Positions 1 to 64,000 of a stretch of 64,000 bases of DNA are shown here, piece after piece. Every line of letters starts with the position of its first letter. Positions within the stretch are counted from its first letter, which is position 1. Below the pieces are notes generated by a model. The model did not search any database. It saw nothing but the letters and a program-made list of their open reading frames with translations, and was not told the DNA's origin. Both the position numbers and the translations under genes were made by a program. This DNA is from Kriegella aquimaris (GTDB lineage Bacteria; Bacteroidota; Bacteroidia; Flavobacteriales; Flavobacteriaceae). The stretch covers positions 124,001 to 188,000 of the forward strand of contig NZ_FNGV01000004.1 of assembly GCF_900103215.1 (NCBI RefSeq), written 5' to 3'.

Positions 1-867
1 ATCTTGAAGCTCACAGTTTATGGTGGTCATTTGCTGGTGAGCTACTTTTCTTAAAACAATCGTATTTTTTTCAAAAGTAGTTTCGACGCCAAATTGTGTA
101 TAAATTTCTGAAAGCACACTATCTCCTTGCAGACTATCTTTTTTATAGGCGGACAACGTTATTTCCGTATCTACCTCACAAAGTGCTACAATACTATAAA
201 AATAAGATGCAGAACTCCAATCTGATTCCACTACCAAATTTGTCGCACCTATATTTGGTTTCGGGGCAACTTTTATGATATTACCCTCAAATGAGGTTCG
301 TATACCTACCCCGTTTAACAAAGCCAAGGTCATTTTTATATAAGGTATCGACGTAATCTTACCGACCAATTCGAGTTCTAAACCTTCCTGCAAACTGGCA
401 GCAATGAGCAACAAAGAAGAGATATATTGACTACTTACATCGGCTGGAAGACTCACCTTGTTTTTGGTGATTTTTTTTCCCTTAATCTTAATGGGTGGAT
501 AGCCTTCCTCCTTTTCATACGTGATATCAGCTCCCAAACTGCGCAAGGCCTCGACTAAAATTTTTACAGGCCTTTCCGTCATTCGTTTCGATCCGGTCAA
601 AACCACTTCCTTACCTACCTGAGAGGCAAAATATCCCGTTAAGAAACGCATTGCAGTTCCTGCATGGTGTATATCGACAACTCCGTTTTCTACCTGTAAC
701 CCTTTTTGCATCACTTGGGCATCATCGGAATTAGAAAGATTATCAATGGAAATATTGGGATACAGCGCTTGCAAAAGCAATAATCGATTTGATTCGCTCT
801 TAGAGCCTGTTATTTCAATATTTGATTTTAAAAGATTACTCGGGGGAGCAGAAAGATGTAGTTTCAA
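1..867 (-). CDS. aroA: 3-phosphoshikimate 1-carboxyvinyltransferase (EPSP synthase), 3' end cut by window edge
   Basis: The enzyme transfers enolpyruvate from PEP to shikimate-3-phosphate, the sixth step of the shikimate pathway. The visible 289 residues are the N-terminal two thirds of a protein usually near 410. They show SKSESNRLLLL near the N-terminus (phosphate-binding Lys/Ser/Arg), then NSDDAQVM, HHAGTAMRFLTG (the usual NAGTAMR element) and SDWSSASYF. The reading frame runs from base 867 without a stop. The only start upstream of the conserved core is TTG at 867-865; an in-frame TAG lies two codons before it, so I infer a TTG start. It is the last visible member of the minus-strand series rsgA-dtd-DUF3857-DUF3857-mazG-aroA. 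Identification is firm; the exact start is inferred. Confidence 0.93.
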   Translation of the reverse strand, partial: MKLHLSAPPSNLLKSNIEITGSKSESNRLLLLQALYPNISIDNLSNSDDAQVMQKGLQVENGVVDIHHAGTAMRFLTGYFASQVGKEVVLTGSKRMTERPVKILVEALRSLGADITYEKEEGYPPIKIKGKKITKNKVSLPADVSSQYISSLLLIAASLQEGLELELVGKITSIPYIKMTLALLNGVGIRTSFEGNIIKVAPKPNIGATNLVVESDWSSASYFYSIVALCEVDTEITLSAYKKDSLQGDSVLSEIYTQFGVETTFEKNTIVLRKVAHQQMTTINCELQD

Positions 868-968
868 TGTTCTCTATATTTTTAGGGCAATGAATAGATG
901 TGAGCTACTAGCGCATAACCTTTGCACCTCATTATTCACATCAAAGCCGAACGAAGCACAAAGATAAA

Positions 969-1295
969 TTATTTAAGCTTTTTATTGCTATGATGGCGAT
1001 CGTGATCGCGTTCGGTTTTGAGCTCTAATTTTTTATAAAAAGCTTCATCAAGATCTACACCTGTCTGATTGGCCAAGCAAAGTACCACAAAAAGCACATC
1101 GGCTAATTCTTCCCCTAAATCTTTTTCTTTATCCGATTCCTTTTCACTCTGCTCACCATATCGCCGTGCAATGATACGGGCTACCTCTCCCACTTCTTCG
1201 GTAAGCTGTGCCATATTGGTAAGTTCATTGAAATATCGGACGCCATGGGCCTTTATCCAATCATCTACTTCCTGTTGCGCTTTCTGTATACTCAT
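969..1295 (-). CDS. MazG-like nucleotide pyrophosphohydrolase
   Basis: A 108-residue single-domain protein of the all-alpha NTP pyrophosphohydrolase (MazG/dUTPase) superfamily, which hydrolyses (deoxy)nucleoside triphosphates to the monophosphate and PPi. Visible signature: LTEEVGEVARIIA followed about 30 residues later by DLGEELADVLF, together giving the EExxE and ExxD acidic residues that bind Mg2+. I chose the ATG at 1295; a GTG directly before it would add one residue. The 5' end overlaps the upstream DUF3857 gene by 35 bases, suggesting translational coupling. The substrate cannot be told from sequence; house-cleaning of non-canonical nucleotides is typical of the family. Confidence 0.88.
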   Translation of the reverse strand: MSIQKAQQEVDDWIKAHGVRYFNELTNMAQLTEEVGEVARIIARRYGEQSEKESDKEKDLGEELADVLFVVLCLANQTGVDLDEAFYKKLELKTERDHDRHHSNKKLK

Positions 1296-3324
1296 CACCA
1301 GTAATTTTGGATAAAACTACCTTTTCTGTTTCTTTTTCTACCAATTGTCGATAAAATTCTTTCAGGGTATCATAATAATTAGGCGGAATGATGCCAGAAT
1401 TGATGCTAACGCTTGCAGTTAAATCTATTTCTTGGGAATTATTTTTTATTACGTATCTGAACAATCCTAAATTTTCCGGTAGGCTAATAATTTTAGATTC
1501 CGGCAAAGTCTCTACTTGATATCCCTCTGGAATTTTAATCTTGATTATGAACTTATCTTCCCACGGAAAACCAAAATCAACTGGAAACTCCCGTTTCTCA
1601 AGCTTAAATGGACTTTCTTCCGATGCCAAATGAAGCATCGGGGAAAAATATAACTTGTTGGCCACAACATCTACAACATCTTCCTTAAAGAAATTATAGA
1701 ATTGAACTATAGGTTTACCTATTTCTGAATTATTGGTCAGTTTATAATCAGATATTTCGATATCATCGTTTACCTTTTCTTCTTGTTCCAAAAAGGCATC
1801 TTGGGTAACTTTATTAAACTTACTCCTAAAAATCATAGCATAATGGCCTCTATACTGCTGTCTGAATTCGCCATCGACTGAACCATCATCATTAATAACC
1901 ACCTCGATCATGGCAGTATCAGTCGATTTTTTTGAAGGAATTAAACTGATAGATCTCGACGTTCCATTCTCGGCAATAACTCTCCCTTCCCAATTCAATG
2001 CTCTCACAGGAATCATATTTGGTGCATTGAATGGGCTCGTAGCATCTAATAAAACCATACCATTTGATGTTTCTACTCCGGAAACAACGTAGTTATAACC
2101 CTCGCGGGTCGGGAATAATGGAATACCATGAGACCTTGTACTTATAAGCACAGGATCAGCCTTCAACCCTGCGTTTCTCAACATTGAGGTAAGAATCAGA
2201 TTGAGCTCGGCAACATTGCCTGTACGATCTTTATATGCCTTTTTCACACCGTCTGTAGCATACTTTCCATAGAGACCGTTCCATTTAATCTGCGACTTGA
2301 CGAAATCAAAAATCAATTCCATTCGATCTAGAGGCTTCGACACCCCTGAAATAATTGTTTCTAAATCATCATCGTAATACCCCTTTTTATTTAATTCTGT
2401 ACCAAAATTAGGGTGGTCGTATATCTTTTTAACTACATCTTCCCATGTTGTGGCATAATACTTAAGTCCACCATTAGGGAACTTTGTATACGACAATTCA
2501 TATTTAATGGCGGAGCGGTAGTTATCGATATTGTTAACAAAAGGTTCTTCTTTCAAAGCAGGCACATCAGATAATTCATAGGTTGCAATTTCTTTATTAA
2601 AACTGACAACGCTAGTACTAAAATCAGTATTCCTAGATGAAAACCCCTGCCCCCCTGATCTTGTTTTATTCAGAAAAGATATTTTATCGGTTACTGTACG
2701 TTTATCTGACTTTATTAATAAAAAACCTTTCGTATTCAATCTGAAATTAAAGTACTCCGGAGATTCCATAATTGCCACGGTCTTTTTTATGGGTATATCT
2801 TCCTGTAGGATAAATTCATCAATATTGGAAATAAAAGGTGAAAGCACGGAATATTGATATTCTATGACCGAACCCTCTTTTACATTAGGCATCGTAAAAG
2901 ATTTTTGATCATGATATCTAGATAATTCTATTTCAAATTCACCGTCCTTCCTTAATTTTGATTCTACTATTTCTCCTTCATGTAAATTGTAGGTGACTCC
3001 TTTTAATCCTGAAACTTTTTCTTTACTACTACCTTCCTTATAAAGATTTATTTTTTTTGTAGCATAATCGAATCCCTCCTTACTGTATATTTTAAGTCGA
3101 TTATGGAATTCGGTAACAAGTTCGAATCCTTTATCTTTACTGTACATAAAATATGTTTTTCTATACTTATACAGGTACGTTGCATCGGACAATGAATCTT
3201 TTGAATTGTATTTTTCGGTTAGCTCCTCCATGGAGACCTTTCCAAATTTAATTTCCTGCGCCTGTAGTTGTAACGTAATAAAAATAAGTGCCACCGTTAA
3301 ATATCTCCCTTTTATAATCGTCAT
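1261..3324 (-). CDS. DUF3857 / transglutaminase-like secreted protein, probable pseudoenzyme
   Basis: A 687-residue protein with an N-terminal signal peptide (hydrophobic run then LQAQ), an N-terminal DUF3857 beta-rich domain and a central transglutaminase-like fold at about residues 340-450, followed by a beta-rich C-terminal part. Transglutaminase-like enzymes use a Cys-His-Asp triad. Here the Cys position, in the context TGNVAELN, is Val371, and the His position (GYNYVVSG) is Asn; only the Asp of LLDAT remains. The neighbouring paralog keeps Cys and His. I infer a non-catalytic, possibly scaffolding or binding role in the periplasm or outer membrane. It lies 5 bases downstream of its paralog and overlaps mazG. 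True function unknown. Confidence 0.85.
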   Translation of the reverse strand: MTIIKGRYLTVALIFITLQLQAQEIKFGKVSMEELTEKYNSKDSLSDATYLYKYRKTYFMYSKDKGFELVTEFHNRLKIYSKEGFDYATKKINLYKEGSSKEKVSGLKGVTYNLHEGEIVESKLRKDGEFEIELSRYHDQKSFTMPNVKEGSVIEYQYSVLSPFISNIDEFILQEDIPIKKTVAIMESPEYFNFRLNTKGFLLIKSDKRTVTDKISFLNKTRSGGQGFSSRNTDFSTSVVSFNKEIATYELSDVPALKEEPFVNNIDNYRSAIKYELSYTKFPNGGLKYYATTWEDVVKKIYDHPNFGTELNKKGYYDDDLETIISGVSKPLDRMELIFDFVKSQIKWNGLYGKYATDGVKKAYKDRTGNVAELNLILTSMLRNAGLKADPVLISTRSHGIPLFPTREGYNYVVSGVETSNGMVLLDATSPFNAPNMIPVRALNWEGRVIAENGTSRSISLIPSKKSTDTAMIEVVINDDGSVDGEFRQQYRGHYAMIFRSKFNKVTQDAFLEQEEKVNDDIEISDYKLTNNSEIGKPIVQFYNFFKEDVVDVVANKLYFSPMLHLASEESPFKLEKREFPVDFGFPWEDKFIIKIKIPEGYQVETLPESKIISLPENLGLFRYVIKNNSQEIDLTASVSINSGIIPPNYYDTLKEFYRQLVEKETEKVVLSKITGDEYTESATGSR

Positions 3325-3329
3325 ATTAT

Positions 3330-5228
3330 TTATTTAGATAAAATGATTTTTAGATTGTCAGCTTTGGCTACCGTTCTCCTGAAGTCACGGTATAAATTGT
3401 ATTCTTCATTAGCATATCTTCCACGTCGTATCAAAAGCTTTCTTGTATACAGTAAATCATTGGAGCCCTGTTTAGCTATCTGCATGCTGTAGGTTCCAAA
3501 TTTTGTTTCTATAATTTTAGGTTCGGGCAGAACGCCAATTTTGTAGGACTCCGGTATAGTTATAGTGTAGATGTCTTCATCTAAATATCCTCTTGCAACT
3601 TCAAAATCTTGTTCCCTGTTTCGGTATCGATCTGGCACAAAATTATTGGCATCAAAAGGGTTTAGCCGAATAAGCATATCATCTGCAACTTTACTTGCAT
3701 ATGACTGGGCTTCTAAACTTATATTCTCAACGTATGCAACGGCATCCTTATCATTATTCAATTTGATTTCGTTGATTTTCAATCCGTTGATATTGCCCCA
3801 ATACTCCTTGTAATATTTATCTCTTTCTTGGTCGGTCAGCATTGATATGGAAGAGTGTTTGTCGTACTGTATGCCTTGACTTGATATAACGACATCAGAC
3901 TTAAGGTGCCCTTGTGGAGTAATAATAACTTCAGCTCGGGTCATCTTTTTATTAGCCGAATCAAGATAAGCCGGAGTGTGTTTAATGGTTCCTCCTTCGG
4001 GAGTAATTACCAGAACGTCACGGTCATCCGTAAAATCTCCCAAGAACCCAAAGGGTATTTTTTGGCTCGTACATTCAAGCCAGATATCATTACCTCCATT
4101 GGGTATATTTAATATTATATGGTTGCCTTGCATCGAGGCAAAATCTCTTTCTATATTACGTTTGTCATTACCTGCCCAAACAACAGTGTAATACGATTCA
4201 ATACCCTGTGATTTAAGAAGTGCCCGTGTATAGTTTGTGAGACCCTTGCAGTCGCCATATTTTACACGGTCTACCTCTTCTGCAGCGATAGGCATCCAAC
4301 CACCGATACCTAACTGAACACTAATATAGCGCGTGTTATCTTGTACATATTTATATACGACCTTAGCTTTCTCAACGGGATCCGTAATTCCTTGCAGTAA
4401 ATCTTTGATCTTCGCCACTGTGGCCGGTGAAAGTGCGTCCCTACCAGCAAGCATTCTGTCATAACGCCATTTTCCAAAAGATTTCCAATCACTAGCCTCA
4501 CCATCGATACCTTCTAAATGAAATTTATCGAGGGCAAGTATCAACTGGGGTTTTGTATCACTGAAAGAAGGACTTATCATTTCCTTTTTTAAGCCTGGAA
4601 TATTGATGGCCTCATAAATCAAAACATTGCCGGAAGATTTATTGGAAACAGCATATCCATCAAAATTTTTCTCAAGTTTCCTGACATTGGTTCCCTCAGG
4701 ATATTCAAAACTATATTGACTCTTGACGACCCCCACCAAATAATCGTCAACAGGAGTCCATTTTGGAATGAAAGTAGTGTTGGAAGTCTGATAACTATAG
4801 AAGAAATCTATGGTATAGGGATAGCTAAGGGGTATATACTCAAAATACTTGATTCTCGAATCTTCGTATAATGAAATACTTGATACTGCGCTAACATCTT
4901 TAAAATCTTTCTTTTTTATTCTATCGACCTGGTTTCCGAGTGCATCATAAATAATAGCCTCAAACTCGTCTAATTTAATTTCCGAGTCATAGTATACATA
5001 GTTTTTTATGGCATTTTTACCAGCCTTTCGAAATACGGTTGTCACCGTTCTGCTTTTGACCGCCATTCTATCACTCGAAAGTAACTTAATGTCGGTTTCA
5101 TCTAAGCGCACAACTGCATTGGCATTTTTGATAAGATTCTCATCCAAAACAACCGACTGATACTCAGTTTTTTGAGCAATAGAATTATGAAAAAATAGCA
5201 GGAAGAAAAGAAATTTAAATGGGCGCAT
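3330..5228 (-). CDS. DUF3857 / transglutaminase-like secreted protein, with catalytic Cys
   Basis: A 632-residue paralog of the next gene. It begins with a signal peptide (hydrophobic run ending NSIAQ). DUF3857 occupies roughly residues 40-220 and the transglutaminase-like core about 280-400. The core shows YGDCKGLTNY with Cys327, a His in GNHIILN, and a Glu (WLECTSQ) where Asp is usual, so the triad looks largely intact. Members of the family are predicted to be periplasmic peptidase or amide-handling enzymes; no substrate is established here. ATG at 5228. It sits 79 bases downstream of dtd and only 5 bases before the degenerate paralog, so the two probably act or are made together. Confidence 0.87.
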   Translation of the reverse strand: MRPFKFLFFLLFFHNSIAQKTEYQSVVLDENLIKNANAVVRLDETDIKLLSSDRMAVKSRTVTTVFRKAGKNAIKNYVYYDSEIKLDEFEAIIYDALGNQVDRIKKKDFKDVSAVSSISLYEDSRIKYFEYIPLSYPYTIDFFYSYQTSNTTFIPKWTPVDDYLVGVVKSQYSFEYPEGTNVRKLEKNFDGYAVSNKSSGNVLIYEAINIPGLKKEMISPSFSDTKPQLILALDKFHLEGIDGEASDWKSFGKWRYDRMLAGRDALSPATVAKIKDLLQGITDPVEKAKVVYKYVQDNTRYISVQLGIGGWMPIAAEEVDRVKYGDCKGLTNYTRALLKSQGIESYYTVVWAGNDKRNIERDFASMQGNHIILNIPNGGNDIWLECTSQKIPFGFLGDFTDDRDVLVITPEGGTIKHTPAYLDSANKKMTRAEVIITPQGHLKSDVVISSQGIQYDKHSSISMLTDQERDKYYKEYWGNINGLKINEIKLNNDKDAVAYVENISLEAQSYASKVADDMLIRLNPFDANNFVPDRYRNREQDFEVARGYLDEDIYTITIPESYKIGVLPEPKIIETKFGTYSMQIAKQGSNDLLYTRKLLIRRGRYANEEYNLYRDFRRTVAKADNLKIILSK

Positions 5229-5307
5229 TTGTTAGATTTGGGCAAAACTTACAATGGCAAAGCACCTAAATTTCTTACAAAAAGAAACAAAAATTCGATA
5301 AACAGTC

Positions 5308-5760
5308 TTATTCCTTGTTCTTTGTATCAATAATAATGGTTACCGGACCATCATTTAACAAATTTACTTTCATATCGGCACCAAAAATACCCGTGCCTAC
5401 TTTTTTACCAAGGTCATTTTCAAGTTGTCTGACAAAATTTTCATACATGGGTACGGCAACATCGGGTTTTGCCGCTTTAATGTATGATGGCCGGTTTCCT
5501 TTTTTGGTTGCGGCGTGCAAAGTAAATTGACTAACGACCAACGCATCCCCTTGAACTTCAAGAAGGGACTTGTTCATGACTCCTTTGTCATCATAAAAAA
5601 TTCTAAGATTGACGATTTTCCGCGAAAGCCATTCAATATCTTGCTGATTGTCAGCGTCTTCGATACCTAAAAGAATAAGAAGTCCATTGCTGATTTCAGC
5701 AATTATCTTTTCATCGACCGTAACACTTGCCCTTGATACCCGTTGTATGACCGCTCTCAT
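5308..5760 (-). CDS. dtd: D-aminoacyl-tRNA deacylase
   Basis: Dtd removes D-amino acids (and glycine from tRNA-Ala) mischarged onto tRNA, protecting translation. The 150-residue length is normal. Signatures: MRAVIQRVSRASV at the N-terminus, VVSQFTLHA (SQFTL motif) in the middle, and NDGPVTI near the C-terminus (the Gly-cisPro selector). The ATG at 5760 directly abuts the rsgA stop codon at 5761-5763, so the two are almost certainly co-transcribed and perhaps translationally coupled. Confidence 0.96.
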   Translation of the reverse strand: MRAVIQRVSRASVTVDEKIIAEISNGLLILLGIEDADNQQDIEWLSRKIVNLRIFYDDKGVMNKSLLEVQGDALVVSQFTLHAATKKGNRPSYIKAAKPDVAVPMYENFVRQLENDLGKKVGTGIFGADMKVNLLNDGPVTIIIDTKNKE

Positions 5761-6714
5761 CTATTTCTCCTCACCGTAGTTATCAATTCTATAGGTATCG
5801 TCATCACCGGTAACCATCTGTACATAGCTCTTATACCGGCTCCACGATACTTCATCATTTTCCAAAGCTGCCTTGACCGCGCATTTTGGCTCATCTAAAT
5901 GCAAACAATTATTGAATTTACAATCGCCTTTCAATGCAAAGAATTCTGGAAAATAATCACCTATTTCCGCGGGTTCCATATCAACAATACCAAAACCTTT
6001 GATTCCAGGGGTGTCGATAATCCGAGCTCCAAAGCTCAAATCATGCATTTCGGCAAAGGTAGTTGTGTGTTGCCCTTGAAGATGTTGCTCCGATATCTCC
6101 GCCGTTTTTATTTCCAAGTGGGGCTCGAGTTGATTGATCAAGGTTGATTTTCCTACTCCGGAATGCCCTGCGAACATACTGGTCTTGTCTTTCATCAACT
6201 GCTTTACCTGGTCGATATTTTTACCGGTTTTGGCCGATATACCCACACATCGGTAACCGATATCGCGATACATGGCAGCCAAGTATTTAACTTCGGTCAA
6301 CTCATCGTCATCATAACTATCCACCTTATTAAAAAGCAAAACTGCAGGTATCTCGTAGGCCTCGGCGGTAACTAAAAATCGATCAATAAACAAGGTATAC
6401 GTTTTCGGATTATTTAAGGTTATTATCAAAAAAACCTGATCCAAATTCGCCGCGATGATATGCGTTTGCTTTGACAGGTTCACCGACTTGCGAATGATAT
6501 AATTCTTTCGGTCCTCGATTTCCGAGATCACGCCTATCCTATCGTCTCCTAATAGTTCAATTTCAAATTTGACAATATCCCCTACTGCAACAGGATTGGT
6601 ACTTTTTATACCCTTGAGCCTAAACTTTCCCTTGATCCTGCATTCGATAAAACGCCCGTCATCTTCCTTTACCGTGTACCAACTACCCGTCGATTTATAA
6701 ACAGTTCCCCGCAT
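5761..6714 (-). CDS. rsgA: Small ribosomal subunit biogenesis GTPase RsgA
   Basis: RsgA is a circularly permuted GTPase that checks late 30S subunit assembly. Order of elements matches the permutation: N-terminal OB-fold (residues 1-75), G4 motif NKVD (129-132) before the P-loop GHSGVGKST (183-191), G3 DTPG (234-237), then a zinc-binding C-terminal domain with C265, C270, H272 and C278. The 317-residue length is typical. ATG at 6714. A sequence resembling the Bacteroidota -7 element (TTATTTTGCA on the minus strand) ends just before the ATG, so the transcript may have almost no leader. First gene of the minus-strand series that runs to aroA. Confidence 0.96.
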   Translation of the reverse strand: MRGTVYKSTGSWYTVKEDDGRFIECRIKGKFRLKGIKSTNPVAVGDIVKFEIELLGDDRIGVISEIEDRKNYIIRKSVNLSKQTHIIAANLDQVFLIITLNNPKTYTLFIDRFLVTAEAYEIPAVLLFNKVDSYDDDELTEVKYLAAMYRDIGYRCVGISAKTGKNIDQVKQLMKDKTSMFAGHSGVGKSTLINQLEPHLEIKTAEISEQHLQGQHTTTFAEMHDLSFGARIIDTPGIKGFGIVDMEPAEIGDYFPEFFALKGDCKFNNCLHLDEPKCAVKAALENDEVSWSRYKSYVQMVTGDDDTYRIDNYGEEK

Positions 6715-6828
6715 ATTGCAAAATAACGGTTTTTTAACGTAATGGCGGCGATTCTTTTCCTTTGCCCCTAAAACTATTTCAATGATTTATAGGTAAATTT
6801 AAAACCCATTCTTTTTTATAAATAATTT

Positions 6829-6836
6829 TATTTTTG
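6829..6836 (+). promoter_or_regulatory. Bacteroidota -7 promoter element
   Basis: TATTTTTG is a perfect match to TAnnTTTG, 60 bases upstream of the ATG at 6897. No clear TTG is seen at the -33 position, so this is a partial promoter call. Confidence 0.5.
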
Positions 6837-6896
6837 AAAATTGAAGAGGTTTTTTAAACACTCAAAAGAAAATCATCCAATAAAAATTTAAAAAAA

Positions 6897-7340
6897 ATGA
6901 AAAAAATTTCCATTGTTTTAAGTCTGTTTTTATTCGCATTTTTAGAGAGCAATGCCCAACAATTCAAAGTAATTACCAGTGTAGAATCTATTGTGCCCAG
7001 TGGTCTTGGAAGATCTAGAATCATTGATGCCCAAGAAGATAAAAATTTTAAGGAGTTTGCTTCAGAGCAAACCGAAGAAGACAACACTCGTAATAAATCT
7101 AAACGAAGTGAAATTCGGGTAAAGAATTTTGAAGAAACAAAACTTCTTAATTTTTATAATATTGCCGGCATACGTTTTCAGAATATCGCCGCCAACGATG
7201 CAGTAATCTCATCAAAACTTTCTGCGTTGGCCGCTGAGGGTTGGGAACTAGCTTTTGTTACCAGTGCGGTTGAAGCCGACGCGGGCCAAAATGATGGTCA
7301 AGGTATTTTTATTACCAGATATATTTTTAAGAAAGATTGA
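6897..7340 (+). CDS. Secreted hypothetical protein
   Basis: A 147-residue protein not recognised by name. It has a clear signal peptide (KK, hydrophobic core, cleavage near SNAQQ at about residue 21), a charged middle rich in E, K and R, and a C-terminal segment (about 95-147) with AAEGWELAFVTSAVE and GIFITRYIFKK. The EGWELAFV pattern followed by a beta strand resembles DUF4177-type small domains; that is only a resemblance. The gene stands alone on the plus strand between two minus-strand operons, with its own -7 element and a stem-loop after the stop. Probably periplasmic; function unknown. Confidence 0.75.
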   Translation: MKKISIVLSLFLFAFLESNAQQFKVITSVESIVPSGLGRSRIIDAQEDKNFKEFASEQTEEDNTRNKSKRSEIRVKNFEETKLLNFYNIAGIRFQNIAANDAVISSKLSALAAEGWELAFVTSAVEADAGQNDGQGIFITRYIFKKD

Positions 7341-7355
7341 TTTAAGCCAGCGTTC

Positions 7356-7391
7356 GTGCAGTCGAAAAGTTTTAACAGACTTCGACTGCAC
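7356..7391. terminator. Stem-loop between convergent genes
   Basis: GTGCAGTCGAA (7356-7366) and TTCGACTGCAC (7381-7391) form a perfect 11-bp stem with a 14-base loop. It lies in the gap between the convergent genes ending at 7340 and 7421. There is no long T-run on either side, so it could be a bidirectional structure or a short genomic repeat rather than a classical terminator. Confidence 0.5.
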
Positions 7392-7420
7392 AAAACGTGA
7401 CAAACTATTGACCAAGAAGA

Positions 7421-8503
7421 TTATGCATTAATAATCTTTTCTTGATGATTTATTGATTCTTGGTGAATGGCCTTGAACATCTTCAAGACAAACTCTTCGC
7501 TCAATCCTTTCGACTCACCTTCCAAGATCATGGCACCCAAAATTTGGTTCCATCGTGTGGACTGTAAGACCGCAACGTTCTTTTGCTTTTTCAAAGCCCC
7601 GATACCGTCAGAGATTTTCATTCGTTTTCCTAAAGTTTCGATCAACTGATGGTCGAAGATATCTATCTGGGTTCTCAGATTGCTCAGTTTACTATTGTAT
7701 TCCGCTTCGCTATCAGTCTCTTTTCGAATTTTCAAATCTTTCATGACCTGTACCAATCGATTTGGGGTAATTTGCTGGGCAGCATCACTCCAAGCATTAT
7801 CAGGGTCATGATGCGTTTCGATCATCAATCCGTCAAAATTCAGGTCTAAAGCTGTCTGGGAAACATCGAAAATCATATCCCGATTTCCGGTTATATGTGA
7901 TGGATCGCTGATAATAGGAAGATCGGGAAACCTTGTTTGAAGATCGATAGCCAACTGCCATTCGGGAATATTCCTGTATTTGGTCTTTTCATAAGTGGAG
8001 AACCCTCTATGAATAACACCCAAGTTTTTAATGTTTGCAGTATGTAAACGTTCAACAGCACCTAACCATAAAGACAAGTCTGGATTTACAGGATTCTTGA
8101 TAAGCACCACTTTATCGGTTCCTTCCAAAGCATCGGCAATTTCTTGAACGATAAATGGGCTCACCGTAGAACGGGCACCGATCCATAATAAATCGATATC
8201 ATGTTCCAAAGCCAATTCGACATGGGCACGGTTGGCAACTTCGGTAGCGGTTTTTAATCCGGTTTCCTCTTTTACTTTCTGTAACCATTTTAAACCCAAG
8301 GCGCCAACACCTTCAAAGTTCCCAGGACGCGTACGTGGTTTCCATATTCCGGCGCGATAGTAATTCACGTCGGTATCTTTCAAACTGTGGGCTATACCCA
8401 ACACCTGTTCTTCGGTCTCAGCACTACATGGCCCTGCTATCACCAAAGGGTGATCCAACCCCATATTATCCAACCATGATCTCATTTCTTTTGAATTCTC
8501 CAT
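7421..8503 (-). CDS. Bifunctional 3-deoxy-7-phosphoheptulonate synthase / chorismate mutase (type II)
   Basis: This 360-residue fusion catalyses the first shikimate step (PEP + erythrose-4-phosphate to DAHP) and the chorismate to prephenate step. The DAHP synthase part (about 1-265) has VIAGPCSAET (metal-binding Cys), KPRTRPG, GARS, IKNPVNPD, VIHRGFS and ISDPSHITG. The C-terminal AroQ-type chorismate mutase (about 270-355) is helical and has LRTQIDIFDHQLIETLGKRM. The fusion is usual in Bacteroidota and lets the mutase domain feed back on DAHP synthase. It is the last gene of the pheA operon, 93 bases after tyrA. Confidence 0.95.
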   Translation of the reverse strand: MENSKEMRSWLDNMGLDHPLVIAGPCSAETEEQVLGIAHSLKDTDVNYYRAGIWKPRTRPGNFEGVGALGLKWLQKVKEETGLKTATEVANRAHVELALEHDIDLLWIGARSTVSPFIVQEIADALEGTDKVVLIKNPVNPDLSLWLGAVERLHTANIKNLGVIHRGFSTYEKTKYRNIPEWQLAIDLQTRFPDLPIISDPSHITGNRDMIFDVSQTALDLNFDGLMIETHHDPDNAWSDAAQQITPNRLVQVMKDLKIRKETDSEAEYNSKLSNLRTQIDIFDHQLIETLGKRMKISDGIGALKKQKNVAVLQSTRWNQILGAMILEGESKGLSEEFVLKMFKAIHQESINHQEKIINA

Positions 8504-8596
8504 TACTTGTTAATTTTACTTTTTGATATTGCTTCTTTAATGCGATTTGTACTTCACTATTGTTTTGGCGACTATTAATCGGAGCCTACCGTTGTT

Positions 8597-9469
8597 TTAA
8601 CCTGTCAGTTCTTTCTTATTTTGGGGCATCCCTTTTAATATTTCCTTTATTTTATTTGTATCGTTCATTTCATTATATATACCCTCATAATCACCATCTT
8701 CGAGCAGCTGTTTGAACTCTTGAAGATTTTGAATATACTCGTTCAGGGTCTTGACTACATTGTTCCTATTCTGCTCAAAAATAGGTGTCCACATGGCTGG
8801 AGAACTTTTTGCCAATCGCACCGTGCTTTCAAACCCACTGCCCGCCATGTCAAAAATATCCCTTTCATTCTTTTCTTTATCGATAACCGTCTTTCCCAAC
8901 ATAAATGAACTTATGTGTGATAAATGAGATACATAGGCAATGTGCTTGTCATGTGCCTCAGGGTTCATATATCGAATTCGCATGCCCATTTGCTGAAAAA
9001 GCTCTAAGGCTCTTTCTTGTAATTTAAAGGCCGTTTTTTCAATTTCACAAATAATATTTGTCTTGCCGACATACAGCTCATCAATTGCCGCCGATGGACC
9101 TGAAAACTCGGTTCCCGCAATAGGATGGCATGCCAAGAAATTGCGTCTTTTCGGATGATCTTCCACAATTTTGCACACCATGGCCTTTGTTGAACCTACA
9201 TCAAAAACCACACAATCATCAGAAATGGCATCCAATATATTAGAAAGTTCAGCTACCAAAACGTCGACCGGGGTACTGACAACTACAATATCTGCTAAAT
9301 GTAAATCGGCATAACTTGACTTTACATCGATAATATTCAAGGCCAGAGCTTCTTCCAAATGGGATGCGTTGGCATCGATTCCAAAGATTTTACCCTCTAG
9401 CCCGAGTCGCTTTATGTCTTTGGCCATTGAGCCGCCGATTAATCCGATACCGATGATAAATATGTTCAT
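8597..9469 (-). CDS. tyrA: Prephenate dehydrogenase
   Basis: TyrA oxidatively decarboxylates prephenate to 4-hydroxyphenylpyruvate, the branch to tyrosine. The 290-residue protein starts with a Rossmann NAD(P) motif IGIGLIGGSMAKDI, has CHPIAGTEFSGP (the catalytic His region), and SHLSHISSFML in the helical dimerisation domain. No fused chorismate mutase or ACT domain is present; the mutase is in the next gene. ATG at 9469, 71 bases downstream of the aminotransferase, so it belongs to the same minus-strand operon. Confidence 0.94.
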   Translation of the reverse strand: MNIFIIGIGLIGGSMAKDIKRLGLEGKIFGIDANASHLEEALALNIIDVKSSYADLHLADIVVVSTPVDVLVAELSNILDAISDDCVVFDVGSTKAMVCKIVEDHPKRRNFLACHPIAGTEFSGPSAAIDELYVGKTNIICEIEKTAFKLQERALELFQQMGMRIRYMNPEAHDKHIAYVSHLSHISSFMLGKTVIDKEKNERDIFDMAGSGFESTVRLAKSSPAMWTPIFEQNRNNVVKTLNEYIQNLQEFKQLLEDGDYEGIYNEMNDTNKIKEILKGMPQNKKELTG

Positions 9470-9540
9470 TTTACTGGTGCTAAATTTCAGAAGCTCACGC
9501 TACTTACTATCTTTTTATTATTTATTCCAAGGTGACAAAA

Positions 9541-10689
9541 CTATTCAAATCTGTTTATGGCTTCTTGTATTTTCTCTTCGGTTACGCATAGTGAGAATCG
9601 AATGTACCCTTCTCCCATACTCCCAAAAATAGTTCCAGGAGTTAGAAATATATCTTTGTCATACAAAATTCCATTAATAAACTCTTCTGCGGAAGGGATT
9701 CCTTTTGGCAATTTTGCCCAAACGAACATTCCAACCGAATTCTTATCATAGGTACAACCCAATTTATCGGCTAATTTAAAAATCAGTTCTTGTCGGGCCC
9801 GATACACCTTGTTCAATTCTTGAAACCAGTCCTCTCCACTCTTTAAAGCGGCAATGGCTCCTTTTTGGATTCCATAAAACATACCGGAATCCATATTACT
9901 CTTTACCTTTAAAACGGCATTGATATGTTCTGCACTTCCGAGCACCATACCCACACGCCATCCGGCCATATTGAAAGTCTTGCTCAGCGAATTCAGTTCC
10001 AGGGAGAACTCCTTAGCCCCATCAACCGCCAAAATACTTGTTGGATTCTCGTTCAGTACAAAACTATACGGATTGTCGTTGACCAATAAAATATCGTTTT
10101 GTTTGGCGAAAGCTATGAGTTGCTCAAATTGCTCATGACTTGCTGTCGCACCGGTAGGCATATGCGGATAATTGATCCACATCAACTTTACTTTCGATAA
10201 ATCTTGTTCCTGTAAGGCTTCCAAATCTGGAAACCAATTATTTTCCGGGCTCAAGTTGTAGTATCGTGCTTTGGCACCAACCAGTTTTGTGACCGAGGTA
10301 TATGTTGGATAACCTGGATCAGGGATCAACACCTCGTCATTTTGGTTTAGAAAGGCCATACTGATATGCATGATTCCTTCCTTAGACCCCATTAAAGGCA
10401 AAATCTCGTTTTCAGGGTTGGCCGTTACATTGAACTTTGCAGCATAAAATTCGGAAATGGCAGCTCGCAATTCTGGCAACCCTTGGTAACTTTGGTACTG
10501 GTGTGCACCAACATCAAAAACTGCGTTCTGAACACTTTCAATAATCTCTTTTGAAGGTGCAAGGTCGGGGCTACCGATTCCCATATTTATAATAGGACGT
10601 CCTTCGGCCATAAGGCCCCTAACCTCCCTTAATTTCTTCGAAAAATAGTATTCTTCAACTGTATGTAAACGGTCGGCGGTACGTATCAT
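9541..10689 (-). CDS. Class I/II PLP-dependent aminotransferase, probably aromatic
   Basis: A 382-residue fold-type I aminotransferase. It shows NMGIGSPDLAPS near the N-terminus, INYPHMPTGA, NDNPYSF and the PLP-lysine motif LNSLSKTFNMAGWRVGM. Similar sequences are annotated as LL-diaminopimelate or aspartate/aromatic aminotransferases. Position between pheA and tyrA, with a 4-base ATGA overlap with pheA, argues that it transaminates phenylpyruvate and 4-hydroxyphenylpyruvate (or prephenate), closing the Phe and Tyr branches. The substrate is inferred from context only. Confidence 0.88.
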   Translation of the reverse strand: MIRTADRLHTVEEYYFSKKLREVRGLMAEGRPIINMGIGSPDLAPSKEIIESVQNAVFDVGAHQYQSYQGLPELRAAISEFYAAKFNVTANPENEILPLMGSKEGIMHISMAFLNQNDEVLIPDPGYPTYTSVTKLVGAKARYYNLSPENNWFPDLEALQEQDLSKVKLMWINYPHMPTGATASHEQFEQLIAFAKQNDILLVNDNPYSFVLNENPTSILAVDGAKEFSLELNSLSKTFNMAGWRVGMVLGSAEHINAVLKVKSNMDSGMFYGIQKGAIAALKSGEDWFQELNKVYRARQELIFKLADKLGCTYDKNSVGMFVWAKLPKGIPSAEEFINGILYDKDIFLTPGTIFGSMGEGYIRFSLCVTEEKIQEAINRFE

Positions 10690-11513
10690 ATTCTGGCATT
10701 TTTATATTCCCCCAATACCTTAAAATCTTCTGACATAATTTTCAATAACGACTTTGCCTTCGCAAAATGCTTATACTTTTCGAAAGTTATATCCACAAAA
10801 AAGGAATACTTCCAAGGTTCTTCAATCACCGGCAATGATTGTATTTTTGTCAAATTCAAATTACAATCACTCATTACATTGAGCACGGTGGCCAAACTGC
10901 CCCTTTTATGATCGGTCAAAAACCGAAGCGATGCCTTATTGATCTGTGAGAGCGGTAAAACTTTGTTCTTTGTTCGTACGATTATAAATCGCGTGGCATT
11001 GTTTGAAATTGTCTGTATTTCGGAGGCGATAATTTCAAGATTATACAATTTGGCGGCCACTTTCGGTGCAATTGCCGCAATATCTTTCAAACCTCGTTCT
11101 TGAATTCGCGCAGCTGTTTCGGCTGTATCTACCGCTTCTACCAACTTGATGTGCGGATATACCTTAAGAAAGTCTTTACATTGCAACAAGGCCATCGGAT
11201 GTGAATGTATTTCCTTTATGTCCTCCATTTTTTGGCCTTTCAGAACCATAAGGTTATGATGTATGTTCAAGTAATGTTCACCAACAATATGGAGGTTATT
11301 ATGATTTACAAGCGCATAATTGGGAATTATAGAACCCGCAATCGAGTTCTCAATAGCCATTACGCCTACATCAGAATCTTTGCTTATCAAGCTATCGACC
11401 AGCTCATCAAAAGACATACATTCTACAAGATCGACATCTTCAGAAAAATACTCGTTCGCAACCTGATGATGGTTCGATCCCCTAACGCCTTGGATAGCTA
11501 CTTTTAAACCCAT
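10686..11513 (-). CDS. pheA: Prephenate dehydratase with ACT domain
   Basis: PheA converts prephenate to phenylpyruvate. The 275-residue protein has the catalytic domain at about 1-180 (VAIQGVRGS at the N-terminus and the NNATRFIIV motif with the essential Thr-Arg-Phe) and a C-terminal ACT domain (SLRFLTDHKRGSLATVLNV) that binds Phe as an allosteric inhibitor. First structural gene of the operon pheA-aminotransferase-tyrA-DAHP synthase/chorismate mutase. Control is thus at two levels: enzyme feedback by ACT and, from the leader at 11613-11741, transcription attenuation. Confidence 0.95.
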   Translation of the reverse strand: MGLKVAIQGVRGSNHHQVANEYFSEDVDLVECMSFDELVDSLISKDSDVGVMAIENSIAGSIIPNYALVNHNNLHIVGEHYLNIHHNLMVLKGQKMEDIKEIHSHPMALLQCKDFLKVYPHIKLVEAVDTAETAARIQERGLKDIAAIAPKVAAKLYNLEIIASEIQTISNNATRFIIVRTKNKVLPLSQINKASLRFLTDHKRGSLATVLNVMSDCNLNLTKIQSLPVIEEPWKYSFFVDITFEKYKHFAKAKSLLKIMSEDFKVLGEYKNARI

Positions 11514-11612
11514 ATACTTAAACTAACCCCGAACCAATGGTCGGGAGATTTGTTGTTGACCAACTTTTAATTAACGATTCTTCTTTCGAACACAAAAAAC
11601 ACAAAATTGAAC

Positions 11613-11642
11613 AAAAAAAAAGCCCCATTCTTCATGGGACTT
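11613..11642 (-). terminator. Intrinsic terminator of the pheA attenuator
   Basis: On the minus strand GTCCCAT and ATGGGGC pair (7 bp, one G-U, flanking AA/TT extends it to 9) around a GAAGA loop, followed by nine T residues (A-run at 11613-11621). It lies between the leader ORF and pheA, about 100 bases before the pheA ATG. The 5' arm AGTCCC can alternatively pair with GGGACT at the end of the leader ORF. Confidence 0.9.
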
Positions 11643-11669
11643 CAACTTGTTTATATTTTTTAGAATATA

Positions 11670-11741
11670 CTACAACAGTCCCTTACCTCCTTTAAAAAAG
11701 AAGTAGAAATAAAAACCGTTCCAGAAATATCTCTTTGTCAT
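11670..11741 (-). CDS. Phe/Tyr-rich leader peptide of the pheA operon
   Basis: A 23-codon ORF, ATG at 11741-11739 to TAG at 11672-11670. Ten of 23 residues are aromatic: Tyr5, Phe6, Trp7, Phe10 and the run FYFYFFF at 10-16 less the gap-free order F10 Y11 F12 Y13 F14 F15 F16. The last codons contain GGGACT, fully complementary to AGTCCC in the 5' arm of the terminator 30 bases downstream. In the classical attenuation model a ribosome stalled at Phe/Tyr codons frees GGGACT to form the antiterminator; a ribosome reaching the stop codon covers it and the terminator forms. A promoter ends just upstream. Too short for ordinary gene finding. Confidence 0.88.
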   Translation of the reverse strand: MTKRYFWNGFYFYFFFKGGKGLL

Positions 11742-11759
11742 TATTTTGTAAATATTTGG

Positions 11760-11788
11760 CTAATGTACTAATTATATTTAAAAATCAA
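11760..11788 (-). promoter_or_regulatory. Promoter of the pheA leader/operon
   Basis: Minus strand TTG (11788-11786), an 18-base spacer, then TACATTAG (11767-11760), a 7/8 match to TAnnTTTG. The predicted transcription start falls only a few bases before the leader ATG at 11741, as expected for an attenuator transcript. Confidence 0.6.
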
Positions 11789-11904
11789 GTTTTAAGGGAA
11801 TCTTTTTTCGATTTTTTAGGGTATACAAGAAATCACTGTTGATTTTTTTATAATATTCTGATTTGTTGCGAATAATGAACTAGAGCCATCTTCCGTTTTT
11901 GTTT

Positions 11905-11912
11905 ATTTTTGA
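11905..11912 (+). promoter_or_regulatory. -7 element of gldA
   Basis: TATTTTTG, a perfect TAnnTTTG, ends 13 bases before the gldA ATG at 11926, predicting a very short leader. No TTG at the expected -33 distance. Confidence 0.45.
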
Positions 11913-11925
11913 AAAAAATGTAATT

Positions 11926-12819
11926 ATGTCCATATCGGTACAACATATTTCCAAATCATTTGGCTCACAAAAGGCACTTAATGATGTGTCTTTTGAAATC
12001 AAAAAAGGAGAAATCGTTGGTTTTTTAGGACCCAATGGTGCCGGTAAGAGCACCATGATGAAAATATTAACGACTTCTAGCCTTGCCGATGAAGGGGAAG
12101 CTACCGTAAATTCATTTGATGTTCAGTCAGAAAAAAAGAAGGTACAGCAATGTGTGGGGTACTTACCGGAACACAATCCCTTGTATTTAGATATGTACGT
12201 CAAAGAATACCTTCTTTTTAATGCGGAGGTATACCAATGTGAAAAAGGTAATGTTCAAGCAGTTATCGAACAAACCGGATTAACCCCTGAGGCACACAAA
12301 AAAATAGGACAGCTTTCTAAAGGCTATCGACAAAGGGTCGGACTGGCAGCCGCCCTTTTACACGATCCCGAAGTTTTGATTTTGGACGAACCCACTACCG
12401 GCCTAGACCCTAATCAATTATTAGACATTAGAAAACTCATCAAGGAAATAGGAAAACAAAAGACCATCATGCTTTCGACCCATATCATGAAAGAGGTAGA
12501 AGCTGTCTGTGATCGTGTTATCATCATTAATAAAGGCGTGGTCGTTGCCGACAAAAAACTGGAAGCACTCCGCGATACCCAAGAACAACTGATCGAAGTG
12601 GAGTTTGATTACAGGGTCGAGGAGGCATTTTTAATCAAACTACCAAATGTTGTCAGCGTAAAAAACACCGGTGGGTTTGTCTATGAGATTACCTTCAACA
12701 CTTCAAATGACATGCGTCCTGCCGTATTCGATTTTGCCCATGACAACGAACTAAAGACTCTACAACTTAGTCGAAAGAACAAAAACCTTGAAAGCCTATT
12801 TACTGAATTGACAAAATAG
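11926..12819 (+). CDS. gldA: Gliding-motility ABC transporter ATP-binding protein GldA
   Basis: A 297-residue ABC ATPase. Walker [11 protein letters not shown]-loop region [10 protein letters not shown], signature [15 protein letters not shown], Walker [14 protein letters not shown] and the switch His ([13 protein letters not shown]) are all intact. The C-terminal 70 residues are the extension found in GldA-type proteins. GldA works with membrane partners GldF and GldG, which are not in this window, in flavobacterial gliding and the associated surface machinery. I chose ATG 11926 over an upstream in-frame TTG (11899) because the -7 element overlaps the longer version. Generic ABC exporter ATPase is the alternative. 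Confidence 0.88.
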
Positions 12820-12871
12820 TTGGTCTATTTAGATTTTTTTGTTACTTTTTAGAGGTTTTAAACTCCTAAAA

Positions 12872-14074
12872 ATGAATACCCTACGGCTATATTTTCTAGT
12901 AATTACCTTATGTACTTTTAATTTCTCTTGTAAGCAACAAAAAGAAAAGACCAAAGCCGTGGAAGCTTTACAAAAAGAGGAGACCGCATTTTTTAAGGCT
13001 AGTCCACAAGAAGTACCCGAACAAACTGTCGTTACGCTGAAAGTAGGAGCACAGGCACCAAAATTTAACCTTCCGGGTACCGATGGAAAATTCCACAAAT
13101 TAAGTGATTTCAATAAGTCTAATGTTTTGATCATTATTTTCACGTGCAACCACTGCCCCACGGCCCAAGCTTATGAAGAGCGTATGATTACCTTGACCGA
13201 AGATTATAAGGATAAAGGCGTTCAAGTGGTGGCCATTTCACCCAATTCAATCAACGGTATTTTATTGAACGAACTCGGTTATAGCGACTTGGGCGATTCC
13301 TTCGAAGACATGATCGTTCGGGCGAAGGATAAAGGTTATAATTTCCCTTACCTCTACGACGGCGATACCCATGAAGCCTCCCTAAAATATGGTCCGGTTG
13401 CAACGCCGCACGCCTTTGTGTTCAATAATGAGAGAATCCTCACGTATGTCGGCCGCCTTGATGGCTCGGAAAAACCGGGCACTGGTAACGCTGATGACAT
13501 TCGAGCGGCTATCGAAGCCACCTTAAAGGGAGAACCCGTGACCTTAAACACCACAAAGACCTTCGGTTGTTCCGTTAAATGGGCTTGGAAGAATCAATAC
13601 GCAAAGAAAATCAACAAGGAATGGCAAGAAAAAACAGTAACCCTTAACGAAATTGACGTTAATGGCCTGAAAGAGCTCATAAAAAATGATTCCGATAAAC
13701 TACGGCTTATTAATATTTGGGCTACCTGGTGCGGACCCTGTGTATTGGAATACCCCGAGTTTATAGATATTCATCGCATGTTCGAATTACGTGATTTTGA
13801 ATTTGTTTCGGTCAGTGCCGATCATTTGGAATCCAAAGATAAAGCATTGGCCTTTTTACAAAAAAAATCTTCGGCACTTGACAATTATATTTTTTCGGAA
13901 AAAGATAAATATGCGTTGATTGAAGCGGTCGACCCTGAATGGAACGGTGCCTTGCCCTATACCGCCCTAATTGAGCCCGGTGGCAAAATCGTTTTCCGAA
14001 AGATGGGTCCGATCGATCCCTTTGAACTCAAACAAACCATTGTAGAACACCCCATGATCGGGCGGTATTATTGA
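12872..14074 (+). CDS. Lipoprotein with two thioredoxin-fold domains (peroxiredoxin-like plus TlpA-like)
   Basis: A 400-residue protein with a lipobox (FNFSC, Cys about residue 20), so an outer- or inner-membrane lipoprotein facing the periplasm. Domain 1 (about 55-220) is AhpC/TSA-like: KFNLPGTDGKFHKLSDF then FTCNHCPTAQAYEERM with a CxxC. Domain 2 (about 250-400) is TlpA/ResA-like with WATWCGPCVLEYPEF, a standard reductant CxxC. Two redox centres in one chain suggest electron relay from one to the other in the cell envelope. ATG at 12872 gives a proper signal peptide; an upstream TTG would not. It follows gldA by 52 bases and may share its transcript. Confidence 0.86.
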   Translation: MNTLRLYFLVITLCTFNFSCKQQKEKTKAVEALQKEETAFFKASPQEVPEQTVVTLKVGAQAPKFNLPGTDGKFHKLSDFNKSNVLIIIFTCNHCPTAQAYEERMITLTEDYKDKGVQVVAISPNSINGILLNELGYSDLGDSFEDMIVRAKDKGYNFPYLYDGDTHEASLKYGPVATPHAFVFNNERILTYVGRLDGSEKPGTGNADDIRAAIEATLKGEPVTLNTTKTFGCSVKWAWKNQYAKKINKEWQEKTVTLNEIDVNGLKELIKNDSDKLRLINIWATWCGPCVLEYPEFIDIHRMFELRDFEFVSVSADHLESKDKALAFLQKKSSALDNYIFSEKDKYALIEAVDPEWNGALPYTALIEPGGKIVFRKMGPIDPFELKQTIVEHPMIGRYY

Positions 14075-14112
14075 TTTGCCCAAGCCAGTGCAGCTACGCT
14101 TTGCATCAATTA

Positions 14113-14142
14113 TAAAAAAAGACTGAAAATAAATTTCAGACT
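14113..14142 (-). terminator. Intrinsic terminator
   Basis: Minus strand AGTCTGAAA and TTTCAGTCT pair with one mismatch around a 4-base loop, followed by seven T residues (A-run 14114-14120). It lies 27 bases past the stop of the minus-strand gene ending at 14169 and may also serve the convergent plus-strand gene. Confidence 0.72.
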
Positions 14143-14168
14143 CGCATAAATCAAATAAAATGGTAATT

Positions 14169-14636
14169 CTAAAACTTCAAGGCCAAACCTATACCGTTTT
14201 CGTTGCTCGTAGGCCTTAGCCGAAAGGATGTTGACTTATCTAAACTATCATTATACTCTAGAATGGCCTGCTTTTTATTCTTCATGGCCAAATGATAAAA
14301 TATAGAGCCTATAATCGCAGTGCCGGCAAAACTGACAATCGGAGCCGTCGTATCTTTGTCATCATTCTCGTTGACCAGATACCAGATGGCCGAACCTAAA
14401 TTGGCAGTACCCGCAATGAGCCCACCGAACATTTGCTTTTTCGATTTTTGCCAATACATTTCAGAGGCCCGGCTCTCGGTCATAATTGTATTGATTTCTT
14501 TCCAACTCAATTTCTCTTTATCCTGATAAAAATGTTCGCCCCACATACTATGGAAAGATGTAATTTCCTGTGCAGACGAACTAGTTAATGAGAAGACGAT
14601 AAAAGAGAAAAGAAACGTGATTTTTATATATTTCAT
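14169..14636 (-). CDS. Hypothetical envelope protein
   Basis: A 155-residue protein not recognised. It has a signal peptide (hydrophobic run ending SSAQ at about 23), a segment YWQKSKKQMFGGLIAG, then two hydrophobic stretches (about 72-90, GLIAGTANLGSAIWYLV, and 100-118, IVSFAGTAIIGSIFYHLA) rich in Gly and Ala, and a C-terminus ending GLALKF. The aromatic Phe terminus and alternating pattern would fit a small outer-membrane protein; the two hydrophobic stretches would fit an inner-membrane hairpin. Single gene with its own -7 element and terminator. Confidence 0.7.
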   Translation of the reverse strand: MKYIKITFLFSFIVFSLTSSSAQEITSFHSMWGEHFYQDKEKLSWKEINTIMTESRASEMYWQKSKKQMFGGLIAGTANLGSAIWYLVNENDDKDTTAPIVSFAGTAIIGSIFYHLAMKNKKQAILEYNDSLDKSTSFRLRPTSNENGIGLALKF

Positions 14637-14660
14637 AGCACTGCATTTTTTTATTTACAA

Positions 14661-14668
14661 CAAAAATA
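14661..14668 (-). promoter_or_regulatory. -7 promoter element
   Basis: Minus strand TATTTTTG, perfect TAnnTTTG, 24 bases upstream of the ATG at 14636. No clear -33 TTG. Confidence 0.45.
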
Positions 14669-14791
14669 CATATCACTCAAAGATATATTGACTCCATTAA
14701 AGTATTGTTTAGCCCATATCGGCTTGAAAATGAGAAGTAATTTCTCAATGGAGACTTAGGCTGACCGTCAAATTTCACAGGCTTAAATTTG

Positions 14792-15925
14792 TTAAGACTC
14801 TTCCGCACAGGATACCAGTAGCGTGTCGATTACCTCATCCAATTCCATTTGAATATTAGGAGATGTGCAATTCACTAAAATAGCAAATACCATTTGTTGT
14901 TCTGGATATACAAAAAAATTGGAATACCCCCCTACCCCGTTACCAACATGACCATAAAAGGGCCTACCCTTTTTATCTTGACTTACTTGCCAACCGAGTC
15001 CATAATATGTCGGAGTTCCTTTAACTACCACGGATGTCAAAAATTGCGATAGCACATTCTCGAATAAAATTTTCCCATCCAAGTACGTTTGACCAAATTT
15101 GGCAATATCATCAGAAGTAGATAGGTATCCACCACCGGCCATTTTAAAAAAGTTGTTGACGGGAATAGCCTTTCGAAACCCTTTACGGTTTTTGGAATAG
15201 AATGCTGTGAGATCGAGTGTATTCGAGGCCGCTTTCCCATCCGAAAAACCTTCTACTGTACCCAAATTGACATTTGGGACAAATGTGTTTTTCATTCCTA
15301 AAGGCGACAATACCTTTTCCCGTACATAGTCTTCAAAAGGAATTCTGCTTATCTCTTGCATCGCCAAGGAAATCAAAACCCAATCGTAGCTAGTATAAAA
15401 ATAATCGGTTCCCGGTTCAAAAAGTAAATCATCATCTTTAAAAACGTTGATGCCTTGTTTGATGGAATAGGGTTTATTCAAGCCATACTCTATTCCTCGG
15501 TAGCCTCGAATACCGGCCGTATGACTCGCCAATTGCCGGATAGTAAAATCATAGGTTTTCCTTGGATAATAAGGCACGTAGGTATAGAGAGAGGCGTCCA
15601 AATCAATTTGGCCATCCGCTACCATCTGTGCCAAGGCGGTGGCTGCAATGGGCTTGGAAACGCTTGCTATTCGAAAAATAGTCTTTTTAGGATGAACTGG
15701 AATCTTCTTTTCCAAATCGGCATGCCCATAGCCCTTTTGAAGTACTATCTCTCCTTTTTTTAATACCGTAACAGAAATGCCGGGCACCTTTTCTTCATTG
15801 ACCAATGAAGTCAAGATGGCATCCGCCTTCGCTAAACCAGTCAGTTTTGCATCGTTTCCCAAAACTCGTTTTTTGGCAAAGAGGTTTTTAAGATATTTTT
15901 GGATCGGGTTCATGTGTTCCTTCAT
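14792..15925 (-). CDS. Serine beta-lactamase-fold hydrolase (class C-like)
   Basis: A 377-residue member of the beta-lactamase/D-alanyl-D-alanine carboxypeptidase superfamily. The nucleophile motif SVSK is at 88-91 in IASVSKPIAATAL, the Tyr motif is probably in FYTSYDWV, and the third motif is HVG in FYGHVGNGVGGYS. No convincing signal peptide is seen, unusual for the family; a second ATG at 15913 gives MNPIQK and is equally possible. Known members include esterases and peptidases as well as lactamases, so the substrate is open. Genes on both sides are not obviously linked. Confidence 0.85.
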   Translation of the reverse strand: MKEHMNPIQKYLKNLFAKKRVLGNDAKLTGLAKADAILTSLVNEEKVPGISVTVLKKGEIVLQKGYGHADLEKKIPVHPKKTIFRIASVSKPIAATALAQMVADGQIDLDASLYTYVPYYPRKTYDFTIRQLASHTAGIRGYRGIEYGLNKPYSIKQGINVFKDDDLLFEPGTDYFYTSYDWVLISLAMQEISRIPFEDYVREKVLSPLGMKNTFVPNVNLGTVEGFSDGKAASNTLDLTAFYSKNRKGFRKAIPVNNFFKMAGGGYLSTSDDIAKFGQTYLDGKILFENVLSQFLTSVVVKGTPTYYGLGWQVSQDKKGRPFYGHVGNGVGGYSNFFVYPEQQMVFAILVNCTSPNIQMELDEVIDTLLVSCAEES

Positions 15926-15929
15926 TGCG

Positions 15930-15961
15930 AGCTACAACTTGCCTGCGGCAAGTCTATAGCT
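15930..15961. repeat. Palindromic hairpin upstream of the serine hydrolase
   Basis: ACTTGCC (15937-15943), TGC loop, GGCAAGT (15947-15953), flanked by a second pairing AGCT...AGCT (15930-15933 / 15958-15961). Imperfect 32-base palindrome directly before the hydrolase ATG. No T-run. Looks like a short interspersed palindrome. Confidence 0.6.
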
Positions 15962-16098
15962 TGGCAATCTGTTAAATTTATTCTCCAGCGTATTTTGACC
16001 AACTTTAAGCCTCTGCCACGCCCACACAATGTTACGTATCACTTCGTCGTCGTCATTATTAGGCAGGTTTAACTTTCCATAGGCTCGTCTTGAAGACA

Positions 16099-16935
16099 TT
16101 ACTTGAAAATCAACCTCCCGTTGAACAGCTCCTCTACATTAATTTCAGGTGGTCGGCTCACACTGATAACATCACCGGTACCGCGTATTACGCCACTTAA
16201 AGATAGTTGTGGATTGATCAGCACATCATTGGTGCCCCGGTGGTTCAAGATAATGTTTTGAGCTACTAAACTTTCGGCCTCTATTCGAGAATCACCTGCG
16301 GCAATGTTGATATTTAAATTTTCAGTGGTTCCTGCCAATTTAAAATAAGTGATGCCATTCACCACAATACTGACATTTTCGGAGGCGAGTTGTAAATCAA
16401 ATTCACCATCGGTGGTTTCCGATTCGGTATTTACATAACTCTCTGAAATCAGCATCAAAGATGGGTAACCAAGTGCACCTTCACTTTCGACAGGCAAACC
16501 ACTACTACTGCGTATTTCGGTAATATTGGGTGAAGTGATATATACTTTCGTCAGGTCATATTCACGAAGAAGATTACATCCATTATCATTTCGAAGTAGC
16601 AAACGACCTTCTTGCACTTCGGCGCTAACTCCCTCGATAAGAAATTCACCACTTTCAATTTCAACTTTTTGTTCGGTTCCTTCTTTTAAGATCAACGCCA
16701 CTTTTTCAAAAACTGTAATTTGAGAGAAGTCCGGCACCGCTATTTCCATGCGGACAATATCTCCTGAATTTTGAAAACAATCGGGGGCATTCTCAGAATT
16801 ACAGCCCCATAAAAAAAGGCTTAACCAACCGATTATTATTTTGGTGGAAATGAGTTTGTGGCGATTGGAAATCGCCACAAGGTTCAAATTCCCTGTTCCA
16901 AATTTTAACACCTTTAACTTTTTTACTTTCAACAT
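16099..16935 (-). CDS. DUF2807 (head GIN-domain) lipoprotein
   Basis: A 278-residue protein whose C-terminal 200 residues are a DUF2807 right-handed beta-helix-like domain: repeated short strands with SGLPVESEG, ESETTDGEFDLQLAS, IAAGDSRIEAESL, RGTNDVLINPQL. Proteins of this type are outer-membrane or surface lipoproteins of Bacteroidota with no assigned activity. A lipobox LFLWGC lies near residue 45, leaving an unusually long N-region. The true start may be GTG at about residue 19, which would give a normal lipoprotein signal; a perfect 11-bp inverted repeat sits over that region. It follows the PagL-like gene by 12 bases. Confidence 0.82.
   Translation of the reverse strand: MLKVKKLKVLKFGTGNLNLVAISNRHKLISTKIIIGWLSLFLWGCNSENAPDCFQNSGDIVRMEIAVPDFSQITVFEKVALILKEGTEQKVEIESGEFLIEGVSAEVQEGRLLLRNDNGCNLLREYDLTKVYITSPNITEIRSSSGLPVESEGALGYPSLMLISESYVNTESETTDGEFDLQLASENVSIVVNGITYFKLAGTTENLNINIAAGDSRIEAESLVAQNIILNHRGTNDVLINPQLSLSGVIRGTGDVISVSRPPEINVEELFNGRLIFK
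16856..16880. repeat. Perfect 11-bp inverted repeat at the 5' end of the DUF2807 gene
   Basis: TTGTGGCGATT (16856-16866), GGA, AATCGCCACAA (16870-16880). Stable hairpin inside the annotated N-terminal codons and 67 bases beyond the upstream gene's stop. No T-run. Confidence 0.8.
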
Positions 16936-16947
16936 TCGACCTCGATC

Positions 16948-18048
16948 TTACAAGCGTATGCCCAACCCAAATTCAACAGCTTCCGCAGCAGCCCCATGTG
17001 ACTTCAAACTCACGGCCACAAATACTTTTTTTCCGAAATACCGTTTTAAGCTGACCCGGTTATACATTTTCCCTTCAAAATCGAAAGGATAATAAACATA
17101 GTAGCCCAATTGAGTACCAATACTCAATTTATTAATAAATAACTCATGGCCGACAAATAAACCGACACGTTTATAATCATCATCCGTAGAAACTCCATTT
17201 TCTGGAAAGGAGATTGATTGGTAGCGAATCAGTTCCTTTAAGAAATTGGAAAAGAACACATCGGCACCCAACTGTAGGGCACTTCTTCTCCCTACCCTTT
17301 TATCGGCATAAGCTGAAAGCACTACAAAACCGTATTGCCCCGAGTTAACAACATCACTTTCATTAAGACCTGTTCGAAATACCAGATTATAGCGAATCGG
17401 CTCTACCACCTTTTCGGGTTTGGCAGTCGGTAAATATTCAACGGATTTCCCTCCATCAAGATCATATACGAGTCCCGCATTTAGGGCAAAGGTATTAGTC
17501 GATGTATTGGGGGCCTTAAAATTCGCATTCGAATAATGAATTATCGAAATGCCTGCCTTAAAACCAAGTCCCTTAAAAATATTTTCTTTGTGATAATTGA
17601 GCATTAGAAAAGTAGAGCTCAAAAAATGGGACCCGTAGGCATTATTTCTAAAATTGGTGATCCTATCGTAGGGATTAGTGTTATAACTAATTCCTTGACC
17701 GATTCGAAATTGCAGATTCCTTTTAAGAAAATAGAAATTAAAATGGGCAAAGAGACCGTAATTGGCTCCTAAGGTACCATTGTTCATGTTCTGATAAATA
17801 AAAGAATACCCTAAATCTGGATAATTGTATAACCGCTGCCATGGTTTAGAACCGTAGGTTTTGCGGTTATATCCTAAAATGAATCCAGCAGGGTGGGCAT
17901 TTATCAAATGTGAAATATCGGAATTGTGCAATAGTACTGAACCATAGAACTGGCTCAGATCAACCGTATGCTTTTTTGGAAAACTTGTTTCCTGAGAAAA
18001 ACAGAAAGATGCCAAAAACAGAAAGATGGGAAACAACCTTGGGTTCAT
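16948..18048 (-). CDS. PagL-like lipid A 3-O-deacylase (acyloxyacyl hydrolase)
   Basis: A 366-residue outer-membrane beta-barrel candidate with signal peptide (ATG 18048, hydrophobic core ending FCFSQ). The region IIHYSNANFKAPN matches the PagL active-site pattern H-x-S-N with a downstream acidic partner. PagL removes the 3-O acyl chain of lipid A in the outer membrane. The protein is about twice the length of proteobacterial PagL and has extra strands at the C-terminus (VGHELFINKLSIGTQLGYYVYYP). An upstream in-frame TTG at 18057 is rejected because the -7 element covers it. Co-directional with the DUF2807 gene 12 bases downstream. Confidence 0.82.
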   Translation of the reverse strand: MNPRLFPIFLFLASFCFSQETSFPKKHTVDLSQFYGSVLLHNSDISHLINAHPAGFILGYNRKTYGSKPWQRLYNYPDLGYSFIYQNMNNGTLGANYGLFAHFNFYFLKRNLQFRIGQGISYNTNPYDRITNFRNNAYGSHFLSSTFLMLNYHKENIFKGLGFKAGISIIHYSNANFKAPNTSTNTFALNAGLVYDLDGGKSVEYLPTAKPEKVVEPIRYNLVFRTGLNESDVVNSGQYGFVVLSAYADKRVGRRSALQLGADVFFSNFLKELIRYQSISFPENGVSTDDDYKRVGLFVGHELFINKLSIGTQLGYYVYYPFDFEGKMYNRVSLKRYFGKKVFVAVSLKSHGAAAEAVEFGLGIRL

Positions 18049-18054
18049 GGGGCG

Positions 18055-18062
18055 CAAAAGTA
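18055..18062 (-). promoter_or_regulatory. -7 element directly before the PagL-like gene
   Basis: Minus strand TACTTTTG, a perfect TAnnTTTG, ends 6 bases before the ATG at 18048. The predicted start site lies on or next to the A of ATG, implying a leaderless mRNA. Confidence 0.5.
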
Positions 18063-18136
18063 GCTAAATTAGTTATTAATTGACCTCTCGGGGGCGACCA
18101 AAAAAATTGGGAACCCGTCTACTTGACCCGTATTTA

Positions 18137-19090
18137 TTAAAACAATTCTTTGGCGATTGCCCTAATATTGTCAGATTTACCCATCGAGTAATAGTGTAAT
18201 ACGGGAACCCCGGCCGCCTTCAACTCCTTCGACTGTTGTATTGCCCATTCTATGCCTACCTGGCGCACGTCTCTATTGGTAGCGCAACTATCGACCGCAT
18301 CTATCAAATCTTGAGGCAAGTCGATACGAAAAACCTGGGGTAGCAATTGCAAATGCCGCTTGACGGCAATCGGTTTAATACCCGGAATAATGGGTACATC
18401 AATCCCCATATTTTTTGCCGCTGCTACAAATTCAAAATATTTTTGATTATCAAAAAACATTTGGGTCACAACATAATCGGCACCGGCATCTACTTTCTCC
18501 TTTAATCTTTTTAAATCAGATTGTAACGATGGCGCTTCTAAATGCTTTTCGGGGTAGCCTGCAACACCGATACAGAAATCGCCACAATTATCCCGTTCTA
18601 CGGTTTCATGCAAATAGCGCCCACAATTGAGGGCCTCAATTTGTTTTACCAAATCACAAGCGTAAGGGTGTCCGCCTTTGGTCGGTTGAAAATATTTTTC
18701 TTCTTTCATGGCATCTCCCCGAAGTGCCATCACATTTTCGATTCCTAAATAATGACAGTCGACCAATAGATATTCCGTTTCTTCCCTCGTGAAACCTCCA
18801 CACAGAACATGGGGCACGGTATCTACATCATACTTGTGTTTGATCGAGGCACATATACCCACGGTACCCGGGCGCATACGTGTTACTTTTTTATCCAGTA
18901 ATCCGTCGCGATCGATATAGACATACTCTTCCCGTGATGTAGTCACATCAATAAAAGGAGGGTTGAATTCCATCAACGGATCAATATTATCGTACAATTC
19001 TTGAATGTTCCTGCCCTTTACCGGTGGAATAATCTCAAAGGAAAACAATGTTTTTCCGTTCGCTTTCGTAATATGGTCGGTTACCTTCAT
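18137..19090 (-). CDS. metF: 5,10-methylenetetrahydrofolate reductase
   Basis: MetF reduces methylene-THF to methyl-THF with FAD, supplying the methyl group for MetH. The 317-residue TIM barrel shows FSFEIIPPVKG at the N-terminus (catalytic Glu), MALRGD, DYVVTQMFFD and GIKPI. ATG at 19090, 176 bases downstream of the metH C-terminal gene on the same strand. As last gene of the SAM-I controlled unit it is probably repressed when SAM is high. Confidence 0.95.
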   Translation of the reverse strand: MKVTDHITKANGKTLFSFEIIPPVKGRNIQELYDNIDPLMEFNPPFIDVTTSREEYVYIDRDGLLDKKVTRMRPGTVGICASIKHKYDVDTVPHVLCGGFTREETEYLLVDCHYLGIENVMALRGDAMKEEKYFQPTKGGHPYACDLVKQIEALNCGRYLHETVERDNCGDFCIGVAGYPEKHLEAPSLQSDLKRLKEKVDAGADYVVTQMFFDNQKYFEFVAAAKNMGIDVPIIPGIKPIAVKRHLQLLPQVFRIDLPQDLIDAVDSCATNRDVRQVGIEWAIQQSKELKAAGVPVLHYYSMGKSDNIRAIAKELF

Positions 19091-19266
19091 GTATGCTGAA
19101 CTTCTATCAGTATCTATTAATTTTTCTTTTTGGGCGTTCGGGCGGGCTATCCGCTCTATTTTTTACTGTTCCCTTTTCCGTGCGCTCATTTTGCACTGAA
19201 TCACAGTAAAAAGATGCCGCTTTTATCCCTAACGCAATTTCATTTGAATCCAGTTTATTGATTCAA

Positions 19267-21993
19267 TTAATCGTCCGCAATGTTCGGCGCTAGCCATTTG
19301 GCCGCTTCCTCAAAGGAAATTCCTTTTCTATCGGCGAAATCCTTCACCTGGTCTTCTTTTATTTTTCCTAGTCCGAAATACCGGGCTTCGGGGTTTCCAA
19401 AATAGTAACCTGAAACCGAAGCTGCGGGCCACATCGCCAGACTATCGGTCAGTTCGACCCCGATTTTCTCCTTTACCCCCAAGAGTTTCCATATGGTCAG
19501 TTTTTCCAAATGATCGGGACATGCGGGATATCCCGGTGCAGGCCGAATACCTTTGTAGGCCTCTTTGATCAAATCTTCTTTCGTCAAATCTTCATTGCTC
19601 GCATAGCCCCAGTGTTCTGTTCGTACTTGTTTATGCAAATACTCGGCAAAAGCTTCGGCCAATCGGTCGGCCAAGGCTTTGACCATAATCGAATTATAAT
19701 CATCAAGATCTTTTCTATATTTTTCGGAAACCTCATCGGTTCCAAAACCTGTCGAGACACAGAAAAACCCCATATAATCCACTGGCCCCGATTCTTTGGG
19801 CGCTATAAAATCGGACAGCGCCGTGTTCGGCACGCCATCGCGCTTTTTCAATTGCTGGCGCAGTGTTCGAAAAATAATAGTATTCTCACCCGAAACTACC
19901 TCAATATCATCATCATTGATCGTATTCGCTTGAAAAAGTCCGAAAACGGCTTTTGCCTTCAACCATTTTTCATCGAATATCTGTTGTAACATCTTGCGGG
20001 CATCTCCAAAAAGTTCCGTGGCCTGTTCGCCCACGATATCATCCGTGAGAATGTCCGGATATTTACCGTGTAACTCCCAACTTCTAAAAAAGGGCGTCCA
20101 ATCAATAAAATCTTCCAGTTTCCGTAGCTCAAAATCTTCCAAAACCTGAATACCCTGTTGGTTTGGTTTTACTATTGTGGCGATATCCCAATCTATCTTG
20201 AACTTATTCTTTCTAGCTTCCGACAAAGTACGGTATTCCTTATGCTTTCCGCGTTTTGCGAACTGTTTTCTAAACTCCTCATAATCTGTCTTAACGGAAG
20301 CTTTGTATGCCGTAGATGTTTCTTTTTGTAGCAAATCTCCCACTACGGTGACCGCGCGCGAGGCATCGTTTACATGTACCACTGCATTCTTATACTGCGG
20401 GTCGATTTTGACGGCAGTATGCGCCTTGCTCGTCGTGGCCCCACCTATCAATAGCGGAACCTTAAAATTTTGTCGCTCCATTTCTTTGGCCAAGTGTACC
20501 ATTTCATCCAGTGAGGGTGTTATTAACCCGCTCAGACCTATGGCATCGACATTGTGCGCTATGGCTTCTGCGATGATTTTCTCGGGTGGAACCATCACAC
20601 CCAAATCTACAATCTCGTAGTTATTACAAGCCAATACGACACTTACAATATTTTTTCCGATATCATGAACATCTCCCTTAACGGTCGCCATCAAAATCTT
20701 TCCATTGCCCTGATCATCGCCCTCTTGAGGATTTTTTAATTTTTCTTCCTCTATATAGGGCAAAAGGTGTGCTACGGCCTTTTTCATTACCCTGGCCGAT
20801 TTCACCACTTGGGGAAGAAACATTTTTCCACTACCAAAAAGATCGCCAACGACGTTCATTCCCGTCATTAAATGCCCTTCGATAACCTCAATAGGTTTGT
20901 CAACGCTGAGCCGGGCAGCTTCAACATCTTCAACAATATATTGATCAATACCTTTGACCAAGGCACGCGTAATTCTATCTTGTAACGGTTCTTCTCGCCA
21001 TGAAAGGTCTATTTTACTTTCCTTGGCCTTACCAATGACGCTTTCGGCAAAATCAAGCAATCGCTCGGTAGCATCATCCCTTCGATTGAGGATAACATCT
21101 TCGACCATTTCCAATAAATCTTTTGGAATATCGTCATAGATTTCCAACATCGTCGGATTTACAATACCCATGTTCATACCTGCTTTAATCGCATGGTATA
21201 AAAACACGGAGTGCATCGCCTCCCGAACGGGGTTATTGCCCCTAAAACTAAACGAAACGTTACTGACGCCTCCACTGACACTGCAATAGGGCAAGTTCTC
21301 CCTAACCCATTTTGTGGCGCGAATAAAATCTAATGCATTCAGTTTATGCTCATCCATCCCCGTTGCTACGGGGAATATATTCAGGTCAAAAATAATGTCT
21401 TCCGGAGCAAAACCTACTTTGTTGACTAAAACATCGTATGATCGCTTCGAAATCTCGATACGTCGTTCATAATTATCGGCTTGACCCGTCTCATCGAAAG
21501 CCATGACAATAACTGCCGCACCATAGCGCTTTATCAACTTGGCGTGGTGTATGAACTCTGCTTCACCCTCTTTTAGACTGATAGAATTCACCACACATTT
21601 ACCCTGAACAACTTGGAGTCCCGCTTCAATAATTTCCCATTTTGAACTATCGATCATAATGGGCACCCGAGAAATATCAGGCTCGGCTATAACCAGATTA
21701 AGAAACTTGACCATGGCCTCTTTACCATCGATAAGTCCGTCATCCATATTAATGTCGATAATCTGCGCACCATTTTCTACCTGGTCGCGGGCGACGTCGA
21801 GTGCTTCCTCAAACTTTTCCTCTTTAATAAGGCGAAGAAACTTCTTTGAACCTGCTACATTGGTACGTTCCCCAACATTGACGAAATTACTTTCTGGAGT
21901 TACGATCAACGGCTCTAGACCTGACAACTTTAAATATCTAGTTGCCGGTCGTTCGTTGTCAGTTGATGGTATTTTTGAATTACCCTCTATCAT
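19267..21993 (-). CDS. metH: Methionine synthase MetH, folate/cobalamin/activation part (split gene)
   Basis: A 908-residue protein carrying the C-terminal three quarters of cobalamin-dependent methionine synthase: pterin-binding domain (about 25-300, [13 protein letters not shown]), cap and cobalamin-binding domain (about 330-590, [17 protein letters not shown] with the axial His of DxHxxG) and SAM-dependent activation domain (about 600-908, [14 protein letters not shown]). The homocysteine-binding module is encoded separately at 22361. The ATG at 21993 overlaps the stop of the small gene before it by ATGA. The first 20 residues (including [12 protein letters not shown]) are not conserved and are partly encoded by the repeat at 21941. 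Confidence 0.95.
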
Positions 21994-22372
21994 CTGTTGC
22001 TACTTTTATAATAGTTGATAAATCCGTTTATCAATTTTTTACACTTTATTATTTGATTCTTTGAGGAATCGAAATCAGTTTGGACCAAATATTTTTGGTC
22101 CAGTACTAAATACAATTGCGTTTCCATTTCATAGTTAGAACCTCTTGAAACATGCAAAAATTGAATAGTTTCTTTTGATGTTCTTCTACCACAACCCTCG
22201 GCAATATTTGATGGCATTGAAACCGCGCATCTTCTCAACTGACTTGTTAACCCATAGACTTCTACCGTTGGAAATTGTTTAGTAGCTTCATAAACACTGT
22301 TAACCAGTATACTGCATTGTTTCCAAACTTCCAATTCAATATAGTCCATACAATTAACTATTAACCGGCAAC
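21941..22372. repeat. Imperfect inverted repeats bracketing the four-helix-bundle gene
   Basis: GTTGCCGGT at 21941-21949 and ACCGGCAAC at 22364-22372 are exact inverted copies; similarity continues inward with gaps (GTT, TTG, ATGG) for about 30 bases. The outer copy lies in the last codons of metH part 1, the inner in the first codons of metH part 2. The 360-base small gene is between them, as if it were a cassette. Confidence 0.6.
21990..22349 (-). CDS. Four-helix-bundle protein (23S rRNA intervening-sequence / Avd family)
   Basis: A 119-residue all-alpha protein. The pattern [18 protein letters not shown], then [20 protein letters not shown], then [18 protein letters not shown] is the signature of the S23/IVP four-helix-bundle family, best known from 23S rRNA intervening sequences and, as Avd, from diversity-generating retroelements. 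No reverse transcriptase or variable repeat is present here. It sits between the two metH genes, 11 bases after the first and overlapping the second by 4 bases, and is flanked by inverted repeats. Family members bind nucleic acid in some cases; its role in a methionine operon is unknown and may be none. Confidence 0.88.
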
Positions 22373-23362
22373 CACCAACGACCTTGGGTCATAATCTTTC
22401 ACCAATTCTGCAATAGCCGTTATATGCTCCGGTGTAGTACCACAACAACCACCTACGATATTTACCAAGCCTTTTTCCATATATTCTTTGATCTGCCCTG
22501 CCATTTGCTCGGGAGTTTCATCATATTCCCCAAAAGCATTCGGCAATCCGGCATTCGGATGGGCAGAAACGGCATAATCGGTCTTGTTCGATAAGACTTC
22601 CAAGTGAGGAACCAATTGATTGGCACCCAAGGCACAATTAAATCCAACGGACAAAATCGGAATATGCGATATGGAAATCAAAAAAGCCTCCGCGGTCTGC
22701 CCCGACAATGTTCTTCCAGAAGCATCCGTAATCGTTCCACTGACCATTATCGGCACATCGATGTTCCGTTCTTCCTTGACCTCTTCAATTGCAAATAACG
22801 CTGCCTTTGCATTCAAGGTGTCGAAAACAGTCTCTACCAATAAAATATCGGCTCCGCCGTCTAATAGAGCCTCTATCTGTTGTTTATAGGCAATGCGCAA
22901 CTCATCAAATGAAATTGCCCTAAACCCCGGATCATTAACATCGGGAGACATACTGGCGGTTTTGTTTGTGGGACCTATACTGCCCGCAACAAATCTTGGT
23001 TTGTCAGGTTCTTTGGCGGTGAACTCATCAGCCACCATTTTAGCAATTCTGGCCGACTCAAAATTAAGCTCATAAACCAATTCTTCCATATGATAATCGG
23101 CCATGGCAATAGTCGTACTTGAAAAAGTATTCGTTTCTACGATATCGGCACCAGCCTCAAAATATTTACGGTGTACGTCGGCAATGGCCTCTGGCTGGGT
23201 CAAGGACAACAAATCATTGTTCCCCTGCAAGGGAGATTTCCAATCTTTGAACCGCTCACCGCGAAAATCAGCTTCAGTAAACTTATAGCGTTGTAACATG
23301 GTACCCATAGCGCCATCAAGCACCAAAATACGCTCTTGCAATATCTCTTTAATATTTTTCAT
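22361..23362 (-). CDS. metH: Homocysteine S-methyltransferase module of MetH (split gene)
   Basis: A 333-residue protein equal to the N-terminal homocysteine/zinc domain of Met[10 protein letters not shown] is at the N-terminus, [11 protein letters not shown] in the middle, [11 protein letters not shown] carries the first zinc Cys and [11 protein letters not shown] near residue 310 the Cys pair. It activates homocysteine as a Zn-thiolate for methyl transfer from cobalamin held by the partner protein. The ATG at 23362 follows a 110-base leader below a SAM-I riboswitch. A split MetH is common in Bacteroidota. Confidence 0.95.
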
Positions 23363-23474
23363 GTATCCGTTCGCAATTCCGTTATCATCCTCATAAATCC
23401 AAAAGGTCCAAAACGGTTTTTTTCAGTAAAATATATCAAGTTAGGAATAGGGACAGACAAGTTTGCCTCTCTTT

Positions 23475-23588
23475 GTTATCTGCCGGGATACCGAAACGAA
23501 TTCGAAACCAGGTAGAATGTAGCACCTTCTTTTGGCAAAGGGTTGCTAAGGCTTCACAGGGTCTAATCCCTCCGCCTTTCTTGATAAC
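23475..23588 (-). ncRNA. SAM-I (S-box) riboswitch upstream of metH
   Basis: On the minus strand the element starts GTTATCAAGA, continues with GGCGGAGGGA, AGACCC, GAAGCC, TTAGCAACC and GGTGCTA, and closes with GATAAC. P1 is GTTATC (23588-23583) paired with GATAAC (23480-23475). These are the conserved S-box features, including the K-turn and the J3/4 region. It controls the metH-fourhelix-metH-metF unit. No clear terminator follows within the 110-base leader, so the output mechanism is not obvious. Confidence 0.93.
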
Positions 23589-23646
23589 TTACAGTTTTTT
23601 TAATGAACTCACGAACCTGTCTCTCAATAGGTGACGGGTTCAAATG

Positions 23647-23677
23647 CAAAGTAACAGCACAGTCTGCTCAAAAGCAA
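23647..23677 (-). promoter_or_regulatory. Promoter of the metH riboswitch unit
   Basis: Minus strand TTG (23677-23675), 20-base spacer, TTACTTTG (23654-23647; 7/8 to TAnnTTTG). The predicted start is about 50 bases before the riboswitch. Confidence 0.5.
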
Positions 23678-23705
23678 GGAAAGTGTTGGGTTTTTGATAA
23701 GATTG

Positions 23706-23737
23706 AAACCTGCCAAGTTCTAAACTGACAGGTTTTT
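23706..23737 (-). terminator. Stem-loop after the ferredoxin-NADP reductase gene
   Basis: AAACCTG (23706-23712) and CAGGTTT (23729-23735) pair around a loop with further partial pairing. It is 8 bases past the stop at 23745. The T-run is only three on the minus strand and five on the plus strand, so terminator function is uncertain. Confidence 0.4.
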
Positions 23738-23744
23738 ATAGCGT

Positions 23745-24806
23745 TCAGGATATGCTTTGTACCACTTCCTTTTTAGCTTCTTTTTTACTTCCGTCAAATC
23801 CTTCTACCCCTCCTACAGTGGTATACTTCATGACATATCTCTTACCGGGATTGATAAGTTGGTAGGCAAACTGGCACATAACTGCGGCTTCATGAAAACC
23901 TGACAATATCAATTTCAACTTCCCTTCATAGGTATTGACATCTCCAATGGCAAAGACTCCAGGAATATTGGTCTGATAATCTTTAGCGTTGTTGACCTTT
24001 ATAGCGTTTCGTTCGATTTCCAGTCCCCAATCGCCTATAGGGCCGAGTTTTGGAGAGAGTCCGAAAAGGGGTATAAAACTATCGACCTCCACATAAGTCT
24101 CACCTTTAGAGGCATCGTTATGTTTTACTACGACAGCTTCTAAGTGCTCATCACCGTACAATTTTTTAACTTCGGCTTCGGTAAACAATTTGATTTTACC
24201 CGCTTTAGCCAATTCCGCTGCTTTTTCAACAGAATCTAAAGCTCCTCGAAATTCGTTTCGTCGGTGCACCAAAGAAACTTCAGAAGCTACATCAGCCAGA
24301 AATATGGCCCAATCCAATGCAGAGTCACCTCCACCAGCGATAACTACTTTTTTATTTCGGTAAACCTCAGGATCTTTGATCATGTAGGCTACTCCTTTAT
24401 CTTCAAAGTCCGTGATATTTTCAATAGGAGGTTTTCTTGGTTCAAAGGAACCCAACCCACCTGCGATTACCACCACGGGTGCATGGTGTTTCGTTCCTTT
24501 ATTCGTGGTAACCACGAAAGAACCGTCTTCCAATTTATCAAGGGTTTCAGCACGTTCCCCCAACGTAAAACCTGGTTCAAAAGGTTTGATTTGTTCCATC
24601 AAGTTGGTAACCAGATCGCCCGCTAAAATTTCAGGAAAGGCCGGAATATCATAAATAGGTTTCTTCGGATAAATCTCAGAACACTGACCTCCAGGCTGTG
24701 GCAACGCATCGATCAAATGCGTTTTCAATTTTAACAACCCTGCCTCAAAGACTGTAAATAATCCCGTTGGGCCCGCTCCTATTATAAGTATGTCTGTTTT
24801 AATCAT
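23745..24806 (-). CDS. Ferredoxin-NADP(+) reductase, thioredoxin-reductase-like type
   Basis: A 353-residue flavoprotein. FAD motif GAGPTGLFTVFEAG at the N-terminus, PGGQC near residue 39, NADPH motif VIAGGGDSALDWA at about 155, and the FAD-closing GVFAIGDVNTYEGKLKLILSGFHEAA near the C-terminus. It lacks the redox CxxC of thioredoxin reductase, which points to the YumC-type ferredoxin reductases. Last gene after sulfite reductase, cobA and the siroheme gene, overlapping the latter by 8 bases; I infer that it supplies electrons, via ferredoxin, to the sulfite reductase. Confidence 0.88.
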   Translation of the reverse strand: MIKTDILIIGAGPTGLFTVFEAGLLKLKTHLIDALPQPGGQCSEIYPKKPIYDIPAFPEILAGDLVTNLMEQIKPFEPGFTLGERAETLDKLEDGSFVVTTNKGTKHHAPVVVIAGGLGSFEPRKPPIENITDFEDKGVAYMIKDPEVYRNKKVVIAGGGDSALDWAIFLADVASEVSLVHRRNEFRGALDSVEKAAELAKAGKIKLFTEAEVKKLYGDEHLEAVVVKHNDASKGETYVEVDSFIPLFGLSPKLGPIGDWGLEIERNAIKVNNAKDYQTNIPGVFAIGDVNTYEGKLKLILSGFHEAAVMCQFAYQLINPGKRYVMKYTTVGGVEGFDGSKKEAKKEVVQSIS

Positions 24807-25398
24807 TTTTACCTTCTTTATTTTTTTCGACCAATTTTTGGGTTATTTCGTTCATTTTATCCACTTTATGCTCGAAATCACCTTTTATTGTTTTTCTATA
24901 CTCATTTAAATTCTGAACCATTTCATCGATATCTTCGGGAATGACTTCCTCGAAAAATTGTCGCAACCTCTTGGCTGTTGTAGGTGATTTTCCATTGGTA
25001 GAAATGGCAACCTTGACATTTCCTTTGGTTACAATGCCTCCCATATAAAAATCACAATAGGGCGGATTATCCGCTACATTGACCAATTTGTCCAACGCCC
25101 GACAATCTTCGTACACCTGAATGTTCACCTTGGGATTATCAGTGGTCGCTATGACCAAATGATTGCCTTTTAAATATTCTTTACTGTATGTATCGGTTAT
25201 TAAGGTAACATCATATTTTTTTGCCAGTTCTGAAGTACCCTCTCGAAACATGGGCGATACTAAGGTTACTTTTGCGTCAGGACTGGATTTTGTCAAAAAG
25301 GTAAGCTTCTCCTCCGCCACATTTCCTCCACCAACAATAAGAATATTCAATTGCGCTGTCTTAAGAAATATGGGGTATAAGTTGTTCCTTTCTGTCAT
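24799..25398 (-). CDS. Precorrin-2 dehydrogenase / sirohydrochlorin ferrochelatase (Met8/CysG-N type)
   Basis: A 199-residue protein with N-terminal Rossmann fold (ILIVGGGNVAEEKL) and the dimerisation part (VNVADNPPYCDFYMGG and VAISTNGKSPTTAKRLRQFFE). It oxidises precorrin-2 with NAD and inserts iron, the last two steps of siroheme synthesis. ATG at 25398 chosen; an upstream TTG at 25422 would add eight residues. It lies between cobA and the reductase gene, 31 bases after cobA. Together with cobA it supplies siroheme for the sulfite reductase. Confidence 0.92.
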   Translation of the reverse strand: MTERNNLYPIFLKTAQLNILIVGGGNVAEEKLTFLTKSSPDAKVTLVSPMFREGTSELAKKYDVTLITDTYSKEYLKGNHLVIATTDNPKVNIQVYEDCRALDKLVNVADNPPYCDFYMGGIVTKGNVKVAISTNGKSPTTAKRLRQFFEEVIPEDIDEMVQNLNEYRKTIKGDFEHKVDKMNEITQKLVEKNKEGKND

Positions 25399-25429
25399 TA
25401 TTTGCTTCTTTCTTTCAATCAAAACAGCA

Positions 25430-26251
25430 TTATTCGCCTGCCGAATTATCTTCGAATACGCTTAAACTTTTTAAATCTTGCATATAGGACCGATGACGCA
25501 CCACTTCTCCGATAACAATAATAGCCGGATTGGCCAATTGTTGTTTTTCAACTTCCTTTTCTATTGATGCAATCGACCCCACTCCTACTTTTTCATCCTT
25601 AAAGGTACCGTTTTGAATAATGGCTATGGGTGTTTCTGCTTTTCCTTCTTTCTTAAAGAGTTCCACGATCTGTGGTAATTTTGACATCCCCATAAGAATT
25701 ACCACGGTAGCATTCGACTTTGCCGCGAGACTTACGTCTTGCGATAGTTTATGATCTTTTGTAGTACCAGTAATGACCCAAAAACTTTCGGCTGCCCCCC
25801 TTTTTGTCACTGGAATGTTCTGCGATGCAGGAACTGAGATACAGGAAGAGATACCTGGAATCATCGCAGTTTCCAACCCTTGGCTTGCAGCGTATTCCAT
25901 TTCCTCGGCACCACGCCCAAAAACGAAAGGATCACCTCCTTTTAATCGAACCACATGCCCATGGCTTTTGGCCCGACTTACAATCAATTCGTTAATTTGT
26001 TCTTGTCGATGGGAATAGCACCCCTTTCGCTTGCCAACAAAAATATGTTCAGCCTGCGGAGCATAATCCAACAATTGGTCATCAACCAAAGCATCATATA
26101 AAACCACATCGGCTATTTGCAAGGTCTTGATTGCCTTCAGTGTGATCAATTCTACATCACCAGGACCCGCACCAATCACCGTCAGCCGTGCTTTACGACC
26201 AGAAAAAGTCTCTGGTTCCAATTTGTCGGTATGTATATTGCTTTGCACCAT
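25430..26251 (-). CDS. cobA: Uroporphyrinogen-III C-methyltransferase
   Basis: A 273-residue SAM-dependent methyltransferase that makes precorrin-2. Motifs: TVIGAGPGDVELITLKA, VLYDALV, RLKGGDPFVFGRGAEEME, PGISSCISVPA and VILMG. Stand-alone type rather than fused to CysG-N, which is encoded by the next gene. It begins 1 base after the stop of sulfite reductase, so the two are co-translated. It both consumes SAM and serves the pathway that makes methionine. Confidence 0.95.
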   Translation of the reverse strand: MVQSNIHTDKLEPETFSGRKARLTVIGAGPGDVELITLKAIKTLQIADVVLYDALVDDQLLDYAPQAEHIFVGKRKGCYSHRQEQINELIVSRAKSHGHVVRLKGGDPFVFGRGAEEMEYAASQGLETAMIPGISSCISVPASQNIPVTKRGAAESFWVITGTTKDHKLSQDVSLAAKSNATVVILMGMSKLPQIVELFKKEGKAETPIAIIQNGTFKDEKVGVGSIASIEKEVEKQQLANPAIIVIGEVVRHRSYMQDLKSLSVFEDNSAGE

Positions 26252-26252
26252 A

Positions 26253-28343
26253 TTATGCTTCTACCAATTCTTGCTTTCTATAAGCTTCAATTTTCTTCAA
26301 TACGGTTTTTGCATTTTCCATATAGCCTTTTGCAAATACCTCTGTAGGTTCATTTTTATTTAGCTGGAGGACCAATTCTTCAAATGAAGAACCTAAATCT
26401 ATTTTACCCGTGACCACGAATTTTGTATCAAAATCTTTTATGATACCAATGTGTGTATTCGTTTTGGTTTTTTCGGCAGTCAATATTGCTTTTGCCGAAT
26501 TGACCATTGATGAATAGGAATGGTAAATACTTGCTGCCCACTTCCCTTCTTCAAATGTTTCTCTGGCATTTTCGATTTTCTCTTCACTCTCGAACAATAA
26601 GGTGGCTATTAGATCAATTACGACACCTGCACATTCCCCTACGCCAATCGCCTTTTCGTAGCGCTCGGTAGTACCCCAGTCGATGAAGTCTTCTGGAGTT
26701 AAATTATCGGCATCCGATAAATGGGTAAGAATATCGTAAAAATACATTTGTCCTTTATCGGCATAGTAATCGGCATACGAACGGCCATTGCCATTCTTAT
26801 CAAAATCATCTAATATTAAACGTAAGGCCTCAGGGCCACGTTTACTTGGTACTTTGACCACTTTATCGGCATAACGCCCATTTCCATCACCTAAATTACC
26901 ACCTCCCAAAAGTACTTGCAGGGCTGGCGCAACCAATTTATTCTTGGTGCGAATGCTCATCCCTTGGAAACCAATGTTGGCCATGTTATGCTGCCCACAT
27001 GCGTTCATACACCCACTAATTTTTATGGCCACATCGGGATTGGCAATATAGTGCGGGTATTCCTTTTTAATAATCCGCTCCAGTTCTTCGGCGATTCCCG
27101 TACTACTTGCGATTCCAAGGTTACAGGTATCCGTACCGGGGCATGCTGTAATATCCAACGCCGTATTGTATCCTATTTCGACAAATCCCATTTTTTCCAA
27201 CTCCGTATAGAAAAACGGCACAAGCTCTTCTTTTATATAAGGTACCAATATGTTTTGTCGCAAGGTCATTCGTACTTCCCCAGCAGCATATTTTTCGACC
27301 AAATCGGCCAATAACCGTGCTTTGTCCGTATAAAAATCACCTAACAAGACCTTGATTCCGATGGCTACAAAACCTTCTTGTTTTTGAGGCACGAGGTTTG
27401 TTGACTTCCACTTCTCAAAAGTTTGTTGATCTTTTATTTCAACCTTTGGCGCAACGGCGTCGCCTATTTTAATTTTTGGATAAGTTTCCGCATCGATCGG
27501 ATAAGAAGTATAGGGTACAGCCTTTTGCTCTTCCTCCAACAACACTTTAAATCCGTCAAGACCAATGTCTTTCATCAAAAACTTCAAACGCGCTTTTGCC
27601 CTACTTTTTCGTTCTCCAAATCTGTCAAAAACACGAACAACACCATCCATTAACGGAATGATCTTATCGGAAGGAAGAAAAGAAAACAACTCATCGGCAT
27701 GTCGGGGTTGCGAACCTAATCCGCCACCTAATAATACTTTAAAGCCGCGAACGCCATTCTCGATTTTTGCGATAAACCCAAGATCGTGCATATAGGAAAG
27801 GCCTGTATCTTCGTCGCTAGCCGAAAAAGACACTTTGAACTTCCTGCCCATTTCTTGACTAATCGGATTTCTTAAAAAATACTGGAACAAAGCATGGGCA
27901 TACGGAGAAACATCAAATGGTTCATTTACGTCGATACCTGCTGTCTCACTAGCAGTAACATTTCGAACGGTGTTACCACAAGCCTCGCGAATGGTCACAT
28001 CGTCTTTTTCCAATTGCGACCATAATTCCGGGGTGCGGTTCACATCAACATAGTGAATCTGAATATCTTGTCGGGTCGTTATATGCAACCGTCCTGTAGA
28101 ATATTCGTCGGATACCCCACAAATTCTTCTCAATTGATTGGAAGTCACCTTACCATAAGGCAATTTGATTCGAATCATTTGAACTCCAGGTTGTCGCTGT
28201 CCATAAATTCCCCTCGCCAAACGTAGGCTACGGAATTTCTCCTCGTCTAACTTACCTTCTTTGAACTCATGTATTTTGGCTTCCAAAGCCAAGATATCTT
28301 TTGCTACTACCGGGTTTTCTATTTCAGTTCTGAAACTTTGCAT
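26253..28343 (-). CDS. Ferredoxin-dependent sulfite reductase (nitrite/sulfite reductase family) with HEPN-like C-terminal domain
   Basis: A 696-residue protein. Two nitrite/sulfite reductase repeats are visible: the first with QPGVQMIRIKLPYG and GRLHITTRQDIQIHYV, the second with the siroheme/4Fe-4S cysteines in TACPGTDTCNLG and SGCMNACGQHN (C-x5-C ... C-x3-C). It reduces sulfite to sulfide. Residues from about 570 to the end (ARETFEEGKWAASIYHSYSSM onward) are helical and resemble a HEPN domain, not part of ordinary sulfite reductases, which end near 560. Context (cobA, siroheme gene, ferredoxin reductase, cys genes) supports sulfite over nitrite. A palindromic operator lies 60 bases upstream. 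Confidence 0.9.
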   Translation of the reverse strand: MQSFRTEIENPVVAKDILALEAKIHEFKEGKLDEEKFRSLRLARGIYGQRQPGVQMIRIKLPYGKVTSNQLRRICGVSDEYSTGRLHITTRQDIQIHYVDVNRTPELWSQLEKDDVTIREACGNTVRNVTASETAGIDVNEPFDVSPYAHALFQYFLRNPISQEMGRKFKVSFSASDEDTGLSYMHDLGFIAKIENGVRGFKVLLGGGLGSQPRHADELFSFLPSDKIIPLMDGVVRVFDRFGERKSRAKARLKFLMKDIGLDGFKVLLEEEQKAVPYTSYPIDAETYPKIKIGDAVAPKVEIKDQQTFEKWKSTNLVPQKQEGFVAIGIKVLLGDFYTDKARLLADLVEKYAAGEVRMTLRQNILVPYIKEELVPFFYTELEKMGFVEIGYNTALDITACPGTDTCNLGIASSTGIAEELERIIKKEYPHYIANPDVAIKISGCMNACGQHNMANIGFQGMSIRTKNKLVAPALQVLLGGGNLGDGNGRYADKVVKVPSKRGPEALRLILDDFDKNGNGRSYADYYADKGQMYFYDILTHLSDADNLTPEDFIDWGTTERYEKAIGVGECAGVVIDLIATLLFESEEKIENARETFEEGKWAASIYHSYSSMVNSAKAILTAEKTKTNTHIGIIKDFDTKFVVTGKIDLGSSFEELVLQLNKNEPTEVFAKGYMENAKTVLKKIEAYRKQELVEA

Positions 28344-28403
28344 ATGTTGAGATTCTAAACGCTTGACGTAAAACGTCTGATGAATTATTTTATTTGACTA
28401 TTA

Positions 28404-28424
28404 TACCTATAGATTGAATAGGTA
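28404..28424. promoter_or_regulatory. Putative Rrf2-type operator before sulfite reductase
   Basis: TACCTAT-N7-ATAGGTA, a perfect 7-bp palindrome with a 7-base spacer (AGATTGA). It is in the 129-base gap between cysN and the sulfite reductase gene. Related copies lie at 31765 and 31846. Confidence 0.7.
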
Positions 28425-28472
28425 AAATTTAAACTGTACTTCTAAGACCACTTTCTGGACAATTTGCTCTGA

Positions 28473-29720
28473 TTAATTAATAAACCCTACTCCTGCCGTG
28501 GCATTGGTATGGGAATCAATTAAAATAAAGGAACCATTCGTACGGTGGTTTTTGAATGCATCGTAAAAAATCGGCTTGTTCAATTTAAAGGAAACCTGAG
28601 CGATGTCGTTCATTCCTAAAGCATCGGTTTCTGCATCGATACCGGAATAATCGGGTTGGATTTTATGGTGAATACGATCAACTTTTGCCAACACCTTATT
28701 TACACCATGCTGGAGCACATATTTACTACCCGTGGTCAATTTCTGGGAGTCCATCCAAGAAATAGTGGCCGTAAATTGCTTGTCTATCGTGGGTAAATCA
28801 CCAGCTTTTACCAACATATCACCACGGCTGACATTCACCTCATCTTCTAAAGTAATGGTCACCGAAGAGCGTCGGGTCGCCTTTTTGTATTTCTTGTCGT
28901 AAAAGTAAATATCCTTGATTTTAGATCGGGTCATTGATGGCAATACAACAACTTCGTCGCCTACGCTCAATTCGCCACCGTATACTTTACCGGCAAACCC
29001 ACGAAAATCGTGAAACTCTTCCGTTTTGGGCCGAATAACGTATTGCACAGGGAATCTAGGGGTACCCACATTGAAAATATCTTTTCTATCCAACTCTTCC
29101 AAATGTTCTAGAAGCGTTTGCCCTTTATACCAAGTCATACTTTCAGACCTATTCACCACATTATCTCCTTTTAACGCGCTAACAGGAATAAAAGTTATTT
29201 TTTGATCTTGGTAATCGCGTTTGCTCATCAACTCCTCAAAATCAGCTTTGATCGAATTGTATTTTTCTTCGGAAAAATCAATAAGGTCCATTTTGTTAAT
29301 AGCAACGATCACATCTTTGATACGCAACAGGTTGTTGATAAAAAAATGTCTGTTGGTCTGCTCTATCACTCCCTTTCTAGCATCAATTAGGATGATTGCC
29401 GCCTGCGAGGTTGAAGCACCTGTAACCATGTTACGCGTGTACTCAACATGGCCTGGGGTATCTGCAATGATATAACTCTTTGATGCCGTAGAAAAATAAA
29501 TATGAGCGACATCGATAGTAATCCCTTGCTCCCGCTCTGCCACTAAACCATCTGTCGCCAAAGAGAAATCAAGATAATCATATCCCTTTTTCTTACTGGT
29601 CTTTTCGATAGCTTCCAACTTATCGTCGGTCAATGATTTGGTATCATATAAAAGTCTCCCTATCAAAGTGCTCTTACCATCATCTACACTGCCCGCCGTT
29701 GCTATTTTCAGTACTTCCAT
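28473..29720 (-). CDS. cysN: Sulfate adenylyltransferase subunit 1 (GTPase)
   Basis: CysN couples GTP hydrolysis to APS formation by CysD. The 415-residue protein is EF-Tu-like: P-loop GSVDDGKSTLIG, DTPGHVEYTRNM (G3), NKMDLID (G4), VSALKG (G5), then two beta-barrel domains. No APS kinase (CysC) domain is fused to the C-terminus. 128 bases after cysD on the same strand. Confidence 0.95.
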   Translation of the reverse strand: MEVLKIATAGSVDDGKSTLIGRLLYDTKSLTDDKLEAIEKTSKKKGYDYLDFSLATDGLVAEREQGITIDVAHIYFSTASKSYIIADTPGHVEYTRNMVTGASTSQAAIILIDARKGVIEQTNRHFFINNLLRIKDVIVAINKMDLIDFSEEKYNSIKADFEELMSKRDYQDQKITFIPVSALKGDNVVNRSESMTWYKGQTLLEHLEELDRKDIFNVGTPRFPVQYVIRPKTEEFHDFRGFAGKVYGGELSVGDEVVVLPSMTRSKIKDIYFYDKKYKKATRRSSVTITLEDEVNVSRGDMLVKAGDLPTIDKQFTATISWMDSQKLTTGSKYVLQHGVNKVLAKVDRIHHKIQPDYSGIDAETDALGMNDIAQVSFKLNKPIFYDAFKNHRTNGSFILIDSHTNATAGVGFIN

Positions 29721-29848
29721 TTTGTATTTTGTTGTCGGCCGATCGCTCTCAGATTACACTAAAACTTTCAACCTATATTTTGATTCGTTAACTACACCCT
29801 TTGTTGTCTTCGATATTTCTATCGTGAGGCAACACTAATCAATGGCTA

Positions 29849-30790
29849 TTAAAAGTAGCCTTGTTGTTTTCTTTTTTCCATTGCCGCTTCTGAACGTTTG
29901 TCGTCGATTCGGGCACCACGCTCCGAAATTTTTGATTCACGAATCTCAGCCACTACTTTGTCTATTGTATCGGCATGCGAAAAAACGGCTGCGGTACACG
30001 ACATATCACCAACTGTTCTAAAACGTACGGTACGCTCTTCGACCAATTCATCATCCGCTCTAAAAACAACTTCATCTTCAGCTGACCAAATCATTCCATC
30101 ACGCAAAAAGACGTTACGTTTATGTGCAAAATAGATAGAAGGTATTTCGATATCTTCCTTTTCGATATAGCTCCAAACATCTAATTCCGTCCAGTTGCTA
30201 ATAGGAAAGACACGAACATTCTGTCCCATTTCAATTTCACCGTTCAGCATATCGAAAAGCTCTGGGCGTTGATTTTTTTCATCCCATTGACCGAAGTCGT
30301 CACGAACTGAAAAGATACGTTCCTTAGCTCTCGCCTTTTCCTCATCCCGTCGGGCTCCACCAATACAGGCGTCGAACTTGAATTCTTCGATAGCATCTAA
30401 AAGTGTGGTAGTCTGCAGCATGTTTCGGCTGGCATATTTACCGGATTCTTCCACTACTTTTCCTTCATCTATGGAGTCTTGCACATTTCTTATAATAAGT
30501 TCGAGACCCAATTCTTTTACCAAACGGTCACGGAACTCAATGGTTTCCGGAAAGTTATGTCCCGTATCGATATGCATTAATGGAAAAGGGATTTTAGCAG
30601 GATAAAAAGCCTTTTGCGCCAATCGCACCAAGGTTATCGAATCTTTTCCACCGGAAAATAATAGCACAGGTTTCTCAAATTGCGCTGCTACCTCTCTTAA
30701 GATGTATATAGCCTCGCTTTCTAATGCATTGATTTTAAGTTTAGGCAAACCTTCTGTTTTAGTTGGGGTATCTATAATTGTTGTTTCCAA
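29849..30790 (-). CDS. cysD: Sulfate adenylyltransferase subunit 2
   Basis: CysD is the ATP-sulfurylase subunit that adenylates sulfate. The 313-residue length fits. PP-loop PVLLFSGGKDSITLVRL at about 40-56, DTGHNFPETIEFRD, GGARRDEEKARAKERIFS and the C-terminal SERGARIDDKRSEAAMEKRKQQGYF region are typical. The only start compatible with the conserved N-terminus is TTG at 30790-30788: an in-frame stop lies seven codons upstream and no ATG precedes the PP-loop. Confidence 0.94.
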   Translation of the reverse strand: METTIIDTPTKTEGLPKLKINALESEAIYILREVAAQFEKPVLLFSGGKDSITLVRLAQKAFYPAKIPFPLMHIDTGHNFPETIEFRDRLVKELGLELIIRNVQDSIDEGKVVEESGKYASRNMLQTTTLLDAIEEFKFDACIGGARRDEEKARAKERIFSVRDDFGQWDEKNQRPELFDMLNGEIEMGQNVRVFPISNWTELDVWSYIEKEDIEIPSIYFAHKRNVFLRDGMIWSAEDEVVFRADDELVEERTVRFRTVGDMSCTAAVFSHADTIDKVVAEIRESKISERGARIDDKRSEAAMEKRKQQGYF

Positions 30791-30839
30791 ATCGTATTTT
30801 TTTTCAAATTAAGATGCTATTCCTTAGTTGTCTCCTGTA

Positions 30840-31463
30840 CTAGGTATGCAATCCGCATTCCCTATTTTCCAAAACTTTTGTGGGATCAAAATATTTATGC
30901 TCGTTGGGCAAATTCCGTTCTTCTAGATAAGCATCTAACCGAACATCGCTATAGTGATAAAATGGACTCACTTTTAAAACGCCATCTTTACTAAGGCTTA
31001 AAATATCTAACGAATCACGCAAGGCGGTCTGCCCTTTTCTAAGGTTGGTGAACCACACATCGGGCGCATGTTCTTTCATCGCCCTTCTAAAAGGCTCCAA
31101 TTTAACCTGTTCGGTGAATTCAGCATGTTTCGGGTCGTCAATACCAGGAATACCCATAACAACATCTCTGTGCGAAGACGTTTGTCTTGGCACATAAAGT
31201 TTGACATTAAGGCCCAAATCGGCAATAAGCTGTTCCGCGTGTTTGTAGGTATTCGGCGTATTATAACCTGTATCGCACCAAATCACCGGAATCTCTTTTT
31301 CTACCTCGACCACCGCACTAAGAATAGCGACTTCATAAGGTCTAAAATTCGTAGTGACCACTGCTTTTTTGGCATTGGTAATCGCCCATGAAATAATTTC
31401 TTTGGGTGTCGCCGTTGCAAACTTCGCATTCAATTCTTCTATTTGTTGCTGTGTAAATGCCAT
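30840..31463 (-). CDS. cysH: Phosphoadenylyl-/adenylyl-sulfate reductase
   Basis: A 207-residue PP-loop reductase that makes sulfite from (P)APS using thioredoxin. Visible: VIWCDTGYNTPNTYKHAEQL, LEPFRRAM, WFTNLRKGQTALRDSLD and the catalytic C-terminal ECGLHT. The Cys-Cys pair that binds the 4Fe-4S cluster in APS reductases (before KVxPLxRAL) is replaced by Phe-Thr, so by sequence this looks like the cluster-free PAPS type. No APS kinase gene is in the window. It starts 18 bases after the DUF2061 gene and is followed by cysD and cysN. Confidence 0.92.
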   Translation of the reverse strand: MAFTQQQIEELNAKFATATPKEIISWAITNAKKAVVTTNFRPYEVAILSAVVEVEKEIPVIWCDTGYNTPNTYKHAEQLIADLGLNVKLYVPRQTSSHRDVVMGIPGIDDPKHAEFTEQVKLEPFRRAMKEHAPDVWFTNLRKGQTALRDSLDILSLSKDGVLKVSPFYHYSDVRLDAYLEERNLPNEHKYFDPTKVLENRECGLHT

Positions 31464-31481
31464 TTTCTCTATCTTTTGTAA

Positions 31482-31745
31482 TTATCTTCCCCATTTGATT
31501 TTGTTCCAAATACGCTCATGGAAAAAATACAATATCATTTTAGTAAAAAGCTCCACAACACCAATAGAAAAAGCTACTGTTAGGGTTCCTGTTACGACCC
31601 ACGAAATAAGTATGGTATCCATTGTTCCTATAACACGCCAGCTAATGGATTTCACTATACTCCTTTTTGGGCTTTCTGATTCCTTATCGTCTTTATAGCT
31701 GGTTTTGCTAGTTTTACTATCTAAAATCAATTGATCGGCTATCAT
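31482..31745 (-). CDS. DUF2061 small membrane protein
   Basis: An 87-residue protein with a charged N-terminus (28 residues) and two hydrophobic segments (SWRVIGTMDTILISWVVTG and FSIGVVELFTKMILYFF). The SISWRVIGTMDT pattern and C-terminal HERIWNKIKWG are the DUF2061 signature. Such genes often lie with cys genes in Bacteroidota; a role in sulfate uptake or membrane anchoring of the reductase is possible but not shown. First gene of the cysHDN unit, with an operator overlapping its promoter. Confidence 0.87.
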   Translation of the reverse strand: MIADQLILDSKTSKTSYKDDKESESPKRSIVKSISWRVIGTMDTILISWVVTGTLTVAFSIGVVELFTKMILYFFHERIWNKIKWGR

Positions 31746-31764
31746 TTAAATGTATATTTCTAAT

Positions 31765-31785
31765 ACCCTATAGATTTAATAGGAT
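31765..31785. promoter_or_regulatory. Putative Rrf2-type operator at the cys promoter
   Basis: CCTAT-N7-ATAGG (spacer AGATTTA), same layout as 28404. It lies immediately downstream of the -7 element at 31789 and 20 bases before the DUF2061 ATG, where a bound protein would block transcription start. Confidence 0.68.
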
Positions 31786-31788
31786 ATT

Positions 31789-31796
31789 CAAAAATA
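31789..31796 (-). promoter_or_regulatory. -7 promoter element of the cys unit
   Basis: Minus strand TATTTTTG, perfect TAnnTTTG, 43 bases before the DUF2061 ATG. No TTG at the usual -33 distance, which may mean activator dependence. Confidence 0.5.
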
Positions 31797-31845
31797 GTAC
31801 TATTAGCCGAAAGTTAGACGTTAAAAATCCTTAAAAATTAGATTT

Positions 31846-31865
31846 ACCCTATAGTTTTAGTAGAT
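31846..31865. promoter_or_regulatory. Second, degenerate operator upstream of the cys promoter
   Basis: CCTATAGTTTTAGTAGA keeps one full half-site (CCTAT) and a partial second. It is about 60 bases upstream of the -7 element and 75 bases downstream of the Rrf2 gene stop. Confidence 0.45.
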
Positions 31866-31939
31866 TACTCGGAAATATCACACATTTTTGAGGATATTTT
31901 AAAAAAACGGGGAAATTTTACGAATCGTCAAAAGCATCC

Positions 31940-32365
31940 TTAATCTCCTTTCGATTTCACCAGTATATCTGCCAGGGTATGACTTCGATACACCCCTAGA
32001 TTGGCGTCGCGCACCATCAACATCAGCTTGTTTACCGAACAGGTAGCCTCATCGGGACAGTCATCACATTTTTCGTAGAAATTAAGACTGACGCAGGGTA
32101 CCATTGCAATTGGTCCCTCCAAAATACGCATTACATCGGTCATTAGAATATCGGCCGGATTCTTAATTAAATAATATCCACCGCCTTTTCCCTTCTTTGA
32201 ACCTAGCATTCCTGTTTTTCGTAAGGATAACAGAATACTCTCCAAGAATTTCTGGGAAATGTTCTCGTGTTTGGCAATCTCCGATATTTGAACGGGACAG
32301 TTCTCTGACCTTGATGCCAAATAAGTAAGTGCCTTTAGGCCGTATTTTGTCTTTTTGGAAAGCAT
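31940..32365 (-). CDS. Rrf2-family transcriptional regulator with iron-sulfur type cysteines
   Basis: A 141-residue winged-helix protein: MLSKKTKYGLKALTYLA, the recognition region ENISQKFLESILLSLRKTG and KGKGGGYYL (wing). Four cysteines in CVSLNFYEKCDDCPDEATC at about 95-115 are spaced as in Rrf2 members that bind a 2Fe-2S cluster or sense cysteine synthase. Located directly upstream of the cys unit and with matching palindromes at three sites, so I infer it controls sulfate assimilation in response to cysteine, sulfide or Fe-S status. The -7-like TATCTTCG ends a few bases before its ATG. Confidence 0.9.
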   Translation of the reverse strand: MLSKKTKYGLKALTYLASRSENCPVQISEIAKHENISQKFLESILLSLRKTGMLGSKKGKGGGYYLIKNPADILMTDVMRILEGPIAMVPCVSLNFYEKCDDCPDEATCSVNKLMLMVRDANLGVYRSHTLADILVKSKGD

Positions 32366-32560
32366 AGTGCGAAGATAGGGAAATTAACAAACTCAATCGG
32401 TCTGGCCCCTTTTGAAAATTGTATTGATTTATTTCATTGACCTTCTCATCGCTAAATTTAAAACCAACTTCATTTTGTGTCGCCATCCACGAGAATTAGT
32501 TTCACTTTAAAAACTTAACTTTAGCGCTGGCATTAGTGCCTTTAAACGAATCTTTATTCA

Positions 32561-34399
32561 ATGAAAAAATATAGTACGCTAGTCTATCTGATTGTTCTTT
32601 CTTTTACCAACGTATTTTTAGCGCATTCCCAAACCGATTCGAAGACCGCGCCCGTTTTTAAGAATGGTGAAGCCCAAATCGTTGAAGCCTTCGAAGATCC
32701 CTCGAAATGGATTCGACACGACCTTTGGGTAGAAACCGCTTTTGATACCGATGGTGATAAGAAACCCGACAGGATGCATTTGTCGGTAACACGACCGTAT
32801 CAAACCGATAGCGAAAAACTTCAGCTACCCATAGTTTATGTTTCTAGTCCGTATTTTGCGGGAGTCGCCCCTTTTGTCGATGGTCTTTTTTATGATGTAA
32901 AACATGAATTGGGTGCAGTCGCGAAAGAACGGTTGCACCCAGAGGTAACTCGTACCGGCGAAAGACCGATTATTTCCAATTCCCATATCAAAAAATGGGT
33001 TCCGCGAGGCTATATTGTAGTGCATTCTTCTTCCCCGGGAACCGGACTGTCGCAAGGGTCTCCTACCGTTGGCGGTGATAATGAATCATTGGCCCCGAAA
33101 GCTGTAATCGATTGGTTGTGCGGACGGGCAAAAGGGTATACCACGCCAGATGGCAACGAAAAAGTAAAAGCCTACTGGTCTACCGGAAAAGTAGGTATGA
33201 CCGGCACTTCCTATAACGGCACCATTCCCTTAGCCGCGGCCACAACGGGCGTAAAGGGTTTGGAAGCTATTATCCCCATTGCACCCAATACTTCTTATTA
33301 TCACTATTACAGATCTAACGGATTAATCAGATCACCCGGTGGCTATTTGGGTGAGGACATTGATGTACTTTATGACTTTATCCATAGTGGTGATGAATCA
33401 AAACGCGCCTATAACAATGCTACGGTTCGCGATACTGAAATGAAGAATGGCATGGACCGTATTACCGGAGATTATAACGATTTCTGGGCCGGGCGCGATT
33501 ATCTAAACGATATGGAACCCATGAAGGCCGCCCTGCTTATGTCACACGGTTTCAATGATTGGAACGTAATGCCCGAGCACAGCTACCGTATTTATAAAGC
33601 GGCCAAAGAAAAAGGATTACCTGCCCAAATCTACTACCACCAAAACGGGCATGGCGGACCGCCACCCATGAAACTCATGAACCGTTGGTTTACCCATTAC
33701 TTACATGGAGTGGAAAATGGAGTCGAAAACGACGCTAAAGCATGGATCGTTCGTGAAAACGATGCCCAAGACCAACCGACACCATATTCGGAATACCCAA
33801 ACCCCGATGCCGCCATGGTGCGCTTACACTTGCAGCCGGGTGCCCCAAAGATTGGTGGGTTGGGTATCGAGAAAGCCAGTAACCCTGGAACAGAAACCTT
33901 GGAAGACAATTACTCCTTTTCAGGTACTACTTTAGCGAAAGCTGAAATCACCGACCATCGATTGATGTATGTCACCCCGACCTTGAGCGAAGACCTACAC
34001 ATTTCAGGAACCGCAAAAGTTACCATCAAGTTATCAAGCAGTAAACCTGCAGCAAACCTTTCGGTGTGGTTGGTATCTTTACCATGGAACGACGAAAAAA
34101 ATTCAAGAATAACTGACAATATCATTACACGGGGCTGGGCCGATCCACAGAACTATAAATCTTTGACCGAAAGCGAACCTTTAAAGCCTGGTGAATTTTA
34201 CGAACTATCGTTTGACTTGATGCCCGACGATCAAATCATACCTAAAGGGCAGCAGATTGGGCTTATGGTCTTTTCTAGTGATCGCGAATTTACGCTATGG
34301 CCAGAACCGGGCACCAAACTAACCGTTGATTTGAGCGCTACTACAATGGACTTGCCTGTAATTGGTGGTACGGCAGCATTTACAAAGGTGGTGGAATAA
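32561..34399 (+). CDS. Secreted Xaa-Pro dipeptidyl-peptidase / CocE-NonD family hydrolase
   Basis: A 612-residue protein with signal peptide (hydrophobic run ending LAHSQ). Alpha/beta-hydrolase core with nucleophile Ser217 in GMTGTSYNG, acid in SHGFNDWNVMPEH and His in NGHGGPP. The C-terminal 200 residues form the PepX jelly-roll domain (HISGTAKVTIKLSSSKPAANLSVW pattern in part). PepX-type enzymes remove X-Pro dipeptides; relatives cleave glutaryl-cephalosporins or esters, so the exact substrate is open. Periplasmic by signal peptide. Single gene, divergent from the Rrf2 gene, with a near-consensus TTAACTTTAG upstream. Confidence 0.9.
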   Translation: MKKYSTLVYLIVLSFTNVFLAHSQTDSKTAPVFKNGEAQIVEAFEDPSKWIRHDLWVETAFDTDGDKKPDRMHLSVTRPYQTDSEKLQLPIVYVSSPYFAGVAPFVDGLFYDVKHELGAVAKERLHPEVTRTGERPIISNSHIKKWVPRGYIVVHSSSPGTGLSQGSPTVGGDNESLAPKAVIDWLCGRAKGYTTPDGNEKVKAYWSTGKVGMTGTSYNGTIPLAAATTGVKGLEAIIPIAPNTSYYHYYRSNGLIRSPGGYLGEDIDVLYDFIHSGDESKRAYNNATVRDTEMKNGMDRITGDYNDFWAGRDYLNDMEPMKAALLMSHGFNDWNVMPEHSYRIYKAAKEKGLPAQIYYHQNGHGGPPPMKLMNRWFTHYLHGVENGVENDAKAWIVRENDAQDQPTPYSEYPNPDAAMVRLHLQPGAPKIGGLGIEKASNPGTETLEDNYSFSGTTLAKAEITDHRLMYVTPTLSEDLHISGTAKVTIKLSSSKPAANLSVWLVSLPWNDEKNSRITDNIITRGWADPQNYKSLTESEPLKPGEFYELSFDLMPDDQIIPKGQQIGLMVFSSDREFTLWPEPGTKLTVDLSATTMDLPVIGGTAAFTKVVE

Positions 34400-34548
34400 G
34401 GCAGGAGACTAAATACAGACAGTCATTTACCATTGGTAAAATAGTAATGGGTTATACTTTTATTTCTAAAATTAGACGTATACAGTTGTAAACCAATGCT
34501 ATATAAAGAAGTTGTAACATTATAAAATCATAATGAAAAAGTAAAATC

Positions 34549-34914
34549 ATGAAACTCTCACTTTTCTTGATTACGTTACTTTCTTTCTTGACTTCTCCGA
34601 GTTTTGCTCAGCAAAAAAGTCTATTTCAACAAGATTCTACTTTGAATAATCTATCAGTCTTCAAAATGTGGAAACCTTTGAACCAAGGCATGCTCGGAAA
34701 AAGCAATGGAATGACAAGTAATTTTCCCAATCGTTTAAAGAAAGATTCACCAAAATTTATGTTTAAGGATTCTCACAATAGTACGGTCCTCGAAAAGGAT
34801 AATGAATTTGTTTCTGGAATGCCCGTAATCGAGCCAAAAGGTAATTATCCGATGAGGATAGTACCAATTGACTCAACTATACAATATAGTTTGCTTATTG
34901 TAAAACCGCATTAA
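34549..34914 (+). CDS. Secreted hypothetical protein
   Basis: A 121-residue protein not recognised. Clear signal peptide (hydrophobic run, cleavage near SFAQQ, residue about 21). The mature part is polar, with FPNRLKKDSPKFMFKDSHN and GMPVIEPKGNYPMRIVPIDSTIQYSLLIVKP; the pattern MPVxxPxGNYPMxIxxPDSxxxYxLxIK is seen in small flavobacterial secreted proteins of unknown role. It follows the PepX-like gene by 150 bases. A four-codon mini-ORF (ATG AAA AAG TAA) precedes the start. Confidence 0.7.
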   Translation: MKLSLFLITLLSFLTSPSFAQQKSLFQQDSTLNNLSVFKMWKPLNQGMLGKSNGMTSNFPNRLKKDSPKFMFKDSHNSTVLEKDNEFVSGMPVIEPKGNYPMRIVPIDSTIQYSLLIVKPH

Positions 34915-35071
34915 AAATCCACTGCTACCCTCAAAAGTGCCGTAAACAATACCGACTTAAGACTTAAAAAAAGAAATGACCTCTAAAGCGTTTATCACCA
35001 GTTTAAATCTAATTGGTCCAGATTATTCGGAAGACACCATGTAAACTCTCCTTAAAAACCGAATTATTTCC

Positions 35072-36103
35072 CTAAGATTCAGCAATTAATTCCTTGTCTT
35101 TATTTTCCAAGGGTAGAAATTGTACATCCAAATAACCGCCACTGGCATTGTCGTCTGTCACTATTTGAGGGGTTCCTTTAACCAATTCCATAGAAAAACG
35201 ATGCGTATGGCCGGCAAATACCCCAAGAAGGTTTGAGGCAGAGAACACCTCTTTGTGAAAGTCAAATGTTGTTTGAGTGTGGCCTGACTCCGGCCATTTC
35301 GGTCTTCGCTCAATTTCAAAATTAGTATCACTCTCGGCGCCCCAATTCGGGTTTCCGCAACCAAAGGAGATACGCTTTCCCGGGGCGTACATCGGGATAT
35401 GAACTAAAAGTACCAATGGCAAACCACTCGCTACCTGCTCTCTAAAAAAAGCGAGTTGGTCTTGATTAATTTGGTAAGTAGAATTATCGATGGCTATAAA
35501 CCGAACCCCTTTTACATCGGTAGTTGCCATCAACGGATGCTTTCCCTGATATAAGGGCAACAATCTTTTTTGAATCCATGTATCACGCAAGTCTTCAAGC
35601 GCACCTTCCATTCCTTCATAATGCCAATCATGGTTTCCGGCAATATAAATATATGGAATACCTGTTTCCTTCAATCGTTCCAAAACCCATTCGATAGCAA
35701 TTTCAGAAGGAAAACTAAAAAGGTCGCCCACCAATGTAATTAAATCTGCATTTGCTTCTTTGGCCAGTTTTAGAGTTGCAACAAATGTCTCTTCAGGGTT
35801 GGTCTTTTCTCTCGTTTGAAAATGCGTTGTTTCATTATAGGCCTTGGCCATTCGACCACTAAACTCTTGAAAAGGAATTCCTCTTGCATCATCTTTAAAA
35901 AGATGGGTGTCGGTAATATGAAAAACAGTGATCGGTTCTTTAATAGCCTCTGAATAAAAGGATAACTTATTCTCTTCAACAGTTGCGCAAATTTCAGACT
36001 TCATTTTTGGCTTCCCATTCCTTTTGTTTGCAAAAGCCTTTCCTGTAAGTCCTAACCCTAATAAGGCCGCGGTGGTTTTTTGAAAGAATGATCTTCGTAT
36101 CAT
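35072..36103 (-). CDS. Exported calcineurin-like metallophosphoesterase
   Basis: A 343-residue protein. The N-terminus MIRRSFFQKTTAALLGLGL looks like a Tat signal (RRSFF plus moderate hydrophobic core). Metallophosphoesterase motifs in order: DTHLFKD (D-x-H), LVGDLFS (GD), AGNHDWH (GNHD), LVHIPM (H) and FAGHTHRF (GHTH). Binuclear metal phosphodiesterase or phosphomonoesterase; substrate unknown. ATG 36103 preferred to an upstream TTG at 36205 because a promoter element lies at 36156-36163 between them. Confidence 0.88.
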   Translation of the reverse strand: MIRRSFFQKTTAALLGLGLTGKAFANKRNGKPKMKSEICATVEENKLSFYSEAIKEPITVFHITDTHLFKDDARGIPFQEFSGRMAKAYNETTHFQTREKTNPEETFVATLKLAKEANADLITLVGDLFSFPSEIAIEWVLERLKETGIPYIYIAGNHDWHYEGMEGALEDLRDTWIQKRLLPLYQGKHPLMATTDVKGVRFIAIDNSTYQINQDQLAFFREQVASGLPLVLLVHIPMYAPGKRISFGCGNPNWGAESDTNFEIERRPKWPESGHTQTTFDFHKEVFSASNLLGVFAGHTHRFSMELVKGTPQIVTDDNASGGYLDVQFLPLENKDKELIAES

Positions 36104-36155
36104 GACTAGTTGAATTGATTTTATAAAATTTTCTATCCTTAAAATTCGATTGACA

Positions 36156-36163
36156 CAAATATA
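36156..36163 (-). promoter_or_regulatory. -7 element of the phosphoesterase gene
   Basis: Minus strand TATATTTG, perfect TAnnTTTG, 53 bases before the ATG at 36103. Supports the shorter gene start. Confidence 0.5.
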
Positions 36164-36599
36164 ACATAATTGACCTGCTATTTGGAGAAAAAGCAACCGT
36201 CGCAATCTGAAGATGCTTGTAGTTTAATAGCTAATCTCCATCTTTAACTTCCGAAAATATTGTATCGTATTGATGCTAATATGCATATCCCCTAAGAATG
36301 GACGTCTATTTTTTATATCCTCTACTCATCAATTTACATTCTTATATTTCTTAATTTGGAAGAATGAACAGGTTTAAGCCTAACAAGTGGGTTTCTCCCT
36401 GAGAATTTAAATTCCATGGGGTTGCACTAAAAAATTGTAACGAAATGCAAAAAAATAGGTGGTGAATACTTCACCCTAAAAAGAAGTGTGCTTTTAAAAT
36501 AGGGAAGGTATAAGTTGCGTATTGAAAATTTGATAGGTGTTAGAACCAATAATATAGGTAATACTTCTGCCGATACATTAAACTACAAAAATTAAAAAA
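36164..36599. other. Intergenic region with one small palindrome
   Basis: No gene is seen in these 436 bases between divergent genes. GGTGAA-TAC-TTCACC (within 36456-36478, flanked by TAGG/CTA) is a hairpin or operator candidate about 120 bases before the ATG at 36600. Otherwise AT-rich with no recognised element. Confidence 0.5.
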
Positions 36600-38108
36600 A
36601 TGCGATATATCAAAGATGCCATAGCTATCCTAATTCTAATTTTGATAATTCAACCCATAAAAGGCCAGACGGACTTGGGCATATTCGACAATCATTTAGA
36701 TATAGGCAACTGCGCGAATAAAGGATTTGCCTATTATCAAGAAGCAGATCAAACCTATGTAATCGGCGGAAGTGGCAAAAACATGTGGTTCAACGAGGAT
36801 CAGTTTCATTATTTATGGACTACACTTCAAGGTGATTTTATTTTAAGGGCCGAAGTTGATTTTATGGGAGAAGGGGTCGACCCGCATCGAAAAGTTGGCT
36901 GGATCGTTAAAAATGATTTAAACAGCGAAACACCCCATGTCAATGCCACCACTCATGGAGACGGATTGACTTCTCTACAATTTCGTAAAACGATTGATGG
37001 CAATACGGAAGAAATAATTTCGAATGACAGCTTACCCGATGTTATTCAATTGGAAAGAAAAGGGGATGATTTTATAATGTCGACCGCTAAGTTCGGGCAA
37101 GATTTTGTTGAGGTTAAATTGACAAGTACGCACCTAAGAAACCAAGTCTACGTGGGCCTCTATGTTAGCTCGCATAACTCGGATATTGTAGAAGTTGCCA
37201 AGTTTAGAAATGTTAAGATTGTTCGCCCGGCCGCCGCGGATTTTCAGCCCTACAAAGACTATATCGGTAGTAATCTAGAGATTATGGAAGTAGCTACAGG
37301 GCATCGAAAAATACTTCACAGCACATCGAACTCGATTCAGGCACCTAATTGGACGGTAGACGGAAAACAATTAATCTATAACTCCGAGGGGCGACTTTAT
37401 CGATACCATCTGAATAACGGGGTTATAAGTCCGCTGAACACCGGTTTTGCAATCAAAAACAACAATGACCATGTATTATCATTTGATGGCACCTTATTGG
37501 GCATAAGTCATCACAACGGCAATGACAACAATAGTTCTACAATATATTACCTGCCTTCTCAAGGTGACTCACTACCTGCAGTGGTTACGAAACCTGGTGT
37601 CGGGAATTCTTACCTACACGGATGGTCTCCCGACAATCAAAAGATGATATTTACAGGCCACCGAAAAGGTCAATACGATATTTATTCCGTTGATTTAAAG
37701 ACCGGCAACGAAAAACAATTGACCAATCAAAAGACATTAGATGATGGACCGGAATACAGCCCTGACGGTAAGCAAATCTTCTTCAATTCGGCAAGGAATG
37801 GTAAAATGAAACTTTGGAGCATGGATTCCGAAGGAAAAAATCAAACACAACTAACTTTTGACGAATACAATGATTGGTTCCCCCATGTTAGCCCAGATCA
37901 AAAATGGATTGTTTTTATATCTTTTCCAAAGGAAATTGACCCAAATGATCACCCGTTTTACAAGCATTGCTTATTGCGCATTATACCCTTTAAAGGTGGT
38001 ACTCCAAGGATAATTGGATATTTATATGGTGGACAAGGCTCAATAAATGTACCCAGTTGGTCTCCTGACAGTAGGTTTATATCATTTATTTCAAATTCGA
38101 AGTTATAG
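36600..38108 (+). CDS. TolB-like WD40/beta-propeller secreted protein
   Basis: A 502-residue protein with an N-terminal signal peptide (ILILILIIQPIKGQ). Residues about 40-200 form a jelly-roll-like domain (DUF1349-type, DFILRAEVDFMG, GWIVKNDL). Residues about 220-500 contain TolB-type propeller repeats, each ending in a phrase such as APNWTVDGKQLIYNS, LHGWSPDNQKMIFTG, GPEYSPDGKQIFFNS, FPHVSPDQKWIVFIS, VPSWSPDSRFISF. Probable periplasmic sugar- or protein-binding protein or hydrolase; catalytic residues are not evident. Stands alone; the 3' flank is noncoding. Confidence 0.83.
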   Translation: MRYIKDAIAILILILIIQPIKGQTDLGIFDNHLDIGNCANKGFAYYQEADQTYVIGGSGKNMWFNEDQFHYLWTTLQGDFILRAEVDFMGEGVDPHRKVGWIVKNDLNSETPHVNATTHGDGLTSLQFRKTIDGNTEEIISNDSLPDVIQLERKGDDFIMSTAKFGQDFVEVKLTSTHLRNQVYVGLYVSSHNSDIVEVAKFRNVKIVRPAAADFQPYKDYIGSNLEIMEVATGHRKILHSTSNSIQAPNWTVDGKQLIYNSEGRLYRYHLNNGVISPLNTGFAIKNNNDHVLSFDGTLLGISHHNGNDNNSSTIYYLPSQGDSLPAVVTKPGVGNSYLHGWSPDNQKMIFTGHRKGQYDIYSVDLKTGNEKQLTNQKTLDDGPEYSPDGKQIFFNSARNGKMKLWSMDSEGKNQTQLTFDEYNDWFPHVSPDQKWIVFISFPKEIDPNDHPFYKHCLLRIIPFKGGTPRIIGYLYGGQGSINVPSWSPDSRFISFISNSKL

Positions 38109-38448
38109 CTGACCAGTTGCAACTGAGAATTCATCAACTTTTCTATGTTTGGAATAAAAAGAAGGTATTTTATTTACCAATGCTGCCAGATTTTAAGCTT
38201 GAGCAATGAAGAAACTGAAAAGCATAAAAGTCAATAAATTTCAGCCTATAAAACTCGCCCCATGAAAATCTCCAGTTTTTTTCAGCATGGTTGACATTCT
38301 TTGAGAACAATAAGGGGTGTTTAAAAAGGGGGTATCAAACGCTATTACGAACAAAGTGAAGTAATCTGTGTCTAGATTTCCAGTAGTTTACAGATTGCTT
38401 CGTGCCTCGCAAAAGCGGTTGCAAACACTTTTTAGCCACTCCCTCCCT
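38109..38448. other. Intergenic region holding an interspersed palindrome
   Basis: No gene in these 340 bases. The only structure is the REP-like palindrome at 38358-38401; the rest shows no conserved element. Confidence 0.6.
38358..38401. repeat. REP-like interspersed palindrome
   Basis: GAAGTAATCTGT (38358-38369) and ACAGATTGCTTC (38390-38401) pair at 11 of 12 positions around a 20-base loop; flanks GAAC...GTGCCTCGC extend the symmetry weakly. The phrase CAGATTGCTTCGTGCCTCGC resembles the abundant intergenic palindromes of many Bacteroidota genomes. Confidence 0.65.
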
Positions 38449-39615
38449 TTATTGTAATGCCTGTTCAATATCAGCAATAATATCGTCGATATGCTCCAAC
38501 CCTACCGAGACGCGTACCATACCATCGGTAATGCCTGTTTGATTGCGCTCTTCGACAGATAATTTACTATGGGTCGTAGATGCCGGGTGCGTTACGATAC
38601 TACGTGAATCACCTAGATTAGCCGAAAGCGACAACATTTCTATGGCATCGAAGAATTTTCGCCCGGCTTCTAGTCCGCCTTTGACTTCAAAAGCTACGAC
38701 ACAGCCGCCTGCCTTCATCTGTTTTTTTGCAATTTCATGTTGGGGATGCGATTTCAAAAACGGATATTTCACCCAATTCACTCCCTCATGGCCTTCTAAG
38801 AATTCGGCCAATTTCAGTGCATTTTCACAATGCCGATCGACGCGAACGGCCAAAGTCTCTAAACTTTTTGATAACACCCAGGCATTAAAGGGGGATAACG
38901 AAGGACCGGTAATTCGTGAAAATCGATAAATTTTATCGATAAGCGCAGCCGTACCCACGGTAATTCCGGCCAGTACCCTACCCTGTCCGTCCATAAGCTT
39001 GGTGCCTGAATGAATGACCAAATCTGCCCCGAACTTAATCGGCTGTTGTAAATAAGGCGATGCAAAACAGTTATCGATGATAAAAATCAAATTGTTTTTC
39101 TTGGCAATTCTTCCCAAAACTTTCAAATCAAGAATATCTACCCCCGGATTTGTCGGCGATTCGGCATATAGAATTTTGGTATTTGGTGTGATCAGGCTTT
39201 CTATGGTGTCGACCTCATCAATCTTAAAATAGGAATGATCGATATTCCATTTTGGAAATACACTATCGAACAGTCCGTGTGTAGAACCGAAAATACTTCG
39301 TGCGGAGATTACATGATCTCCACTATCGAGCAATGCGGCAAAAGTTGAAAATACGGCCGCCATACCCGAAGCAAAAGCAAAACCACTTTCAGCACCTTCC
39401 ATCTGGCATACCTTCTCAATAAATTCTGACGTATTGGGGTTCGCGTACCTTGAATAGATATTCCGTTCCTTCTCTTCTGCAAAGGAAGCGCGCATATCTT
39501 CGGCGTCATCGAAAACAAAGCTTGAAGTCAAATACATCGGCGAGGAATGCTCTAAAAATTGTGAGCGTTCCAATTGGGTACGTATCGCGTTGGTTTCGAA
39601 TTTTTTATTGTTCAT
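38449..39615 (-). CDS. Trans-sulfuration enzyme, O-succinylhomoserine sulfhydrylase-like (MetZ/MetB family)
   Basis: A 388-residue Cys/Met-metabolism PLP enzyme. It shows NIYSRYANPN, FAFASGMAAVFST, AESPTNPGVDILDL, DNCFASPYLQQP, the PLP-lysine in HSGTKLMDGQGR, and MLSLSANLGDSRSIVTHPASTTHSKL. Closest in feel to MetZ; cystathionine gamma-synthase or lyase cannot be excluded. It is the last gene of the metY-fusion-metZ series, 78 bases after the fusion, and would condense activated homoserine with sulfide or cysteine. Paired with metY, it gives two PLP sulfhydrylases in one unit. Confidence 0.88.
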   Translation of the reverse strand: MNNKKFETNAIRTQLERSQFLEHSSPMYLTSSFVFDDAEDMRASFAEEKERNIYSRYANPNTSEFIEKVCQMEGAESGFAFASGMAAVFSTFAALLDSGDHVISARSIFGSTHGLFDSVFPKWNIDHSYFKIDEVDTIESLITPNTKILYAESPTNPGVDILDLKVLGRIAKKNNLIFIIDNCFASPYLQQPIKFGADLVIHSGTKLMDGQGRVLAGITVGTAALIDKIYRFSRITGPSLSPFNAWVLSKSLETLAVRVDRHCENALKLAEFLEGHEGVNWVKYPFLKSHPQHEIAKKQMKAGGCVVAFEVKGGLEAGRKFFDAIEMLSLSANLGDSRSIVTHPASTTHSKLSVEERNQTGITDGMVRVSVGLEHIDDIIADIEQALQ

Positions 39616-39693
39616 TATAATCCACTTTTTAATCTTCTACTCCGTTCAATCTTCCTATAATCCTAATTAATGTCCCTCAGGGATTAGTCGTAA

Positions 39694-42600
39694 CTACCCC
39701 TTCTCAGCTATCCGTAGTATATCGCCAAAAACACCTCTAGCGGTTACTGCGGCACCGGCACCGGCACCTTGAATAACCAACGGGTTTTCACCATAAGACT
39801 CCGTATATATTTCGATAATCGAATCGGATCCTTTTACTTGCCCTAAAGCACTTTCTTTGGGTACGGATACTAATTTGACATCCAAAATTCCTTTTTCCTT
39901 TTGCAAATTACCGTGCAAATCGCCCACGTAACGCAGTACCTGATTCGGTTTTTGATTTTTCTTTATCTCATTGAACTTATCATCGAGTACATCAAGGTTC
40001 TTTAAAAAGAAATCTACATCCCCTTTCTGCAAGGCACCCGGAATCAAGTTCTCGATATTGATATCAGCGAATTCGTTATGCAAATCAAGCTCCCGTGCCA
40101 AAATCAGCAATTTACGCCCCACATCATTTCCGGAAAGGTCTTCCCGTGGGTCTGGTTCGGTAAACCCCTTTTGCATGGCATCTTTTAAAATCGAGGAAAA
40201 TGGTGCGCCTACCTCTGAAAAGGTATTGAAAATATAGCTTAACGAGCCTGAAAAAACACCTTTGATCCTGGTAATGTTCTCTCCGGACAAATGCAAGAGT
40301 TTAATCGTATCGATTAACGGTAATCCGGCACCCACATTGGTCTCGTACAAATATTGTTTTTGATTTTTCACCAACTCTTCCCGTAGCAATTGATAATAAT
40401 CGAACCCTAATGTATTCGCTATTTTGTTGGAGGATACCAGATCAAAACCATTTTCTACAAACTCAAAATAGTTCGCTACAAAATCGGAACTCGCCGTATT
40501 ATCGACCACAATTAAATTCTCAAGATGGTTCTTTCTTGCATAGTCAAAGATGTCTTTTAATTCGTATGGCTGCCCCTTATCCTTAATGGCAGATTTCCAC
40601 GTTTTAGGAATTCCATCTTTACTGAATAACACTTTTTTAGAATTGGCTACTGCAAAAACATTCAAATCGACCTGTTTTCTTTTTTCAATGGTCTTGGAAG
40701 ATTTCAAGATTTGGTCTATCAACGTACCTCCTACATTTCCATGACCAAAAATGGCGATATTCACTTTTTTGTTGATGCCGAAAATTTGTCCGTGCATAAC
40801 GTTCAATGCCTTATGCAAGTCAGATTTTTTGACAACCAGACTCACATTTTTGCCTGAAACGGTATTATTAAAAAGTAAAGGAACGATTTGGTTTTTAATC
40901 AATGCATTGTACGGCTTATGAAACGTACTCAAGTCTTGTCCTACAATGGAAATTACCGAAACCCCTTCCGTCACGGTAATCATATTTATGTCTTTGGATT
41001 TAAAATCACCTGTAAACTCTTCCTCTAAAGCTCTTTTGGCACGCTGTGCGCGATCTTGTTTTACGACAAGACCGATTCCTCTTTCCGAAGAACCTTGTGC
41101 AATGATACTTACGCTAATATTATTAGCCTCTAAAGTTTTAAAAATACGGGCATCGATACCTACTTTACCTAAAAGCCCCCTACCTTCTAAATTTATTAGC
41201 GCCACATCTTCAATGACCGAGAGCGACTTGATACCTTCCTTGCTTGATTTCGCACTAATCAAAGTGCCTTCGTTATCATCATTATAGGTATTGAGAATAC
41301 GTAACGGAATGTTCTTCTCTATCAGTGGAATTATCGTTTTCGCATGTAAAATGGTAGCCCCGAAATTCGCCAGTTCATTAGCTTCGGCATACGAGAGGTT
41401 TGCTATGCGCTTCGCCTCGGAAACATAATCTGGATTGGCCGTAAAAATACCGTCTACATGTGTATAATTCTGTAATTCTTCGGCATCTAAAAAATTAGCG
41501 ATCAAAGCCGCAGAATAATTGCTTCCGTTTCTACCCAAAGTGGTGGTCTCCCCGTTTAAGGTCGATGCAATAAAACCCGTTACCACTGCCACATGATCAT
41601 CCCCTAATTCAGAAAATCGCTTGAGTATGTTCTCTTTGGAAACATGCTCCAAAAGTTTGGCATCACCAAAGGTATCATCTGTTTTAATAAGTTCCCTGGT
41701 ATCGAACAATTCAGCCTTAATGCCTTTTCCGATCAACAATTTGGTAATAAGCTTGGCCGAAAACAATTCACCATAAGCCAATACCTCATCCTTAATTTTC
41801 GGACTATAATCGCCCAATAACGATACCCCTTCAAAGAGCTTTACCAACCCCCTGAATTCGTCAGAAAGATTGACGTTTTTAAAAGAATGTTTTTGATACT
41901 TCTCAAAAGCCTCAAAATCTTTTTTATAATCTTCCCCGTTAGCTGCCTTTTCCAACATGACCTCTAGCTGATCTGTACTTTTCCCTCTGGCGGAAAGGAC
42001 TACCGCTATTTTTTCTTCATTTTTGACCTTATCGGAGATAATTTCGAGCACTCTGCCCAAGCCTTCACCGTTACTCAACGATTTACCACCAAATTTTAAA
42101 ACCTTTATCTTTTTTGATTTTCCATTTTGGTTAAATATACCGTTTAGCAGTTTCTGCATCTGATCGAACTCAATCAAAAAGGCATCATGACCATGAAGTG
42201 ATTGTACTTCGCCATAGGTCACATTACTGTTCGCCTGGGCCAATTGTTTGAAGGTGTCTTTATTTTCTTTTGCTGTAAAGAACAAATCTGAATCGACCCC
42301 AATAATATGAATATTGGTATCACTGTTCTGCAAGTCTATAAAAGCCTGTTCCCCATTTCTAGTGATGTCAATGGTTTTCAGCAATTGATTCATCAACTTA
42401 TAGGCTGACAATTGAAACCTATCTTTTAATTTATCACCGTGGTGCATCAACCAACTTTCAACGTTGAACACCTGAAGTTCTTTATTGGTACTCCTTTTAA
42501 AACGCTCTTTAAACGATTCAGGCGTGCGGTAGCACAACATGGCGTGCATGCGCGCATCGTGTACCGGATGTTTTGAATTTATTAAAAATTGCTCTTGAAT

Positions 42601-43086
42601 CTGGCAATTGGCGATAAGCCAATCGGTCGATTTCCAATCCGATGCCACAGGAACAAGATGCTCCGTAATTTTCGGATTCAAAGCGGCCATTTCCCAAGCG
42701 ATGCCACCACCTAAGGATCCCCCGATTATGGCGAACAATTTCTTTATTTTGAGCTCTTGAAGTCCCCACAAAAATATTTGAGCCATATCACCGGACACAA
42801 AATCTTTATAATTCTCGATAACAAAACCATCATGCCCATTACCTGGAACATTAAAGGCTAGAACTGTATATTTATTGGTATCGATACATTTGCCTTCCCC
42901 AATAATGGCAGACCACCAACCATCGTCTCCGGTGACATTGGAGTTGCCGGTCAAAGCATGATTGACCAAAACAATTGGTGCCGAATGCAATTCTTTACCA
43001 AATACTTGGTAAGAAAGGTCGATAGGCTGAGAGACCCCGCTAAGCGTGGTGAAATTCTTAAGTTTGAGGTGATGTAACATAGTCAT
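39694..43086 (-). CDS. thrA: Trifunctional homoserine O-acyltransferase / aspartokinase / homoserine dehydrogenase fusion
   Basis: A 1130-residue protein. Residues about 1-320 are a MetX-type alpha/beta-hydrolase: ALTGNSNVTGDDGWW, nucleophile Ser124 in IGGSLGGGIAWEMA, Asp in GVDSDLFF and His in SLHGHDAFLIE. Residues about 326-770 are aspartokinase plus ACT domains (KVLKFGGKSLSNGE, FIASTLNGETTTLGRNGSNYS, VIEDVALINLEGRGLLGKVG). Residues about 777-1130 are homoserine dehydrogenase (NIAIFGHGNVGGTL, KGVFSGSLSYIFN, FTEPDPREDLSGNDVGRKL). Bifunctional AK-HSD is common; an N-terminal MetX fusion carries aspartate to O-acylhomoserine (the aspartate-semialdehyde dehydrogenase step excepted) on one chain. 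ATG 43086, or 43080. 46 bases after metY. Confidence 0.93.
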   Translation of the reverse strand: MTMLHHLKLKNFTTLSGVSQPIDLSYQVFGKELHSAPIVLVNHALTGNSNVTGDDGWWSAIIGEGKCIDTNKYTVLAFNVPGNGHDGFVIENYKDFVSGDMAQIFLWGLQELKIKKLFAIIGGSLGGGIAWEMAALNPKITEHLVPVASDWKSTDWLIANCQIQEQFLINSKHPVHDARMHAMLCYRTPESFKERFKRSTNKELQVFNVESWLMHHGDKLKDRFQLSAYKLMNQLLKTIDITRNGEQAFIDLQNSDTNIHIIGVDSDLFFTAKENKDTFKQLAQANSNVTYGEVQSLHGHDAFLIEFDQMQKLLNGIFNQNGKSKKIKVLKFGGKSLSNGEGLGRVLEIISDKVKNEEKIAVVLSARGKSTDQLEVMLEKAANGEDYKKDFEAFEKYQKHSFKNVNLSDEFRGLVKLFEGVSLLGDYSPKIKDEVLAYGELFSAKLITKLLIGKGIKAELFDTRELIKTDDTFGDAKLLEHVSKENILKRFSELGDDHVAVVTGFIASTLNGETTTLGRNGSNYSAALIANFLDAEELQNYTHVDGIFTANPDYVSEAKRIANLSYAEANELANFGATILHAKTIIPLIEKNIPLRILNTYNDDNEGTLISAKSSKEGIKSLSVIEDVALINLEGRGLLGKVGIDARIFKTLEANNISVSIIAQGSSERGIGLVVKQDRAQRAKRALEEEFTGDFKSKDINMITVTEGVSVISIVGQDLSTFHKPYNALIKNQIVPLLFNNTVSGKNVSLVVKKSDLHKALNVMHGQIFGINKKVNIAIFGHGNVGGTLIDQILKSSKTIEKRKQVDLNVFAVANSKKVLFSKDGIPKTWKSAIKDKGQPYELKDIFDYARKNHLENLIVVDNTASSDFVANYFEFVENGFDLVSSNKIANTLGFDYYQLLREELVKNQKQYLYETNVGAGLPLIDTIKLLHLSGENITRIKGVFSGSLSYIFNTFSEVGAPFSSILKDAMQKGFTEPDPREDLSGNDVGRKLLILARELDLHNEFADINIENLIPGALQKGDVDFFLKNLDVLDDKFNEIKKNQKPNQVLRYVGDLHGNLQKEKGILDVKLVSVPKESALGQVKGSDSIIEIYTESYGENPLVIQGAGAGAAVTARGVFGDILRIAEKG

Positions 43087-43132
43087 CAATTAGACCTTTC
43101 GGGTATTATCGACCCGAAAGGTCCGTTTCAAT

Positions 43133-44407
43133 TTATAGTGTTGCGAAAGCTTGTTCTAAATCGGCTTTAAGATCATCAAGATCTTCCAAGCCTACGGACA
43201 AACGAATCAAATCTTGACCAACTCCTGCGGCATCTTGCTGCTCTGCTGTCAATTGTTGGTGTGTTGTACTTGCCGGATGAATTATCAAAGATTTGGTATC
43301 ACCGATATTTGCCAACAAAGAGAATATCTTAGTCGCATCGGTAAGCTTCTTTGCAGCTTCAAATCCGCCTTTTATGCCAAATGTCACCAATCCACTTTGT
43401 CCTTTTGGTAAATATTCCTGTGCCAAATCGTAGTATTTGCTACTCTTCAAGCCTGGGTAATTCACCCATTCTACTTCTTCCCTAGCTTCTAACCAAGTAG
43501 CCAAAGCCAAGGCGTTTTCGCTGTGTTGTTTTATACGTACCGATAGGGTCTCCAAACCTTGAATAATTTGGAACGCATTAAACGGACTTAACGCTCCACC
43601 AAAATCACGTAATCCTTCTAAAATCAATTTAAAAGTAAAGGCGGCAGCACCCAAAGCTTCGCTATAGACCAAACCATGGTAGCCTGCGGAAGGCTCCGTG
43701 AATTCTGGAAATTTCCCGTTTGTCCAATCAAAAGTTCCCGCATCGATTACGGCCCCACCTAAAGAGGTTCCTTGACCACCGATATATTTTGTAAGTGAGT
43801 GAACGACCAAGTTTGCACCATATTCAATAGGATTTAATAGCGCAGGTGAGGCAACTGTATTATCAACGATGAATGGAACTTGGGCTGCTTGGGCTTGTTT
43901 TGAGATTGCCTTTAAGTCCAATACATCCAATTTCGGGTTTCCTAGTGACTCTACGAAAAATGCGCGGGTATTATCTTTTACAGCTTTTCCAAAACTTTCC
44001 GGATCGGAAGCATCGACAAACGTAGTCGTAATGCCCAATCTTGGCAACGTAACATTCAATAAATTAAAAGTCCCACCGTATAAACTACTCGAAGCCACAA
44101 TATGGTCACCCGATTTTAATAGCGTCATTAAACTTGAAGAAATAGCGGAAGCGCCCGAAGCAAAAACTACAGCTCCGACACCACCTTCCAAAGCCGCCAA
44201 TCTATTTTGTAAAATTTCATTGGTAGGATTGTTCAACCGTGTGTAAATGAACCCTAATTCCGCTAATGAGAACAAATTAGCCGCATGATCTGTATTATCA
44301 AAAACATACGATGAAGTCTGATAGATAGGAACTGCTCGTGTTCCTGCTGTTTTTGTTGTATCATGCCCGGCATGCAAAGCATTCGTTGAAAATTTTTGGT
44401 CACTCAT
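43133..44407 (-). CDS. metY: O-acetylhomoserine sulfhydrylase (aminocarboxypropyltransferase)
   Basis: MetY joins O-acetylhomoserine and sulfide to homocysteine. The 424-residue PLP enzyme has FSTNALHAGHDTT, YTRLNNPTNEILQNRLAALEGG, VESLGNPKLDVLDL, DNTVASPALLNP, the PLP-lysine in VHSLTKYIGGQGTSLGG, and SLLANIGDTKSLIIHPASTTHQQL. The 20-residue insertion after the lysine is typical of MetY, longer than in MetB. First gene below a SAM-I riboswitch; ATG at 44407 is preceded by a 197-base leader. Confidence 0.95.
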   Translation of the reverse strand: MSDQKFSTNALHAGHDTTKTAGTRAVPIYQTSSYVFDNTDHAANLFSLAELGFIYTRLNNPTNEILQNRLAALEGGVGAVVFASGASAISSSLMTLLKSGDHIVASSSLYGGTFNLLNVTLPRLGITTTFVDASDPESFGKAVKDNTRAFFVESLGNPKLDVLDLKAISKQAQAAQVPFIVDNTVASPALLNPIEYGANLVVHSLTKYIGGQGTSLGGAVIDAGTFDWTNGKFPEFTEPSAGYHGLVYSEALGAAAFTFKLILEGLRDFGGALSPFNAFQIIQGLETLSVRIKQHSENALALATWLEAREEVEWVNYPGLKSSKYYDLAQEYLPKGQSGLVTFGIKGGFEAAKKLTDATKIFSLLANIGDTKSLIIHPASTTHQQLTAEQQDAAGVGQDLIRLSVGLEDLDDLKADLEQAFATL

Positions 44408-44421
44408 AATCTTTTAGTTTT

Positions 44422-44478
44422 ATGTATCCGTTATTATTTAGATACGGGTTTTTTAATAAACTCCCATTTTCAATGGGA
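44422..44478 (-). other. Leader elements between the metY riboswitch and metY
   Basis: Two items. A perfect hairpin TCCCATT-GAA-AATGGGA (44478-44462, minus strand) followed by GTTTATT, a weak terminator candidate. Then AACGGATACAT (44432-44422), an 11-base sequence identical to one at the metH start (23371-23361). In this leader GTATC...GATAC can fold locally. Together these are the likely expression platform of the riboswitch. Confidence 0.5.
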
Positions 44479-44604
44479 ATATAATTATTCTTGAGGCATG
44501 AAAGTGCTCAAAAAAAATTAAAAAGCCAAACCCTGCGCCGACCGCAATCAGGTAAAATCAAAAAGTTAAAAAGAAAGAGAAATTACTATTGTAATTCGTT
44601 TTTC

Positions 44605-44746
44605 GTTATCTATTCCTGCCTTTAAGGTAAAAGGTGTTGAATTATGTATTCAACGTCAAGATAGAATTTAGCACCTTCTTTACGTAAAGGTTGTAAAGGG
44701 TTGCTAAGGTTTCAAAGGGTCTATTCCCTCCACCTTTCTTGATAAC
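44605..44746 (-). ncRNA. SAM-I (S-box) riboswitch upstream of metY
   Basis: Minus strand GTTATCAAGAAAGG, GGAGGGA, AGACCC, GAAACC, TTAGCAACC, GGTGCTA, closing with GATAAC. P1 is formed by 44746-44741 and 44610-44605. It differs from the metH copy by a longer P4 arm (GTTGAATACATAATTCAAC forms a perfect stem). Controls metY, the MetX-AK-HSD fusion and metZ. Confidence 0.93.
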
Positions 44747-44776
44747 CATTCAATATATGTTTGAACTTTGGATTGA

Positions 44777-44806
44777 CAAATATAATGGCGGAAAACTAAA
44801 ATGCAA
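44777..44806 (-). promoter_or_regulatory. Promoter of the metY riboswitch unit
   Basis: Minus strand TTG (44806-44804), 19-base spacer, TATATTTG (44784-44777): a full match to the Bacteroidota consensus. Predicted start about 30 bases before the riboswitch. Confidence 0.75.
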
Positions 44807-44833
44807 TACTTATTTTCAAAATAATTTTCCGCC
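44787..44833. repeat. 9-bp inverted repeat over the metY promoter
   Basis: GGCGGAAAA (44787-44795) lies in the spacer between -33 and -7, TTTTCCGCC (44825-44833) lies upstream of -33. The two arms bracket the -33 element and would suit a dimeric regulator. Confidence 0.6.
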
Positions 44834-44882
44834 AATGTGGGGAAACACCCCAAATAATGCTCAAAAAGAACAGTGGAAACGC

Positions 44883-46139
44883 TTACAATTTAAAAGCAGC
44901 CTTCACTTCATCGAGCATATCTAATTTTTCCCAGGTAAAGAGTTCAACCTCTTTTTCTATTCTCCCGTTATAGGGCGATTCGAATACCTTAGTTACCATT
45001 TTATTCGCTTTGCCCATATGACCATAGGCAGCAGATTCGAGATAGATGGGCTCCCGTAATTTTAACCTTTTTTCAATTGCAAAAGGTCGCATATCGAATA
45101 GTTCGGAAACCTTTTCAGCGATTTCCCCATCGGTTAAATCAACATTAGCCCTTCCATAAGTATCTACAAAAATAGAAGTTGGTTCCACTACACCAATAGC
45201 ATAGCTTACCTGTACCAATATTTCATCGGCAACCCCTGCTGCAACTAAATTCTTCGCTACATGTCTTGCGGCGTATGCAGCACTTCTATCAACCTTACTC
45301 GGGTCCTTACCACTAAATGCACCACCTCCATGGGCACCTTTTCCTCCATAGGTATCAACAATGATCTTTCTACCGGTAAGACCAGTATCCCCATGTGGAC
45401 CACCGATTACAAATTTTCCTGTAGGATTGATATGGTATGTAATCTGGTCATCGAACAAAGCTTGAATTTCTTTCGGTAATTGTGCTTTGACCCTAGGTAT
45501 TAAAATCGAAATAATATCTTTTTTAATTTTCGCCAACATCGCATTGTCATCTTGATCAAAGGCATCGTGCTGGGTAGAGATAACAATGGTATCGATACGC
45601 TGTGGTACATTTCCATCAGAATACTCAATGGTAACTTGTGATTTCGCATCAGGCCGTAAATAATCGATTTCTTTTAGCTCGCGTCTTAAATCGGCCAAAA
45701 CCTGCAGAATCTTATGAGAGATATCAAGTGCCAGAGGCATGTAATTCTCCGTTTCTTTTGTGGCATAGCCGAACATCATTCCTTGGTCACCCGCACCTTG
45801 CTCTTCTTTCGAACCTCGGTCAACACCTTGATTGATGTCTTGAGACTGCTCATGAATGAGTGAAATGACCCCACAGGAATCTCCACTGAATTGGTACTCG
45901 CCTTTAGTGTAGCCGATCTTGTTGATTATCTCTCGGGCAATAGTCTGTACATCTAAGTACGTATTGCTTTTCACCTCACCGGCTAAAACAACCTGACCCG
46001 TTGTAACCAACGTTTCACAAGCTACTTTACTTTCTGGGTCGAAAGCTAAAAAATGATCCAATAAAGCATCACTGATTTGATCGGCGACTTTATCGGGATG
46101 TCCTTCACTAACAGATTCCGAAGTAAACAAATACGACAT
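44883..46139 (-). CDS. metK: S-adenosylmethionine synthetase
   Basis: MetK makes SAM from methionine and ATP. The 418-residue length is slightly above the usual 385-400. Motifs: [21 protein letters not shown] (in part), [12 protein letters not shown] (loop), [38 protein letters not shown] at 46139. It follows a SAM-II-like leader element and its own -7 element, so it is a separate transcript from metY. A GGGG/CCCC hairpin lies past the stop without a T-run. Confidence 0.97.
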
Positions 46140-46215
46140 GATATTACTTTTTTTTTGAAAAAGAAGATTTGAAAAAATTGCTGCAAGCTAAAGGAAGTAT
46201 GATATAAAAATATCA

Positions 46216-46323
46216 ACTGCTTTAGCATTTTTTAAACTGAATAAATTTTTAAATCAACCCTTTTATCGGGTCGCACAATTTATTCAGAATACTTGAGGTT
46301 GCAATCAGTCAAATCCCTCCTCA
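46216..46323 (-). ncRNA. SAM-II-like riboswitch upstream of metK
   Basis: Minus strand: P1 5' arm TGAGG (46323-46319), loop GATTTGACTGATTGCAA (46315-46299), P1 3' arm CCTCA (46298-46294), a 10-bp inserted stem CTGAATAAAT/ATTTATTCAG (46287-46278 and 46246-46237), then ATGCTAAAGCAGT (46228-46216). The loop and the GCTAAAG segment match the SAM-II pattern GATTTGACC...TTGCA and GCTAAA. ACTG in the loop pairs with CAGT at the 3' end, the expected pseudoknot. A perfect hairpin (46200-46215) follows at once. A -7 element lies 14 bases upstream. Identified by eye, not by covariance search; the inserted stem is unlike proteobacterial SAM-II. Confidence 0.72.
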
Positions 46324-46336
46324 TGATTATGAGCTA

Positions 46337-46344
46337 CAAAAGTA
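46337..46344 (-). promoter_or_regulatory. -7 promoter element of metK
   Basis: Minus strand TACTTTTG, perfect TAnnTTTG, ending 14 bases before the first base of the SAM-II-like element. No clear -33 TTG. Confidence 0.55.
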
Positions 46345-46440
46345 TAAAAAATGTTTTGTTCTGAAAGTGATCGGGTTGTAATTTGTCAAACAGTATCGAA
46401 AATCAGATTTAATGCAACCGTATAAAGAAGCCCCTTTACC

Positions 46441-49119
46441 TTATATATCGTACTTGATTGAGAACAGCACATACCTGGGCTGCACAAAATATGATTGTGT
46501 TGAGAAAAAGAGTTCATTGGTACTATCTTGGTTAAGTATGCTAGTATTAAATAGGTTGGTGCCTTTGATACCGAACTCCCAACGGCTATCCTTTTGCTGG
46601 TAGGTCAAATTTGATTCCAAAAAGCTATACGCATTATCAATGGTATTTTCTTTATCGGTATAGTTGTAATAATCATAATCAAGTGTAAAAATAAAATTCT
46701 TAAGAAAAGCTGTATCAAACCGGGCATAGGGTCTGCTTGTGTAATAGGTGGTTTCGCGACCGCCGTTGTCATAGTTGTTCACATTATAGCGATACCCCAG
46801 TTCAAGATTCGGCGCATTTTTAAAGTTGGTAGACAGTGCCCCGGTATAGTTCTGAGTCAAAGAATTCGAGGTGCGCTGCGCATTATCTACCAAGTTATTG
46901 GTCGTAGACCATGACAAGCTTCCTCTGACAGAACCCTTAATCTTACCGAAAGTACGCTCATATCGGCCATTTGCGGATAGTGATTCATCTTCAAAATTAG
47001 AGTTGATCGTCGTACCGATTCGGTTAATTGCTACAATATTGGCACTGCTTTTTAAAGCGTCGATTCTTTTGGTGTAGGTCACATTACCAAATATATTCGT
47101 GAAATTGAACATATTGAAACTGAAAAAATTTAATGAGAGGTTATGGTTCAATGCACTCTCAAGATCTCTATTACCACGATAGACCGAATTGTAATTGTTG
47201 AGCACATACCCTTGGGCAAATTTATTAACATCGGTAAATGAGCGGGTCACACGATAATTAAACCTTAGGTTTTCCGACTTTTTCAGTTGTGCATTAATGT
47301 ATACGTCGGGTAATAACGAAGTAAGATTGTCTTCCACAACATTCCCCAGTTGATCATTTTTAACATTGAACTGATGTAAGGTAAGGCCCGGGTTGAAGGT
47401 GAAAATTCCTGATATTACTTTATAATGAAACCCCAAGTAGAGATCCGACACATTAAAGGTTACATCATTTTCAAAGTCCGTTCCATTCATATCCAAAGTG
47501 CTACCTCCATCTAAAATCTGATAAATCGCCGAATTAAAATTCTGATGGCTTTGTGTCGTTCCTAAAGTAAAGTTCAAATTACTTTTGGCTCCCAAAACAT
47601 GATAATAATCGACTTTGGCATCGACTTTATTGGTTACGACGTTCTTGACTTGATTTAAATTATAAAGATTTTGATTTTCATCCACAGGAAATATACTAGT
47701 AAAAGCAAACTCATTTCGTACCGCTTCATAAAACGGGTCTTCATCTTGATACAAATGCTGGGCTTCTACCGCAAAGATATTTTTGTCATCCAAAGTGTAG
47801 TAAAGGTTCAAATTTTGATTTACCGACAAGGGCTTTTGTTTTTTGACTTCTGAAATTTCATCGGTAATATTAGCTATTGAGAGTACATCTACCACTTCAT
47901 TATCGTCAGATTGTTTTAGCAGTGCATCATAGTCTAACTGAAGGTTAGCGGTCGGCTTGTACCTCGCACTCAATTTGGCCAGGCCCAAATGAACCGTCTG
48001 ATCGGTATTCGTAGTTGCATTCTCAATATCGTCACTGGCAATATAAGTGGTACTTCTTTGTGATTTCATCAGGGTACCGGTGTAGGAATAGATTCCGAAC
48101 CCACTCAGATCCAACGCTTTGGTCGGCGCATAACTAAAGTTTACCGCTGCAAATTTGGTGTCGATATCGTTTGCCCTATTGTTCTGGGCAGTAGAAAGTC
48201 CTAATCCGTCAGAACCGACGCCGATAGAACTACCGCCCCGAGAATTTATATTTCTAAAACCTCCAGTAAAATTTCGGTAATCGTTACGGGTAAAGGGAAC
48301 TTCTCCCAAATTATTCAAATCCGTTATAATATTAATACTATAATCGGGACTATAATAAAATAACTTCGGATGTGCCAAATATCGGTCATCGGGGCCGTAA
48401 CCAGCGGTTAGCTCACCAAACCAAAACTTCTTTTTACCTTCTTTTAGTCGGATATTCAGAGCCACATTATCATCATCGTTCGTTAGCCCCTTCAACTGTG
48501 ACACCTCATTATAGTTCTTTAAGACCTCTACCTTGCTCAGCGCATTGGCAGGAATATTCTCGACGGCCAGTTTAGAATCGCCATCAAAAAAATCCTTTCC
48601 TTCGACCATCACTTTGGTTACAGTCTTTCCTTCCACTTCTATTTGACCGTCATCATTGACTTCGATTCCCGGTAAATTTTTCAGTACATCCTTTAATTTT
48701 TTCTCGGTACCTGAAACAAAGGAATCGGTATTGTAAATAATTGTATCCCCTTTTACTGACACGGGCATTTCGTAAGTTACTTCTACCTCATCAAGCTCGG
48801 CGGCCTGTTCTTGCATTACAATATCTTTGATAGCATTGACTTCACCTGCCGTAAAAGTAAAAGATTCGGTCTTCAGCCCTAAATAACTTACCTTAACGGT
48901 ATACTGATTCGCCGTCTTTAATTTCAGTTTGTACTGCCCCGCATGATTGGTAATACCGTAAGATTCCAAACCTTTTGTCTCCGTATTGATGGCAATCACA
49001 TTTGCCATATCAACTCCCGTACCGGTGCTATCCTTAACGGTACCTGACAGAGAAATTTCTTGGGCCGAGCCAACAAAGCTCAAGGCTAAAAAGATGATAA
49101 AAGGCAAAGTGATTTTCAT
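46441..49119 (-). CDS. Outer-membrane beta-barrel protein with carboxypeptidase-regulatory and plug domains
   Basis: An 892-residue TonB-receptor-like protein: signal peptide (ends VGSAQ), a CarboxypepD_reg-like domain (about 22-105, ISLSGTVKDSTGTGVDMANV), a plug-like region (115-230, LKDVLKNLPGIEVNDDGQI and VLKNYNEVSQLKGL) and a long barrel ending VLFSIKYDI with a terminal hydrophobic residue. It belongs to the outer-membrane beta-barrel family that commonly sits beside a GLPGLI gene, as here 51 bases upstream. No SusD partner is present, so glycan uptake is not indicated; peptide or metal handling is possible. Ligand unknown. Confidence 0.87.
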   Translation of the reverse strand: MKITLPFIIFLALSFVGSAQEISLSGTVKDSTGTGVDMANVIAINTETKGLESYGITNHAGQYKLKLKTANQYTVKVSYLGLKTESFTFTAGEVNAIKDIVMQEQAAELDEVEVTYEMPVSVKGDTIIYNTDSFVSGTEKKLKDVLKNLPGIEVNDDGQIEVEGKTVTKVMVEGKDFFDGDSKLAVENIPANALSKVEVLKNYNEVSQLKGLTNDDDNVALNIRLKEGKKKFWFGELTAGYGPDDRYLAHPKLFYYSPDYSINIITDLNNLGEVPFTRNDYRNFTGGFRNINSRGGSSIGVGSDGLGLSTAQNNRANDIDTKFAAVNFSYAPTKALDLSGFGIYSYTGTLMKSQRSTTYIASDDIENATTNTDQTVHLGLAKLSARYKPTANLQLDYDALLKQSDDNEVVDVLSIANITDEISEVKKQKPLSVNQNLNLYYTLDDKNIFAVEAQHLYQDEDPFYEAVRNEFAFTSIFPVDENQNLYNLNQVKNVVTNKVDAKVDYYHVLGAKSNLNFTLGTTQSHQNFNSAIYQILDGGSTLDMNGTDFENDVTFNVSDLYLGFHYKVISGIFTFNPGLTLHQFNVKNDQLGNVVEDNLTSLLPDVYINAQLKKSENLRFNYRVTRSFTDVNKFAQGYVLNNYNSVYRGNRDLESALNHNLSLNFFSFNMFNFTNIFGNVTYTKRIDALKSSANIVAINRIGTTINSNFEDESLSANGRYERTFGKIKGSVRGSLSWSTTNNLVDNAQRTSNSLTQNYTGALSTNFKNAPNLELGYRYNVNNYDNGGRETTYYTSRPYARFDTAFLKNFIFTLDYDYYNYTDKENTIDNAYSFLESNLTYQQKDSRWEFGIKGTNLFNTSILNQDSTNELFFSTQSYFVQPRYVLFSIKYDI

Positions 49120-49170
49120 CCAAATATATTTTGAAGTAAAAAATTATTGAGTACTACTGGAAAGTCAATT

Positions 49171-50031
49171 CTACAATCTACCGCCTCCACGACCCCCTGG
49201 ACCGCCACGTCTATTTTGAAAATTCTCTCGCATCTCTTTCATTTTCTCACGAGAGATTTCGTCGTATTCGGCCTGGGTCACCTTCTTGCCTTTGCTGGGC
49301 GCCTTAATTTCGATTTTATCTTTGGGGTTCATGGTAATCTTAGAGCAAACAATTGTGGTCACATCGTCGCTTACGGCCAAAATAAGCCCTGGTAACCCCC
49401 AATATCCCGAGGGTCCCTGATTTATAGGAATTTCCGGTGTGTACCATGCCACAATCGACACCTCTTTCTCCGTGAATTCCTCTTCTTTATTTTCTTCTTC
49501 TTCTTTATTATTTTCGCCCCTTCTTCTGAAAATGGCCCGCATATTAGGTCGTTTCACCGTCTTGACCGCCGTTGCCTTGAATGCAGTATAATTGCCAATC
49601 TGTTTGGTATCGCTTTCCAGTTTCCAATCTAACTTTTCTAGATTATCTTCAATTAAGAATATTTTACCGAAAAGGTCATTCTTGACCAGGTACTTTTCAT
49701 CTTTAATATTTTTATACAAGTCGCCGCCGGCACCTCCCATGGCACCAAAACGCCCTCCGCGTCCACCCCTATCATTCCCGGGTTGATCAAGCTTTTCAAC
49801 TTCTTCATATATCGATTCCGTCGCATTGAAGGCAAGTTCGTACGTTCTTTCGTTCGCTTTCTTCATGCGCTCCATAATTTCCTTCTTTCGGTCTTCCGGC
49901 ATTTGCCTATTACCAAAGTCCATGTTCACTTGTGTCTTGCTTTCGTACGTCGCATTCCCTTGAAAATCTTGAGAAATACCACAATACGTGGTAAAAATGA
50001 TGAGCAAAGCCGTTATTGTTCTATTTTTCAT
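49171..50031 (-). CDS. GLPGLI family protein
   Basis: A 286-residue secreted protein with signal peptide (ends GISQ). The family-defining motif is present as GYWGLPGLILAV at about 205-216. Two glycine/arginine-rich stretches stand out: GNDRGGRGGRFGAMGGAGG near residue 80 and RRGGPGGRGGGRL at the very C-terminus; they are low-complexity and probably surface exposed. An acidic stretch NNKEEEENKEEEFTEKE precedes the motif. First gene of a two-gene unit with the barrel protein. Function unknown; the pair occurs widely in Bacteroidota. Confidence 0.92.
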   Translation of the reverse strand: MKNRTITALLIIFTTYCGISQDFQGNATYESKTQVNMDFGNRQMPEDRKKEIMERMKKANERTYELAFNATESIYEEVEKLDQPGNDRGGRGGRFGAMGGAGGDLYKNIKDEKYLVKNDLFGKIFLIEDNLEKLDWKLESDTKQIGNYTAFKATAVKTVKRPNMRAIFRRRGENNKEEEENKEEEFTEKEVSIVAWYTPEIPINQGPSGYWGLPGLILAVSDDVTTIVCSKITMNPKDKIEIKAPSKGKKVTQAEYDEISREKMKEMRENFQNRRGGPGGRGGGRL

Positions 50032-50320
50032 CTGTTGGTCTCTTTTGATTTTAGAAGGATTTCTTGAGCATGTGCTTTCGATTGACTCCCCGAAATACCA
50101 TGCTCAATTTATGCTATTAATTCATACATATTTCATTGGACTGTTTTAAATGCATTAGGTTTAATACCTAGTTGAAAAAAAATCAAAATTCCCCGCTTCT
50201 ATTTTTTTCTATTTTTTTTCTTGATATTATTACAAAGGTTTTTACTTCCTATAGTTATCTTGTATCTTGTACTCCCCATAAACTAAATTGAAAAACACTA
50301 ATCATAAATCAGAATACCCT
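50032..50320. other. Divergent intergenic region
   Basis: No gene is seen in these 289 bases between the GLPGLI gene (minus) and the deoxynucleoside kinase (plus). It contains the inverted repeat at 50064-50107 and a T-rich stretch with TATCTTGTA about 60 bases before the kinase, a possible weak -7 element. Confidence 0.5.
50064..50107. repeat. 9-bp inverted repeat upstream of the GLPGLI gene
   Basis: TTGAGCATG (50064-50072) and CATGCTCAA (50099-50107), loop 26 bases, 33 bases before the GLPGLI ATG. Could be an mRNA leader hairpin or an operator. Confidence 0.6.
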
Positions 50321-50935
50321 ATGCATATTGCTGTTGCTGGAAATATTGGTGCCGGTAAGACTACCTTGACAAGACTATTGGCCAAACATTATAATTGGGA
50401 AGCGCATTTTGAAGAAGTTGTCGACAATCCGTACCTAGACGATTTTTACAATCAAATGGAGCGATGGAGCTTTAACCTACAAATTCACTTTCTTAATCAC
50501 AGGTTCCGGCAAATCTTAAAAATCAGGGAGAGCGGCAAAAGCATCATTCAAGATCGAACGATATACGAAGATGCTTTTATTTTTGCCCCTAACCTACACG
50601 CGATGGGATTGATGACCAATCGTGATTTTACGAACTACTCGAGTCTTTTTGAACTTATGGAAAGTTTGGTGCAGCCGCCCGACCTTCTAATTTATTTGAG
50701 AAGTAGCATCCCTAATTTGGTCAACCAGATACATAAAAGAGGCAGGGAATATGAAAACTCCATTTCCATTGATTATTTGAGCCGCTTGAATGAACGCTAC
50801 GAAGCTTGGGTACATGGTTACGAGAAAGGAAATCTATTGATTGTCAATGTTGACAACCTAAATTTTGTTGACAACCCTGAAGACTTGGGTATCGTTATCA
50901 ATAAAATCGACGCAGAAATAAACGGTTTATTTTAA
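50321..50935 (+). CDS. Deoxynucleoside kinase
   Basis: A 204-residue kinase of the dNK/dCK/dGK family that phosphorylates salvaged deoxynucleosides. P-loop GNIGAGKTT at 7-15, then VVDNPYLDDFY (the E/DNPYL substrate element), QDRTIYEDAFIFA (D-R-S/T) and LRSSIPNLVNQIHKRGREYE with the lid arginines. I chose ATG 50321 because MHIAVAGNIGAGKTT starts just before the P-loop, as in relatives; an upstream TTG at 50288 would add 11 residues. The nucleoside transporter at 62523 is a possible functional partner at a distance. Confidence 0.9.
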   Translation: MHIAVAGNIGAGKTTLTRLLAKHYNWEAHFEEVVDNPYLDDFYNQMERWSFNLQIHFLNHRFRQILKIRESGKSIIQDRTIYEDAFIFAPNLHAMGLMTNRDFTNYSSLFELMESLVQPPDLLIYLRSSIPNLVNQIHKRGREYENSISIDYLSRLNERYEAWVHGYEKGNLLIVNVDNLNFVDNPEDLGIVINKIDAEINGLF

Positions 50936-50971
50936 AAATTACACTACACGGGTTTAAAAACCTCGCAAATT

Positions 50972-51976
50972 CTAGATAAAGCCATTTTCACGGGCATGCT
51001 CAATGGCCTTTTCGCTATTTTCGACCAGTAAAACCGGGGTTGTTCGGTATTCTTCGAACAACCCCCTGATCCTGGTCATTTTCTTTCGATGTGTAACACT
51101 CCTCAAGTAAATTGCCAATATTCTATCTGGGTGGGCCTGTGCTATCTCAATATAGATATCGGCATCGTGTTCACCGCTATCACCAATCAAAATAAAAGGA
51201 AGCTGCGGGTATGTTTTCAGGATATTGATGATTTCCTTTTGTTTTTGGGGCTTCTCCGATTCTTTTTTTCGTTGGAAAATAGTTGAAAAACTTCTTAATA
51301 AAATAGGCCCTTTAGGAAAATTATTCTCCTTTAAAAAGAATTCTAGATAGCGATATAGGTTCCAAGGACTGTGACTCACATAAAATATAGGATTCACCCC
51401 TTTACCTGTCTTGCCCCGATGCAAAAGATGATAGAAATTAGCGGCGCCCTTTAATGGCGAACGGCTACCTGCATTCTTAAAAAAAGTATTGAATACGGCG
51501 CGCCATTTAAGAAAAGAGGCAACCCCGGTATGTATGATGGTATCATCTATGTCGCTAATTACACCGTACGCGGCTTTCTTCGAGGGAATCAACACTTCCC
51601 CTGGAAAACGATTCTGATGCAATATTTCCCGCTTTAAAGAAGCATCATTATAAGAAATCTCATAAGGCAACCACCCCTCTTCATTAGTTAACGCTTCTAG
51701 ATTTGCAGATGGTTCTTCCAAAAGGTAATAACCATCATTGTCGGTCGTTCCAGTAACCGTTCTGCCATCTGGCAATTTTAAGGTCAAACCCGTATTTCGA
51801 ACTTCATCGGTACCGAATCGTTTCCACGTGTTGATAATCAGCTTTAGAATTCCTTTTTCCGCCAGCCCTATCTGCTCATCTTCCAAAGCTCTACCACGGG
51901 CATATATGTGTGTATCGGTGCCGTAACTCTGAAAAGCGATGATCTGTAGCTTATCCTTTTTGTTGAAAAATACCAT
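50972..51976 (-). CDS. App1-type phosphatidate phosphatase (DUF2183)
   Basis: A 334-residue protein. Residues 140-334 are the App1/DUF2183 HAD-like catalytic domain: SDIDDTIIHT with DIDDT at 142-146 as nucleophile motif, YVSHSPWNLYRYL, and LIGDSGEHDADIYIEIA near 268. The first 130 residues contain a beta-rich segment (TGLTLKLPDGRTVTGTTDNDGYYLL), like a small transthyretin-type domain. Eukaryotic App1 dephosphorylates phosphatidate; bacterial function is inferred. No signal peptide, so cytoplasmic. Stop codon lies 37 bases from the convergent kinase gene. Confidence 0.88.
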   Translation of the reverse strand: MVFFNKKDKLQIIAFQSYGTDTHIYARGRALEDEQIGLAEKGILKLIINTWKRFGTDEVRNTGLTLKLPDGRTVTGTTDNDGYYLLEEPSANLEALTNEEGWLPYEISYNDASLKREILHQNRFPGEVLIPSKKAAYGVISDIDDTIIHTGVASFLKWRAVFNTFFKNAGSRSPLKGAANFYHLLHRGKTGKGVNPIFYVSHSPWNLYRYLEFFLKENNFPKGPILLRSFSTIFQRKKESEKPQKQKEIINILKTYPQLPFILIGDSGEHDADIYIEIAQAHPDRILAIYLRSVTHRKKMTRIRGLFEEYRTTPVLLVENSEKAIEHARENGFI

Positions 51977-52181
51977 TGTATCAAATATAGAAATAAGCCA
52001 TTAGACTTTACGCAAACCGGTGTCAACTTTCGTGTCTTAAAAGCATTCTACTTATATTTTCTACTATTTGTTCTTTCTATGTGAATTTCACTCGATCAAA
52101 ACACCTGTTCCCTCATTGCTCCTTTTTTTGTTGACAACCGCACGATACATTTATCACATATTAACTTTAAATTTTAAGAAG

Positions 52182-52898
52182 ATGGAACCAAAAAAAAATC
52201 CCACAAAAGATTTGAACAACAAAAGAGGACTTTATTTTGTAATCGGTTTGTGCCTGGTTATGCTGCTGACTTACGTGGCATTGGAATGGAAGACCTACGA
52301 TAATATGCATGGTTATGATATTTCATTGAACGTGGCGGATGAATTGATCGAAGAGGTGCCCATTACGATGCATGTAAAAACCCCTCCACCCCCACCGCCT
52401 GTTCCTACACCTGTTATCATTGAAGTGGTGGAAGACAACAAAGAAGTTGAAGAAACAATAATAGAATCAACCGAAACGGATCAAGAAGAGGTAATCGAAG
52501 TACTCGATGTAGTGGTGGTGGAAGAAGAAGAACCTGTAGAAATATCTTTTATGGTGATTGAAGATGTTCCTATCTTTCCAGGATGTGAAAAGGTAAAAAA
52601 TAAGGGTGCGGAAGCCATGCGCGCATGTTTTCAAGAAAAGATGAACAAACATATCAGTAAGAATTTTAAATATCCCGAAGTTGCCCAAGAAATGGGAATT
52701 CAAGGAAGGGTGAGCGTAATGTTCGACATTCAAAAAGATGGAAGCATCGGAAATATACGTATGCGCGGACCCGATAAAAGCCTCGAAACGGAAGCTGGGC
52801 GTATCATTGGAAAACTACCTCAAATGACACCAGGGAAACAACGCGGTGTACCTGTACGGGTTCCGTTCAGTATGCCTATCAATTTTAAACTGCAGTAA
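52182..52898 (+). CDS. TonB-like energy transducer
   Basis: A 238-residue protein with one N-terminal membrane anchor (GLYFVIGLCLVMLLTYVALE, about 15-35), a proline-rich linker (TPPPPPPVPTPVII), an acidic stretch (EEVIEVLDVVVVEEEEP) and a C-terminal TonB domain (about 140-238, VSVMFDIQKDGSIGNIRM and VRVPFSMPINFKLQ). It would span the periplasm and transfer energy to outer-membrane receptors; no ExbBD is nearby. ATG 52182 chosen; a far upstream TTG would add 38 non-conserved residues. Terminator follows. Confidence 0.9.
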   Translation: MEPKKNPTKDLNNKRGLYFVIGLCLVMLLTYVALEWKTYDNMHGYDISLNVADELIEEVPITMHVKTPPPPPPVPTPVIIEVVEDNKEVEETIIESTETDQEEVIEVLDVVVVEEEEPVEISFMVIEDVPIFPGCEKVKNKGAEAMRACFQEKMNKHISKNFKYPEVAQEMGIQGRVSVMFDIQKDGSIGNIRMRGPDKSLETEAGRIIGKLPQMTPGKQRGVPVRVPFSMPINFKLQ

Positions 52899-52917
52899 AT
52901 AGCTTTATACAAACAAA

Positions 52918-52951
52918 AAAAGAGGCAAACCTTTTAGGGATTGCCTCTTTT
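52918..52951. terminator. Bidirectional intrinsic terminator
   Basis: AAAAGAGGCAA (52918-52928) and TTGCCTCTTTT (52941-52951) form an 11-bp stem, loop 12, with T-runs in both directions. It serves the TonB-like gene (plus) and the pyrophosphatase (minus). Confidence 0.88.
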
Positions 52952-52973
52952 ATATTTGAAAAAAATAGCTAAG

Positions 52974-55349
52974 CTACTTTCGTATATCGATTTTCTCGAT
53001 GGTAATCTCGGTCGAAGTACCTTTAGAAGCAATGGTTGTATTCTCAAAAGCAACCAACTGGCCTTTTACGTCCGCTTGCGTTCCTTTAAAGGTTTTTTCA
53101 TCCATTACTTTTTGGCCATTAACCACAGTTGAATAGGCAATAGTCGCCTCGGCCAAATCGGCATTATCAACATTCATTTCGATTTGTATTTGGTTTGTTT
53201 TTTCATTAAGACCCATACCATCAACATTCAAAGCGATACTTGGTGCTATGACCAAAGCAACAACCGACATTAACTTTAATAGGATGTTCAATGAAGGTCC
53301 GGAAGTATCTTTAAAAGGATCACCTACGGTATCACCGACAACAGCTGCTTTATGGGCATCTGAACCTTTACGGCCATCAGACTCGATCATTTTCTTGGCA
53401 TTATCCCATGCACCACCGGCATTCGACTGAAAAATTGCCATTAAAACACCACAAGTTGTTACACCTGCCAAAAGACCACCTAGCATTTCGGCTCCGCCGA
53501 TAAAACCAACGGCTACAGGAACAGCAATCGCCAAAAGTCCTGGCAATACCATTTCTTTAATAGATGCTTTCGTAGAAATGTCAACACACTTATCATACTC
53601 AGCTAGTCCATCAGCTGCATCAAAAATAGCGCGTTGTTCCGGAGTTGCTTTTGACATATCTGAATCTACGGCACGCATTACTTCCAATGCTGCTTTTAAT
53701 TGTGGAATATCCCTGAATTGACGTCGAACTTCTTCGATCATTGCCATAGCGGCTCTACCTACCGCATTCATTGATAGGGCAGAGAAAACAAAAGGAAGCA
53801 TTCCACCAACAAGAAGTCCTGCCATAATTTTAGGCTGGGAAACATCGATAGAAGTTACGTTCGCAACTTTCATAAAAGCGGAAAACAATGCCAAGGCAGT
53901 TAAGGCTGCAGAAGCAATGGCAAAACCTTTACCAATGGCAGCGGTCGTATTACCTACAGCATCTAATTTATCAGTGCGCTCACGTACTTCTGGGTCTAAC
54001 TCGGCCATCTCGGCTATACCACCCGCGTTATCAGAAATAGGTCCGTATGCATCAACAGCCAATTGAATACCTGTGTTTGCCAACATACCTACAGCAGCGA
54101 TAGCTATTCCGTAGAGTCCTGCAAAATGATGCGATACTAAAATAGCGGCAGCAATCAATAAAATAGGAATCATTGTGGACATCATACCAACACCTAACCC
54201 TGCGATAATATTTGTTGCAGCACCAGTTTCCGATTGTTTTACAATAGAATTTACTGGTTTTGTACCCGTACCTGTGTAGTATTCTGTAATCTTACCAACT
54301 CCTAAACCAGCAATAAGACCGGCCAAAGTAGCCCAGAAAATTCCCATTGCCCCATGTGGCAAGCCTTCGACACTTTCAGGAATCAAAGCATTAATTATAA
54401 AATAAGAGGCAATCACCATTAAACCGGCAGAACCAAATTCACCAACATTTAACGCAGTTTGTGGGTTTCCACCATCTTTAACCTTTACAAAGAAAGTGCC
54501 TATAATAGACATCAAAATACCTACCGCAGCCAGAACTAGGGGAAGATATACCGCACCTAGACCTTCAAAACCGGGAGTGATGATAAATGCACCCAATACC
54601 ATGGTACCAATTATCGACCCTACGTATGATTCAAAAAGGTCAGCCCCCATACCGGCAACATCACCAACATTATCACCAACATTATCTGCAATGGTTGCAG
54701 GGTTTAACGGGTGATCTTCAGGAATTCCCGCTTCAACCTTACCCACCAAATCAGCACCTACATCAGCAGCTTTGGTATAAATACCACCACCTACACGGGC
54801 AAAAAGAGCAATTGACGAAGCTCCCAGAGAGAAGCCTGAAAGCACATTCAATACCAATCCCAAATTATCGGCACCAGGCCAAATATTCTGATAGATCATA
54901 AAAAGTCCGCTCAGGCCTAAAACACCCAAGCCAACCACTCCTAGCCCCATAACGGCGCCTCCGGCAAAAGCTACTTCCAAAGCCTTTCCCAAACTTGTTT
55001 TGGCGGCCTGTGTAGTTCGCACGTTGGCCTTAGTGGCTACGCGCATCCCTATAAACCCGGCCAAAGCCGAACAGATGGCACCCACTACAAATGACACGGC
55101 GACCATACCATTTGACCCAACTTCGTTATTCCCCTTGAAAAAGAGCAATATGGCAACAGCAATTACGAAAATCGAGAGAATTTTATATTCCGCCTTCAAA
55201 AAAGACATGGCTCCGTCGGCTATATTCTTGGCAATCCGAGCCATTTTAGCATCCCCAACCTCTTGTTTGGAGACCCATTTATTCTTTACAAAAACAAACA
55301 AGAGTGCCACTAGCCCAAAGGCTGGTAATAATTGAATTACTAATTCCAT
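52974..55349 (-). CDS. hppA: Membrane-bound ion-translocating pyrophosphatase with C-terminal extension
   Basis: A 791-residue polytopic protein that hydrolyses PPi to pump H+ and/or Na+. Signature stretches: [20 protein letters not shown] (PPi site), [38 protein letters not shown] and [28 protein letters not shown] has Ala at the position where K+-independent enzymes carry Lys, so it is probably K+-stimulated. The canonical fold ends near residue 705; the last 85 residues (from VDGMGLNEK) form a soluble, beta-strand-rich tail not seen in typical family members. ATG at 55349. Confidence 0.95.
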
Positions 55350-55409
55350 ATGTTACGTCGTTTTTAAGGTTTTTTTAACGGGCTCTAATGTAGTAAAATT
55401 GAGCAGAAT

Positions 55410-55446
55410 AAAAAAAGAGCCTCATTTATTTGATAAAAGAGGCTCT
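55410..55446 (-). terminator. Intrinsic terminator of ppa
   Basis: Minus strand AGAGCCTC and GAGGCTCT pair (8 bp), followed by seven T residues (A-run 55410-55416). It lies 20 bases past the ppa stop at 55466 and before hppA, so the two pyrophosphatase genes are mainly separate transcripts. Confidence 0.85.
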
Positions 55447-55465
55447 CAACTGGATTTCGATTTAC

Positions 55466-55993
55466 TTATATCGTAAAAGTTCGCTTTTTTTTGTGATCAC
55501 TATTTTCATAGCGGCTTACACACTGGTGGTAAATCTTTATGGCTTCTTCAGCGTTGCCCCATCCACCAACATCGACCTTCTTTTTCTCGAGATCTTTATA
55601 AACCTGAAAGAAATGCTCAATCTCCTTTAATCTATGTGGATTCAAATCACTTATATCGTTGTTGTTGCTCCAAATCGGATCCGATACAGGAACACATATT
55701 ATTTTCTCATCGGGTCCCTTTTCATCTGTCATATGGAATACGCCTATTGGTTTTACCTCCATAACGACCATGGGATAGGTAGGTTCGGTACCCATCACCA
55801 AAACATCTAATGGATCATGGTCCAAAGCCAATGTTTCAGGAACAAAACCGTAATCACCAGGATACATCATCGATGAAAAGAGCATTCGATCAAATCGTAT
55901 TTTATGCAACGTAAAATCGTACTCGTATTTATTTCTACTTCCTTTGGGGATTTCGATCAATACGTCAAATGTTATTTTTTCTTTTGCACTCAT
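55466..55993 (-). CDS. ppa: Inorganic pyrophosphatase (soluble, family I)
   Basis: A 175-residue cytoplasmic enzyme: VLIEIPKGSRNKYEYD (Lys and Glu at the active site), YPGDYGFVPETLALDHDPLDVLVMG (D-x-D-P-x-x-V-L) and ADDKGPDEKI-like region TDEKGPDEKIICVPVSDP with the catalytic Asp and Lys. Drives biosynthetic reactions by removing PPi. It lies next to the membrane PPi-ase, giving soluble heat-releasing and membrane energy-conserving versions side by side. ATG at 55993. Confidence 0.96.
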   Translation of the reverse strand: MSAKEKITFDVLIEIPKGSRNKYEYDFTLHKIRFDRMLFSSMMYPGDYGFVPETLALDHDPLDVLVMGTEPTYPMVVMEVKPIGVFHMTDEKGPDEKIICVPVSDPIWSNNNDISDLNPHRLKEIEHFFQVYKDLEKKKVDVGGWGNAEEAIKIYHQCVSRYENSDHKKKRTFTI

Positions 55994-56077
55994 ACTTCTA
56001 CTTATTTAATAATTAAAGTTAATGGTTTCTATTGTAATCTTTACTCCTTTACTTATTGTTGCTATCTTGGACAAAAC

Positions 56078-58579
56078 TTAAAAATCAAAGCCAAAGGTTC
56101 CCGTAATACTAAAAGGCCGCGCATTGGGGCTATCTAAATAGTTTCCTCTAAAATTAAAATCTATACGCAAGATTTTAAAGATGTTACCGACCCCTATGGA
56201 ATACTCATAATACATCTTATCATCGGGTGCCTGCAATGGCGTATTCAGACTTGCAGGCGCACTTAGCGCTATATTCTCATCGGAAAGTTGCCCCCATACC
56301 CCTCGTAAACCAATTATTTCTCTCAAATTCAGCTTTCGAATCAACGGAATTCTTGAAAACAACCTTCCGTTAAAATTATGCTGCAAATGCAACGATACGT
56401 AAGTATCGGTCACAAATTCATAAAAATCAAGGTTAGGAAAAGTACCGTAGTTCGAGAAAAATGTTTGGTTACCGGGTATTACATTTAAAAGTCCCAAAGG
56501 CACTTCACCAAAAGTTTTCCCTATTTCAACCGTACTGAACAATCGACCAAAACCGCCAACTTGCCACGGCTGGCTATAGGAAAATTGAATTTTATTATAG
56601 TTGAAATCACTTCCCCAAACACCATCGATACCTCGGGTATAGTTCAGCAGCAACGTACTGTAATTATCGTTCATGCCCCTGCGCTCGACACCGTAACCAA
56701 TAGTTTTTCGCCCTGGCGTATAAATCATAATGGCATTAAAATCGAATTGCCGTATTTCGGAAGATATTCCGGTGACGGACGTAGGGTCGACATAATCTAG
56801 ACTGAAATCATCTGGCAGAGCGGAACCAAGGGTACGAAAGGTACTACCTACCCCGATCCGTACATTCGTCCACGGCTCCATTTCAATACCAAAGGTACTT
56901 AAGTTAATTTTTGTGAGCCTATTATTTGCCCCGACCGTCACTAAGGACGAAGAGGCGATGCTACGCCCCAAAACATCGTTGGTCGCTGTCAAACTTACAC
57001 CCAATTGTTCGATATCACGGCGGTTACCACCAGAGATGATCAATCGACTTTTTCGATCCAACAAAAACTTACCTGAGGCACCGTGCTTGAATTTATGGTC
57101 GGTAAAACCGTAAGCCATATACCCTTCTAACCGCCAAGGATCATTTTCTCCATAATACGTTCGAAGGCCGGCGCGTACACGGGGGCCTTCTGCCTGATTA
57201 TACCCAAAAACGTCATATACAGATCCGATATCCATATTCCATTTATCTATTTCTACATAGCCGGAACCTAATATACTAACGATATTATAGTATGATTTAA
57301 ATTTGGGAACGGTCTTAAGCGTATCTAAAAGCTGATAAATGCCCTTTTCATCATTATTAAGGCCTTCCAATCTATTCTTTTGCCAGAAAGCATCATCCTT
57401 TATCACCAAATTAGGGTCGTAAGGGTTGCCAACGGCCTTATAGAATTCCTTGGCCTTTTGTTGATCAAAAACGTAACCGTCATATACAGTGGTTCGTTTC
57501 CCATATACGCCCCGTGACTCTTCCTTTTTCTGGAAACTAAAATCACTGAGCATATAATCTCTTTTCAAGAGAAAGACCGAATCGTTGACCACATCGAAAT
57601 CTTGTTCGATATAGATTTCCTTGACCCAGTTGATATTGGCGCTCTTGGTTACCTGTAAATTGATATTCTTTATGGCGAAGGTTGTATCGTTTACCCAAAA
57701 GTCACCTTTAAAGGTCAGTTCGTTTTTACGCCGTGGATAATACACAATGTTATAGCACCATTTATTCTCGATAAAGGCACTATCCCTCAAGGCGTAATTA
57801 TAGGTATCGACCCCTGTTCGTGATAACGGACTCGTAAAACTTTTATCAAAAAATTTCAGGTAATTATCGTAGATATCATAATCTTGGTAGAGATCGGCAA
57901 CGAAAGCGATAATAGCCTGATTGTTATCAAATCCGGAATTTTTATTCCCGATAACTTCTTCCTTTTCCTCATTTAAAAGGTTATCACCATGAACTTTTGA
58001 AAAAGTCTCGTTCAGAAATATCGGAAGATAGGTCTTACCCGTTATGCGTGAGGTATCAAGGTCTTGAAAAACAAATTCGAGTCCCTTAAAAATCTTTCGC
58101 TTCATCAAGGCGCTATCAATAGTATTCAGGTCGAATTCTATTTTTTCGTACTTATCATAGGCGTATTGCTTAAACTTCCGGACGCCGTTTTCACGCTTTT
58201 TAGCCCATATTTTTCGCAAAATATCGACAGCTGGGTTGTTCTTTTTTGATTGTTTCCCTGCTATTAGCACCACCTCATCTAACTGCTCGGTCGACTCTTT
58301 CAGACTAATTTCCATGTCATAGGTCACCTTAGCACTAAGGTTTACCTCTTTACTTTCATAACCTATAAAAGAAATCAATAATAGGTCATGCGTATTGTCC
58401 GATTCCATATAAAATCGGCCATTGTCGTTAGTTATCGTCCCTTCGTAAGAATTTTTGAAAAGTACGTTGGCAAAGGCCACAGGCTGCCCGTTTTCGTCTA
58501 AAACGATACCACCCACTTTTGTTTGGCCAAGGGCAACTACAGTAATGAAAAGTAATAAGGGAAGAATCAGTTTCTTCAT
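56078..58579 (-). CDS. DUF5686 outer-membrane protein with carboxypeptidase-regulatory domain
   Basis: An 833-residue protein: signal peptide (ends VALGQ), CarboxypepD_reg-like domain (about 20-105, KVGGIVLDENGQPVAFANV), then a DUF5686 region (about 130-450, PAVDILRKIWAKKRENG and EFDLNTIDSALMKRK) and a C-terminal beta-barrel of about 380 residues ending FSITGTFGFDF with a terminal Phe, as in Bacteroidota outer-membrane barrels. No TonB-dependent plug is evident. Role unknown. The stop is 85 bases before ppa's start on the same strand. Confidence 0.88.
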   Translation of the reverse strand: MKKLILPLLLFITVVALGQTKVGGIVLDENGQPVAFANVLFKNSYEGTITNDNGRFYMESDNTHDLLLISFIGYESKEVNLSAKVTYDMEISLKESTEQLDEVVLIAGKQSKKNNPAVDILRKIWAKKRENGVRKFKQYAYDKYEKIEFDLNTIDSALMKRKIFKGLEFVFQDLDTSRITGKTYLPIFLNETFSKVHGDNLLNEEKEEVIGNKNSGFDNNQAIIAFVADLYQDYDIYDNYLKFFDKSFTSPLSRTGVDTYNYALRDSAFIENKWCYNIVYYPRRKNELTFKGDFWVNDTTFAIKNINLQVTKSANINWVKEIYIEQDFDVVNDSVFLLKRDYMLSDFSFQKKEESRGVYGKRTTVYDGYVFDQQKAKEFYKAVGNPYDPNLVIKDDAFWQKNRLEGLNNDEKGIYQLLDTLKTVPKFKSYYNIVSILGSGYVEIDKWNMDIGSVYDVFGYNQAEGPRVRAGLRTYYGENDPWRLEGYMAYGFTDHKFKHGASGKFLLDRKSRLIISGGNRRDIEQLGVSLTATNDVLGRSIASSSLVTVGANNRLTKINLSTFGIEMEPWTNVRIGVGSTFRTLGSALPDDFSLDYVDPTSVTGISSEIRQFDFNAIMIYTPGRKTIGYGVERRGMNDNYSTLLLNYTRGIDGVWGSDFNYNKIQFSYSQPWQVGGFGRLFSTVEIGKTFGEVPLGLLNVIPGNQTFFSNYGTFPNLDFYEFVTDTYVSLHLQHNFNGRLFSRIPLIRKLNLREIIGLRGVWGQLSDENIALSAPASLNTPLQAPDDKMYYEYSIGVGNIFKILRIDFNFRGNYLDSPNARPFSITGTFGFDF

Positions 58580-58623
58580 CTAAAATAGGTTGTCAGTTCT
58601 GTTCAATCAAATACTGTTCCAAT

Positions 58624-58657
58624 AAAAAAAGCTTCGCCAACATTTGGTCGGCGAAGC
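58624..58657 (-). terminator. Intrinsic terminator of pdhB
   Basis: Minus strand GCTTCGCC and GGCGAAGC pair (8 bp, loop 11), followed by seven T residues (58624-58630). It lies 28 bases past the pdhB stop at 58685. Confidence 0.88.
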
Positions 58658-58684
58658 ATATTTAGGTTTACAAATTTGCCTACC

Positions 58685-59662
58685 TTATTTATACATTACT
58701 TTTTTAACAGCTTCGATTACATCCTTATAATCGGGCAACCATTCTGCCAATAACACTGGAGAATAGGGCGCCGGTGTGTCCGCTGTATTGATTTTTATTA
58801 TCGGGGCATCCAAATAATCGAATGCGTTGGACTGAACATGATAGGTAAGCTCGGTCGCAACATTGCCAAAAGGCCAAGCTTCTTCTAAAATTATAAGTCG
58901 ATTTGTTTTTTTGACCGATTTTAAAACGGTCTCATAATCCAAAGGTTTGACCGTTCGCAAATCTATTATTTCACAGCTAATGTTTTCTTTGGCCAATTCA
59001 TCGGCAGCTTTATCGGCTTCCTTAATAATTTTTCCAAAAGAAACGATGGTAACATCGGTACCTTCCCTACGGATAGCGGCAACACCTAATGGAATAGTAT
59101 AATCTCCCTCAGGAACTTCTCCTTTGTCACCGTACATCTGTTCAGATTCCATAAAAATGACCGGATCATTATCGCGAATCGACGCTTTCAACAATCCTTT
59201 TGCATCGGCCGGGTTTGACGGCACAACAACTTTTAAGCCCGGACAGTTGGCATACCAACTTTCGAAAGCCTGGGAATGCGTAGCGCCCAATTGACCCGCA
59301 GAGCCCGTTGGTCCTCTAAAAACTATGGGACAGGGAAACTGCCCACCCGACATTTGTCGAATTTTCGCTGCGTTATTGATAATCTGGTCGATACCCACTA
59401 AGGCAAAGTTGAACGTCATAAACTCGATAATGGGTCGGTTACCGCCCATTGTTGAACCTATGCCAATACCTGCAAAACCTAATTCGGCAATGGGCGTGTC
59501 GATAACCCTATCTGGGCCAAACTCGTCCAACATCCCTTTAGAGGCCTTGTAAGCGCCATTGTATTCGGCAACTTCCTCACCCATTAAATAGATGCTCTCG
59601 TCATTTCTCATTTCTTCCGACATCGCTTCCGCTATGGCCTGTCTAAACTGTAGTGTCTTCAT
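58685..59662 (-). CDS. pdhB: Pyruvate dehydrogenase E1 component, beta subunit
   Basis: The 325-residue beta subunit of the alpha2beta2 pyruvate (2-oxoacid) dehydrogenase. It has QAIAEAMSEEMRNDESIYLMGEEV (Glu that activates thiamine diphosphate in part), DTPIAELGFAGIGIG, FRGPTGSAGQLGATHSQAFESW and EMEEAWPFGNVATEL-like ILEEAWPFGNVATELTYH. Alpha subunit, E2 and E3 are not in this window, which is common in flavobacteria where pdhB stands apart. It ends in a strong terminator and is divergent from etfBA. Confidence 0.94.
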   Translation of the reverse strand: MKTLQFRQAIAEAMSEEMRNDESIYLMGEEVAEYNGAYKASKGMLDEFGPDRVIDTPIAELGFAGIGIGSTMGGNRPIIEFMTFNFALVGIDQIINNAAKIRQMSGGQFPCPIVFRGPTGSAGQLGATHSQAFESWYANCPGLKVVVPSNPADAKGLLKASIRDNDPVIFMESEQMYGDKGEVPEGDYTIPLGVAAIRREGTDVTIVSFGKIIKEADKAADELAKENISCEIIDLRTVKPLDYETVLKSVKKTNRLIILEEAWPFGNVATELTYHVQSNAFDYLDAPIIKINTADTPAPYSPVLLAEWLPDYKDVIEAVKKVMYK

Positions 59663-59804
59663 TTATATTTGGTTGTCCTTGTCAAACATTAATTCTCAGA
59701 ATGCTAGCAAAAATAGGAAAATATCTATCAAAACACCGAGTGAAGGAATTAAAAAAATCCATATTATTTATTATGCGTGCATAGCATTTTTTAAAAAGAT
59801 TACT

Positions 59805-59812
59805 TATCTTAG
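59805..59812 (+). promoter_or_regulatory. -7-like element of etfBA
   Basis: TATCTTAG (7/8 to TAnnTTTG, in the frequent form TATCTTAGCA) 31 bases before the etfB ATG. No -33 TTG is seen at the usual distance. Confidence 0.45.
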
Positions 59813-59843
59813 CAGCATTCTTTTTAAGCCTTAAATATATAGT

Positions 59844-60590
59844 ATGAAAATATTAGTGTGCATAAGCAACGTTCCGGACACTACCTCAAAAATAAATTTC
59901 ACCGATGGTGACACAAAATTTGATGCCAACGGCGTACAATTTGTAATCAATCCCAATGACGAATTCGGGTTGACTCGTGCCATGTGGTTCAAAGAAAAAC
60001 AGGGTGCTACTGTTCACGTTGCGACTGTTGGCGAAACAACGGTAGAACCTACAATGCGTAAAGCCTTGGCTATTGGAGCCGATGAGGCGATAAGAGTCAA
60101 TAGCGTGCCTACCGATGGCTATTTTGTCGCCCAACAATTGGCCGAGGTCGTCAAAAATGGCGGTTATGATCTAGTCATCGCAGGTCGGGAGTCAATCGAT
60201 TATAATGGCGGCATGGTGCCCGGTATTTTAGCGACCCTGCTCGGTATGAATTTCGTGAACACTTGTACGAATTTAGAAGTTGATGGTACTAACGCCACAG
60301 CGATTCGCGAAATTGATGGTGGAAAGGAAAAAATAGCCACTACCCTACCTCTCGTCATCGCGGGACAAAAGGGATTGGTAGAAGAAAGCGATTTACGCAT
60401 CCCCAATATGCGCGGTATTATGATGGCCCGAAAAAAAGCCTTGAATGTTATCGAGCCGATCGAAGCTACTAAAGCAACGGAAGACACTAAATTTGAAAAG
60501 CCCGCCCCAAAAGGAGCGGTCAGACTGATCGATGCCGAAAACATTGATGAGTTGATAGAATTGCTTCATAATGAAGCAAAAGTGATTTAA
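59844..60590 (+). CDS. etfB: Electron transfer flavoprotein, beta subunit
   Basis: EtfB binds AMP and forms the electron carrier with EtfA, accepting electrons from acyl-CoA dehydrogenases. The 248-residue length is standard. Motifs: MKILVCISNVPDTTSKI, VQFVINPNDEFGLTRAMWF, ALAIGADEAIRV and LVIAGRESIDYNGGMVPGILA, with the C-terminal recognition loop. ATG 59844 follows a -7 element; etfA begins 81 bases after its stop. Confidence 0.95.
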   Translation: MKILVCISNVPDTTSKINFTDGDTKFDANGVQFVINPNDEFGLTRAMWFKEKQGATVHVATVGETTVEPTMRKALAIGADEAIRVNSVPTDGYFVAQQLAEVVKNGGYDLVIAGRESIDYNGGMVPGILATLLGMNFVNTCTNLEVDGTNATAIREIDGGKEKIATTLPLVIAGQKGLVEESDLRIPNMRGIMMARKKALNVIEPIEATKATEDTKFEKPAPKGAVRLIDAENIDELIELLHNEAKVI

Positions 60591-60671
60591 TCCTATATAA
60601 ATATAATTACAAGCGCTGGTTCCTGCTTGATTTTAGGAAAAAATGCTTGAGAATTAAAATTTGATAAACCT

Positions 60672-61640
60672 ATGTCAGTTTTAGTATATACAGAGTCAGA
60701 AAACGGAAAGTTCAAAAAAAGCGCCCTCGAGGTAGCGTCGTATGCGAGTGCGATCGCCAGTGAGATGGGCTCTTCAGCTACTGCCCTATCGTTCAACGCC
60801 TCAGAAAATGATGATTTGGGCAATTACGGTATCTCAAAAGTGCTCAACGTAACCAATGAAAACTTGAACACCTTTACTGCTTTGGCCTATGCCGATGCCA
60901 TTGCCCAAGCGGCAGAAAAAGAGGGAGCAACTGTAATTGTTGTTAGTTCAAGTGCCAACTCTAAATTTTTAGCGCCGATTTTGGCCGCTAAATTAAAGGC
61001 GGGTTATGTGCCCAATGTCGTTGCAGCGCCCGAAAGCACCAATCCGTTTGTGGTAAAACGTACCGCTTTCAGTAACAAGAGCTTCGCCTTTACACAAATC
61101 AGTACGGAAAATAAAATTATCGGGGTATCGAACAATGCTTTCGGTCTCGTAGAAAATAAAGTTGAACTTACGGTTGAAGATTTCAGCCCGAGCATCAACG
61201 ATGACAGTTTTGCCGTTAAATCGGTAGAAGTCGACAAAGTTGCCGGCAAGGTGACCATTGCCGATGCAGATATCGTTGTTTCCGGTGGTCGTGGTTTAAA
61301 AGGTCCTGAAAATTGGGGTATGATCGAAGAATTGGCCGATGTTCTGGGCGCAGCCACGGCATGTTCGAAGCCTGTTTCCGATATGGGCTGGAGACCGCAT
61401 GGTGAACACGTAGGGCAAACAGGGAAACCCGTAGCCAGTAATCTGTATATCGCAATTGGTATATCAGGAGCCATTCAGCATTTGGCCGGAGTAAGTTCTT
61501 CAAAGGTAAAAGTTGTCATCAATACCGATCCGGAAGCGCCGTTTTTCAAGGCCGCGGACTACGGAATTGTAGGAGATGCCTTCGAAATTGTACCTAAACT
61601 CACTGAAAAATTAAAAGAATTTAAAGCTCAAAACGCTTAA
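60672..61640 (+). CDS. etfA: Electron transfer flavoprotein, alpha subunit
   Basis: EtfA carries the FAD that shuttles electrons. The 322-residue protein has an N-terminal domain I (1-190) and a C-terminal FAD domain with VVSGGRGLKGPENWGMIEELA, ACSKPVSDMGWRPHGEHVGQTGKPV, LYIAIGISGAIQHLAG and VVINTDPEAPFFKAADYGIVGD, all standard. It ends in a strong stem-loop terminator at 61666. Confidence 0.96.
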   Translation: MSVLVYTESENGKFKKSALEVASYASAIASEMGSSATALSFNASENDDLGNYGISKVLNVTNENLNTFTALAYADAIAQAAEKEGATVIVVSSSANSKFLAPILAAKLKAGYVPNVVAAPESTNPFVVKRTAFSNKSFAFTQISTENKIIGVSNNAFGLVENKVELTVEDFSPSINDDSFAVKSVEVDKVAGKVTIADADIVVSGGRGLKGPENWGMIEELADVLGAATACSKPVSDMGWRPHGEHVGQTGKPVASNLYIAIGISGAIQHLAGVSSSKVKVVINTDPEAPFFKAADYGIVGDAFEIVPKLTEKLKEFKAQNA

Positions 61641-61665
61641 TTTTTGTTAATTTACGCCCCTAAAG

Positions 61666-61711
61666 GGCTGTTCAAATAATTGGTCATCCCTTTTTTTGAA
61701 CAGCCTTTTTT
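61666..61711 (+). terminator. Intrinsic terminator after etfA
   Basis: GGCTGTTCAAA (61666-61676) and TTTGAACAGCC (61695-61705) form an 11-bp stem, loop 18, followed by six T residues. The next gene starts only 16 bases later. Confidence 0.9.
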
Positions 61712-61726
61712 GGTTTATAGCGAGAT

Positions 61727-62356
61727 ATGAGTCTAGTCAGATTAAAAATTAAAGGGATATCGTACAGTCAGACACAGAATGGTGCCTACGCCCTTATTTT
61801 GAATGAAGTGGAAGGTGATCGAAAGCTTCCTATCGTTATTGGTGCCTTCGAAGCCCAGTCCATTGCCATAGCTTTGGAAAAGGAAATTAAGCCGCCAAGG
61901 CCGCTGACCCACGACCTTTTTAAAAATTTCGCGGATCGTTTCGATATTGTCGTGAAACAGGTGATCATTCACAAGTTGGTCGACGGTGTCTTTTATTCCA
62001 GCATTATCTGTGAACGCGATAAAATTGAGGAAATAATCGATGCCAGAACAAGCGACGCCATAGCTTTGGCCCTTCGTTTCAACGCGCCGATCTTTACCTA
62101 TAAGACCATACTGGACAAAGCAGGTATTTTTCTAAAATTTTCTGCCAAGGACAAAGAAAAAGAAGATAGCGATGACAGCATCATGGTAGATGAAATTCTG
62201 CAAGAGGGGGAAACTGTCGAAATCGATAGCGACCCTACAGGTGCCTATAAAGAGCTTAATATAGAAGAACTGCATAAAGAATTGGAAAAGGCGGTGGCCA
62301 ATGAAGATTACGAAAAGGCAGCCAAACTCAGGGATGAAATATCGAAACGTAACTAG
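61727..62356 (+). CDS. Bifunctional nuclease family protein (BFN/DUF151) with UVR motif
   Basis: A 209-residue protein. Residues 1-135 are the BFN domain: LNEVEGDRKLPIVIGAFEAQSIAIALEKE, RPLTHDLFKNFADRF and DARTSDAIALALRFNAPIF. Residues about 175-209 are a UvrB/UvrC-interaction motif (LHKELEKAVANEDYEKAAKLRDEI). Plant BFN proteins cut DNA and RNA; the bacterial role is not settled, and the UVR tail suggests contact with repair or protease partners. An acidic linker (KEKEDSDDSIMVDEIL) joins the two. It follows the etfA terminator by 16 bases, so how it is expressed is unclear. Confidence 0.9.
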   Translation: MSLVRLKIKGISYSQTQNGAYALILNEVEGDRKLPIVIGAFEAQSIAIALEKEIKPPRPLTHDLFKNFADRFDIVVKQVIIHKLVDGVFYSSIICERDKIEEIIDARTSDAIALALRFNAPIFTYKTILDKAGIFLKFSAKDKEKEDSDDSIMVDEILQEGETVEIDSDPTGAYKELNIEELHKELEKAVANEDYEKAAKLRDEISKRN

Positions 62357-62522
62357 CATGTTGTGCGTAGCGGTAAAAAAATTCCTTCCTGCCAGTAACT
62401 TGAGTTTTTGATTTTTTTGGCTTTCAAAATCGTTATCCCAAGAACATTTTTGACACAAACGAATCAAAAAAAATAGATTTTAAGGCTTCGTTTAAAGGGC
62501 CACATCAACCAATCGTCTTTTT

Positions 62523-63977
62523 ATGAAATCCATCTACTGGTTTTTTCTGTTTGCCCTTCTAATTTCATCCCCCTCCATAGCACAAACAACTAGTATTCAA
62601 GATACACTCAGTACGACAATAACTGCGACGACTATTACCAATGACATGGGAACGTCTGAAATCATTGCGAACGAAGGTTTTTCAATAAGTAGTCTATGGC
62701 GTGGTATTCTGGGCATGGGGGTGCTGATTTTTATTTCCTTTCTCTTTAGTGCGAATAGAAAAGCCATTAATTGGAAAACCGTCGGTATCGGTCTAGGCAT
62801 ACAATTGTTGATTGCCATTGGTGTTTTAAAAGTTCCTATTGTACAACTGCTCTTCGATAGTATCGGAAGGGTTTTTGTCAGTGTATTGGATTATACCCGG
62901 GCAGGAAGTAAATTTCTGTTCGAGGGACTTGTCATCGACATGGATACCTTCGGCTTTATTTTCGCCTTTCAAGTACTTCCCACTATTATCTTTTTCTCGG
63001 CACTGACCTCGGTACTGTTCTATCTAGGAATCATCCAGAAAGTAGTGAAGGGCCTGGCCTGGCTATTGACCAAATCATTGGGCATTTCGGGCGCTGAAAG
63101 CCTGAGTATTGCCGGAAACATATTTTTGGGCCAAACCGAAGCTCCTTTATTGATCAAGGCCTATTTGGAAAAAATGAACAAATCGGAGATCTTGTTGGTT
63201 ATGATCGGAGGTATGGCTACTGTGGCGGGCGCCGTACTGGCTGCCTATATCGGCTTTTTAGGTGGTGATGACCCGGCACTTCGATTGACTTTTGCAAAAC
63301 ACTTATTGGCCGCTTCGGTTATGGCGGCGCCCGGGGCGATCGTTGTCTCTAAAATTCTATACCCTCAGACAGAGGCCATCGATACCAATGTAAAAGTATC
63401 TAGCGAAAAAATTGGCGCCAACATTTTGGATGCCATCGCCAACGGAACTACGGAAGGTCTAAAACTGGCGGTAAATGTTGGTGCCATGCTTTTAGTTTTT
63501 GTGGCGTTTATTGCCATGCTCAACGGTATTTTCGGATGGATCGGCGACTTTACCACCCTTAATGGTTGGATTGCCAAGAACTCCATGTACGAACAATTAT
63601 CGTTGGAGGCCATTTTAGGAACTATTTTCGCTCCGCTGATGTGGTTGATCGGGGTGGCCAAGGAAGATATTATGTTGATGGGACAGTTATTGGGCATTAA
63701 ATTGGCAGCCAGTGAATTTATCGGTTATATTCAATTGGCCGAACTTAAAAACGTCGTTAGCGCCACCCATTTCACGTACAACAAATCCATTATTATGGCC
63801 ACGTATATGCTTTGTGGCTTTGCCAATTTTGCTTCTATCGGTATACAAATCGGTGGTATCGGCTCCCTCGCTCCCGGTCAACGTAAGACACTTTCTGAAT
63901 TTGGTATGCGTGCCGTTCTGGGCGGATCTCTAGCCTCTTTGCTTTCGGCTACAATTGCGGGAATGATTTTGGGGTAA
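62523..63977 (+). CDS. Concentrative nucleoside transporter (NupC/CNT family)
   Basis: A 484-residue inner-membrane symporter for nucleosides. It has a signal-like first segment followed by an extracytoplasmic loop of about 40 residues, then about nine membrane spans. Conserved elements: GNIFLGQTEAPLLIKAYLEKMNKSEILLVMIGGMATVAGAV, SVMAAPGAIVVSKIL, LGTIFAPLMWLIGV and TYMLCGFANFASIGIQIGGIG with the nucleoside-binding G-x-x-x-F-A-N. Cleavable-looking N-terminal segment (ISSPSIAQT) is common in Bacteroidota CNTs. Partner for the deoxynucleoside kinase by function, not by position. Confidence 0.92.
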   Translation: MKSIYWFFLFALLISSPSIAQTTSIQDTLSTTITATTITNDMGTSEIIANEGFSISSLWRGILGMGVLIFISFLFSANRKAINWKTVGIGLGIQLLIAIGVLKVPIVQLLFDSIGRVFVSVLDYTRAGSKFLFEGLVIDMDTFGFIFAFQVLPTIIFFSALTSVLFYLGIIQKVVKGLAWLLTKSLGISGAESLSIAGNIFLGQTEAPLLIKAYLEKMNKSEILLVMIGGMATVAGAVLAAYIGFLGGDDPALRLTFAKHLLAASVMAAPGAIVVSKILYPQTEAIDTNVKVSSEKIGANILDAIANGTTEGLKLAVNVGAMLLVFVAFIAMLNGIFGWIGDFTTLNGWIAKNSMYEQLSLEAILGTIFAPLMWLIGVAKEDIMLMGQLLGIKLAASEFIGYIQLAELKNVVSATHFTYNKSIIMATYMLCGFANFASIGIQIGGIGSLAPGQRKTLSEFGMRAVLGGSLASLLSATIAGMILG

Positions 63978-63979
63978 AT

Positions 63980-64000
63980 CCCCCTAGACCCTGAAGGGGG
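63980..64000 (+). terminator. Possible terminator hairpin, cut by the window end
   Basis: CCCCCT (63980-63985) and AGGGGG (63995-64000) form a 6-bp stem right after the transporter stop. Any T-run would be beyond the window. A competing stem GGGG/CCCC (63971-63983) includes the stop codon. Confidence 0.4.

Follow-up and report, generated by a model that had tools for sequence, protein, structure and literature searches.

How might a SAM-II riboswitch control a gene whose start codon lies well beyond the aptamer, in bacteria that hardly use Shine-Dalgarno pairing? The metK leader of Kriegella aquimaris, on the reverse strand of a 64,000-nt stretch of its genome (the window), raises this question. 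The Rfam SAM-II model RF01726 matches 46328..46212 (-) over its full length (model positions 1-60) with 51.0 bits (gathering score 44, E 8e-7). This is the single match above the cut-off in the whole 6.06-Mb genome, where the runner-up scores 19.1 bits. The gene downstream is identified as metK by TIGR01034 (Table 1), and its ATG, at 46139, lies 76 nt past the last base of the 3' element (CAGT). On the evidence of sequence, 46328..46212 (-) is a SAM-II riboswitch preceding metK, and SAM binding is predicted. A sequence-only reading of this DNA had proposed such an element about 77 bases before the ATG, had suggested a search with the Rfam model as a check, and had argued that its output mechanism must differ from that of the best-known SAM-II riboswitches. 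The identity and the distance agree with the present results, and the last point is borne out by a conserved complement of the aptamer (anti-aptamer) in the linker between the 3' element and metK.

Parts and distribution of the SAM-II element

The loop, the 5-bp P1, the downstream element, the ACTG/CAGT pairing and the perfect hairpin after the 3' element, all named in the earlier reading, are found in place (Table 1). P1 covaries across metK leaders, as that reading had anticipated: its third pair is A-T in 199, T-A in 21 and G-C in 11 of 239 rows, and its fourth is G-C in 222, A-T in 10 and T-A in 1 of 239. These rows combine the 188 leaders described below with 51 gathered later, at least three of which are repeat fetches of one genome. 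The P2 pseudoknot ACTG/CAGT, present in the window leader, is near-invariant over the 188 leaders and hardly covaries; its outer pair is A-T in 146, T-A in 2, G-T in 4 and nonstandard in 25 of the 177 readable leaders (11 of the 188 are unreadable).

Table 1. Features of the metK leader and their positions in the window.
Feature	Position	Strand	Basis
metK, methionine adenosyltransferase, 418 aa	44883..46139	(-)	TIGR01034, 501.6 bits (cut-off 309.4)
Predicted SAM-state occluder CTTTTT/AAAAAG (metK -13 to -8)	46147..46163	(-)	Forced-aptamer fold
Anti-aptamer strand: GCAATT/GATTGC, TCAAATC/GATTTGA, CTTTTTCA/P1 5' strand	46156..46181	(-)	Fold with 40 nt of metK
Anti-pseudoknot strand CTTTAGC, complement of GCTAAAG	46187..46193	(-)	Pairs with 46226..46220 in free MFE
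Short perfect linker hairpin GATAT-TTTT-ATATC	46201..46214	(-)	Sequence; hairpin there in forced-aptamer fold
3' element GCTAAAG (46226..46220) and CAGT (46219..46216), P2 pseudoknot 3' strand	46216..46226	(-)	RF01726 alignment
Inserted 11-bp stem CTGAATAAATT/AATTTATTCAG with nested 6-bp hairpin	46237..46287	(-)	Free MFE
P1 3' strand CCTCA	46294..46298	(-)	RF01726 alignment
Conserved loop GATTTGACTGATTGC: putative SAM-binding strand and P2 pseudoknot 5' strand ACTG	46301..46315	(-)	RF01726 alignment
Same loop GATTTGACTGATTGC as anti-aptamer target	46301..46315	(-)	Duplex and covariation tests
P1 5' strand TGAGG	46319..46323	(-)	RF01726 alignment; P1 covariation
-7 promoter element TACTTTTG (TAnnTTTG)	46337..46344	(-)	Sequence reading

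Within the family of the source organism, RF01726 is matched at E <= 0.01 in 283 of 299 genomes and above the cut-off in 275. At E <= 0.001, matches occur in 45 of 296 genomes of a phylum sample and 44 of 295 of a class sample, both of which contain genomes from that family; Bacteroides ihuae, used as a control genome, is matched as well. We fetched 251 same-family leaders in two rounds, 191 and then 60, and metK lies downstream in 189 and 59 of these, respectively. The first 191 comprise the window leader, the 30 best, 136 from weaker-scoring genomes that were re-searched, and 24 others. Removing two leaders without metK and one whose ATG is more than 130 nt away leaves the first set of 188. 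The second set of 59 consists of leaders with middle scores and spans near 60 nt, less L274, which is not followed by metK. The sets used later for covariation, independent pairs and the start region omit leaders with more than three core errors; L220, an edge locus, was passed over.

The insert between P1 and the 3' element measures 63 nt in the window. The sequence-only reading had described it as a 10-bp stem with a loop of about 31 bases; the stem is real, but it has 11 bp (46287..46277 with 46247..46237) and 29 nt between its strands, where CGACCC/GGGTTG forms the nested hairpin. Inserts of at least 16 nt are found in 133 of the 188 leaders of the first set, in none of the 59 of the second and in 133 of the 247 together, and inserts of at least 45 nt in 50 of the 188. 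Long inserts are over-represented in the first set owing to the uneven draw of its 191 leaders, and neither share can be taken as that of the family, since the first set has all the weak-scoring hits and the second only middle scores. Long inserts are folded: 109 of 129 inserts of at least 18 nt have z < -2 against mononucleotide shuffles. RF01726 was entered in 2010 as 'SAM-II long loops', from Bacteroidetes and marine sequences (PMC2864571, Table 1). The window leader shares the aptamer core, P1, the 3' element and the inserted loop or stem with that entry, and we found no difference in the aptamer from what is recorded there. The inserted stem is thus real yet ordinary, a feature of the known long-loop SAM-II variant.

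The -7 promoter element that had been pointed out upstream of the aptamer is a recurrent feature of these leaders. Of the 188 leaders, 183 have the motif TAnnTTTG in the 60 nt preceding P1, and 6 have it in a control region 200-260 nt upstream; in the second set, 56 of the 59 leaders have it ahead of P1. Its position implies that the transcript should start shortly before the aptamer.

A complement of the aptamer in the linker

When the window leader is folded freely, the aptamer does not form and the linker folds back onto the aptamer sequence (z -4.67 against shuffles). This fold ends at the ATG; with 40 nt of metK added, the anti-aptamer pairing is the same except that CTTTTTCA also pairs with the P1 5' strand. 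The complementarity recurs among relatives. An exact complementary 6-mer (CAAATC, TCAAAT or GCAATC) is present in 130 of 188 linkers versus 13 of 188 upstream stretches of equal length, and in 36 of 59 second-set linkers versus 2 of 59 upstream controls. Over the 188 leaders, the linker and the 5' part of the aptamer form a duplex with a mean energy of -17.85 kcal/mol. The mean is -11.57 when the linkers are dinucleotide-shuffled and -10.42 when upstream sequence takes their place, and in 111 of the 188 leaders, where about 9 are expected, the own duplex is more stable than any of 20 shuffles. The 59 leaders of the second set give -17.64, -11.42 and -9.37 kcal/mol, respectively, and the own duplex is better than all shuffles in 31. 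By a threshold of better than 95% of 40 shuffles, the duplex stands out in 13 of 23 further same-family leaders (three of them second fetches), in 5 of 7 leaders from f2, another family of the same order, and in 11 of 21 leaders from other families.

Relative to the ATG, the anti-aptamer strand extends from a median of -43 to a median of -17, and in the window from -43 to -15, so that it stops where the start region begins. The pairing of the 3' element with the linker is less distinctive. In the window it reaches -9.1 kcal/mol against a mean of -6.7 for shuffled linkers; across leaders it is only slightly stronger than in shuffles (-6.83 vs -5.50). In genus g128, perhaps Flavobacterium, GAGGAAAAATTTG is the form of most listed aptamers, and ATTTTTCCTC or something close to it occurs in many linkers; by eye, this parallels a change from the GATTTG/CAAATC seen elsewhere.

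Covariation was scored in 118 leaders, using ATTTG of the aptamer and the first CAAAT of the linker as anchors. The second base before ATTTG is in Watson-Crick relation to its partner in 83 of 116 leaders (A-T 58, G-C 24, T-A 1). Shuffled partners give 54.5, and simulation along the metK tree gives 53.7 +/- 13.7, with none of 1000 simulations as high. The seven other anti-aptamer positions tested have no significance after tree correction (p >= 0.18); one of eight positions is therefore significant. In the second set, the same position is A-T in 14 and G-C in 3 of 33 leaders, with too few changes. A second approach compared independent pairs of leaders (94 disjoint leaf pairs, 70 informative). 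The own linker pairs better in 40 and the swapped linker in 23 (sign test p 0.043, Wilcoxon p 0.0015), and four control pairings gave no signal in the same test. The 3' element against the linker likewise gave no covariation signal across leaders with independent pairs. Restriction to supported branches leaves just 6 and 3 pairs, at about 2.9:0.1 and 1.6:0.1 in the expected direction.

Could the complementarity be without function, arising from U- and C-rich linkers and shared ancestry? The linkers of relatives also pair well when swapped (-16.2 vs -17.85 kcal/mol, and -15.61 vs -17.64 in the second set). This explanation is very improbable, as it is contradicted by the dinucleotide shuffles, by the tree simulation, by the independent pairs with their four controls, and by the second set. 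At the level of sequence comparison, the anti-aptamer is shown to covary with the aptamer beyond shared ancestry across the 188 leaders, and the anti-aptamer helix is well supported as a real, conserved element. The linker holds a conserved complement of the aptamer, which is probably the switch itself in bacteria that hardly use Shine-Dalgarno pairing.

Predicted states of the start region and candidate outputs

Two outputs known for related riboswitches can be compared with the leader directly. SAM-II riboswitches of alpha- and betaproteobacteria are described as mostly linked to terminators (PMC2258182, PMC6061858), and putative intrinsic terminators are reported for many SAM-II representatives (RF00521, the metA element; PMC1273637). 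As described there, the metA element shares with the metK leaders P1 and the pseudoknot, a position before a SAM or methionine gene, and a promoter a few nucleotides before P1. The leaders studied here differ from it in their linkers, which carry the anti-aptamer and have terminator-like hairpins in 1 of 188 cases, the same as after shuffling (1 of 188). The window leader has no terminator-like hairpin with a U-tract; the sole one in 44400-46500 is at 44547..44533, outside the leader. We therefore rejected an intrinsic terminator between P2 and metK, and classical SAM-II attenuation by such a terminator is extremely improbable.

The second output is masking of a Shine-Dalgarno sequence. SAM-V, found in marine alphaproteobacteria and Bacteroidetes, has a pseudoknot close to that of SAM-II and acts translationally, according to PMC6061858, by masking the Shine-Dalgarno sequence directly, unlike the output proposed for the window. 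Masking by the P2 3' strand, as in metX-type SAM-II or SAM-V, was rejected here because the strand is 76 nt from the ATG. A scan of the window at gathering scores found no SAM class besides SAM and SAM-II.

What the linker may act on instead is suggested by translation initiation in Flavobacterium johnsoniae, where the anti-Shine-Dalgarno sequence is reported to be sequestered, and adenines at -3, -6, -12 and -13 together with low structure to favor initiation (PMC6847099, PMC9976891). Each leader was folded twice, once without constraints and once with a forced aptamer, in which P1 is paired and neither the loop nor the 3' element may pair. The unpaired probabilities of A-13 and A-12 in the window fall from 0.99 and 0.98 in the free fold to 0.18 and 0.21 with the forced aptamer. 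The mean unpaired probability of -15..+4 over the 188 leaders decreases from 0.614 to 0.522, and the effect is one-sided: the loss exceeds 0.1 in 71 of 188 leaders and a gain of this size occurs in 5, versus 31 losing and 30 gaining of 376 with shuffled linker heads. Repetition in the second set gives 20 losing and 2 gaining of 59 (18 and 14 of 236 when shuffled).

The effect depends on the stretch considered. Losers to gainers in the first set are 71:9 for -15..0, 75:17 for -13..-8 and 67:18 for -5..+5; the ratio is 20:17 for -20..+20 and is reversed, 33:65, for -20..-10, a stretch that includes the freed anti-aptamer strand. In the window, the start region is unpaired at 0.92 in the free and 0.55 in the bound state, a drop matched by 4 of 200 shuffles. 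It is the free state that is unusual, with 3 of 200 shuffles as open, while the bound state is ordinary (123 of 200 as closed). Bound-state covering alone is similarly close to chance across leaders, falling below all eight shuffles in 30 of 188 (20.9 expected) and above all in 19. When the fold ends at the ATG, the CUUUUU hairpin of the window persists in the free state, which makes the prediction dependent on the codons after the ATG.

For 29 of 188 leaders, pairing of the linker head with the start region is among the best 5% of swaps, and the independent-pair comparison of these two segments is not significant (46 vs 35, Wilcoxon p 0.11). Pairing of the freed linker with metK codons was rejected, as own sequences gain nothing over swapped ones (mean rank 0.47, 0.50). 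The clearest start-region hairpins are seen in L070, L089 and L154, where the linker stretch ACTTCTTTA is a perfect complement of TAAAGAAGT directly before the ATG, and in short leaders such as L010 and L016, with TTGCTTT/AAAGCAA.

The start-region effect also varies among clades. It is clear in f2 leaders (6 losing vs 0 gaining of 7), as in both same-family sets. Another 18 same-family leaders, of which 15 come from g128, the largest genus sampled, show it weakly (4 vs 2; L208, L218 and L219, already used, and L200 and L206 had been dropped from this set). The 21 leaders from outside the order show no start-region effect (3 vs 2). Clades other than those with covering may have another output, for example through Rho or mRNA stability.

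Judging from these folds, the anti-aptamer seems to prevent the U-rich linker from reaching the A-rich start, and SAM would release the linker. We regard it as rather probable that the long-loop SAM-II element represses metK translation as a Shine-Dalgarno-free OFF switch; the covering of the start region is predicted by folding, and SAM binding and the OFF sign are suggested by pathway logic. The transcript would begin just upstream of the aptamer. At low SAM, one part of the linker would bind the P1 5' strand and the SAM-binding loop, and another, CTTTAGC, the 3' strand of the pseudoknot. This would dismantle the aptamer and occupy the U-rich linker, and the A-rich initiation region would stay unpaired (ON). 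When SAM is abundant, it would lock the aptamer, the first part to be made, before the linker is synthesized, and CUUUUU of the free linker could pair with AAAAAG at -13 to -8 (OFF). With pseudoknot and ligand uncounted, forcing the aptamer in the window leader costs 15.8 kcal/mol relative to the free fold, and SAM could accordingly act only while the RNA is being transcribed.

A transcriptional output is a different way to use the same anti-aptamer: the freed linker, pyrimidine-rich and poor in G, would load Rho, and transcription would stop before metK. The composition of the linkers without their last 18 nt (24% C, 12% G) and the increase in mean accessibility over -45 to -16 on forcing the aptamer are consistent with this output, which would also account for clades without start-region covering. 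However, a complement of a purine-rich aptamer is pyrimidine-rich regardless, and the one-sided effect on the start region is left unexplained; we consider control through Rho unlikely. Slightly less likely again is a role of the linker complement mainly in RNA stability or as a standby-site element, in which the helix would shield the leader or determine how ribosomes load, and SAM would alter the lifetime of the mRNA. The SAM-II riboswitch of Sinorhizobium meliloti metA is reported to have opposite effects on mRNA stability and translation (PMC9373788), the median end of the anti-aptamer strand is at -17, and many leaders are without start covering, but this alternative does not predict the one-sided start-region effect either.

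The same S. meliloti report provides a parallel to the proposed translational OFF switch, in that translation is controlled far from the riboswitch. As described there, SAM masks a Shine-Dalgarno sequence inside the riboswitch and translation starts 74 nt downstream, whereas the proposed target in the window metK leader is the A-rich region by the ATG, reached through a separate anti-aptamer. Our search of mostly open-access papers, two of which name RF01726, found no earlier description of an anti-aptamer expression platform of this kind. That flavobacteria and their near relatives share a SAM-II platform suited to ribosomes that ignore Shine-Dalgarno sequences, with SAM freeing the U-rich linker onto A-13/A-12, is a more tentative proposal, to which we give somewhat less than even credence. 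If true, it would be a riboswitch acting on an A-rich, Kozak-like start signal and set kinetically during transcription. Present in 283 of the 299 genomes of one family, these metK leaders are a defined RNA for which two states are predicted and a target is named, and they make riboswitch control of translation in lineages with blocked Shine-Dalgarno pairing accessible to reporter assays.

SAM-I neighbors and unusual gene contexts

Two SAM-I matches are also present in the window. One (44748..44639, -), at a distance of 1.5 kb from the SAM-II element, precedes an O-acetylhomoserine sulfhydrylase gene, and the other (23590..23473, -) precedes the N-terminal gene of a split metH. In the window, methionine synthesis is thus associated with SAM-I and SAM synthetase with SAM-II. 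SAM-I is found at E <= 0.001 in 234 of the 299 family genomes, and together with SAM-II in 228 of 299 (a hand count, with SAM-I present in 6 of the 16 genomes lacking SAM-II). This co-occurrence contrasts with a statement from 2007 that no single species had been found carrying both SAM-I and SAM-II. The two elements stand back to back on opposite strands, within about 300 bases of each other, in eight genomes (G229, G101, G273, G054, G039, G262, G143 and G145), and a strict SAM-I core pattern lies within 480 nt upstream on the opposite strand in 14 of 188 leaders.

Three of the 251 same-family leaders are not followed by metK: L034 (genome G004), L012 (G297) and L274 (G238), with L274 and L034 from the same genus. 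In L034, the gene after SAM-II resembles O-acetylhomoserine sulfhydrylase, and the genome, of 1.9 Mb, has no SAM-I match, as if SAM-II had replaced SAM-I. In L012, the ORF immediately after SAM-II is presumably QueF-like, and a MetH-like ORF lies farther downstream.

A further observation in the window is a 1131-aa ORF (39694..43089, -) that fuses a MetX-like domain to aspartate kinase/homoserine dehydrogenase I. The homoserine O-acetyltransferase domain covers residues 20-324, with a score below the curated cut-off, and the kinase/dehydrogenase part covers residues 329-1129.
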